Below are positions 1-35,815 of a DNA stretch of 35,815 bases, one piece after another (the first letter of the stretch is position 1; each line of letters opens with the position of its first letter). Origin of the DNA: Desulfobacteraceae bacterium (lineage in GTDB: Bacteria > Desulfobacterota > Desulfobacteria > Desulfobacterales > JAABSP01); the NCBI GenBank assembly GCA_011390065.1, contig JAABTD010000018.1:1-35815 (forward strand). The letters are read 5' to 3'. The notes below the pieces were generated by a model. That model was not told the origin of the DNA. It did not search any database and saw nothing but the letters and a program-made list of their open reading frames with translations. The translations under genes were made by a program, and so were the position numbers.

Positions 1-748
1 AGGCGTCCCCGACGAACATATACCCCGGCGCGTGGGTGACGGCAATGGGCAGTTTGGCCTGAAGCAGCGCGTTTTGCGGGGTCACGCCGCAGGCCCAGAA
101 AACGGGGATCTCGCCGGGGAGGATGTCCACGGGATCGCCGAAATCCGGCTTCGCCATGTCGGAGACGCCGATCAACTCCGGATAACCGACATGAACCGGC
201 GCGCCATGAACCCCGGGATAATGGGCCGTGATGACGCAGGCGTCCACCACCCGCTCCGCCGGGATGGGCCGCATGGAGACAACCATTTCGCCCTTGAAGG
301 GGCCGGCGGAGGCCAGTGGAATGTTGGTGGTGTACATGGACACGTTCTTCTTTTCCTGAATGTGACGAAGCGGGATGCCGGCCTTGATCAGGGCGTCTTC
401 GAAAGAGAAGCTGCACCCCAGCAGGAAAAACACGAAATCCTCCCGGTAGAAATCTCCCATCTCCTTGACTTCGTGGCGCGGCGCGCCGTCCACGAACACT
501 TTGTAGCGGGCGATGCAGCGCTTGAGATCCGCGCCGTCGGCCAGAACGGATGTCCGGCTCGAACCCGGCCCCACCTTTTCCAGCAAAGGACACGGTTTGG
601 GGTTGTTTCGGCAAAATTGTTCGAAATCATCGGCGTGTTCACGGGGCAGTGCCACGAGATTGGCCTGCACGTTGTCGGGGCAATAGCCGGCCGTGGGGGC
701 GTCGAATTCCCCCCGTTCGATGGCGGCCCTCAATTTGTTGGCGGTCAT
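1..748 (-). CDS. DUF1445 (UPF0317) putative hydro-lyase / D-glutamate cyclase-like, 3' end cut by window
   Basis: About 249 residues are visible, starting MTANKLRAAIERGEFDAPTA at 748; the last few codons lie beyond the left edge. The family signature is clear: an N-terminal 'TAGYCPDNVQANLVALP' segment, a central 'FVFFLLGCSFSFEDAL' segment, and the closing 'PIAVTHAPGYMFVGDA'. Family members are about 260-270 residues, so nearly the whole protein is present. The family is named after the mitochondrial D-glutamate cyclase protein, which carries this domain, but the bacterial activity is uncertain; 'putative hydro-lyase' is the older label. The gene starts 8 bp after the stop of the TRAP large permease, with an AGGAG ribosome site in the gap, so it is very probably co-transcribed with the transporter and acts on the imported compound. 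The substrate cannot be read from the sequence. Confidence 0.85.
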   Translation of the reverse strand, partial: MTANKLRAAIERGEFDAPTAGYCPDNVQANLVALPREHADDFEQFCRNNPKPCPLLEKVGPGSSRTSVLADGADLKRCIARYKVFVDGAPRHEVKEMGDFYREDFVFFLLGCSFSFEDALIKAGIPLRHIQEKKNVSMYTTNIPLASAGPFKGEMVVSMRPIPAERVVDACVITAHYPGVHGAPVHVGYPELIGVSDMAKPDFGDPVDILPGEIPVFWACGVTPQNALLQAKLPIAVTHAPGYMFVGDA

Positions 749-756
749 GAGGCTCC

Positions 757-2043
757 TCAATTGATCATTCGCGCCAGAACCAGCGCGAGGTCGGGGTAAA
801 TCAGCAGGATGATGACCATCAACATCATCATCACGACGAACGGCACGCTGCCCACCATGACGTCGGTGATGCTGCCGCTGCGTCGAATGCCCTGGACGAC
901 GTAAATGTTCAACCCCACCGGCGGCGTGATCAGCGCCATCTCGATGAGCAGGATGAGCAGCACGCCGAACCACACCGGGTCGAATCCCATCCCGATCACC
1001 ACCGGGGCGATGATGGGGATCGTGATCACCATGAGCGACAGGGTCTCGACGAAAAATCCCAGCACGATATACAGAAATACAATGCTGATCATGGTCTGCA
1101 TGGGCGACAGCCCCAGACCGTTGATGAACGCGGTCAGCTTGGCGGTCAGCCCCACCGACGCCAGCACGAAATTGAGAAAATAGGCAGCCAGCAGGATGAG
1201 CATGATCATGGCGGTGGTGCGCATGGTCCCTTCCACTACTTCCCGGAGCATCGTCCAGCTCACCTTGCGGTAGACGGCCGCCAGCCCAAGAGCGGTCAAA
1301 ACCCCCAGGGCGGCGCTTTCGGTCGGGGTGGCGAAACCGGCGTAGATCGAGCCGATGACGATGAAAAAAATCAGAAAAACGGGCAACAGTTCCTTCAGGC
1401 CCGTCAGCCGTTCGCGCCAGGTGGCGCTCCGACGGTCGCTGCCCAAAGCAGGGAAAATGGTGCATGCCGCCGCGATGACAACGATGAACAAGACCGACAG
1501 CAGCAATCCGGGAACGATCCCCGCCAGAAAGAGGCGGGGGATCGACGTGTTGGTCAGAAACCCGTATACGATCAGGTTGATGGACGGCGGGATCAGAATG
1601 CCGAGGGTGCCGCCCGCGGCGATGGAGCCGGCGAACAACCCCTCGTTATACCCGTGAAGGCGGGCCTGGGGCAGCGCGACGGTGGAGATGGTGGCGGCGG
1701 TGGCCACGCTGGAACCGGATGTGGCTGAAAACATGGCCGACGTGGCGATGTTGGCGTGCATCAATCCTCCGGGAAGCCAGGAAAGCCATTTATCCAGCGC
1801 GCTGTAGGTGCGCTCCGCGATCCCGGCCCGCAGGAGAATCTCGCCGAGAAGGACGAAAAGGGGAATGGCCAGCAGCAGGAAATCCGTGCTGGTTCCCCAG
1901 GATATCTCGCCGATGGCCCGATAAAGCGGAAACGAAGAAAAGACGCTTCCCAGGGATATGCCCAGCATGGCGAGCGTCGCGGCCACGGGAATGCTCAGCA
2001 CGAGAAAGGCGAGCAGGACGACCAGTGCGAAGGTAATCGTCAT
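757..2043 (-). CDS. dctM: TRAP transporter large permease (DctM subunit)
   Basis: This 428-residue protein is almost entirely hydrophobic, with about a dozen membrane segments, and fits the TRAP DctM family in length and motifs ('IPLFVLLGEILLRAGI' near residue 60, 'FSATSGSSVATAATI' near 110, 'GGTLGILIPPSINLIVYG' near 145, 'ITPPVGLNIYVVQGI' near the C-terminus). In TRAP systems this subunit forms the sodium-driven transport channel in the inner membrane. Its ATG overlaps the dctQ stop by 4 bp (ATGA), indicating translational coupling. It is the third gene of the dctP-dctQ-dctM-DUF1445 run. The substrate is probably an organic acid, inferred only from the family. Confidence 0.95.
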   Translation of the reverse strand: MTITFALVVLLAFLVLSIPVAATLAMLGISLGSVFSSFPLYRAIGEISWGTSTDFLLLAIPLFVLLGEILLRAGIAERTYSALDKWLSWLPGGLMHANIATSAMFSATSGSSVATAATISTVALPQARLHGYNEGLFAGSIAAGGTLGILIPPSINLIVYGFLTNTSIPRLFLAGIVPGLLLSVLFIVVIAAACTIFPALGSDRRSATWRERLTGLKELLPVFLIFFIVIGSIYAGFATPTESAALGVLTALGLAAVYRKVSWTMLREVVEGTMRTTAMIMLILLAAYFLNFVLASVGLTAKLTAFINGLGLSPMQTMISIVFLYIVLGFFVETLSLMVITIPIIAPVVIGMGFDPVWFGVLLILLIEMALITPPVGLNIYVVQGIRRSGSITDVMVGSVPFVVMMMLMVIILLIYPDLALVLARMIN

Positions 2044-2648
2044 GATGCCGCCTTTCCCGGCGCCGCGCCGGTCTTTTCAGCGACCTCCTCGCCGATCTCT
2101 TCACCCATCTCCTCGTCCAGGGTCGATGCGCCGCCCAGCCGCAAGGCCCCGCCGATGTCCCGGGCCGCGAGACGCTCGATATACCCCGCGATCAGAATGA
2201 TGATGGAAAGGAGGAAGAAGAGAAGGCCCAAAGCCCACAGAAACTGCGGAATCCAAAGCGGGGTCCGGAGCGGCGTGTTGGCGGTGGCGCCCCGCTGAAA
2301 CGAGGTGGTGAAGACAATGACGGCGAACCACGCCAGCGTGGAAATGTAGCCCAGGAGCATGGACAGGGCCAGGATGTCGAAAACCGGCCGGGCCTTCACC
2401 GGCAGCCGCATATAGGCGACGTCGATGCGGATGTGGGCCTTGCGATACAGGGCGAACGAAAGACTCCACGCGGTGCTGACGGCGAGCACATAACTGGAGA
2501 TCTCGTCGGCGCCGCCGATGGATACCGAAAAAAGTTTTCGCAACAGCACTTCCACGGCGATGAGAAAGGATGCGAAAAACAGCAGCGCGCCGCCCACCCA
2601 TACGCCATATCGGGAAATCGTATCGTTAAGCCTCACGATGGATTGCAT
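2040..2648 (-). CDS. dctQ: TRAP transporter small permease (DctQ subunit)
   Basis: This 202-residue protein has four hydrophobic segments within about residues 10-170 and the DctQ pattern 'LIAVEVLLRKLFSVSIGGADEIS', with a charged residue pair after the first helix and 'AHIRIDVAY' after the second. The C-terminal 35 residues are charged and glutamate-rich, longer than in many DctQ proteins. I place the start at ATG 2648, 8 bp after a GGAGG ribosome site; an in-frame TTG lies one codon upstream. It pairs with the large permease in the membrane and links the periplasmic binding protein to transport. Confidence 0.9.
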   Translation of the reverse strand: MQSIVRLNDTISRYGVWVGGALLFFASFLIAVEVLLRKLFSVSIGGADEISSYVLAVSTAWSLSFALYRKAHIRIDVAYMRLPVKARPVFDILALSMLLGYISTLAWFAVIVFTTSFQRGATANTPLRTPLWIPQFLWALGLLFFLLSIIILIAGYIERLAARDIGGALRLGGASTLDEEMGEEIGEEVAEKTGAAPGKAAS

Positions 2649-2735
2649 CAACCTTACCTCCGGGGAAAAACATTCCGGCCTGAAAGCCGGGTCTCGCCGG
2701 CCGCCCGCTCAGGCGGACGTCCGGCGATGTAAGGC

Positions 2736-3779
2736 CTATTTGACCGCTTTGAGTCCGGTCACCTTGCCGACGGTGTCATTCCAACGCTTGACCCATTTTT
2801 CATCGACGGTGGAGGCCCATCGGGGCAGCACCTTCTCGGTGAGCATCTTTCTGGCCAGCTCGATGTCGCCTTCGCTGATCTTGCCCAGCTCCATCTGATT
2901 CGGCTCGCCGAAGTCGCATTTCCCGGTCCCCGTCAGACAAACAAACCCCTGTTGGGTTTCATAATCGTTGGCCTTCCACACGGCATCTTCCAGTTCGTTT
3001 TTGGCGAGGTCCAGCAGTTTTTGCTGTTCGCTTTCGTTGAATCCGTTCCAGATGTCCATGCTCATGCCCGTCACCACGTGGTCCCATCCTCCGACCGGGA
3101 GCGGATAGAGGAATTTGGCGACTTCGCCCCATCCGGCGGAGTATCCGGACAGGCTGCCGGTGACGGCGCAATCCACCACGCCCCGTTGCAGCGACTGGGG
3201 CACTTCGCTGAAGGCCAGCGTGACGGCCGTGGCCCCCACCGCGTCGATGAAATCCCCCGTGGTGCGGCCGCTGGCCCGGACTTTTTTCCCTTTGAGATCC
3301 CCCAAAGATGCGATTTCATCATTGCAGAAGATGACCTGGGCCGGATACGGCGCCACGCTGATCAGCTTGGCGCTGAAGGTCTTCTGCATGACCTCGTCGA
3401 GGACGGGCTTGTAGGCGTCGGCGACTTTCCGGGCCGTTTCGATCTCCGGGGCGAGGGCCGGCAGGTCGAGCCCCGCCAGAACGGGTTCGTCCGCCACGAC
3501 ATAGTCCGCGCAGGTGGCGCCGACGCCGAACAGTTTCATGCCGAGCAGGCGGAACACCTCCGCGCCCTTCATCCCCATCTGATCGAAAGACGTCACTTCG
3601 ACATCGACGCCGGGGAACGCGGCGGGCACTTTTTCCCCCCAGAACGACTTTTCAAAATTTTTATACAGGCTCAAGCTGCTCCAACTGCCGACATATTTGA
3701 TGTTGCTGGGCGCGGCGACTGAGACGGAAAGCAGCGCCGTGAGCAGAAACAAAACGGCAAGAATCGATATTTTTTTCAT
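2736..3779 (-). CDS. dctP: TRAP transporter periplasmic substrate-binding protein (DctP family)
   Basis: The 347-residue product opens with a Sec signal peptide (MKKISILAVLFLLTALLSVS, likely cut after SVAA near residue 22). The DctP fold is recognisable from 'DLKGKKVRASG', in which Arg168 is the conserved carboxylate-binding arginine, followed by 'AVTLAFSEVPQSLQRGVVD' and 'KFLYPLPVGGWDHVVTGMSM'. It would capture the substrate in the periplasm and hand it to DctQM. The start at 3779 follows a GGAGGG ribosome site; a longer reading from 3827 would bury the signal peptide behind 16 residues and is rejected. It is the first gene of the operon. No clear promoter was found in the roughly 140 bp upstream. 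Confidence 0.92.
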   Translation of the reverse strand: MKKISILAVLFLLTALLSVSVAAPSNIKYVGSWSSLSLYKNFEKSFWGEKVPAAFPGVDVEVTSFDQMGMKGAEVFRLLGMKLFGVGATCADYVVADEPVLAGLDLPALAPEIETARKVADAYKPVLDEVMQKTFSAKLISVAPYPAQVIFCNDEIASLGDLKGKKVRASGRTTGDFIDAVGATAVTLAFSEVPQSLQRGVVDCAVTGSLSGYSAGWGEVAKFLYPLPVGGWDHVVTGMSMDIWNGFNESEQQKLLDLAKNELEDAVWKANDYETQQGFVCLTGTGKCDFGEPNQMELGKISEGDIELARKMLTEKVLPRWASTVDEKWVKRWNDTVGKVTGLKAVK

Positions 3780-3918
3780 GTGAAATCCCTCCCTTTGCAA
3801 TGATGATTGTGAAACCCGTTCTCCCAAATTGGTCCAATGGCCCCGATATTCGTGTTTTCCTGGCGCCTCCTTTCCGGCTTGTTATTCAATGAAGTCATCC
3901 TATTGAAACTAATGGCCT

Positions 3919-5493
3919 TCATGCGGCGGCTTGGACTTCCCACTCCGCCACGTTCCGTTTTTCGGAATCGAAATTGACGCCCATCAAGATGATCTTTTTC
4001 CCGCTTTGCCGGAACATGTCGGCGTATCCCTTGTCGCGAATCTGCTTCAGGGCGGCTTTGGCGCTCTGGTTGCACTTGAACTCGATGACATAGACCTTGT
4101 CGGGAAATTCCACCGCCAGATCGATCCGGCCTCTGTAGTGCAGGACTTCGCTTCGGGCGTCTGCCCCCGAAGCGCTGACCATGAGGTAGAAAATGGTGTG
4201 GAAATAGGCTTCGTCGCGCCGGGTCTCCAGGGTGTGGGGAATCGAGGCGAAAATCGCGGCCATGGCGTCAAAAAAATCGTCGAGCCGCTCCTCCCGGAGA
4301 AAGGCGGCGAGTCGCAACATCTGGGAATAGGCGTCTTTTGTTTTGACATAAGACGTCAGCAGATGTTTTAAAAACGCATTTTTGACTTCCCGGTTCGGGT
4401 AATCGAAACAATAAATGTGGCCATCCACGTTCTTGATGGTGACGTACCCGGTTTGAAACAAAATCGCGTCCGGATTTACATCTTCAAGTTCATAAGTGCT
4501 GAACGAAGTTTCGTCGGTTTGAAGATTTTCGATCATGGGCAGAGGAAATTGGCTTTCGCGCAAAAGGTTGACCAGAAACGTCGGGGTCCCGGTTTCAAAC
4601 CAGTAGTTTTTGAACGCTTTCTGTTTTAAAGCGGACATGAGCGAAAACGGATTATAGACCCGAAGATCCTTCCTGGAAAACCGGTATCCATTATAATAGG
4701 CGGCGAGTTCCCGGATTGCGTCCTGCTCCGACAGATCGAGACTTTCCGCCAAAGCGGCGATGTGCCCGCCAAAATCGCGTTCCAGTTCTTCCTGGGTGTA
4801 TCCCATCATGTCCGCGTAATCTTCCACCATGGTGACGTCTTCCAGGTTGTTGAGTTCCGAGAAGATCGACACCCGGCTGAATTTGGACACGCCGGTGAAA
4901 AAGACGAACCGGAGGCAGGACACCACATACGTCTCTTTTAACACACCAAAAAAATATTTCATGACATCCCAGTTTTCCTTGGCGATTTCAAGGGCTTCTT
5001 TGCCTTTGCCCAAATGGGAGATGATCGGCTTGTCGTATTCGTCCACCAGGACGACGACGCCCTCGCCAAACCGGTTTTCAAGTCCGAGAATCAGCTCTTG
5101 AAATTGGGTTTCCACAAATTGGGTCTCAATGGAAACCCCGTAGCGTTTCGCTGCCTGCTTTAACGTCAGGGACAGGGCTTCACGCATAATATCCGGCCGC
5201 TGATGGGGGACGCCGTTGAAATCGATGACGATTACGGGATGCGCTTTCCACTCCCAGTCGCCGTGTTCCGCAATCCAGAGGCCTTCGAACAGATCCTTTT
5301 TCCCCTCGAACAGGCATTTAAGGGTGGATACCGTCAGGGATTTGCCGAACCGGCGGGGGCGGGACATGAAATAATATTGCCCCGTGTCCACCAGTTGGAA
5401 AATGTGCCGGGTTTTATCCACATACAAATCGTTCTGAGTCCGGATGCTTTCAAAAGAGGAATTGCCGATGGGGAGATTTTGAAGCGGTGTCAT
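3919..5493 (-). CDS. AAA-ATPase-like protein with C-terminal PD-(D/E)XK nuclease domain (DUF1703 type)
   Basis: The 524-residue protein has two parts. The N-terminal ATPase region carries 'SRPRRFGKS' (P-loop-like, Lys51) and 'VVLVDEYDKPI' (Walker B-like, Asp151/Glu152). The C-terminal region holds a PD-(D/E)XK active site: Asp458 in 'GRIDLAV' and Glu471-x-Lys473 in 'YVIEFKC'. This architecture defines a large, patchily distributed family seen in many anaerobes whose function is unknown; a role in mobile-element or defence biology is a guess. The start follows a GGAGAG ribosome site. Base composition is lower in GC than the flanking operons. The first codons overlap the relic of a DUF5615 toxin gene, suggesting insertion at a toxin-antitoxin locus. 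All core catalytic residues are present. Confidence 0.88.
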   Translation of the reverse strand: MTPLQNLPIGNSSFESIRTQNDLYVDKTRHIFQLVDTGQYYFMSRPRRFGKSLTVSTLKCLFEGKKDLFEGLWIAEHGDWEWKAHPVIVIDFNGVPHQRPDIMREALSLTLKQAAKRYGVSIETQFVETQFQELILGLENRFGEGVVVLVDEYDKPIISHLGKGKEALEIAKENWDVMKYFFGVLKETYVVSCLRFVFFTGVSKFSRVSIFSELNNLEDVTMVEDYADMMGYTQEELERDFGGHIAALAESLDLSEQDAIRELAAYYNGYRFSRKDLRVYNPFSLMSALKQKAFKNYWFETGTPTFLVNLLRESQFPLPMIENLQTDETSFSTYELEDVNPDAILFQTGYVTIKNVDGHIYCFDYPNREVKNAFLKHLLTSYVKTKDAYSQMLRLAAFLREERLDDFFDAMAAIFASIPHTLETRRDEAYFHTIFYLMVSASGADARSEVLHYRGRIDLAVEFPDKVYVIEFKCNQSAKAALKQIRDKGYADMFRQSGKKIILMGVNFDSEKRNVAEWEVQAAA

Positions 5494-5620
5494 GGAGTGT
5501 CTCTCCAGCTTTCGCTATAGTTTCAAGGTCTTCCACTATTTTGCCGACGGTTAACTGATGTTGTTGTGCAAAAACAACGCTGGCGAATGACGCACCGCTT
5601 TTTTGCCTTAAATACTGCGT
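5489..5620 (-). pseudogene. C-terminal remnant of a DUF5615 PIN-like toxin
   Basis: Between the DUF433 stop and the AAA-ATPase start, one minus-strand frame reads 'KSGASFASVVFAQQHQLTVG' followed by KIVEDLETIAKAGE. This resembles the C-terminal end of DUF5615 PIN-like toxins (pattern GxxFAGIVxA..hxxxIGxhVxDLExIA). DUF5615 genes normally sit directly downstream of a DUF433 gene, exactly as here. The N-terminal two thirds, including the catalytic aspartates, are absent, and the frame has no start of its own because it opens inside the DUF433 gene. I read it as a deletion relic. The match is from memory of the family; a profile search would decide it. Confidence 0.55.
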
Positions 5621-5928
5621 TCTGATTTCAAACGCGATATTAAACGCGCTGTCGGCAATTCCCTTTTAATCTGCTCAATTCTTTCCGCTCTACGTTGGAT
5701 ATCGCTATCCATCATATCCTTATTGTCATAATAGAACGCCAGCGCTGAGTAAATTTGACCAAGAGACAGGTGCGGATGCTGGAAATGGAGTTCTTCTGGA
5801 CTCCAGCCGTAGGCGAGCTTATTAAGGACAAGTTCGACAACCTTCATATTCGTTCCAGCGATATAAGGGACGCCCTTCTCGTTCAGCTGTATATGTTCAT
5901 AATTTGTTTTTCGAATCGACAGCGTCAT
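5608..5928 (-). CDS. DUF433 domain protein (VapB45-like antitoxin)
   Basis: The 106-residue product contains the DUF433 core 'VPYIAGTNMKVVELVLNKLAYGWSPEELHFQHPHLSLGQIYSAL', split here as the segments VPYIAGTNMKVVELVLNKLA (about 20-39) and GWSPEELHFQHPHLSLGQIY (about 41-60), followed by 'ALAFYYDNKDMMD'. This is a winged-helix DNA-binding antitoxin family usually paired with a DUF5615 or PIN toxin. The expected downstream toxin survives only as a C-terminal relic, so this looks like an orphan antitoxin. No clear ribosome site precedes the ATG at 5928. It lies in the AT-richer accessory patch. Confidence 0.8.
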   Translation of the reverse strand: MTLSIRKTNYEHIQLNEKGVPYIAGTNMKVVELVLNKLAYGWSPEELHFQHPHLSLGQIYSALAFYYDNKDMMDSDIQRRAERIEQIKRELPTARLISRLKSERSI

Positions 5929-6277
5929 TTAATTTGACCCACAATTTGTCATCGATTTTGTTAAAAAATTTAGTAACTTTACAAAAAATTAGGGAAGATT
6001 GGCGCATAACCCTTCTCTGAAATACAAAAATGCCGCATAGGACTTCGGTTGTAAGGTAAAAAACTTGATGATCGATTATCGTTGACGCGCCCTGTCCCAA
6101 CAATCTGGGCTTAACTTGACGCAATGAACTGTGGTTCTTGTGATTAAGGTGACGCCCATGATTCGGCAAATCACAGCGATCATGAACATCACAAGACATG
6201 CCGGGGGGTGCCCCCCCGGCAAAGAAAGAAACCTCCCTGAAGGGGGCTGGAAAGAAAGGACGCCTTCCCAGGCCCCT
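5929..6277. other. Intergenic stretch, AT-rich on its DUF433 side, no recognisable gene
   Basis: I see no open frame here with a convincing ribosome site or a recognisable product on either strand; the longer frames lack family motifs. The part nearest 5929 is distinctly AT-rich, whereas the part near 6200 carries a perfect GC hairpin and a terminator-like hairpin, annotated separately. The patch may be debris of the same insertion and deletion events that truncated the toxin. Confidence 0.5.
6199..6221. repeat. Perfect 10-bp GC-rich inverted repeat with 3-nt loop
   Basis: The arms TGCCGGGGGG (6199-6208) and CCCCCCGGCA (6212-6221) are exact reverse complements around a 3-base loop. There is no T-run next to the stem on either strand, so it is not a textbook terminator. 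It lies in the accessory patch and might be a repetitive extragenic palindrome or part of a small mobile element. Confidence 0.75.
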
Positions 6278-6282
6278 TCAGG
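6223..6282 (-). terminator. Terminator-like hairpin after the frameshifted small gene
   Basis: The arms 6236-6250 and 6268-6282 pair over 15 bp with one mismatch, around a 17-nt loop. Read on the minus strand, the stem is followed by GGTTTCTTTCTTT, a T-rich tail. The stop codon of the small gene at 6278 lies inside the stem. Confidence 0.5.
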
Positions 6283-6489
6283 AGAGAAATTCATCAAATT
6301 GCTTGTCCATCTGTTCAGTCTGAATCCTGAGATGCGTAATGGAAGCGGACAGTTCCCCCCAAATTTCCTCTTTCTGGCGATCCGAAAGCTCGCGCACTTT
6401 CAGGGCCTCGATACACGGACCGCCGTCAGGCACTCCTGTTCGAGTTCATCCAGCAGTATCGGCATGTTTTCTGGCAAAATATCGTTCAT
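6278..6489 (-). pseudogene. Small hypothetical gene broken by a frameshift
   Basis: From ATG 6489 one frame reads MNDILPENMPILLDELEQ and then hits a stop in 'RVSRP*'. The adjoining frame reads 'GPCIEALKVRELSDRQKEEI' and continues WGELSASITHLRIQTEQMDKQFDEFLS to a TGA at 6278. Both halves look like real coding sequence, acidic and helical, and together would give about 70 residues, a plausible small coiled protein. The 212-bp span is not a multiple of three, so one base was gained or lost near 6420-6440, or the read has an error. The family is not recognised. Confidence 0.5.
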
Positions 6490-6657
6490 GGGTTCAACCT
6501 TTTTTTGAGCGCGTTTTTTCCCATGCCTGATTAACAGCTTATGGTCAATTTGTTGTTTTGTCAATTAAATCAATCCCTCACCATCAACCGCGGCAAAAAC
6601 GGGATGGTTCATAATAATGAATCTTTATAATGAATCGAAACAGCATCTGTCAAGGTA

Positions 6658-6686
6658 TTGATTTTTACAGAATCTCTTGAAATAAA
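6658..6686 (+). promoter_or_regulatory. Candidate sigma70 promoter of the HAD gene
   Basis: TTGATT (6658-6663) and AATAAA (6681-6686) are 17 bp apart, 32 bp before the start codon at 6719. The -10 matches the consensus at four of six bases. A perfect TATAAT at 6626-6631 has no good -35 and is an alternative. The rest of 6490-6718 shows nothing coding. Confidence 0.35.
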
Positions 6687-6718
6687 CAGAAAAAAACTTT
6701 TCAGTTCAGGAGGAAACC

Positions 6719-7390
6719 ATGGCTCTTCGCAACGCCCTGTTCGACCTCGACGGTACGCTGACCGATGCCAAGGAGGGTATTGTCCGGTGCATCCAATACG
6801 CTCTGAAGAAGATGAACCATCCTGCGATGCCGGCGGAGCACTTGATGTGGTGCATCGGTCCGCCGCTGTTGCCGTGTTTCCAGAAGCTCCTTCAGGATCC
6901 CGAGGGAAAGCGGGCACTCAGGGCGCTGAACTTTTACCGTGAACGGTTCAGCGAAATCGGCAAATATGAAAACCGCGTTTACCCGGACATCCCGGAGGCC
7001 CTTGATCGTTTAGGCGCCGCGGGCATCCGGTGCTTTGTGACAACGTCCAAGCCGGCCGTGTTCGCCGCAGAGATCATCGAATATTTCGGCCTGGCCGATT
7101 ATTTCTTGAAGGTATATGGCAGCGAACTCAGTGGGGTGCGAAGCAACAAAGGGGATTTGATCGCCCATGTACTGACGCAAGAGGGGCTCCGTCCGGATGA
7201 AACGGTCATGGTGGGCGACCGCCGGGAAGACGCAATGGGCGCCGGGATGTGCGGCGTGGCGTGTGTCGGGGCGGGATACGGCTACGCTGCCCCAGGGGAA
7301 CTGGCCGCAGCGGGCGTCGAGTGCATCGCCGATCATCCGCTCGATATCCCGCCGTTGCTGGCGCGTCTATCACATGGCGTAAAGCGATAA
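6719..7390 (+). CDS. HAD-superfamily hydrolase, phosphoglycolate phosphatase-like
   Basis: The 223-residue protein has the four HAD motifs: I 'FDLDGTLTD' (Asp9 nucleophile, Asp11 acid/base), II 'CFVTTSKP', III a lysine in 'RSNKGDLIAHVL', and IV 'VMVGDRREDAMGAG'. The helical cap between motif I and II (about residues 16-85) is of the C1 type found in Gph-like phosphatases. A phosphatase for a small metabolite such as 2-phosphoglycolate or a nucleoside monophosphate is likely, but the substrate is not readable. A strong AGGAGG ribosome site precedes the ATG. The gene is convergent with rlmD. Confidence 0.88.
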   Translation: MALRNALFDLDGTLTDAKEGIVRCIQYALKKMNHPAMPAEHLMWCIGPPLLPCFQKLLQDPEGKRALRALNFYRERFSEIGKYENRVYPDIPEALDRLGAAGIRCFVTTSKPAVFAAEIIEYFGLADYFLKVYGSELSGVRSNKGDLIAHVLTQEGLRPDETVMVGDRREDAMGAGMCGVACVGAGYGYAAPGELAAAGVECIADHPLDIPPLLARLSHGVKR

Positions 7391-7412
7391 GAGCGCCCAG
7401 GCGACTTTACGC
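7377..7412. terminator. Inverted repeat between convergent genes (terminator-like)
   Basis: GCGTAAAG (7377-7384) and CTTTACGC (7405-7412) are exact complements at the end of the HAD gene and in the short gap before the rlmD stop. An inner CGCC/GGCG pair could close further. The T-content afterwards is modest, so a role as a two-way terminator is only suggested. Confidence 0.35.
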
Positions 7413-7434
7413 ATGTATCTTCTCCCTGCTTCGG

Positions 7435-8823
7435 TTATTTCTTGACCAGCCGCGCCACCGACTCGATATGGAACGTGTGGGGGAAAAGATCCACCGGCTG
7501 GACTTCTTCCACTGTGTAGATCTCTTTCAGCGACAGCAGATCCCGGGCCAGGGTGGCCGGATTGCACGACACATAGACGATCCGGTCCGGGGCCGTGGCC
7601 ATCACCCCCTTGACCACGTCCTTGTGCATGCCGTCCCGGGGCGGATCGATGACCATCACATCCGGGACCGCATCCATCTCCGACAATCGTTTCCGGATAT
7701 CCCCGGCGATAAACCGGCAGTTGGTTACGCCGTTCAACCGGCAATTGTTTTCCGCGTCGGCCACGGCGCTCTCCACGACCTCCATGCCGATGACGTCTTT
7801 GGCCGCACCGGACAGAAAAATGCCGATGGCGCCGGTGCCGCAGTAAAGATCCATCACCGTCTCGTTTCCCGAAAGAGCGGCGTATCGCTTCGCGGTCTCA
7901 TACAGTTTGGCGGCGCCCCGGGTGTTGGTCTGGAAAAAGGAGTTGGCCGAAATCTCGAAGGTAAACGGGCCGATCCGGTCGGTCAGCACCCGCTCCCCCG
8001 CCAGATGGATCTCGTATTCGCCCACGGCGATGCCGGCCTTTCGGGCTGTGACGTTGTTGACCACCGAGACGATTTGAGGATATTTCTCCATTAGTGCATC
8101 CGCTAACGGCCCCACCACGTCCCGATCTTCGGCGGCAGTGATGATGTTCACCATCCACTCGTCTTTGGCCGCCGAATGACGCAGCATCAGAAAGCGCCAG
8201 AACCCCTCGTGGCTTTTAAGCCCGTAGGGCGGCGCACCCGACGCCTTCATGTATTGCCGCGCGTTTTCGAGGATCTCGTTCCCCTGGGCCGGAAAAAGCA
8301 GACACGTTTTGATATCCAACACCTTATGAAATGTTCCGGGCACATGCAGACCGATGGCGAACCCGATATCCAGATCCTCCCGCCCCAGTTCCTCGGGCAG
8401 GAGCCACCGCCGGTCCGAGCAGGAAAATTCCATCTTGTTCCGGTATTCGAAAATGCGGTCCGACGGCAGGGGTTCGTGGACCGTCACGCCTTTGATCAAG
8501 GCGATGTGTTCCAGCGCTTCCGCCACATGCCGCCGTTTGTATTCGATCTGTTTGTCGTATGCCAGGAACTGCCATTTGCACCCGCCGCAATACCCGCTGT
8601 AGGAACAGGGCGGGTCCACCCGATCCGGGGAAGAAGTCATCAGTTCGACGACCCGGGCCTCGGCGTAATTCCGTTTCTTCTTGAAGACCCGTGCCTTGAC
8701 CCGATCACCGGGAACGGCGCCGTCCACGAAGAGCGTGAATCCGTCGACCTTGGTCAGCCCCCGACCGCCGAAAGCCATCCCATCGATTTCCAGATCCAGC
8801 GACTCTCCTTTTTTTACCGCCAT
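7435..8823 (-). CDS. rlmD: 23S rRNA (uracil-C5)-methyltransferase, RlmD/RumA family
   Basis: The 462-residue enzyme has an N-terminal TRAM-like RNA-binding domain (about residues 1-60, 'GDRVKARVFKKKRNYAEARV'), an iron-sulfur cysteine cluster 'CSYSGYCGGCKWQF' near residue 73 with a further Cys in 'KTCLLFP', and a SAM-binding Rossmann domain with 'DLYCGTGAIGIFLSG' and 'DPPRDGMH'. The catalytic cysteine lies in 'YVSCNPATLARDL' near the C-terminus. It would methylate a specific uridine of 23S rRNA (U1939 in E. coli for RlmD); the exact position modified by this paralogue is inferred. A GAGAGGA ribosome site precedes ATG 8823. Confidence 0.9.
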   Translation of the reverse strand: MAVKKGESLDLEIDGMAFGGRGLTKVDGFTLFVDGAVPGDRVKARVFKKKRNYAEARVVELMTSSPDRVDPPCSYSGYCGGCKWQFLAYDKQIEYKRRHVAEALEHIALIKGVTVHEPLPSDRIFEYRNKMEFSCSDRRWLLPEELGREDLDIGFAIGLHVPGTFHKVLDIKTCLLFPAQGNEILENARQYMKASGAPPYGLKSHEGFWRFLMLRHSAAKDEWMVNIITAAEDRDVVGPLADALMEKYPQIVSVVNNVTARKAGIAVGEYEIHLAGERVLTDRIGPFTFEISANSFFQTNTRGAAKLYETAKRYAALSGNETVMDLYCGTGAIGIFLSGAAKDVIGMEVVESAVADAENNCRLNGVTNCRFIAGDIRKRLSEMDAVPDVMVIDPPRDGMHKDVVKGVMATAPDRIVYVSCNPATLARDLLSLKEIYTVEEVQPVDLFPHTFHIESVARLVKK

Positions 8824-8837
8824 ATTCGCGTCCTCTC

Positions 8838-8866
8838 TTGATCTCTTTGATTCGGGACCCTATACT
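8838..8866 (+). promoter_or_regulatory. Sigma70 promoter of the alpha/beta hydrolase gene
   Basis: TTGATC (8838-8843), a 17-bp spacer and TATACT (8861-8866) form a near-consensus promoter pointing to the gene at 8910, with a predicted leader of about 37 nt. It lies in the divergent gap with rlmD. Confidence 0.65.
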
Positions 8867-8909
8867 ATTCATTTTTCCGTGAAAAGCAAGAAAACGCGAG
8901 TGACGAGAG

Positions 8910-9635
8910 ATGATCGATTGTGAAACACTATGGTTTGCCTCCGACGGGTTTCGTCTCCGGGGCGTCCTGCACCGGCCATTGACGGAACGGCCCCCCGTCG
9001 TGGTCGGATCCCACGGCCTGTTCAGCGGCGGCGATTCCCCCAAACAAATCGCGCTGGCTGAAAAACTCAAGACCCTGGGGATCGCCTTTTTCCGGTTCGA
9101 CCACCGGGGATGCGGAAAGAGTGAAGGCGGGTTCAACGATGTCGCCAGTCTGGAAGGGCGTCGCAGGGATGTGATGAATGCGGTCCGGATGCTGAACGAT
9201 CGGAGCGATATCGGCGGGCCGGTGGGCCTTTTCGGATCGAGCATGGGCGGAGCGGTCTGCCTGTCGGCGGCCCCTCTACTGCCGATCGCCGCCATGGTCG
9301 TCATCGCCGCCCCGGTCCGGATGGCCTCGGACGGAGAGGCCATGGCGGCCATTGAGCGTTCCGGAGAGGGGTCAACCATTGATTCGGCCTTTTACCGTCG
9401 GAACCTTGCCTTTGACCTTTCGGATCGGCTTTCCGCGCTCCACCATATCCTCATTCTCCACGGAGAGGCGGATGCGGTCATTCCCGCGGCCAACGCCCGC
9501 GAGATCCATCAAAACGCCGGGGAGCCCAAACGGCTGATCCTGCAGCAAGGGGGCGATCACCGGGTCAGCGATCCGGAACACCAGCGGGAGTTTATGGCCG
9601 AAGCGACGGCGTGGTTCGCTCGATATCTGACATAG
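8910..9635 (+). CDS. Alpha/beta hydrolase (serine hydrolase, S33/dienelactone hydrolase-like)
   Basis: The 241-residue protein has a full alpha/beta hydrolase triad: the nucleophile Ser111 in 'GSSMGG', Asp in 'HGEADAVIP' and His in 'GGDHRVSD'. The oxyanion segment 'GSHGLFSGGD' and 'FRFDHRGCGKSEG' fit the family. There is no signal peptide, so it is cytoplasmic. It is probably an esterase or acyl-peptide hydrolase; the substrate is unknown. Only a weak GAGAG ribosome site precedes the ATG, but a good promoter lies upstream. Its 3' end overlaps the convergent amidohydrolase gene by 44 bp. Confidence 0.87.
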   Translation: MIDCETLWFASDGFRLRGVLHRPLTERPPVVVGSHGLFSGGDSPKQIALAEKLKTLGIAFFRFDHRGCGKSEGGFNDVASLEGRRRDVMNAVRMLNDRSDIGGPVGLFGSSMGGAVCLSAAPLLPIAAMVVIAAPVRMASDGEAMAAIERSGEGSTIDSAFYRRNLAFDLSDRLSALHHILILHGEADAVIPAANAREIHQNAGEPKRLILQQGGDHRVSDPEHQREFMAEATAWFARYLT

Positions 9636-10779
9636 ATCGGCCGTTGATCACCACGGCCCGGACCGCGCCCAAACTGTCGGGCAGGTCGGAAGGCGGTCCG
9701 TCCACGGCGATAAACGTCGCGGCCCTGCCCGTTTCCAGAACGCCGGAATCCTCCAGGTCCAACAAGGCCGCGCCATTCAGGGAGGCGCACCGAACCGCCT
9801 CTGAAATCGAATAGCCCGCCGCCGTCAGCAGCCGCATTTCCTCCATGACCCCGGCCCCATGAAACACCCCCATGGACCCGGCATCCGTCCCCAGAGCTAC
9901 CCTGACCCCCAGTTCCCTCGCCCAGGCCATTTGCTCCAGTTGAGCCTCTGCATTTCGCCGGGCCCCTTCGGCTTCAGGGCTGCCGGCGGGCAGCGCGGCT
10001 GCATAAGCGGTCATGGTCCCGGTCGTCGGAATCCAGAAAGTCCCCCGGTCCGCCATCCGCCTCAGATTGTCCTTCCCCATGAAAAAGCCGTGCTCGATGG
10101 AGCGGCAGCCGGCTTCCACCGCGATCCGGACCGGCTTTTGCCCATTGGCGTGAACCATGACCGGCCAGTCCCGGGCCGCGGCCGAAGATACAGCGCCCCT
10201 CACCGCCTCCATCTCAAACTGGGGCGGCGTTTCCTTGCCGAACTCCGTCAGGCTGTTGAGGCCGGCGTTGACCAGTTTGACATGGTCGATGGCTGCGGTC
10301 TCTTTTAAAACAGCGTCCGCCAGGGATTGCCCTTCTGCCGGCGGACGTCCGATGAGCCGTCCATAGCGACCGGCCCGATGCCAGGCCCGGCCGGCCGTTC
10401 GAATCACAAAGGGAACAGGATCGTGATCCAGCGCATAGCGATGGGCATGACCGTGACGATCCCCGCCGTCCCGGACGGCGACAACGCCGTGGGTCAGCAG
10501 ATCTCGGATGTGGCGTTCTATGGTCTGAACGATTTCGGCGTAGCCGGCGGTCAATTGCCATTGCCGGATGTCCGCATTTAAAGCGCCCGACATGGCAAGA
10601 TGGACATGGGCGTCCACAAGTCCGGGCAGCAGGGTGCATCCCGAGAGGTCCCAGCGGGGGGCGTCGTAGAGCAGATCGGCTTCCGGCCGGATGATCCGCC
10701 CTTGTTGCACGCTCAGCATGACATTGTCCCTGATGGGACCGCCGGCGCCGTCGACCAGCCATCCGGCCCGGATGAACAT
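9592..10779 (-). CDS. Metal-dependent amidohydrolase (imidazolonepropionase/prolidase-like branch)
   Basis: The product is about 395 residues with the amidohydrolase metal motifs: 'GLVDAHVHLAMSG' (HxH), His in 'VMVHANG', His in 'SIEHGFFMG' and Asp in 'ALGTDAGSMG'. The N-terminal 'MFIRAGWLVDGAGGPIRDNV' and the C-terminal 'GRAATFIAVDG' form the usual small beta-sandwich around the barrel. I choose ATG 10779 because homologues begin at this strand and GGGGGGAAGG precedes it; an ATG at 10821 adds 14 atypical residues and lacks a ribosome site. The substrate is unknown (cyclic amide or dipeptide by family). It overlaps the convergent hydrolase gene. Confidence 0.87.
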   Translation of the reverse strand: MFIRAGWLVDGAGGPIRDNVMLSVQQGRIIRPEADLLYDAPRWDLSGCTLLPGLVDAHVHLAMSGALNADIRQWQLTAGYAEIVQTIERHIRDLLTHGVVAVRDGGDRHGHAHRYALDHDPVPFVIRTAGRAWHRAGRYGRLIGRPPAEGQSLADAVLKETAAIDHVKLVNAGLNSLTEFGKETPPQFEMEAVRGAVSSAAARDWPVMVHANGQKPVRIAVEAGCRSIEHGFFMGKDNLRRMADRGTFWIPTTGTMTAYAAALPAGSPEAEGARRNAEAQLEQMAWARELGVRVALGTDAGSMGVFHGAGVMEEMRLLTAAGYSISEAVRCASLNGAALLDLEDSGVLETGRAATFIAVDGPPSDLPDSLGAVRAVVINGRSMSDIERTTPSLRP

Positions 10780-10915
10780 GCAGTCGGCCCTTCCCCCCGG
10801 GGAATTGAAGATCGTCGTCATGGGGACTTTTTAGGCCGGAACCCCCTGCGCGTCAAGGGGTAAACTGAAAACGACCATTGTGAAAAAGAGGAATAGAGAA
10901 ATCAGGGAACGGAAT

Positions 10916-11530
10916 TCAACGGCTATCGACCGGGGCATCGATGCCGACGGTGATCATCAGGGCGTGGATCGCCTCCCGGAGATCGATGAGGCCGTCCGAT
11001 CCCACATCCCATTTTTCGACAGCCGCGGCAACGGCCCGATCCAGCTGGGTCTGGGTATAGAGGACTTCTCCGTCTTCGATGTCCTGGATCACCAGATCGA
11101 CCGGAGTAATGGACCCGCTGTTGCCCACGATGATGCGGCCGTGGGGCGGCGACACCACCTCCAGCTCTCTGTCGTTCATGAACACCCGGACTATGGCGGT
11201 CTCCCCGGGCAGCGCGCCGCCTGGCTGCTCTCTGGTCTGATAGATAGGAATATCGATAACATAATGATCCAGACTGTTGAGGCCATCGGCGTCCTCTGCA
11301 ACAGGATCGAAATCAACGCCGTCCGGATGGGAAACTTTGAAGATGAAATTTTCGTCCGAGATCTGGGCGGTCCTGACATTGCGGCTATTGTCGGCGCTTT
11401 TGACTTTGACGGAGTTGATCAAGGTAACGGCCCCTCCGATTCGGGCAGGATTGGGCGGGATTGACCGCGCCACGGCAGGGAAAATCACGAGGCAAACGAC
11501 AAGAATTGCGGACACACGCTGAATCGACAT
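10916..11530 (-). CDS. Secreted protein with a module shared with the PKD protein and an EF-hand/dockerin-like tail
   Basis: The 204-residue product has a Sec signal peptide (MSIQRVSAILVVCLVIFPAV). Residues about 25-150 align with the N-terminal module of the 646-residue protein at 14321-16261: shared patterns are 'IPxNPxRIGGA', 'DGxxxDPxAxDxDGLN', 'YVxDIPxxxxxxQPGGA', 'GETAxxxV' and 'SPPxG'. The C-terminus reads 'KWDVGSDGLIDLREAIHALM', which is one calcium-binding loop and helix of dockerin type and matches the end of the papain fusion protein. A ribosome site (AAAGGA) precedes ATG 11530. I do not recognise the module; it is presumably extracellular. It is the last of four co-oriented secreted-protein genes. 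Confidence 0.75.
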   Translation of the reverse strand: MSIQRVSAILVVCLVIFPAVARSIPPNPARIGGAVTLINSVKVKSADNSRNVRTAQISDENFIFKVSHPDGVDFDPVAEDADGLNSLDHYVIDIPIYQTREQPGGALPGETAIVRVFMNDRELEVVSPPHGRIIVGNSGSITPVDLVIQDIEDGEVLYTQTQLDRAVAAAVEKWDVGSDGLIDLREAIHALMITVGIDAPVDSR

Positions 11531-11643
11531 ACCCGAAGGTCCTTTATCCTCTCTAAAGTTGGCGGCTTACAAAATATCACATTACCGCCACCCTAATGCC
11601 GATTCCAATCATCGGTCAATGGGGACAAACGGGTATTTGACAG

Positions 11644-11657
11644 TAGGAATTCCCCTA
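11644..11657. promoter_or_regulatory. TAGG...CCTA inverted motif upstream of the small secreted protein
   Basis: TAGGAATTCCCCTA lies 114 bp upstream of the 204-residue gene. A related TAGGTTCCTA occurs at 17311-17320 upstream of the thrombospondin-3 protein gene at the head of the same cluster. These could be sites for one regulator, but two short sites are weak evidence. Confidence 0.2.
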
Positions 11658-11697
11658 TTTGAGGTGAACTTTTAAAGCATCCGGCGCCGCGTTCGCG

Positions 11698-14262
11698 TTA
11701 TCGGGCCGCTCGGATCATGGCATAAATCGCTTCCGCGACATCGACCCGGTTATTGCCGTTGACATCGACATCACCAGCGTCATAGTCGGAACGAAGGTCA
11801 TAGGGAATGCGGACCTGGATGCCGGACACGATTTTGAGTGCGATGACGGCATCGGTCAGATCCACCACGTCGTCATTGTTCAAATCGCCCCTGTCGGGGC
11901 CGTCGGACGGCGGCCATCCCACTCCTGGTAAAGCCGTGATGGCTACGGAGATCGCTGGTCGAGCGGGATCATTGGAAAAAATCGTAATATCGCCGGTGTT
12001 GTCGATGCTGTTGAGCACCGCGTTCCAGTCTGAGACAAAGATATTGAGGGACTTCCGGTCATCTGATGAAATGGGTAAAAAAGCGGAAGGAGAAAACTTC
12101 AACCAGGACTTGTTGGACCGGATATCGGATATGATCAGGTCGGCGGTCCCCGAATTGGCCACCGTTACAAAACTGCCGGCGCCTTCCAGGTACGCCCCTG
12201 ACGCCGTGACCGCATAGCTGCCGAATCTCACATGATCGGTCACATCGTCGTAGGCGATGCGGAAATAACCGTTCTCGCCCCACCAGTCGCCCCAACTGTT
12301 TTTAACCAGAAAATACTTCTGGAGATCGTTGTACCCCACCACCAGGACGGCGTGTCCCTGCTGGGCTGAAATGGAACCGCCCTGATAATCATAAATGCCG
12401 CCCTGATAGCCCATCCCCTCAAACGTGCCGTCGTCCGGGACCCGCATATAAACGATCAGCGGGCCGTTTTGCAGCGCCAGTTTCATATCATCGACGCTGT
12501 GTTCCTCCCCCCACAGCCCCATGGCCGACGTGTGCTCCCGGATCTTGATCAGGTAATTGGGCTGTTCGCACCGGTCCTGGCAGTTATTGTCCCTGGCCTC
12601 ATAGGGATGACACGCCTCCGAAGGGATGCCGTTCCGGCTGATGTAGCTCAATGCGTCCCAGTACCAGCCCCCCCTGCACCCGCCATCGGCGCAGGCGAGA
12701 ACCGTCTGCTCGGAGAGATCCGCAGCCTCCGGAATTTCTTCCTGGTTGACCAGGTTTTCCACCAATGCCACGGCGGCAAAGGCCCAGCATGAGCCGCATC
12801 CGCCCTGGGATTTGACCGGGCTGTCGAAACGGCGCCAGTCCACCCCCGACGGCAAGGCTGCGGCCATGGGTTTCAAGGGCGGAATCATCCGGCCCGTCCA
12901 GTACTGCTGAACCGCTTCCGGAACAACGATCCCCGATGCCGACGCGTTTTCCACGCTATCGCCGCCATCGGCGTCCGACCGGGTTTCCTGTCCGGTTCCC
13001 TGAGAGGAGGCCTGGTGCAAGGTCAGAGCGGATGGCGTGATTTCAATGCGGGGCCCGTCCGAATTCTGGGAATGGATATAGGCCGCGCCGGGCACGCTGT
13101 CCCGGACCCCGATCAGAAACCAGTCGCCTGACAGGCCGCTGTCCGCCGCTACGCGCCATCCGAACCGATCGCCGGTCCGCCCGTCGGTGGGCGTCAGTTT
13201 GGCTGTTTGTTCCCAGCCCCCGGCCATTTTCTCGTAAATATAGGCGGCCCCGGAATTGGCCCCCCATTTATCCGTTCCATCCGCCCCCACAACGATCGAT
13301 ATCCCCGAAAGCGCCACGGATCGACCGAAGAAATCGCCTGACGCCTCTGAGGAAGGCAGCAGCTTTTCATATTGGGTCCAGGACGAACCGCTGCGCTGAA
13401 AAACATAGGCGGCGCCGGCGTCCGTCCCCTGATCGTCATCCGCCGAGGCGCCGATCACAGCCCAATCGCCGGATATGGATACGGAAAACCCGAAAAAATC
13501 ATCAGCGCCGCTTTCTGCCGGCAGCAGTTTCGCCTCTTCGATCCATCGGCTGCCATCCCGCCGGTAGACATATGCCGCTCCCGACCGGACGCCGTTGACC
13601 CCATGATGGATGGCCCCGACGATGGCCCGGTCTCCGGAAACCGATACGGACCGTCCGAAATCATCCCCATCCCTGCCGTCCGAGGCGGTCAATTTGGCCG
13701 CCTGGGTCCATCCGGAACTTCCGCGGAGGAACACATAAGCGGCCCCTTTTCCACCTGCCCGGTAGGCGCCGATGACCGCAACATCTCCTGACATGGCAAC
13801 GCTGTAGCCAAAGGCGTCGTTCCGGCCCCCGTCCCCGGCCGTCAGCTTTTTCGACGGCTGCCATCCGGTGGATCGTCGTTCATAGACATAGGCGGCGCCG
13901 CTGCCGAAATCGGTCCCGTAATGATGAAAAGCGCCCACAACAGCCCAGTCGCCTGAAATAGCGACACTGTGGCCGAAGAAATCGTTTGGCATGCCATCCC
14001 ACGCGGTCAGTTCCGCCTCCAGCTCCCAGACGTTGTTTCCACGGCGAAACACGGAGGCGCTCCCCGCCCGAATGTCATCATCGACCTGATCGCGGCAAGC
14101 CCCAACAATAGCGCTGTCGCCGGAGATGCCTACGGCGCGGCCAAAGGCGCTGTCTGAAACATCGCTGTCCGCATCCAGCCTCACCACTGCCTGAATTGGC
14201 TGTCCAGCGGTCAGCAACAAAACCAGGAAGACAAAAAGCGCCGCGATCCTCTTTCCGGTCAT
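11698..14262 (-). CDS. Secreted FG-GAP propeller / papain-family (C1A) cysteine protease / dockerin-like fusion
   Basis: The 854-residue protein has, in order: a signal peptide (1-25); seven FG-GAP-type repeats of about 53 residues (about 38-410, unit 'FGxSVxxSGDxAVVGA...GAAYVY'); a linker; a papain-like protease with Cys492 in 'QGGCGSCWAF', His637 in 'GHAVLVVGY' and Asn655 in 'KNSWG'; an Ig/choice-of-anchor-like domain ('VANSGTADLIISDI', about 700-785); and two calcium-loop repeats of dockerin type (about 792-854, 'GDLNNDDVVDLTDAVIAL' and 'GDVDVNGNNRVDVAEAIY'). Seven repeats suggest a closed seven-bladed beta-propeller. The protease is intact, and no I29 propeptide is visible where one is usual. 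It is probably a surface or secreted endopeptidase. An AAGGAAA ribosome site precedes the ATG. Confidence 0.88.
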   Translation of the reverse strand: MTGKRIAALFVFLVLLLTAGQPIQAVVRLDADSDVSDSAFGRAVGISGDSAIVGACRDQVDDDIRAGSASVFRRGNNVWELEAELTAWDGMPNDFFGHSVAISGDWAVVGAFHHYGTDFGSGAAYVYERRSTGWQPSKKLTAGDGGRNDAFGYSVAMSGDVAVIGAYRAGGKGAAYVFLRGSSGWTQAAKLTASDGRDGDDFGRSVSVSGDRAIVGAIHHGVNGVRSGAAYVYRRDGSRWIEEAKLLPAESGADDFFGFSVSISGDWAVIGASADDDQGTDAGAAYVFQRSGSSWTQYEKLLPSSEASGDFFGRSVALSGISIVVGADGTDKWGANSGAAYIYEKMAGGWEQTAKLTPTDGRTGDRFGWRVAADSGLSGDWFLIGVRDSVPGAAYIHSQNSDGPRIEITPSALTLHQASSQGTGQETRSDADGGDSVENASASGIVVPEAVQQYWTGRMIPPLKPMAAALPSGVDWRRFDSPVKSQGGCGSCWAFAAVALVENLVNQEEIPEAADLSEQTVLACADGGCRGGWYWDALSYISRNGIPSEACHPYEARDNNCQDRCEQPNYLIKIREHTSAMGLWGEEHSVDDMKLALQNGPLIVYMRVPDDGTFEGMGYQGGIYDYQGGSISAQQGHAVLVVGYNDLQKYFLVKNSWGDWWGENGYFRIAYDDVTDHVRFGSYAVTASGAYLEGAGSFVTVANSGTADLIISDIRSNKSWLKFSPSAFLPISSDDRKSLNIFVSDWNAVLNSIDNTGDITIFSNDPARPAISVAITALPGVGWPPSDGPDRGDLNNDDVVDLTDAVIALKIVSGIQVRIPYDLRSDYDAGDVDVNGNNRVDVAEAIYAMIRAAR

Positions 14263-14320
14263 GATGATGATTTCCTTGTTCGGGTTCGGGGTTGTTCGCT
14301 CAAAAGCTGAAAGGGCAGCG

Positions 14321-16261
14321 CTATTCAGGCCTCCTTCGGCAAATGCTTCCGATTAAGGCGGCCAGAGCTGCGGCCAGCAATGCCGGATAAACGCCATACC
14401 GGCTGGACGGACCGCCGAACGTCGGGGTTCCGTCAGCCTCGGCGCCGGTGATGAAGCAGTTGTTGGTCTCCCCATTCTTGTCATGGCCGGTGTCGTCGAC
14501 GTCGACAGGCGAGCGCCCGTCTTCCGCGCCCAGGGACAGGATGCCGCTGAAGCGGCCGTTGACGGTGCGATCCCCGTCGACATCTCCGCCGTCGGCCAGG
14601 ACCATCCGGTACCGGGCGGCATCCCCCAGATCAAATACGCCCTCCTCTATCGCTTTCCAGCCGTCGCCGGCCCGGTATCGATACCATCGGCGTTCTTCAG
14701 GCGTCGCGTCGGACAGATGCACGATAAAATCAGCGTTCGCATCCGCCGCATCGAGGATGAACTCCAACGCGACGGCGCCGTAAATCCGGCCGTCCGGGGC
14801 GTCGCCTGCGCTGACCGATGGAGCGGGATCGAGGCGCACGATTCGTCCGTTGTTGACTTCGATGCCCATCTCCCGGTCGGTGCTGGCGCGGAACGAAACG
14901 ACATTTTCCGGAAAAATCGTGATGCCGTTATCTTTCAGGGTAATATTGAGGGTGTCCGCATCGCTCAGTCCCTCGTTATCCGTGACCGTCAATTCGAAAA
15001 CGATCAAAGCCCCGCCGACATCCACGGACGGCGCCACGAACGTCGGCGCTTTTGCCCGCGGATTGGACAGGGCGACATCCGGGCCATCGCCGATCTGCCG
15101 CCACTGCCAGAGATCGATAAATCCGTCCGGATCCGAGGATCCGGCGGCGTCAAGCGTCACGGTGACGCCTTCTTCCACCACGGTTGCGTCCGCGTCCGCA
15201 ACGGCGATGGGGGTCACATTGGCGGCCGGGGAAATGGTGATGGTCACCGTATCCACGTCCTCAGCCCCGTCATCGTCGGAAACGGTCAGCCGGAACCGGA
15301 GATCGGCGCTGCCCCCACTCACATTCGGAGCGGTGAAAAAAGGCGCATCGGTGTTCGCATTTCTGAGATCGACCACAGGGCCATCGTCGATCTGTTCCCA
15401 TTGGTAGGCGGTGATCCGGCCGTCCGCGTCTGTTGAGCCCGATCCGTCCAGCTGAACCGTCTCGCCGGCCCGCACCGTTCGGGCAACGCCCGCATCGGCC
15501 ACCGGCGGTTGATTGGTTTCCGAAACCACCGTCACCGACACCTGGGCCGTATCGGAAAGCCCGTCATTGTCGGTCACCGTCAGCCTGAAAACCAGAGGAT
15601 TGTTCTCAGGGCCGACCTCCGGAACCGTAAACTCGGCGCGGGCCTGTTCGGCGCCGGAGAACACGACGTCCGCATCGGTGAGTTCTTCCCACAAATAGGA
15701 TAGGACGTCCTCTGGATCGGGGTCGTAAGATTCGGCCCCGTCCAGCGCAACCCGGTCGCCCGGGGCAACCGGTCCTTCCGGCCCGGCAGCTGACGCCACG
15801 GGGCGGGCATTGACCTGGGCTTCCCGTTCGGCAGCGATATCGATGGTCAGGGAGGTTCCTTCCGGCCGTTCCACCATGAATGCCCCGTCCGGCGGGGATG
15901 TAATGATCAACGGCGCCCCATCCTCGGTCACGTGCAAAACGGCGGTCTCGCCGATTCGGGCGCCGCCGGGCTGGGTGGACGCATCGAAAACCGGAATATC
16001 GAGCACGTAGACGCCGGCGTCGTTGAGACCATCTTGATCAACGGCCGCCGGATCGTAGCTTTCCCCATCCGCTGCCGTGGCTTCGATTCGGTATCGTTCT
16101 CCTGCTGTTCCGGAGACGGGAATCCCATCCACCGTCAACGCGCCGGCAATCCTCACCGGAGTCGGTATCCCCTGGCCCGAAACCGCGGCGGGCAGGAGCA
16201 ACGCCGGAGTCGCCATGAATCCCGTGCAACACACCAGTCTTAACATCCATCGTTTCATCAT
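14321..16261 (-). CDS. Secreted multi-domain protein with PKD-like repeats, choice-of-anchor U-like domain and C-terminal anchor
   Basis: The 646-residue product has a signal peptide (about 1-30), a module shared with the 204-residue neighbour (about 30-140), three PKD/Ig-like repeats of about 90 residues (each with 'DGxxSxDPDG...W...FxLTVTDNDGLSD'), and a domain around 455-590 ('WYRYRAGDGWKAIEEGVFD') resembling choice-of-anchor U. The end has 'NNCFITGAEADG', like the CFI-box found before C-terminal sorting helices, then a hydrophobic helix and CRRRPE. I read the tail as a surface sorting or anchoring signal. The start is ATG 16261 (MMKRWMLR); a TTG five codons upstream is less likely. Probable role: adhesion or cell-surface structure. 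Confidence 0.82.
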   Translation of the reverse strand: MMKRWMLRLVCCTGFMATPALLLPAAVSGQGIPTPVRIAGALTVDGIPVSGTAGERYRIEATAADGESYDPAAVDQDGLNDAGVYVLDIPVFDASTQPGGARIGETAVLHVTEDGAPLIITSPPDGAFMVERPEGTSLTIDIAAEREAQVNARPVASAAGPEGPVAPGDRVALDGAESYDPDPEDVLSYLWEELTDADVVFSGAEQARAEFTVPEVGPENNPLVFRLTVTDNDGLSDTAQVSVTVVSETNQPPVADAGVARTVRAGETVQLDGSGSTDADGRITAYQWEQIDDGPVVDLRNANTDAPFFTAPNVSGGSADLRFRLTVSDDDGAEDVDTVTITISPAANVTPIAVADADATVVEEGVTVTLDAAGSSDPDGFIDLWQWRQIGDGPDVALSNPRAKAPTFVAPSVDVGGALIVFELTVTDNEGLSDADTLNITLKDNGITIFPENVVSFRASTDREMGIEVNNGRIVRLDPAPSVSAGDAPDGRIYGAVALEFILDAADANADFIVHLSDATPEERRWYRYRAGDGWKAIEEGVFDLGDAARYRMVLADGGDVDGDRTVNGRFSGILSLGAEDGRSPVDVDDTGHDKNGETNNCFITGAEADGTPTFGGPSSRYGVYPALLAAALAALIGSICRRRPE

Positions 16262-16278
16262 GATCTTTCCCGTCAATA

Positions 16279-16320
16279 TTTATTGACTCTGGTTTATTGA
16301 TTCTGGTCTGTTGATTCAGG
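16279..16320. repeat. Three tandem 14-bp repeats in the gap before the PKD protein gene
   Basis: Three adjacent copies, TTTATTGACTCTGG, TTTATTGATTCTGG and TCTGTTGATTCAGG, fill 16279-16292, 16293-16306 and 16307-16320. They lie between the stop of the thrombospondin-3 gene and the start of the PKD gene, just upstream of its ribosome site. Confidence 0.8.
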
Positions 16321-16325
16321 CCGAC

Positions 16326-17207
16326 TCATGGCAGTCGCCACTCGGTGTCCCGAACCGCCTCAATCCAGTAACCATCCCCCGGCGCAAACTCCGAAAGATC
16401 GCTGTACAGAGAATTTTTCGGATCATAGAGGCGCCAGGCGCCCAGCTTGAAAGACCAGACGGAGTTGCAGTCATCGCCAAGGGATGCCAGGGTCGTCCCT
16501 ACCGACTGGGGATGGGGCGCGTTGTAGCCCACCAGATTCCACCCTTGATAGAGTGGAACCGTTGCGGCAGACGGCGCACCGGAAACCGTCAACCGTCCGG
16601 CGGTGTCCATGTTGATCCAGTATCCCCTCCCCGGTTCGATTCGTTCCAGGTCGCTGAGCCCCGGGTTGGCGGGGTCGTAGCATTGCCAGTTTCCCCTGGA
16701 ATAGGCCCACACCGACTTGTAGTCGCCTGAGATGGAAGCCAACGCCGATGCAACGTCGGTCGAAGCCGGTTGAAGCGGCAAAGAAAACATGTTCCAACCC
16801 GCCAGAAGGCTGATGGAAATACTTCGGTCGGCGGCATCGTCGTCCGGATCCAGCGGGTTGCCGCCGTTGGCGACTTCAAAGCCATCGGACCGGCCCCCGC
16901 CGTCGGTGTCCGCCATGGCCGGATTCGTCCCATAGCGATGGGCCTCATCCCAGTCGGAAAGGCCGTCGCCGTCCGAATCCTCTGCAAACGGGTCCGTACC
17001 CAACCGGTATTCCTCCAGGTTGGTCAGACCGTCGCCGTCCGGATCTCCAGAAGCATCCCTCACTCCTGGATTAAGCCCCACCGCTCTTTCCCAGCCGTCG
17101 TCCATGCCGTCCCCGTCCCCGTCCGTCATCCCTGCCGACGCCGATCCGGAAACACAAAGTATTCCTATCCACAACATGACGGCGACCGCCGCCGATATGG
17201 TCTTCAT
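16326..17207 (-). CDS. Secreted protein with thrombospondin type 3 repeats and two tandem copies of a Trp-rich domain
   Basis: The 293-residue protein has a signal peptide (MKTISAAVAVMLWIGILCVS, cut near residue 25). Residues about 27-115 carry calcium-binding thrombospondin-3 repeats ('DGDGDGMDDGWE', 'DPDGDGLTNLEEYRLGTDP', 'DSDGDGLSDWDEAHRYGTNP', 'DTDGGGRSDGFEVANGGNP'). The rest is two copies of a domain of about 75 residues: 'LLAGWNMFSLPL...SVWAYSRGNWQCYDP...GRGYWI' and 'LYQGWNLVGYNA...SVWSFKLGAWRLYDP...GDGYWI'. The start at 17207 is preceded by GGGGGG; the ATG four codons upstream abuts its own G-run. It is probably extracellular and calcium-stabilised. It heads the four-gene secreted cluster. 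Confidence 0.82.
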   Translation of the reverse strand: MKTISAAVAVMLWIGILCVSGSASAGMTDGDGDGMDDGWERAVGLNPGVRDASGDPDGDGLTNLEEYRLGTDPFAEDSDGDGLSDWDEAHRYGTNPAMADTDGGGRSDGFEVANGGNPLDPDDDAADRSISISLLAGWNMFSLPLQPASTDVASALASISGDYKSVWAYSRGNWQCYDPANPGLSDLERIEPGRGYWINMDTAGRLTVSGAPSAATVPLYQGWNLVGYNAPHPQSVGTTLASLGDDCNSVWSFKLGAWRLYDPKNSLYSDLSEFAPGDGYWIEAVRDTEWRLP

Positions 17208-17365
17208 GATGCCCCCCATCCCCCGTCAGGTGGGTTCGGCTGTGTTCATAAACGGCTTCTGAAAGCCTATGTGTAGTCAGAAAAATCGAGTGTATTGCCG
17301 CGCTTACCGATAGGTTCCTACCACATAAACAGCAAAAATCAAGTTTTTTTTCTCTAATCCGCTCT

Positions 17366-18685
17366 TCAGATCGACGACGGATGGAGTGCAACCCCATGAA
17401 CTGAATGATCTTCAAACACTTTATCGATCTTCACGTCCACGAAAAAATTTTTGTGTTCGTCGGATCCTTCCATAAGAATCGGGATGTAATTCTCCGATAT
17501 GCCCTTGAGCAGGCCGGTGGCGCGATCCCGCCGCCCTTCAACGAGGACCCGAAGCGTGCTGCCTGTCTGTTTCCTGAAAAACGCCCCCTTTTTTTGCTCT
17601 CCCAGCTCGCGGAGTGCAGCGCAGCGCGCTTTGACCAGCTGTGGCGGGACAGGGTCGGAAAAGGTGGCCGCCGGGGTTCCGGGTCGGGGCGAAAAAGGAA
17701 AAACATGGAGATAACTGACCGGGAGATCCCGGATCAGCGCCATGGTGTTTTGAAATGCCGCATCGGTTTCCCCCGGAAATCCCACCAGCACATCGACGCC
17801 GATGGCCGCCGCCGGCATCCGATTCCGGATGCAAAAGACGCGATCCTGAAATACCGCTGCGTCATAAGGGCGTCCCATCCGCTTCAGAATGCCGTCGTCG
17901 CCGCTTTGAAGAGGGATGTGAAAATGACGGCAAAACAGGTCCGAATCCGCGGTTTTCCGGATGATCCCGTCGGTCAGTTCGGGGGGTTCAATGGAGCTGA
18001 GCCGGACCCGCGACACCGGTCTTTCCGCTGCGATCCGTTCCATAAGGAACTCCAGGCTCGCAGCCGGCGACAGATCCTGGCCATAGCAGCCCAGATGGAT
18101 GCCCGAAAGCACGACCTCCCGGCAGCCCGCCGCACCCAGGCTTTTAAGGTGGTCCATGACCGTCTCCACGGCCATACTGCGGCTGGGCCCCCGTGCATGG
18201 GGGACGATGCAGTAGGTGCAGAACGCATTGCAGCCATCCTGAATCTTCAGATTGGGCCGGGTTCGGCTGAAGGGCGGCCCTGTGAAAAACGAGGCGAAGG
18301 GTTCCGACCGACCCAACCGGCGGCGGATCGTCTGCGGCGCCGGCCCCGGATCCCGACCGATGATCTCGGTCAACCGGTGCTTGTCCCCGTGTCCAATGAT
18401 GAAATCGACCCCTGCGATCTCCTGGATGGCCTCGGCCGCCACCTGGGCATAACAGCCGGTGACGGCGATCCGGGCATCGGGGTTTTCCCGGATGGCGCGG
18501 CGGACCGCCCCCCGTCCCTGCATGGCCGCGCTGGCGGTCACGGCACAGGTATTGACGACGCACAGATCCGCGGGAGCGGCGGCCGGCGCAGGCCGCCATC
18601 CGGCCGCCGAAAGCGCCATGGCCAGTCCATCGGATTCATACTGGTTTACTTTGCAGCCAAGAGTGATGATTTTAAAGGTTCCCAA
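17366..18685 (-). CDS. mtaB: tRNA (N6-threonylcarbamoyladenosine-C2)-methylthiotransferase, MtaB type
   Basis: The 439-residue enzyme belongs to the MiaB/MtaB radical-SAM methylthiotransferases. The N-terminal UPF0004 domain has its three cluster cysteines in 'ITLGCKVNQYES', 'CVVNTCAVTA' and 'VTGCYAQVA'. The radical-SAM CxxxCxxC motif is 'CNAFCTYCIVPHARGPSRS' near residue 150, and a C-terminal TRAM domain follows. MtaB adds a methylthio group to t6A37 of tRNA. The start codon appears to be TTG at 18685: a stop lies three codons upstream in frame, and AAGGATAGGC provides a ribosome site inside the end of mnmA. It directly follows mnmA, so the two are coupled. Confidence 0.92.
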   Translation of the reverse strand: MGTFKIITLGCKVNQYESDGLAMALSAAGWRPAPAAAPADLCVVNTCAVTASAAMQGRGAVRRAIRENPDARIAVTGCYAQVAAEAIQEIAGVDFIIGHGDKHRLTEIIGRDPGPAPQTIRRRLGRSEPFASFFTGPPFSRTRPNLKIQDGCNAFCTYCIVPHARGPSRSMAVETVMDHLKSLGAAGCREVVLSGIHLGCYGQDLSPAASLEFLMERIAAERPVSRVRLSSIEPPELTDGIIRKTADSDLFCRHFHIPLQSGDDGILKRMGRPYDAAVFQDRVFCIRNRMPAAAIGVDVLVGFPGETDAAFQNTMALIRDLPVSYLHVFPFSPRPGTPAATFSDPVPPQLVKARCAALRELGEQKKGAFFRKQTGSTLRVLVEGRRDRATGLLKGISENYIPILMEGSDEHKNFFVDVKIDKVFEDHSVHGVALHPSSI

Positions 18686-18687
18686 GC

Positions 18688-19758
18688 CTATCCTTCAATC
18701 CATCCGGCCCCGACGACTTCCTCTCCCACGTAAAAGACCGCGCCCTGACCGGGGGTGACGGCGGTCTGGGGCGTCCGGAATCGCACCCGCACGCTCCCGC
18801 CGCTTTCCGGATGGAGCCGGGCCGGCGCAGCCTGATGACGGTAGCGAATTCTGACGGCTGCATCGATGGGATCGGCAGGGGAATCGGCAGGGGAATCGGC
18901 AGGGGAATCGGCAGGGTCGGCCGGTTCGGGCCGTATCCAGTTGACGCCGGAGACCCGGCATTCATGGGAAAGCAGGTCTTCTCTGAAGCCCACAATCAAC
19001 CGGTTGCGCTGTGGGTCAATGCGCACTACATAATACGGCGCCGCAGCCGGGCAGCCGATCCCCCGACGCTGGCCGACGGTAAACAGATGAAGCCCTTTAT
19101 GTTCCCCTATATGTCGGCCCCGGACGTCCACGATGGGGCCGGGCCGGTGAACCCATCCCTTTTGACGGACGAGAAATTCGCCGTAGGCGGTTTTCCGGAT
19201 AAAACAAATGTCCTGGCTTTCCGAGGGCGAAGCCGGATGAAGCCTTTTTTCAGCGGCCAGACGTTTCACTGCTGATTTGGTCATGTCGCCCAGTGGAAAG
19301 ACGGCGGCAGCCAGCTGTTTTTTTGACAGAAAAGCTAAAAAATAAGATTGCTCCTTTTCGGGGTCCCGACCCCGGAACAGCCGGGGCGATCCGCTGTCGT
19401 CCGTCTCGATCCGGGCATAATGTCCGGTGGCCATGCGCTCCGCCCCCAAGGTGCGGGCGAAATCAAACACGCGACCGAACTTGATGACCGGGTTGCAGAC
19501 CAGACAGGGATTCGGCGTTCGCCCCGTCATGTAAGTTTTCACGAAATAGTCAACGACCTCCTGCTTGAACGGCGCCCGGATATCGACGATGTGGATGGGG
19601 ATGCCCAGGTCCTGTCCGATCCGTTCGATGGCCGCATCGGGAACCGGGTGATACCCGGTTTTGAAGTGGACGCCCACCACCGGCCCCTCCTGCTTCAGGA
19701 GATAGGCGGCAACCAGTGAATCCACCCCTCCACTGACGGCAACGGCGGTGAGCGGCAT
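18688..19758 (-). CDS. mnmA: tRNA-specific 2-thiouridylase MnmA
   Basis: The product of about 356 residues has the PP-loop 'VAVSGGVDSLVAAYLL', the first catalytic cysteine in 'TGRTPNPCLVCN', and the second in 'SESQDICFIR'. 'GHYARIE', 'KEQSYFLAFL' and 'HLFTVGQRRGIG' are family hallmarks. It thiolates U34 of tRNAs for Lys, Glu and Gln. I choose ATG 19758; a TTG at 19773 would overlap the upstream ferredoxin stop. The C-terminal beta-barrel domain contains an odd insertion of repeated PADS units near residue 270, encoded by a 12-bp minisatellite. It sits between a NIL-ferredoxin gene and mtaB. Confidence 0.93.
   Translation of the reverse strand: MPLTAVAVSGGVDSLVAAYLLKQEGPVVGVHFKTGYHPVPDAAIERIGQDLGIPIHIVDIRAPFKQEVVDYFVKTYMTGRTPNPCLVCNPVIKFGRVFDFARTLGAERMATGHYARIETDDSGSPRLFRGRDPEKEQSYFLAFLSKKQLAAAVFPLGDMTKSAVKRLAAEKRLHPASPSESQDICFIRKTAYGEFLVRQKGWVHRPGPIVDVRGRHIGEHKGLHLFTVGQRRGIGCPAAAPYYVVRIDPQRNRLIVGFREDLLSHECRVSGVNWIRPEPADPADSPADSPADSPADPIDAAVRIRYRHQAAPARLHPESGGSVRVRFRTPQTAVTPGQGAVFYVGEEVVGAGWIEG
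18871..18916. repeat. 12-bp minisatellite inside mnmA
   Basis: The unit ATCGGCAGGGGA is repeated three times exactly (18871-18882, 18883-18894, 18895-18906) plus a partial fourth copy. The unit length is a multiple of three, so copy-number change adds or removes four residues (SPAD) without breaking the frame. Confidence 0.85.
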
Positions 19759-19765
19759 CGCTTTG

Positions 19766-20194
19766 CTACTCAAAAAACGTCTGGTTCTTCGGCCGCACCT
19801 TCATGACCCGACTGGGGCATGCCGGGACGCAGAGTTCGCAAACGCTGCACTTTTTCTGATTGAATTCCACCGTCATCTCGGGCCGTTGAATCGACAAGGC
19901 GCCGGTGGGACAAACTGCCGTGCAGGCGCCGCAATGGGTGCAGCTGTTGTTGTCCCGTTTGATCTCCTGCTCGGCGTTTTGCACCTGGACGCCCTGATCC
20001 TTCAGATATTGAACGCCCAACTTGTAATTCTTCCGGGAACCGGACAGCTCCAGCACCAGGATGCCTTCCCGCCGAGGCAACACCTGGGCGTTTAAGATGT
20101 TGAAGGTCAGATCAAATTCTTTTACCAGATTGCAGACCAGTGGTTTATGAACCACCGATTTTGGAAATCGGAGCACAAGCATTCTCGCGTACAC
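19766..20194 (-). CDS. NIL-domain ferredoxin (two [4Fe-4S] clusters)
   Basis: The 142-residue protein has an N-terminal NIL domain (about 1-75, 'VCNLVKEFDLTFNILNAQVL...GILVLELSG') and a two-cluster ferredoxin ('CTHCGACTAVCPTGAL' and 'CSVCELCVPACPSRVM'). Stand-alone NIL-ferredoxins include the iron-sulfur partner of the DUF39 protein that makes homocysteine from sulfide and aspartate semialdehyde in anaerobes; no DUF39 gene is adjacent here. A GTG start at 20194 fits the strong AGGAGG site five bases upstream. Its stop lies within 10 bp of the mnmA start, so it is probably the first gene of a mnmA-mtaB operon and may supply electrons or sulfur; that role is inferred. Confidence 0.88.
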   Translation of the reverse strand: MYARMLVLRFPKSVVHKPLVCNLVKEFDLTFNILNAQVLPRREGILVLELSGSRKNYKLGVQYLKDQGVQVQNAEQEIKRDNNSCTHCGACTAVCPTGALSIQRPEMTVEFNQKKCSVCELCVPACPSRVMKVRPKNQTFFE

Positions 20195-20258
20195 GGAAAC
20201 CTCCTAAAAAATAAAAGAATTGTCAATGACCTCAGCGAATGTATCGATGCAGGTTTCT

Positions 20259-20723
20259 TTAACGCGACCGTTTGCCCGTCATAGCGATGAGTTGGACGCG
20301 GATAACCGTCGCAACGCTGAGCTGGGCGTCGGGAAATTCAGCCGTCCCCTGCCGGTTCCGGTCGTACCGGGCTGCGATGAGGTTCAACGCTTCCCGCTTT
20401 TCCTGAGGATCCACCACGACCACAGCCTCCCCCAATCCTACGACGCTTTCATATAGCATGGTCGCGCTGCAGGGCGATGCGCCCTCTTTTGGGGACGCGC
20501 TTCCGACAAAGGTCATGCAGACCTTCGGGTTTTTGGCGATGACCGCCAGTTTTTTCCCTTCGGCTGCACAATGAAGATAGACAATCCCATCCCGGTATCC
20601 GAAGCACAGAGGCACGCAGTAGGGTTGCCCGTCATCGGACATCGCCAGATGGCAGTAGACGGCCCGATCAATGATCGAGGCCATTTCATCCGGGTCGACG
20701 ATCGCTTTGTCTTTTCTTCTCAT
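20259..20723 (-). CDS. Pyridoxamine 5'-phosphate oxidase-family (flavin-binding) protein
   Basis: The 154-residue protein has the split-barrel flavin-binding pattern 'IDRAVYCHLAMSDDGQPYCV' (about 18-37), followed by 'PLCFGYRDGIVYLHCAAEGKKLAVIAKNPKVCMTFVG'. It is of the small NimA/flavin-reductase-like group rather than true PdxH, and the substrate is unknown. Its ATG overlaps the speE stop by 4 bp, so it is translated from the polyamine operon. A link to polyamine or SAM metabolism is suggested only by this position. Confidence 0.82.
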   Translation of the reverse strand: MRRKDKAIVDPDEMASIIDRAVYCHLAMSDDGQPYCVPLCFGYRDGIVYLHCAAEGKKLAVIAKNPKVCMTFVGSASPKEGASPCSATMLYESVVGLGEAVVVVDPQEKREALNLIAARYDRNRQGTAEFPDAQLSVATVIRVQLIAMTGKRSR

Positions 20724-21607
20724 GACGGAACGCCTTCGATGGGATCGAGTACGTCGGACAACCCATCGGCGACGAAATTGGGCAGCATGAAGGCGGCCCG
20801 ATGAATCCCGGCATTGTAGTATCCCGTCGGGAAGCCGGCGGCGTTTGCACGGTCGGCGTCGAAATCCTTTATGGGATGGTAGGTTTTAGAGGCGAAACCG
20901 AAACTCCAGAGCCCCCCGGGATAGGTGATATTCGAAAACAGGTAGAGGTGGAGCCGCTTGAAAAAGGGGCGCTGATTGCGCAACATGGGCAGTTGAATCT
21001 CGGCGTCGTAAAACGGGGATTCCGCCTGGGTGATCATGATGCCGTCATCGTTCAGGATCGCGGCCGCATGGCCGTAAAAGACCTTGTCAAAAAGGGGGGC
21101 GGCCGGACCGACGGGATCGGTGGAGTCAATGATCACCACATCGAACCGTTCCGCCGTCTCATTGACGAACCGGACGCCGTCTTCGATGTGAAGTTCCAGC
21201 CGGGGATCGTCCAGGGCGCAGCTGACGGCGGGGAAATGCCGCCTGCAGGCCGACACCACCGTCTCATCGATTTCGACCATCACGGCCCGTTTCACAGCCC
21301 CGTGCTTGAGCACCTCACGGGCCGTTCCCCCGTCGCCGCCGCCGATGATCAGCACCCGCTCGGGATTGGGATGGACCCAGAGCGGCACATGGGCGATCAT
21401 CTCGTGATAGATGAACTCATCGCGCTCCGACATCATCACGAGACCGTCGTTGAGCAGGAGGTTCCCATGCCCCGCGGTCTTGACCACATCCACCTGCTGA
21501 TAAGGGCTCTTTTCTGAAAAAAGGGTCTTTTCAACGCGGAACCGGAGCCCGACAATTCCCTTGTGGGTCTCGGTCGCCCATAGATCCGGTTTGTGATCGG
21601 ATGCCAT
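20720..21607 (-). CDS. speE: Spermidine synthase (polyamine aminopropyltransferase)
   Basis: The 295-residue enzyme shows the aminopropyltransferase fold: N-terminal beta domain with 'VDVVKTAGHGNLLLNDGLVM' (about 38-57), the nucleotide-binding 'VLIIGGGDGGTAREVLKH', 'MVEIDETVV', and the active-site 'IIDSTDPVGPAAPLFDKVFY'. It transfers aminopropyl from decarboxylated SAM to putrescine. The decarboxylated SAM would come from the gene 11 bp upstream. An AAGGAGGGG ribosome site precedes ATG 21607. It may alternatively make another triamine or tetraamine; spermidine is the likeliest product. Confidence 0.93.
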   Translation of the reverse strand: MASDHKPDLWATETHKGIVGLRFRVEKTLFSEKSPYQQVDVVKTAGHGNLLLNDGLVMMSERDEFIYHEMIAHVPLWVHPNPERVLIIGGGDGGTAREVLKHGAVKRAVMVEIDETVVSACRRHFPAVSCALDDPRLELHIEDGVRFVNETAERFDVVIIDSTDPVGPAAPLFDKVFYGHAAAILNDDGIMITQAESPFYDAEIQLPMLRNQRPFFKRLHLYLFSNITYPGGLWSFGFASKTYHPIKDFDADRANAAGFPTGYYNAGIHRAAFMLPNFVADGLSDVLDPIEGVPS

Positions 21608-21618
21608 TTATCCCCTCC

Positions 21619-22566
21619 TTATCTGGATATGCGGTGATGGTTGGAGAAGGTCACTGCGTAACCTGAATCGAATTCGTACATGCTTTTTTCCGTTACGCGA
21701 TAGCCGGACAGAATCTTCGCGGCCGAAGGATGGAGGGAGAGATAAGACTCGTGGAGGGTCGTGGTCAGCACCAGGGAAAACTTCGCCGGTCGAAAGATGT
21801 CGATCACTTCCCCAATCAGAACACCGTAATCTTGGTGGATGACGTTGGTTTCGAAACTGGCATAGGACCCGTTCGATTGCGGCGTGACGTGAGCCGTGAA
21901 ATAATGGTTCCCCAGCAGGCCGTTCATGGAATAACCGCAGGGCGCAAAAAGGTAGCCGTCAGTGACCGCATTCGGATAGAGCCCGGTGAGGCCGGATCGC
22001 TTTCCCGCCGCTTCCGGGGTCACCCCCTCGGCCAGGGAAAAGAGCTTAATGACGGCGGGATCGAGGTCGTTCATCAGGATTTGGAGCGTCGCATCTTTTT
22101 CAGGCTTGAGCTGTCCGTTCCAGTAATAAAACACATGGAGGTGATCATGGTTGGCAGGGCCCAACCGGTAGCTCTTTCCGGGAAAAAAGGGGAGCAGCCG
22201 GGCCACATCCGTCTCAAAATCGGCGGGCTGATCTTCGGGATACATGAGATTCTTGCGCTCGTAGAAAACATAGCCGATTCGATCTCTGGGGATGAACCCG
22301 AGCACCTCGTCCAACGCATCGATGAGCCGGGTCCGCCCGCAGGTGATCATGAGGATGCCGTCCCGCCAGACAAACAGGCTCGATTCCGACAGCAGATAAG
22401 CGTCCTGAGTCGGCGTGGACGCCCGGCTGAGGATCTGAGCCCCGCTGGCCGCCACCACCCGCAGCCACCGGCCGTTTTGGCCAGAACGGAGATTCGGGTC
22501 GGGCGAGGAAAGGATGATTTCCAGTTTTTTTTCAGGTCCTTCGAAAATTGTGGTGTCGGTCTCCAC
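21619..22566 (-). CDS. speD: S-adenosylmethionine decarboxylase proenzyme of eukaryotic type (class 2)
   Basis: The product of about 315 residues matches eukaryotic AdoMet decarboxylase along its length (human 334 residues), not the short bacterial SpeD/SpeH. Visible equivalents: 'FEGPEKKLE' (human Glu8 and Glu11 region), the self-cleavage and pyruvoyl site 'YLLSESSLFV' (Glu61-Ser62), 'ITCGRTRLID' (Cys76, human Cys82), 'NDLDPAVIKLF', 'PCGYSMNG' (Ser213, human Ser229), 'AHVTPQSNGSYASFETN' (His226, human His243). All processing and catalytic residues are kept. The start is placed at GTG 22566: the homologous N-terminus begins here, AAAGGGG precedes it, and the longer reading from 22653 starts upstream of the predicted transcript. 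It forms an operon with speE 11 bp downstream. Confidence 0.9.
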   Translation of the reverse strand: METDTTIFEGPEKKLEIILSSPDPNLRSGQNGRWLRVVAASGAQILSRASTPTQDAYLLSESSLFVWRDGILMITCGRTRLIDALDEVLGFIPRDRIGYVFYERKNLMYPEDQPADFETDVARLLPFFPGKSYRLGPANHDHLHVFYYWNGQLKPEKDATLQILMNDLDPAVIKLFSLAEGVTPEAAGKRSGLTGLYPNAVTDGYLFAPCGYSMNGLLGNHYFTAHVTPQSNGSYASFETNVIHQDYGVLIGEVIDIFRPAKFSLVLTTTLHESYLSLHPSAAKILSGYRVTEKSMYEFDSGYAVTFSNHHRISR

Positions 22567-22640
22567 GAAGCAGCCCCTTTCAAAGGGATGAAATGTCAAT
22601 CGTCGAGTTGGGCCCTGGGTTTTCAGGCTTAAAACCTCTA

Positions 22641-22669
22641 AGTATAAAAACAACGAAAGAGAAGGTCAA
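22641..22669 (-). promoter_or_regulatory. Sigma70 promoter of the speD-speE operon
   Basis: On the minus strand TTGACC (22669-22664), a 17-bp spacer and TATACT (22646-22641) make a near-consensus promoter. The -35 overlaps the stop codon of the upstream aminotransferase. Transcription would begin near 22634, leaving a leader of about 68 nt with two short hairpins, one (CCCTTTGAAAGGG) overlapping the ribosome site. Confidence 0.65.
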
Positions 22670-23763
22670 GGAAGAAGTTGCTGCAATGCCGTCTCCAGCG
22701 CGTCCAGGGCCTTGGACGCCAGATCCGGGTCGGCCTGGGATCCCATGTGCCCGAGGCGGAACACCTTCCCGGCCATGGGACCGTAACTGCCCCCCATCAC
22801 CGCCCCCTCCTTCCGGAGCGCCGCATCCAGGTCAGGCCAGGCGACGCCCTCCGGAACCTTAACAGCCGTCACTGTCGGCGACGGCGCCGCCGTCGCCTTG
22901 GGAAAAAGGGACAGTCCCATCTCCGCCAGGCGCCCACGACAGTCCGCCGCCACGGCATTGTGTCGTGTAAAACATTCCGACAGTCCTTCGTCCAGAATCC
23001 TTCCCGCGCCGGCGTCGAGCATGGCCACCCCGTGCCAGTTGGGGGTGTAGGGGAAATAGAAGTCCTCTTGGGCGGTGCGAAACGGCTTCAAGGCGTCGTA
23101 CCCCACGTAACCGACCGCATCGACGATCTCCCAGGCCGCGTCGCTCACCGACAGAAAGGCCATGCCCGGGGTCGAGGAAAGGCACTTCTGGGACCCGCCC
23201 AGGCAGAGATCGATGCCCCACTCGTCGGTGGAGACCGGCGTCCCGCCCACGCTGGAGACCGCATCCACGTAGAGCAACGGCACGCCGTGCCGGCGCTTCA
23301 AGTCCCCGATGCCGTCGATGGGGTTGAGGGTTCCCGACGGGGTCTCGCAGTGGACGGCGGTGATCATCCTGGGCTTGAAATCTTTGATGGCCGCCTCGAT
23401 GGGACCGAGATCCGTCACGGTTTCGTCGCAGGGGAGGGATACTTTTCGCACCTCGGCGCCGATGGACCGGGCCATCTCGCCGATGCCGTCCCCGAAGACG
23501 CCGGTGGCGATGGAGAGCACGCGGTCGCAAGGCGCAAGGCAGCTTTTCAGCGCGCCCCAGAGCGCGATCATGCCTTCTCCAGTGTGGATGACGACCGGAT
23601 TCCGGGTCCCCATGATGATCCGGAGACGGGCTTCGGTCCGGTTGTACAGATCCAGAAACTCGGTTTCAAGGTCTGCGGCGCCGTAATCGACCTGGCCGGC
23701 CGCCATCACCTCCGGCGGCACATGGACCGGGCCAGGCGTCATGGGGATGGGATAGGTTAGCAT
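22666..23763 (-). CDS. Class V aminotransferase (alanine-glyoxylate / serine-pyruvate type)
   Basis: The 365-residue PLP enzyme has 'MTPGPVHVPPEVM' at its N-terminus, 'HCETPSGTLNPIDGI' and 'YVDAVSSVGG' mid-protein, and the PLP lysine in 'LGGSQKCLSSTPG' near residue 190. The best family match is the alanine-glyoxylate/serine-glyoxylate/phosphonate aminotransferase group; the exact substrate pair cannot be read. An AAGGAG site precedes ATG 23763. It lies directly upstream of the polyamine operon, but the internal promoter at its 3' end suggests separate expression. Confidence 0.87.
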   Translation of the reverse strand: MLTYPIPMTPGPVHVPPEVMAAGQVDYGAADLETEFLDLYNRTEARLRIIMGTRNPVVIHTGEGMIALWGALKSCLAPCDRVLSIATGVFGDGIGEMARSIGAEVRKVSLPCDETVTDLGPIEAAIKDFKPRMITAVHCETPSGTLNPIDGIGDLKRRHGVPLLYVDAVSSVGGTPVSTDEWGIDLCLGGSQKCLSSTPGMAFLSVSDAAWEIVDAVGYVGYDALKPFRTAQEDFYFPYTPNWHGVAMLDAGAGRILDEGLSECFTRHNAVAADCRGRLAEMGLSLFPKATAAPSPTVTAVKVPEGVAWPDLDAALRKEGAVMGGSYGPMAGKVFRLGHMGSQADPDLASKALDALETALQQLLP

Positions 23764-23867
23764 GGCGTCTCCTTGGGTTCGCGATATGATGGGAAACCAT
23801 ATCAGCGGGGCGCGGGGGTTGTAAAGTGGGATTATTTTCCGAAATTGGGAGAGTGGGGCGGGAAATG

Positions 23868-23908
23868 CAAGGGGGCTGCCATGGCCTGAGCCAGTGGCAG
23901 CCCCCTTG
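23868..23908. terminator. Perfect 14-bp inverted repeat, terminator-like
   Basis: The arms 23868-23881 and 23895-23908 (core GGGGGCTGCCA / TGGCAGCCCCC) are exact complements around 13 nt that can pair further (TGGC/GCCA). It lies just after the stop of the PEP-CTERM relic read on the minus strand. No T-run follows, so termination is inferred from stem strength and position. Confidence 0.5.
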
Positions 23909-23936
23909 ATTGATCAATATGTGCTGTCGGAAAAGT

Positions 23937-24010
23937 TTACTGTTTTTTCATCCGACGGCGGCCGACCGTGGCGAGACCGACCATGCCGCACAATTTTAGT
24001 CTCACAAATG
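23937..24010 (-). pseudogene. Relic of a PEP-CTERM protein gene (C-terminal tail only)
   Basis: The minus strand ends with 'GMVGLATVGRRRMKKQ' and a TAA at 23937, which is the closing part of a PEP-CTERM sorting signal (compare 'GLVGLATFGRKKLMN' of the intact neighbour). Upstream in frame there is no PEP motif or hydrophobic helix, so only the tail survives. A separate frame just upstream (24046-24141) contains EGLLLGF, possibly another fragment of the helix. Confidence 0.4.
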
Positions 24011-24405
24011 CTCTTTTTAATCGGTTTACGAAATTTTTTCACGATCTATGATTTCTGTAAGACATCCCGACATTTATCGCCGTCTTCTTCAAAACCAAGC
24101 AAAAGCCCTTCCATTTCGATGGGTTTAGAGAACGTTTTCATTTTTCGAGTTTTGTAAAAAATATCGACAACCGCGCGGAAACAAATAAAAGCGGTCCATA
24201 GTTTTGAGCATATATGAAATATTTCAGATTATCTCCGTCATTTGTAAGGCTTTCCGCCGACCCACATTGCATTTTCTCCCACCCCATCCTGACAGTCGAT
24301 GCTCTTGCATAATCAAGCACATGACACGTCAGGGGGAATCACGAACAAGGCGAGAACCTTCGGAAAATGAGATTCTGAAAAATACAACAAAAAAAAGATC
24401 AATCA
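24011..24405. other. AT-rich intergenic region upstream of the PEP-CTERM gene
   Basis: No convincing gene is seen. A 31-codon minus-strand frame (24046-24141, MKTFSKPIEMEGLLLGFEED...) lacks a ribosome site. Any activator sites for the sigma54-like promoter downstream would be expected here, but I could not identify them. Confidence 0.4.
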
Positions 24406-24420
24406 CGGCACAGATAATGC
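24406..24420 (+). promoter_or_regulatory. Sigma54-type (-24/-12) promoter candidate of the PEP-CTERM gene
   Basis: CGGCAC, five bases, ATGC matches the RpoN pattern TGGCAC-N5-TTGC with the essential GG and GC dinucleotides at exact spacing and two mismatches. The start codon is 62 bp downstream. PEP-CTERM genes are known to be controlled by the RpoN-dependent PrsK/PrsR system in several bacteria, which supports the reading. Confidence 0.5.
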
Positions 24421-24482
24421 AAAGACTATAGCTACCTCTGTATTCGGAGAAACCATTTTTACAACAATGAAAGGAACGAATA

Positions 24483-25043
24483 ATGAAAAGTTTGAGAATA
24501 ACATTAATGGTATCGGTTTTGTGCTTGGGTATGGCCACCATGGGTTGGAGTTACACAATTGTTGGCGGGTCATACGATGGCACAAATGTGGGTAATGTAG
24601 ATACTTTTTTAGCTTCTACAGATTCGCTCAGCAACAGCAATCCGACAACGGAGGAGGATTGGGCAAACACCATTCTCAATCCAGGCGACACCGCCACTTT
24701 TGTATTCAAGGATGAAGAAGATATCCCGTATTACGGAACGGATACGACAGGTGTATATGCATTCAATATAGTTACGTTGGGGATAGACTATTTTCTCATC
24801 AAAAATGCAACCTATTGGGCGCTTTTCGGAAATAAAGCAGAAAATGATTGGGGAGTTTTTGATACCAGTTTTCTCCCAAATGGCATGAACCTTCCTTCTT
24901 CAGATTACACGATTAGTCATGTCACGCAATTTACAGGAGAGAATGGAACACCAGATCCGATTCCCGAGCCCGCCACTGTTTTGTTGCTGGGTCTCGGTCT
25001 GGTTGGATTGGCGACATTTGGACGCAAGAAATTGATGAATTAA
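24483..25043 (+). CDS. PEP-CTERM sorting domain protein
   Basis: The 186-residue product has a signal peptide (MKSLRITLMVSVLCLGMATM, cut near residue 23) and a classical PEP-CTERM tail: 'PIPEPATVLLLGLGLVGLAT' followed by FGRKKLMN. The middle (about 25-160) is a beta-rich, acidic region with no recognised domain. The tail marks it for the EpsH/exosortase system, linked to extracellular polysaccharide. An AAAGGA site precedes the ATG. The gene is AT-richer than its neighbours. It is monocistronic, with a sigma54-like promoter and a strong terminator. Confidence 0.9.
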   Translation: MKSLRITLMVSVLCLGMATMGWSYTIVGGSYDGTNVGNVDTFLASTDSLSNSNPTTEEDWANTILNPGDTATFVFKDEEDIPYYGTDTTGVYAFNIVTLGIDYFLIKNATYWALFGNKAENDWGVFDTSFLPNGMNLPSSDYTISHVTQFTGENGTPDPIPEPATVLLLGLGLVGLATFGRKKLMN

Positions 25044-25076
25044 CCAAATAAAATAATGCATTACCAAGATTACCAA

Positions 25077-25115
25077 GGCGGGTGTAACGGTTCACCCGCC
25101 TTTTCTTATTCTTTA
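25077..25115 (+). terminator. Rho-independent terminator of the PEP-CTERM gene
   Basis: The stem GGCGGGTG (25077-25084) / CACCCGCC (25093-25100) with an 8-nt loop is followed by TTTTCTTATTCTTT. This is a textbook intrinsic terminator on the plus strand, 34 bp after the stop. Confidence 0.85.
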
Positions 25116-25300
25116 ACCCCTCCTCACAAGTCTATCCTGACACAATCCTAACAAACCATTTCTGCGGATAACAATTCCTAATTACAACGGATTCTAACCT
25201 ATTTCGTGATATTTTTGGCAAAATGAGCGTGAAGGGATGCCCGGATGGCGTGTCGGGATTGTTGACACTTTTTCTATGAAGGATCGAACCCTTTAAGGGC

Positions 25301-25342
25301 AGCAAGAAAATTCGACGCCGGTTTTGGTTTAGACCGGCATCG
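25301..25342 (-). terminator. Rho-independent terminator of the minCDE operon
   Basis: The arms 25313-25322 and 25333-25342 (CGACGCCGGT / ACCGGCATCG) pair with one mismatch. Read on the minus strand the stem is followed by AATTTTCTTG. It lies about 60 bp after the minE stop. The rest of 25116-25402 shows no gene except a doubtful 18-codon frame. Confidence 0.6.
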
Positions 25343-25402
25343 AGGCGGAGTGGGTTAATGGAGGAAGGGGTATGGATCAGCCAGACAACAACACTTATCG
25401 CC

Positions 25403-25666
25403 TCAATGCCGATGCTTTGCCGAAATAATCGGCGTATTCACCACCAGCGCCGATAAATCGTCCGTCCGGTGGATGTCCAGCTTGAAGGCATCTTGGTCGA
25501 TTTCAAAATAGCGGGAAATCACCTCTACGATATCACGGTGCAAACTTTCAAGCGTGTCGTCGGAGACTTCCAGCTTGTCATAGATGAGGGCGAATTTCAG
25601 GCGCTTTTTAGCGACCTCTCTGCTGTCGCTTTTTCCCAGTACTTTTCGCAGAAAACCGTTTAACAT
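25403..25666 (-). CDS. minE: Cell division topological specificity factor MinE
   Basis: The 87-residue protein has the MinE N-terminal amphipathic segment 'MLNGFLRKVLGK', the anti-MinCD region 'AKKRLKFALIYDKLEVSDDT' and the dimerisation domain 'DIVEVISRYFEIDQDAFKLD'. It stimulates MinD ATPase and drives pole-to-pole or polar patterning of the division inhibitor. An AAGGAGG site precedes ATG 25666, 13 bp after the minD stop. Length is normal. Confidence 0.94.
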   Translation of the reverse strand: MLNGFLRKVLGKSDSREVAKKRLKFALIYDKLEVSDDTLESLHRDIVEVISRYFEIDQDAFKLDIHRTDDLSALVVNTPIISAKHRH

Positions 25667-25679
25667 CGCGTTGGCCTCC

Positions 25680-26480
25680 TTATTTGCCGAGACCGAATTT
25701 GGTGCCGATCCGTTTCCAGAATCGTCCCTGCCCCTGGGGAATTTCGATGGGGATGTCGCTGTTGCCGTTGAGCCGCATGGCGATGCGGCGAAACGCCTTG
25801 CCCGCCTTGGAGTCCTTCTGCATGATCAGCGGCATGCCGGTGTTGGTGGAGATCACCACATGGTCGTCCATGGGCACGAGGCCCAACAGATCGATGGAAA
25901 GAACATCGACGATATCCTCGTGGCTGAGCATTTCACCCCGGGCCACCATATCCGGAATGATCCGGTTGACCACAAGCTTCGGCGTGATGTCCCGGGCGTA
26001 GAGCAGGCCGATGACCCGATCCGCGTCGCGAACGGAGGAAACCTCGGGCATGCAAATCACGACGGCCTCGTCCGCGGCGGCCACCGAATTTTCAAACCCT
26101 CTTTCAATGCCGGCCGGACAATCCATAAGAACGTAATCGAATTCCAACCGTATCTTCTCGCCGAAGCGGACCATATCTTCGGGAATCAGCACATTTTTGT
26201 TGTCGCTCTGGGAGGCGGGAATAAGATAGAGGTTCTCGATGCGTCGGTCCTTGATGGCCGCCTGCTGAATCTTGCACTTGCCCTTGACGGCGTCCACGAC
26301 GTTGAAAACGATCCTGTTTTCCAGCCCCATCACAACATCAAGGTTCCGGAGGCCGATATCCATGTCCACAACGGCCACCCGTTTCCCCTCCGCCGCGAGG
26401 GCGGCGCCGATGGAGGCCGTCGCCGTGGTCTTCCCCACACCGCCCTTTCCTGATGTGACAACGATGATTCTTCCGTCCAA
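25680..26480 (-). CDS. minD: Septum site-determining ATPase MinD
   Basis: The 266-residue protein has the deviant Walker A 'SGKGGVGKTTATASIG', 'VDMDIGLRNLDVVMGLENR', Walker B-like 'DYVLMDCPAGIERG', and a C-terminal amphipathic membrane-targeting helix 'GRFWKRIGTKFGLGK'. It binds MinC and the membrane in its ATP form. The start codon is TTG at 26480: an in-frame TGA lies two codons upstream and GAGGTG sits 5 bp before it, so no ATG option exists before the Walker motif. It lies 47 bp downstream of minC. Confidence 0.96.
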   Translation of the reverse strand: MDGRIIVVTSGKGGVGKTTATASIGAALAAEGKRVAVVDMDIGLRNLDVVMGLENRIVFNVVDAVKGKCKIQQAAIKDRRIENLYLIPASQSDNKNVLIPEDMVRFGEKIRLEFDYVLMDCPAGIERGFENSVAAADEAVVICMPEVSSVRDADRVIGLLYARDITPKLVVNRIIPDMVARGEMLSHEDIVDVLSIDLLGLVPMDDHVVISTNTGMPLIMQKDSKAGKAFRRIAMRLNGNSDIPIEIPQGQGRFWKRIGTKFGLGK

Positions 26481-26527
26481 GCTTCACCTCGTTATTTAAA
26501 ATCGATCAATCTGCCGGCGCCTCGCGC

Positions 26528-27229
26528 TTATCGCACTTCCGGCCATGGCATCCGTCCGAACGGATTGGCTTCCATATAATTTTCAACCACGATGTTGCCG
26601 CCCTCCATATGGGCGTATTCGGGAAATCCCTGGCGGGAGGGCGGGAGCCCGGCTGCCACTACGGGACCGATCTGGATCTGGGTCGGGCGGAAATCCAATG
26701 CCAGCACGATGGCGTCCGACCCCTCGGGTTGTCCGGCGATGGCGGTTCCGGCCAGGCTTCCCATGATGAGGATATCGCCGCCGGACACCACCTCTCCACC
26801 GGGATTCACATCCCCGAGCAACAGCAAATGCCTTCGGGCCGTCACTTTCTGTCCGGATCGGACCCGCCCGGTCAGCATCAGCACGTCGGAGCGGTAATGG
26901 TGCCACGAACGATCCATGTCGCGCTGTCGAAGCAGGTCCTCTGACGCCGTTCGCCGTTTTGCGCTTTTGTTGACCGAGCCCACGCCGAAGGTTTCCTTCA
27001 GAAACGCGCCCAGTTCATCCACCAAAGCGTCGTCCCCTTCCGATTCTCCAAAATCGAGGACCACCCTGGCATTGATGGCCAGGTGTTTCAGGGGCTGGAA
27101 GAGCCGGACCAACTCCGACCGAATGAAATCGCTCGGCTGATCCGGGTCCAGGGAGACGCAGAGGCCGTCCCCCATCCCCTTCAATCGCACCGGGGCATCG
27201 ACAGCGTTGTTTTGATCGGTCGTTTCCAT
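26528..27229 (-). CDS. minC: Septum site-determining protein MinC
   Basis: The product of about 233 residues has a variable N-terminal domain (about 10-95, 'VRLKGMGDGLCVSLD') and the conserved C-terminal beta-helix ('GQKVTARRHLLLLGDVNPGG' followed by EVVSGGDILIMGSLAGTAIAG). It inhibits FtsZ assembly when bound to MinD. The start at ATG 27229 is chosen because homologues begin near here; an ATG at 27286 would add 19 non-conserved residues and neither has a good ribosome site. It is the first gene of minCDE, downstream of a near-consensus promoter. Confidence 0.9.
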   Translation of the reverse strand: METTDQNNAVDAPVRLKGMGDGLCVSLDPDQPSDFIRSELVRLFQPLKHLAINARVVLDFGESEGDDALVDELGAFLKETFGVGSVNKSAKRRTASEDLLRQRDMDRSWHHYRSDVLMLTGRVRSGQKVTARRHLLLLGDVNPGGEVVSGGDILIMGSLAGTAIAGQPEGSDAIVLALDFRPTQIQIGPVVAAGLPPSRQGFPEYAHMEGGNIVVENYMEANPFGRMPWPEVR

Positions 27230-27313
27230 GATATTACGGACAGTTAAAGCATTGGTCGATGATGGTCGGCGGCATCCTGGCTGCATCCTTATTGAACGCC
27301 AAATAGATTCCGG

Positions 27314-27342
27314 AGTATAGAAGATATGGTTCTAACTGTCAA
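27314..27342 (-). promoter_or_regulatory. Sigma70 promoter of minCDE
   Basis: On the minus strand a perfect TTGACA (27342-27337), 17-bp spacer and TATACT (27319-27314) precede minC by about 85 bp. This is one of the best promoters in the window. Confidence 0.75.
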
Positions 27343-27357
27343 TCATTACCGTCAGTT
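27334..27357. promoter_or_regulatory. Inverted repeat overlapping the min promoter -35, possible TetR operator
   Basis: AACTGTCAATCA / TTACCGTCAGTT is a 24-bp imperfect palindrome (8 of 12 pairs match, outer five perfect) in the gap between minC and the divergent TetR gene. It covers the min -35 element. TetR regulators commonly bind such palindromes beside their own gene, so it is a candidate site; binding is inferred. Confidence 0.35.
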
Positions 27358-27453
27358 TAACTCACCTGCCCGAAAACGCACCCGATAACAACGGCGGATT
27401 CCGTGCGGAAAACCCGTTCCCAAAAAACGCGATTTCTGTTAAATAGATCCGCC

Positions 27454-28137
27454 ATGAGCCGTCTGCGAGAAAAGGGACAGGGCGCAATCGATCCCCGGCG
27501 GACGTTTCAGAACCTGTCCCAGGAAAAACAGGAACGGATTACCCGCGCGGCGCTGGCCGAATTCGGGGAAAAAGGGTATGCCGGGGCCAGCATCAACGCC
27601 ATTGTGGATCGCCTCGGCATCGCCAAGGGGTCGATATTCCAATACTTCGGCGATAAAAAAGGGCTTTTTTTCTTCATTTTCGACATCGCCATGACCCAGG
27701 TCAAAAATTATCTGCGAGCGGTGAGGGACGAGAGCCGGGACCAACCCCTGTTCGAGCGGCTCCGGGCCACCTTGCTGGCCGGGGTCCTGTTCCGGATGGA
27801 ACACCCGATGATCTACCGGCTCTACCTCAAGATCCTTTTCGATTACGACGCTGCCGTTATCCCCTTCCGGGACGACCTGCTGCGATCCCTTCGAGAATAC
27901 AGCCTCGATTATCTCCGAACCCTTCTGGCGGACGCCCGGAACCGGGGTGAACTGCGGGAAGGCCTGGATCTTGACAAGGCCGGCTTTGTCCTGGACGCCG
28001 TCATGGACCGCTTCCTTCAGGCCCAGACCGTGAACCATCTGGATGCGGGCCTCGGATTGCACGACTGCGACGCCCGGACCGCCCGCGCATGGGTGGACGA
28101 CATCGTGGAGATGATGCGGATGGGGATCGGTCGATAG
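27454..28137 (+). CDS. TetR/AcrR-family transcriptional regulator
   Basis: The product of about 227 residues has a typical N-terminal helix-turn-helix ('QERITRAALAEFGEKGYAGA', then 'INAIVDRLGIAKGSIFQYFG' and DKKGLF) at about residues 25-75 and a ligand/dimer domain of about 140 residues. The start is uncertain: ATG 27454 gives a normal lead-in, while a GTG at 27403 adds 17 basic residues. It ends 2 bp before the mqnB start, so it may be co-transcribed with the menaquinone genes and might respond to a quinone or lipid signal; that is a guess. Confidence 0.88.
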   Translation: MSRLREKGQGAIDPRRTFQNLSQEKQERITRAALAEFGEKGYAGASINAIVDRLGIAKGSIFQYFGDKKGLFFFIFDIAMTQVKNYLRAVRDESRDQPLFERLRATLLAGVLFRMEHPMIYRLYLKILFDYDAAVIPFRDDLLRSLREYSLDYLRTLLADARNRGELREGLDLDKAGFVLDAVMDRFLQAQTVNHLDAGLGLHDCDARTARAWVDDIVEMMRMGIGR

Positions 28138-28139
28138 CC

Positions 28140-28904
28140 ATGGTCGAACGTCTGCTCATCTGTGGCGCGGTGGAAGGTGAACTGGCGGGTCTTTTCAATC
28201 TCCTGGAAAACGGGCGACCCGAAACCGTCGGCCGCCGCCGGACCTTCACCGGGCGGTTGAGCGGCATCCGGACCCGCCTTCTGCTCACCGGACCCGGCGT
28301 CCTCAATACGGTCCAGGCCCTCACGGCCGTTATCGAAAAACGGCGCCCCGGAATGATCCTCATGGTCGGCTGCGCCGGGGGCTTCGACCGGTCCGGATTG
28401 GCCGTCGGGGATATCGGCATTGCCACAGAGGAGATCGATGCCCACCTGGGCATCGAGGGCGAAACGGCGGATGCACTCCCTGGGCCTCTCCCCTTCCCGG
28501 TGCTGACGGCGAGCGGGACAGAGATTTATGGCCGTTATCCGCTCCACTGGCGGACAAAGGAGGCGAAACGATGCCTGAACCGCTGGTTTCAAAAGGATGC
28601 CATCCGAGTGAAAGCCGGACCGTTCATCACGGTTTCCACGGTCACGTCTTCGGATCAGAGGGCCCACCGGCTCTTCGACGCCTTCGCCCCCGTGATGGAA
28701 AACATGGAAGGCGCCGGCGCGGCCCATGTCGCCGCCCTTTACGATATCCCCTTTCTCGAGATCCGATGCGCCGGCAATCGAGTGGGAAACCGGGACCGGG
28801 CGGCATGGGACCTGTCCACGGCATTCGAACGCTGCGCCGGCTCCGTCCTGGCGCTGACGGATCTGTTTCAAGATCCACCGGCCCCATGCCGGCAACACAG
28901 ATAG
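28140..28904 (+). CDS. mqnB: Futalosine hydrolase
   Basis: The product of about 254 residues is a nucleoside phosphorylase-fold hydrolase: 'LLICGAVEGELAGLF' at the N-terminus, 'TGPGVLNTVQALTAVIE', 'MVGCAGGFDRSGLAVGDI' and the active-site 'ENMEGAGAAHVAAL'. The EGELAGL start and the adjacent mqnD identify it as MqnB, which splits futalosine into dehypoxanthine futalosine and hypoxanthine in the alternative menaquinone pathway. The start ATG 28140 lies 2 bp after the TetR stop. MTA/SAH nucleosidase is the main alternative, but the context favours MqnB. Confidence 0.88.
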   Translation: MVERLLICGAVEGELAGLFNLLENGRPETVGRRRTFTGRLSGIRTRLLLTGPGVLNTVQALTAVIEKRRPGMILMVGCAGGFDRSGLAVGDIGIATEEIDAHLGIEGETADALPGPLPFPVLTASGTEIYGRYPLHWRTKEAKRCLNRWFQKDAIRVKAGPFITVSTVTSSDQRAHRLFDAFAPVMENMEGAGAAHVAALYDIPFLEIRCAGNRVGNRDRAAWDLSTAFERCAGSVLALTDLFQDPPAPCRQHR

Positions 28905-28917
28905 GGATCTAAAACCG

Positions 28918-29760
28918 ATGACCACCCGACTGTCTCTGGCCTATTCCCCCTGCCCCAACGATACTTTTCTTTTCTACGCCCTGGCCCATGGCCGAATCGA
29001 CCTCTCGGGTCTGGCCTTCGATATTCGGCTGGAAGATGTCGAAACGCTCAACCGGGCCGCGGAACAGGGCCGCTTCGCTGTTTCCAAACTCTCCTTCGGC
29101 GCTTTGGGGCATCTCCGGCAAACGTATGGACTGCTTCGCAGCGGCGCGGCGTTAGGGCGGGGGTGCGGCCCCCTCATCGTGGCGAGGCCGGGGATTGAAC
29201 CGGACCATCTGGCATCCGCCGCCGTTGCCGTGCCGGGTTTGTGGACCACTGCCCGGCTTCTCCTCGGACTTTATGCACCCCGGATCCGGGAACTGAAACC
29301 AATGCCCTTCGACCGGATCATGCCGGCGGTGGCCGGCGGCGCCGTGGATGCCGGGGTGATCATTCACGAGGGACGGTTCACTTATCCGGAGTACGGCCTC
29401 ATTAAAATAGCGGACCTGGGCCAATGGTGGGAGCAGCGCACGGGCCTGCCCATCCCATTAGGCGGCATCGCCGTCCGCCGTGACCTGGGGACCGATCTGG
29501 CAGGCCGGATCGAACGGATCATCCGCAAAAGCGTGTCCTGGGCTTTTGATCATCCCGGCGAAGCAGAGGGCTACATCCGGGACCATGCCCAGGAGATGGC
29601 GCCGGAGGTCGTCCGGCAGCACATCGCGCTTTATGTCAACGACCATACACTGGATCTGGGAAGAGAAGGAGAGGAGGCAGTGGCAACGCTCTTTGCCGAG
29701 GCCCGGTCCAAAGGATTTTTTCCAGAAAACAGCGGTCCCCTGTTTTCAAACGACGTGTAA
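28918..29760 (+). CDS. mqnD: 1,4-dihydroxy-6-naphthoate synthase
   Basis: The 280-residue protein begins with the MqnD signature 'LSLAYSPCPNDTFLFYALAH', followed by 'VSKLSFGALGHLRQTYGLL' and 'GAALGRGCGPLIVAR'. The conserved catalytic-type histidine lies in 'GVIIHEGRFTYPEYGL'. It has a periplasmic-binding-protein fold but no signal peptide, as expected. It converts cyclic dehypoxanthine futalosine to 1,4-dihydroxy-6-naphthoate. It is 13 bp downstream of mqnB with an AGGGAT site before the ATG, forming an operon. The remaining mqn genes are outside the window. Confidence 0.93.
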   Translation: MTTRLSLAYSPCPNDTFLFYALAHGRIDLSGLAFDIRLEDVETLNRAAEQGRFAVSKLSFGALGHLRQTYGLLRSGAALGRGCGPLIVARPGIEPDHLASAAVAVPGLWTTARLLLGLYAPRIRELKPMPFDRIMPAVAGGAVDAGVIIHEGRFTYPEYGLIKIADLGQWWEQRTGLPIPLGGIAVRRDLGTDLAGRIERIIRKSVSWAFDHPGEAEGYIRDHAQEMAPEVVRQHIALYVNDHTLDLGREGEEAVATLFAEARSKGFFPENSGPLFSNDV

Positions 29761-29769
29761 CGGCCGGGA

Positions 29770-29997
29770 TCACACGGCCGGCGTCACGATGAGTTCCAGA
29801 AAGACATAGGCCAGAAAAGTAATCACCACCACGATGACCCCGAAAATATACATATTGTCCCATCGGTGGCTGCGCTGTTCCTTTTCATGGTAGTATACCT
29901 TCCGGACGCATTTGGTGCACCAATCCGACTCCTCTGTCATTACGATGGGGTTGCCGCATCGGCACGTTACGGTCTTGGGCTCCAAATTCTTTTCCAT
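29770..29997 (-). CDS. Small zinc-ribbon protein with one C-terminal membrane helix
   Basis: The product of about 75 residues (MEKNLEPKTVTCRCGNPIVM...) has a zinc ribbon 'CRCGNPIV...WCTKCVRKVYY' and a single hydrophobic helix ('NMYIFGVIVVVITFLAYVFL') at its end. The start is ATG 29997; an ATG at 30009 adds four residues and abuts the AAGGAG site. A much longer reading from 30342 only overlaps the J-domain gene out of frame and is not real. It follows the J-domain protein by 43 bp and is probably co-transcribed. Function unknown. Confidence 0.65.
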   Translation of the reverse strand: MEKNLEPKTVTCRCGNPIVMTEESDWCTKCVRKVYYHEKEQRSHRWDNMYIFGVIVVVITFLAYVFLELIVTPAV

Positions 29998-30040
29998 GGA
30001 AGCAATCATCTCCTTATGCAAAATGTAGGGATAGACGGTT

Positions 30041-30679
30041 TCATCGGCTTTTGGTCTTTGATTTTCCGGGCAACAGGATTTCGTAAGCCTCCTGGATCGC
30101 CTTGAAGCGTTTTTCGGCCAGTTCTTTGTAGGCGGCGCCTTTATCGGCAACCTTCTTAGGGTTGTAATGGCGCTCCATCCGCTGGTAGGCGGCCCGGATT
30201 TCACCGGCGGACGCTCCTGGTTTAACCCCGAGAAGCGCATGAGGGTCCATATCTTCCGGTTTAAGATCTTTTGATTTTCTGTCGGCGGCGCCCTTGATCT
30301 TTTTTTGGCGCGCCTTGAAAAAATCCGCTGATTCCTTGACAAACAAAAAATAAGATGACGCCCCGAACAGCACCACGATCAACCCCGACATGGCGCCGTG
30401 GAACGCGTTGCCCGCCTGAAAATAAACGATGGTCGGCATCACCATCTGGAACATGATCATCACCTGGGCCAGGAGGCATAGAACCCGCCCGATGTTGTTG
30501 ATGCGAAGCACCACCACACAGACGGCAATGCCAATAAGGTAGCGAGGGGAGACGTTGCCTTTCATCAGCGTCGTGTACATTGCGATATAAAACCAGATCC
30601 ACCCTCCCAGCATGAAGAGGATGCCGTATTTAACGCTGTCCGGAAACGTCTTGAACTCGCTGATGCTCGGGAAAAACAT
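30041..30679 (-). CDS. Membrane protein with degenerate C-terminal J domain
   Basis: The product of about 212 residues has four hydrophobic segments in residues 15-125 ('YGILFMLGGWIWFYIAMY', 'YLIGIAVCVVVLRI', 'VLCLLAQVMIMFQMVMPTIV', 'MSGLIVVLFGASSYFLF'), a charged linker, and a J-domain-like end ('MDPHALLGVKPGASAGEIRA...FKAIQEAYEILLPG'). The HPD tripeptide needed to stimulate DnaK is replaced: the site reads 'ERHYNPKKV'. It may therefore not work as a Hsp70 co-chaperone. The start ATG 30679 follows AAAGGAG. Function unknown. Confidence 0.78.
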   Translation of the reverse strand: MFFPSISEFKTFPDSVKYGILFMLGGWIWFYIAMYTTLMKGNVSPRYLIGIAVCVVVLRINNIGRVLCLLAQVMIMFQMVMPTIVYFQAGNAFHGAMSGLIVVLFGASSYFLFVKESADFFKARQKKIKGAADRKSKDLKPEDMDPHALLGVKPGASAGEIRAAYQRMERHYNPKKVADKGAAYKELAEKRFKAIQEAYEILLPGKSKTKSR

Positions 30680-30775
30680 CGAAGGCTCCTTTATTCGGAA
30701 ATAGATCGCGTAAAAGCGCTTTAATATCACATCACTTCAGCATAAAACAAGGCGGTTCTCCAATTTTTCGGCAAT

Positions 30776-31840
30776 TCACAGCCATTTCTTCCGCTTGAAA
30801 AAAAGCAGCATCAGCAGCGCGACAACCGCCATGACGCCCAGGAGGCCGAAATAGCCCCATCGCCACTCCAGTTCCGGCATATACTTAAAATTCATCCCGT
30901 AGACGCCCGCCAGAAACGTGAGGGGGATAAACAGGGTGGAGATGATGGTCAGCACCTTCATCACCTCGTTCATCCGGTTGCTGACGGTGGACAGATACAG
31001 GTCAAGCATTCCCGTCAGAATGTCCCGGAACGAGGCGATGGCGTCGACCACCTGAGCGGTGTGATCCAGCACATCGCTGAGATAGACGTGGGTGGTTTTC
31101 TTGACCAGCGGCGGGCCGGTTTTTTTCATCTGTCCCAGGATCTCCTTGAGCGGCCAGATTTGCCGCCGCAAAAAAATCATCTCCCGCTTCATTTCGTGGA
31201 TCCGGGCCATGGCGTCGGGCCCGGGCCGGTCCAGCAGTTCATCCTCCAGAGACTCCATCCTTTCCGCGAAAATCTCCAGGATCAGAAAATAATGATCCAC
31301 CATGGCGTCCATCAAAGCATAGGCCAGATAATCCGCGCCCGACTTCCGGATGCGCCCTGTCCCTTTCCGGAGGCGCTCCCGGACCGCATCAAACACGTCG
31401 GTGGGCGTTTCCTGGAAGGAAAGGAGAAAGCCCTCCCCTAAAACCAGGCTCACCTGCTCCGCCCGGACCTCATCGTGGGCCTCGTCCAGATAAAGCATCT
31501 TCAGGACAATGAACAGATAGGCATCGTAGTTCTCCAGCTTGGGATTCTGACCGATGTTGACCACATCCTCCAGAGTAAGCGGATGGATGTCAAGGACTTC
31601 ACCAATGCGTTCGATGATCTCCACACGGTGGATGCCATCCACATTGATCCAGGCGATTTTATCGGGATGTCGGACCCGGATCTCTTCCGTGACCGCCTTT
31701 CCAGAAACCGTCTCCATCTCCTTATCGTTGTAATGGATGCAGGACACCGACACCGCCTGGGTCGTGGCCTCTCCGGTGTGGACCATCGTGCCGGGCGGCA
31801 GGCCCGGCTTTTTGGCCCTCTTTCTGAAAAACCGCATCAT
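30776..31840 (-). CDS. corA: CorA-family magnesium/cobalt transporter
   Basis: The 354-residue protein has the long cytoplasmic helical domain of CorA (about 1-290, including 'IHPLTLEDVVNIGQNPKLENY') and two C-terminal membrane helices separated by the signature 'YGMNFKYMPEL' (GMN motif). CorA forms pentameric Mg2+ channels in the inner membrane. A GAAGGT site precedes ATG 31840. It begins 22 bp after the pentapeptide/CNMP gene stop, indicating co-transcription. Confidence 0.95.
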   Translation of the reverse strand: MMRFFRKRAKKPGLPPGTMVHTGEATTQAVSVSCIHYNDKEMETVSGKAVTEEIRVRHPDKIAWINVDGIHRVEIIERIGEVLDIHPLTLEDVVNIGQNPKLENYDAYLFIVLKMLYLDEAHDEVRAEQVSLVLGEGFLLSFQETPTDVFDAVRERLRKGTGRIRKSGADYLAYALMDAMVDHYFLILEIFAERMESLEDELLDRPGPDAMARIHEMKREMIFLRRQIWPLKEILGQMKKTGPPLVKKTTHVYLSDVLDHTAQVVDAIASFRDILTGMLDLYLSTVSNRMNEVMKVLTIISTLFIPLTFLAGVYGMNFKYMPELEWRWGYFGLLGVMAVVALLMLLFFKRKKWL

Positions 31841-31862
31841 CTTTTTTTACCTTCGCATGAGT

Positions 31863-33641
31863 TCACAGGGTCCTCTCCTCAGCGCAGCCGGCTTCATCGA
31901 TCCGCTTTAACCCCTCCATCAACATCCCCATGAAATCATCCATTTCGTCAGCCGCCATCTCCTCTTCAGAGAGGCCGGGGATAAACTTAAAGCGCCCGTC
32001 CGTCTCCTTCAGAATTTCATAAAACGCCGCCTTGCCGGAGAGCGCGCCATATTTTGCATCGACCAGAACGCCGTCCCGGAAAGAGACCGTTGCCGTCGCT
32101 CCAGCAGCTTTGAGGCGCAGCACCCCGGTCTTCTGATTGATGTTCAGCGTCTGCAGGAGTTCCGCCGGGGGCATGTCCGAAAGCTTTCCCACCACTCCGG
32201 ACGCCAACTCCCTGGAGCGGACATCATGAATCTCCGACAGGCGCTCCACCAACAGCCGGTTGAAATAGAGTTGAAGGGATGGAAATTTCAAGAGCAAGTG
32301 CCGGAAATCCGACGCCTGGAGATAGAGGATTCGGGAGGGTTCCACCACCCGGATGGCGGCGCCCACCGGCCGGCCGCTGAGCAGACTCATTTCGCCGAAA
32401 ACCTCCCCCTGACCCATGATGGCGATGCTGACATCCCCATCCCCCACCACTTCCGCCTGCCCGGAGAGAATGATGTACAGGTACCGGCCGGATTCCCCCT
32501 TTTTCAGCAACACATCGCCCTTCTGGTATTTCCCAAAACGCAGAAAGGCAAGGCAGTACTGGATATCCTGGAATCCCAGCCGCTTGAACATGGGGAAACT
32601 CTTGAGGAGCTTGATCATTCCCTCCATTTCCCGGCTCAGTTTGCCCTCGCCAGGAATGGCGTTCGCATCGCCCCGAACCAGACGGATTCGGCCAGCGCAT
32701 CCGCTGCATCGAAAGGTCAGTCCCTGGCTGTCCTTGCCGCCGGTCCGCCGCAGCAGATCCAAAATGTCGGCAACCAGAATGACGCATGCGGCCTTTTCCG
32801 GCGGAACCGACAGCCCGTTTCCGCGCAATCCGAACCGGTCGGCTGCCTCGTACAGCGGGCAATTGTTCTCGGTGATGATGGTATAAATCCCATCGGAAAA
32901 TCGATTGGCGCCGGACCGATCGATCAGCAGAGACCGCACGGCGGGCCCGGCCACTCCCTTCTCCGGGGGTGCAGGCGGATCGCCGGCCCCCTTCTTTATC
33001 GCCTGCAGAAAGGCGGATGAAATCCCGGCCTTCTGCAGGAAATCCGCCGGCGCTCCCCTGGCGAGAACATCCGTGGTCACCATTGATGGGGTTTCATGGA
33101 TCACCGACTGAAGTCCCCTGACCCGGCTCAAATCCACCTTGCTGATGAGGGCATCCGACAGCACCGCCCCGCTCAGATCCGCCTTGCCCAGCACGGTGTT
33201 GACCAGCCGCGTTCGTTCCAGGCGCGTTTGACCGAGATTTGCGTCGGAAAGATCCGCATCCGTCAGATCAGCATCCGTCAAATCCGCTCCTTTCAGCAGC
33301 CCTCCCCATCCATTGACGCCCCGGAGAATCGCGCCCCGGAGAATCGCGCCGGAGAGGTCCACTTCGGTAAGGTTGGCCCCGGAAAGATCCGCCCCGGATA
33401 GATCGGCCTCGGAAAGATTGGCAAAGGAGAGTTCAGCGCCCTTCAAATTCGCATCTTTCAGGTCGGCCTTTTTCAGGTTGGCTTCCCACAGGTTCGCGCA
33501 TGAAAGGTCGCCGCCCGCCAATTCACCAAAGCTGAGCACCGCGCTGGAAAGCTCCGGCCGCTCCCCCGGGGCCTCTCGCCGCCAGTCATTCCAGGCGGCC
33601 ACCCCCTTTTGAATCCGATCAAAATGCGCTTTCTTTGCCAT
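31863..33641 (-). CDS. Pentapeptide-repeat / cyclic nucleotide-binding / DUF4388 regulatory protein
   Basis: The 592-residue protein combines a pentapeptide-repeat beta-helix (about 38-185, many A(D/N)Lxx units such as 'ANLSEADLSGADLSGANLTE'), a middle region with a CxxC pair ('FRCSGCAGRIRLVRG'), a cyclic nucleotide-binding domain (about 350-465, 'YQKGDVLLKKGESGRYLYII' and 'GQGEVFGEMSLLSGRPVGAAIR'), and a DUF4388/PATAN-like C-terminal domain ('MPPAELLQTLNINQKTGVLR'). There is no signal peptide or membrane helix. The CNMP phosphate-binding cassette looks reasonably complete, so ligand binding is plausible. It lies directly upstream of corA. An AGGAT site precedes ATG 33641. Likely role: cytoplasmic signalling or scaffold. 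Confidence 0.85.
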   Translation of the reverse strand: MAKKAHFDRIQKGVAAWNDWRREAPGERPELSSAVLSFGELAGGDLSCANLWEANLKKADLKDANLKGAELSFANLSEADLSGADLSGANLTEVDLSGAILRGAILRGVNGWGGLLKGADLTDADLTDADLSDANLGQTRLERTRLVNTVLGKADLSGAVLSDALISKVDLSRVRGLQSVIHETPSMVTTDVLARGAPADFLQKAGISSAFLQAIKKGAGDPPAPPEKGVAGPAVRSLLIDRSGANRFSDGIYTIITENNCPLYEAADRFGLRGNGLSVPPEKAACVILVADILDLLRRTGGKDSQGLTFRCSGCAGRIRLVRGDANAIPGEGKLSREMEGMIKLLKSFPMFKRLGFQDIQYCLAFLRFGKYQKGDVLLKKGESGRYLYIILSGQAEVVGDGDVSIAIMGQGEVFGEMSLLSGRPVGAAIRVVEPSRILYLQASDFRHLLLKFPSLQLYFNRLLVERLSEIHDVRSRELASGVVGKLSDMPPAELLQTLNINQKTGVLRLKAAGATATVSFRDGVLVDAKYGALSGKAAFYEILKETDGRFKFIPGLSEEEMAADEMDDFMGMLMEGLKRIDEAGCAEERTL

Positions 33642-33758
33642 GAAAAATCCTATAAGTACGATGAAAATAATCTGATGGCGCCCGTAAAATCAGGGTATAA
33701 TTAACACAAGCAAGCATTTTTGTCGAATAAAAGGCTGTCGCCGGTAAATCCGAATTTT

Positions 33759-33764
33759 TATAAT
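33759..33764 (+). promoter_or_regulatory. Candidate -10 element of the diguanylate cyclase gene
   Basis: A perfect TATAAT lies 24 bp before the start codon region at 33788. The -35 (CTGTCG around 33735) is weak. The divergent gap 33642-33787 is AT-rich. Confidence 0.3.
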
Positions 33765-33787
33765 ATATTTCAAAAAATTGGAGTGGG

Positions 33788-35266
33788 ATGATGTCAGCGA
33801 TATCCAACAACCAGGCGCATGAGGGACGCATCCGGGAACTGGAAGCCGAGCTGTCGCGTTGCCGCGCCAAACTCAACGGGGCGATCAAGGAACAAAAACG
33901 GGTGGAGGAGGCCCTGCGGCGGAACAACGAGAAATACGGCAGCATTCTCGAAGAGATCGAGGAAGGCTATTTCGAGGTGAATCTGAGCGGTTACATCACC
34001 TTTTTCAACTCAGCCATGTGCGACGTCGCAGGGCGCCGTGCCGACCAGCTCAAGGGAATGCACTACCGGGAACACGCCACCCCGGAAACGGTCGGCCGCA
34101 TGTTCCGGGTCTTCAGCAGCGTGTTCCAGACGGGCCGGTCAGAAAAAATCTCAGATTGCGAGTTCATCCGCAAGGACGGCGCCCGGCGGACCCTCGAGAT
34201 CGCCGCATCCCTGAGGCGAAACCCGAACGGCCGTCCCATTGGCTTCAAAGGGATCGCCCGGGACGTCACCGAACAGAAGAAAGCGGCGGCCGCCCTCCGG
34301 CGCATCCAGCGAGAATACCGACTGATCGCCGAAAACACCACTGACGTGATCGAGACCCTTTCACTGGAAAGCCGCATCACCTTTGCCAGCCCGTCGGTGA
34401 AAAAACTGAGGGGCTGGACCGTCGAAGAAACCCTGGAGCAGACCCTGGGCGACATCCTGAGCCCGGAATCCCTGAAGGCGGCCACCCGCGCCATCGCCGA
34501 GGAACTGACCCTCGAAGCCCGGGGGACCGCAGATCCCCGTCGCAGCCGGACCCTGGAACTGAGGATGCGGCATAAAGACGGCAACATTCTCTCGACCGAG
34601 ACGACCTTCCGGTTCTTAAGGGACGCCGTCGGGAAACCTATGGAGATTCTTTGGACGATCCGGGACATCTCAGAGCGGAAAGCCTCCCAGGAAGAACTGG
34701 CCCGCCTGGCCTATCATGATCCTCTGACCGGTTTGTTCAACCGGAGATCGTTTCTGGAACGGCTGGATGAATCGCTGGCCTATGCGATACGGTACGATAT
34801 GGAGCGGGCGGTCTTTTACATCGACCTGAACCGGTTCAAAGAGGTCAACGACGCCTGGGGGCACGAGGCCGGCGACGCGCTGCTTCAAGAGGTCGGAAAA
34901 CGGCTTTGCAGGTCCCTGCGGAACACCGACATTGTCTGCCGGCTTGGCGGAGACGAGTTTGCCGTGATTTTAAACAATCCGGTGGATCTCTATCCGGAAC
35001 TGGCCGCCGCCAATCTGCTCAACACGCTTTCACTGCCCTATGAACTCCGGGACGTCTCCATTGATTTCATTACGCCGAGCATCGGGGTCAGCCTCTTTCC
35101 CTGGGACGGCCGGGACGGGGAGATCCTGATCAGGAAAGCGGATGCCGCCATGCGACGCGGCAAACGCCGGCAGAGCGACAGGAATGCCGGCGGCGGCGGA
35201 TCCATCCATTTTTATGAAGAGACCCTTCCCCGGGTCGACGCCTCGTCAGGACGGGGCCGCCGATAG
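33788..35266 (+). CDS. Diguanylate cyclase with two PAS domains and GGDEF
   Basis: The 492-residue protein has a short coiled coil (about 10-45, 'RIRELEAELSRCRAKLNGAI'), two PAS domains (about 48-165 ending 'GIARDVTEQKK', and 172-300 ending 'WTIRDISERKA'), and a GGDEF domain (about 310-475) with 'YHDPLTGLFNRRSFLERL' and an intact active site 'CRLGGDEFAVI'. An RxxD product-inhibition site (RNTD) lies just before it. It should make c-di-GMP in response to a cytoplasmic signal; there are no membrane helices. Two ATGs (33788, 33791) follow GGAGTGGG. Its 3' end overlaps the convergent gene by 21 bp. Confidence 0.93.
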   Translation: MMSAISNNQAHEGRIRELEAELSRCRAKLNGAIKEQKRVEEALRRNNEKYGSILEEIEEGYFEVNLSGYITFFNSAMCDVAGRRADQLKGMHYREHATPETVGRMFRVFSSVFQTGRSEKISDCEFIRKDGARRTLEIAASLRRNPNGRPIGFKGIARDVTEQKKAAAALRRIQREYRLIAENTTDVIETLSLESRITFASPSVKKLRGWTVEETLEQTLGDILSPESLKAATRAIAEELTLEARGTADPRRSRTLELRMRHKDGNILSTETTFRFLRDAVGKPMEILWTIRDISERKASQEELARLAYHDPLTGLFNRRSFLERLDESLAYAIRYDMERAVFYIDLNRFKEVNDAWGHEAGDALLQEVGKRLCRSLRNTDIVCRLGGDEFAVILNNPVDLYPELAAANLLNTLSLPYELRDVSIDFITPSIGVSLFPWDGRDGEILIRKADAAMRRGKRRQSDRNAGGGGSIHFYEETLPRVDASSGRGRR

Positions 35267-35815
35267 TCTCCGGGTGATGGCCTGCCATCCGCGTATGAGG
35301 CCCGGCTTGACCTGAACGCGAACCCGGATATTCCGGCCCACAGTGTAAAAACCCTTGACCATGTTGAACTGCATCTCTTCGACGACCTCCGTCTCCAGAT
35401 CCTCATCGCCGGCGCCCATTTTCAGCGCCTTTTCCCGCAACAGCTTCTCCGCCTGGGAAACCGCCGACTTCCTGTCGTATGTTTTGCCGGCAGGCGCCGC
35501 AAACCCTTCCTCGGGGGCTGTGGCCACCCCCTGTTGGGTGTCCGCGAACAGGGTGACTTCGCAGGTGGTCCGGGCCAATCCCGCGCCGATGGCATTGGCC
35601 ACCGGCCATCGGGGAACGACCCGGACGCTGAAATCGGACAACTCGCCGAGCCGCTCCACAAAATAGGGGGCGGGACCGCCCAGAATCAGAATCTCCCGAG
35701 GGTGGACCGTCAACCCTTCCTTGAGTTCATGGATGGTGTAAACCGGTTTGCTGTTGACGTTGTCGACCATGGCCTTGGCCGTCGCCAGGATCTGGCGGCA
35801 CGCCGCATCGAAGAT
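35246..35815 (-). CDS. Hydantoinase/oxoprolinase-family protein, C-terminal part (5' end outside window)
   Basis: The frame is open from the right edge (IFDAACRQILATAKAMVDNV...) to a TGA at 35246, giving the last 189 residues. 'REILILGGPAPYFVERL' and 'PRWPVANAIGAGLARTTCEV' match the ATPase-fold C-terminal region of the hydantoinase A / N-methylhydantoinase family; the end (about 80 residues, 'RNIRVRVQVKPGLI') is characteristic of a version found in anaerobes. The activity is unknown. It overlaps the diguanylate cyclase gene tail-to-tail. Confidence 0.75.
   Translation of the reverse strand: MFDAACRQILATAKAMVDNVNSKPVYTIHELKEGLTVHPREILILGGPAPYFVERLGELSDFSVRVVPRWPVANAIGAGLARTTCEVTLFADTQQGVATAPEEGFAAPAGKTYDRKSAVSQAEKLLREKALKMGAGDEDLETEVVEEMQFNMVKGFYTVGRNIRVRVQVKPGLIRGWQAITRRLSAAPS

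Follow-up and report, generated by a model that had tools for sequence, protein, structure and literature searches.

A eukaryote-type (class 2) S-adenosylmethionine decarboxylase encoded next to spermidine synthase in a Desulfobacteraceae bacterium

S-Adenosylmethionine decarboxylase (AdoMetDC) supplies spermidine synthesis in eukaryotes, and the human and plant enzymes are of class 2. An open reading frame that the first-pass annotation took for a complete enzyme of this eukaryotic type, in an operon with the spermidine synthase gene speE, lies on a 35,815-nucleotide stretch of a Desulfobacteraceae draft genome (contig JAABTD010000018.1; this whole stretch is called the window below). Does the gene, here called speD2, belong to class 2, what would its product do in this cell, and did such an enzyme arise in eukaryotes or in bacteria?

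Bacterial class 2 AdoMetDC is already known as a kind, published in 2019; the enzymes of Li, Kurihara, Kim, Liang and Michael (2019, Biochem J 476:2579) are likewise bacterial and of class 2. What is new here is the breadth over phyla, the near-exclusion of class 1 and class 2 within one order, the co-inheritance with speE and the nearness of the N-terminal half to class 1. The gene and its neighbours are as follows.

20259-20723, minus strand: gene for a PNPOx/NimA-like flavoprotein, overlapping the end of speE (PF12900, E 1.5e-22)
20720-21607, minus strand: speE, spermidine synthase, 295 aa, 11 nt downstream of speD2 (TIGR00417, PDB relative)
21619-22566, minus strand: speD2, class 2 AdoMetDC proenzyme, 315 aa, GTG start (PF01536, human match in the PDB, AF2 model, conserved start)
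22574-22579, minus strand: AAGGGG, ribosome-binding-like, 7 nt 5' of the speD2 GTG (direct reading)
22666-23763, minus strand: class V aminotransferase gene upstream of speD2 (PF00266)

The reading frame runs from the GTG at 22566-22564 to the stop at 21621-21619; the plus strand of 21619-22566 was considered as the coding strand and rejected. In 12 of 17 relatives within the order the start codon falls at the same place in the alignment, six residues before the X-FEG.EK motif. The speE product scores 311.3 bits with TIGR00417, above the cut-off, and has B. subtilis SpeE as its best PDB relative; the proposed operon holds. A PNPOx/NimA-like gene also follows speE in several relatives. An assembly artefact or eukaryotic contamination is ruled out by 18 other genomes of the order, by speE synteny and by one complete chromosome, that of Desulfonema magnum (L044, NZ_CP061800.1), which carries a homologous gene adjoining speE. 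Viral or plasmid carriage was likewise rejected, with no match in IMG/VR, plasmids or phages; viral fold matches to the SpeD2 model are weak or partial.

The class 2 assignment is borne out by profile, motifs, fold and catalytic residues. The SpeD2 protein matches PF01536 with an E-value of about 3.3e-72 to 4.4e-72 (243.9 bits against a cut-off of 22.2; positions 2-341 of 343). All 39 of its aligned relatives match this family too, and in the same check for a class 1 placement hmmscan gave no match to the class 1 SpeD family PF02675 up to E 1. With TIGR00535 (the NCBIfam equivalog SAM_DCase) the protein reaches 170.8 bits, below the curated cut-off of 233.15. In a phmmer search of the PDB, human AdoMetDC is the best hit (E 4e-47), followed by the T. 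brucei (5.6e-22) and potato (6.5e-20) enzymes. An AF2 model (pLDDT 92.3) superposes on the human proenzyme 1jl0 with Z 40.2 and rmsd 1.9 over 299 residues, and the protein is thus predicted to consist of two fused SpeD-type domains, about 300 residues, in the fold of human AdoMetDC. The C-terminal domain of the model also resembles the class 1b SpeD of T. maritima (1tlu; Z about 10, 9.9), a protein half as long; the two share in-register E-S, TCG, Ser and His motifs in a profile comparison.

For individual residues, 72 bacterial class 2 sequences were compared with three from eukaryotes (human, potato and T. brucei), the potato and T. brucei sequences being those of the PDB and most of the human one being covered by the PDB alignment. 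All of the motifs named by the first-pass annotation, namely the cleavage site LSESS, the Cys82 equivalent, the serine of CGYSMNG, the histidine of HVTP and the Glu8/Glu11 region, were located in the protein.

22381-22386, minus strand: codons of Glu61-Ser62, the predicted self-cleavage site (human Glu67-Ser68); LSESS invariant in the 72 bacterial and 3 eukaryotic sequences
22339-22341, minus strand: codon of Cys76 (human Cys82), invariant
21928-21930, minus strand: codon of Ser213 (human Ser229), invariant
21889-21891, minus strand: codon of His226 (human His243), invariant
21877-21879, minus strand: codon of Gln230, replacing the AdoMet-binding Glu247; 45 of 72 bacterial sequences have Gln here, all 3 eukaryotes Glu

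Glu8, Glu67, Ser68, Cys82, Ser229 and His243 (human numbering) are invariant across all 75 sequences, and Glu11 is present in 71 of the 72 bacteria; Glu8 and Glu11 correspond to E9 and E12 of the window protein. Position 247 varies within PF01536, Gln and Glu alternating among close relatives, and so is not taken to define the class.

Compared with human AdoMetDC (AMD1; 1jl0, 1msv), the window protein is 34-35% identical and shares the fold, the cleavage site and the catalytic residues, but it is 19 residues shorter. The claim that 20-30 residues are missing from its C-terminus was wrong: the alignment spans human residues 6-330 and includes Tyr318 (Y303 here), and the C-terminal strand that bears this tyrosine is present. 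The shortfall is spread over loops, with deletions at human positions 20-26, 101-104, 126-128, 143, 166-167 and 237 and of the last four residues.

Altered activation by putrescine, which had been proposed on the strength of that supposed truncation, is nevertheless plausible, for another reason: Lys80, Ser113, Glu178 and Phe285 of the human enzyme are replaced, by Ile, Glu, Gln and Thr, respectively. At position 80 the 72 bacterial sequences all have Ile or Met; T. brucei has Ile there, human and potato Lys. Ser113 has given way to Glu in 71 of the 72 bacterial sequences. The other two changes follow the two bacterial clades. Of the 40 clade A members, 21 have Gln for Glu178, the window protein included, and all 32 members of clade B keep Glu; for Phe285, clade A has Thr and clade B retains Phe. 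From the residue set for human-type putrescine activation, the window protein thus keeps Asp174, Glu256, Phe315 and Tyr318 and differs at Lys80 (Ile), Glu178 (Gln), Phe285 (Thr) and Phe320 (Val). Glu15, Asp174 (in 69 of 72 bacteria), Thr176, Glu256 and Tyr318 are retained. In the human enzyme, putrescine is bonded by Glu15, Asp174 and Thr176, and AdoMet by Glu67 and Glu247 (PMC3686867). By their PDB titles, human E178Q was crystallised with putrescine and D174N without. Since Lys80, Ser113, Glu178 and Phe285 are replaced and the five residues from Glu15 to Tyr318 just listed are retained, we infer that putrescine may still bind SpeD2 while its coupling to the active site would be altered, with little or no stimulation. 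Short bacterial forms with a naturally changed putrescine switch should be useful for structural work on activation.

The T. brucei enzyme (5tvf) shares the FEGPEK motif, Ile at position 80 and Asp174 with the window protein. Unlike it, the window protein has no N-terminal helix of the kind used for prozyme activation, and no second PF01536 gene (prozyme) was found in the window's genome.

How widespread is such a gene in bacteria? When about 85,000 genomes of bacteria and archaea were scanned with one pattern, 291 stretches matched. The top 80 of these 291, which were examined, come from at least seven named phyla: Thermodesulfobacteriota (Desulfobacterales), Spirochaetota, Planctomycetota, Acidobacteriota, Myxococcota, Bdellovibrionota and Elusimicrobiota. 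They also include a few records of unnamed phylum, and no archaeal member was seen among these 80 loci. Within the phyla the gene is sparse: class 2 occurs in 2 of 120 Elusimicrobiota genomes, 14 of 235 Myxococcota, 4 of 247 Acidobacteriota (above cut-off) and, phylum-wide, 2 of 247 Desulfobacterota, both inside the window's order.

Within that order, PF01536 is found in 19 of 96 genomes (18 besides the window's) and class 1 SpeD (PF02675) in 33 of the same 96, with both together in a single genome against 6.5 expected (Fisher p 0.002). Class 1 SpeD was not found in the window's genome, nor in 11 class 2-bearing genomes of other phyla, and a search of the window's draft genome for a second AdoMetDC of either class came up empty. 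In this genome, then, class 2 SpeD takes the place of the usual class 1 SpeD. A SpeD of one class or the other is present in 28 of 30 genomes that have a strong soluble-type SpeE match.

The locus itself differs between near relatives. A genus-mate (G001) keeps the synteny of NIL-ferredoxin, speE, minD and bactofilin genes, with speE adjoining minD, and lacks the PNPOx, speD2 and aminotransferase genes at this locus (L128); AdoMetDC of either class was not found in its 95% complete genome. At the locus of a family member (G002; L013/L060), the class V aminotransferase gene is retained.

The pairing with speE extends well beyond the window. Most clade A loci have the synthase gene directly downstream of speD2, as do most of those from Desulfobacterales, Spirochaetota, Elusimicrobiota, Bdellovibrionota and Acidobacteriota, and the identity matrices of the two proteins are closely correlated (Mantel r 0.89, reached in 0 of 2000 permutations). 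The Spirochaetota genes nest within those of Desulfobacterales for speD2 and speE alike, the pattern expected from joint transfer. Class 2-linked SpeEs separate from those of the same order whose genes adjoin a class 1 gene (93/97, in a small tree with long branches). Thus, speD2 and a bacterial SpeE lineage of its own have been passed on together. Class 2 speD genes without an adjoining speE are seen in Myxococcota (L068, L072, L083, L084, L089, L090, L094, L096 and L098).

Putting these results together, we give a probability of about 0.88 to the reading that speD2 encodes a class 2 AdoMetDC proenzyme, the only one found in its genome, with SpeE as its partner, an altered putrescine switch and a place within one bacterial group.

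Where this group came from is a separate matter. A careful tree separates the 72 bacterial sequences as a whole from those of human, potato and T. brucei (100/93). It is unrooted, with three long-branched sequences as its only eukaryotes, and one bacterial group beside three eukaryotes gives one origin without its direction. The first-pass annotation had offered either transfer from a eukaryote or an under-described bacterial branch. A gene in at least seven phyla fits the branch, and three eukaryotic sequences do not decide between the two.

PMC10407285 treats class 2 as an invention of eukaryotes whose sequence link to class 1 is almost undetectable, and it cites Li et al. (2019) for bacterial class 2 AdoMetDCs and for the proposal that these were acquired from a eukaryote. 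On this published account, one bacterium acquired the gene, which came to stand with a bacterial speE, and the two spread together among bacteria; we would place it just short of an even chance. The patchy presence in Desulfobacterota, Elusimicrobiota, Acidobacteriota and Myxococcota suits it, as does the Ile at position 80 found also in T. brucei, and the single bacterial group means that one transfer is enough. It is less easily squared with the deep bacterial diversity (37% identity between the two bacterial clades), with a partner speE of bacterial type or with the N half of the bacterial proteins, which is closer to class 1 than in the three eukaryotes. Relative to the acquisition as that source gives it, the present survey adds the spread over at least seven phyla (best 80 of 291 stretches) and the co-inheritance with speE.

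The N-half signal comes from profile comparisons. The bacterial class 2 profile has two in-register class 1 matches, one in the C half (E 2.9e-5) and one in the N half (1.1e-3); with the eukaryotic profile, the N-half match reaches only 0.33. When sequences are taken in threes, the N-half score against class 1 has a median of 22 for bacterial triples versus 13.6 for the eukaryotic triple, the C halves scoring equally, and 0 of 84 long-branch bacterial triples score as low as the eukaryotic one. This favours bacteria as being nearer to a fusion ancestor, though a difference in evolutionary rate could give the same signal.

The opposite direction, in which class 2 arose in bacteria by fusion of two class 1 domains, with eukaryotes as recipients and the bacterial operon the older, is possible but stands well short of even. 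Besides the paired class 1 matches and the higher N-half scores, it can draw on one bacterial member that matches class 1 PF02675 (E 0.0024), on the fused class 1 SpeDs that occur in the same order and on the absence of the human loop insertions from the bacterial proteins. Weighing against it are the unrooted tree with its three long-branched eukaryotes, slower change in bacteria as a source of the same N-half signal, and the sparse distribution, no archaeal member being among the best 80 of 291 loci. The fullest form of this idea, a bacterial invention from a class 1 fusion, kept in at least seven phyla as a speD2-speE operon and passed on to eukaryotes by such a bacterium, is a rather doubtful proposal that we offer tentatively. 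The broad bacterial branch reopens the question of which side had the enzyme first, and because it is co-inherited with a bacterial speE and has an N half nearer to class 1, the origin of the eukaryotic enzyme becomes directly testable.

Two side families bear some likeness to SpeD2. SpeD-SpeDC fusions of Desulfobacterales (L131; Desulfotignum, PMC10407285) also have two SpeD-type domains per chain, upstream of speE, in the same order, but they are clearly class 1 in sequence, and their speE belongs to another lineage, with about 40% identity to that of the window. In the fusion at L131:2024-2956 (minus strand), the second SpeD domain is degraded. The best PDB relatives of the neighbouring SpeE (L131:1152-2024, minus strand) are eukaryotic (human, 3.8e-86, then worm, plant, Plasmodium and yeast), with B. 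subtilis behind at 2e-63, and it groups with Arabidopsis (98/98, small tree). Fusions of this sort are proposed as ancestors of the eukaryotic enzyme in PMC10407285; a SpeE link between them and eukaryotes was not found in the passages of that paper that were examined.

The second is a 407-aa family in 5 of 396 Acidobacteriota genomes (L119:661-1884, plus strand; L120:1375-2598 and L121:713-1936, minus strand; L135; L136). It falls below the Pfam and NCBIfam cut-offs, and its alignment with the bacterial class 2 profile runs over the full length (E 8e-5, against 0.0085 for the eukaryotic profile). Its counterpart of ESS is ESH, which resembles class 1, and the stretch at the histidine reads HVTPN; its genes adjoin those of macrodomain-like and propeller-like proteins, not speE. 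A model from five near-identical sequences has pLDDT 30. Judged by its sequence, the family is possibly a third kind of two-domain AdoMetDC homologue.

As for function, SpeD2 is most likely this cell's only AdoMetDC, feeding SpeE and perhaps also a membrane-bound aminopropyltransferase. By analogy with the family, the proenzyme would cut its own chain at the Glu61-Ser62 bond, with Ser62 turning into the pyruvoyl cofactor that the larger chain carries, and the mature enzyme would convert AdoMet to decarboxylated AdoMet; SpeE would transfer the aminopropyl group onto putrescine to give spermidine. The bacterial class 2 AdoMetDCs studied by Li and colleagues are reportedly functional. The product of SpeD2 may also supply a second SpeE-domain protein of the same genome, a 526-aa membrane-type synthase encoded directly behind a DUF350 gene on another contig (G000:C39; L113:1577-3971, plus strand).

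That this DUF350-linked membrane-bound aminopropyltransferase, in a polyamine-independent role, is the main client in place of SpeE we consider improbable. The adjacency of the two genes speaks for it, and some class 2 AdoMetDCs are said by Li and colleagues to be linked to membrane-protein/SpdSyn-like fusions and to DUF350. On the other hand, the operon partner that co-evolves with speD2 is speE, the DUF350 cluster lies on a different contig, and long membrane-type SpeE-domain proteins occur in many genomes of the order, also in those without class 2.

A shift of substrate to ornithine or arginine, making putrescine, has precedents in class 1 SpeDC and SpeDA and could draw on the Gln at the AdoMet contact Glu247 and on the lack of any PLP-fold arginine or ornithine decarboxylase found in the genome, but it is very improbable, as no SpeD homologue other than SpeD2 was found, SpeE depends on decarboxylated AdoMet, and a Gln that alternates with Glu among close relatives could still bond to the ribose.

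With SpeD2 as the AdoMetDC that feeds SpeE, the supply of putrescine has to be accounted for. Searches of the draft genome with the PF02784 and PF01276 profiles turned up no ornithine or arginine decarboxylase of either PLP fold, so putrescine may be imported or made by another enzyme. PF01276 has no match, and the one PF02784 match (L114), which adjoins a DapL-like aminotransferase, looks like diaminopimelate decarboxylase. Elsewhere in the window, at 11698-14262 on the minus strand, reading by eye picked out an 854-aa protein that combines FG-GAP-like repeats with a papain-type protease stretch (CGSCWAFAA, VKNSWG) and, towards its end, dockerin-like repeats.
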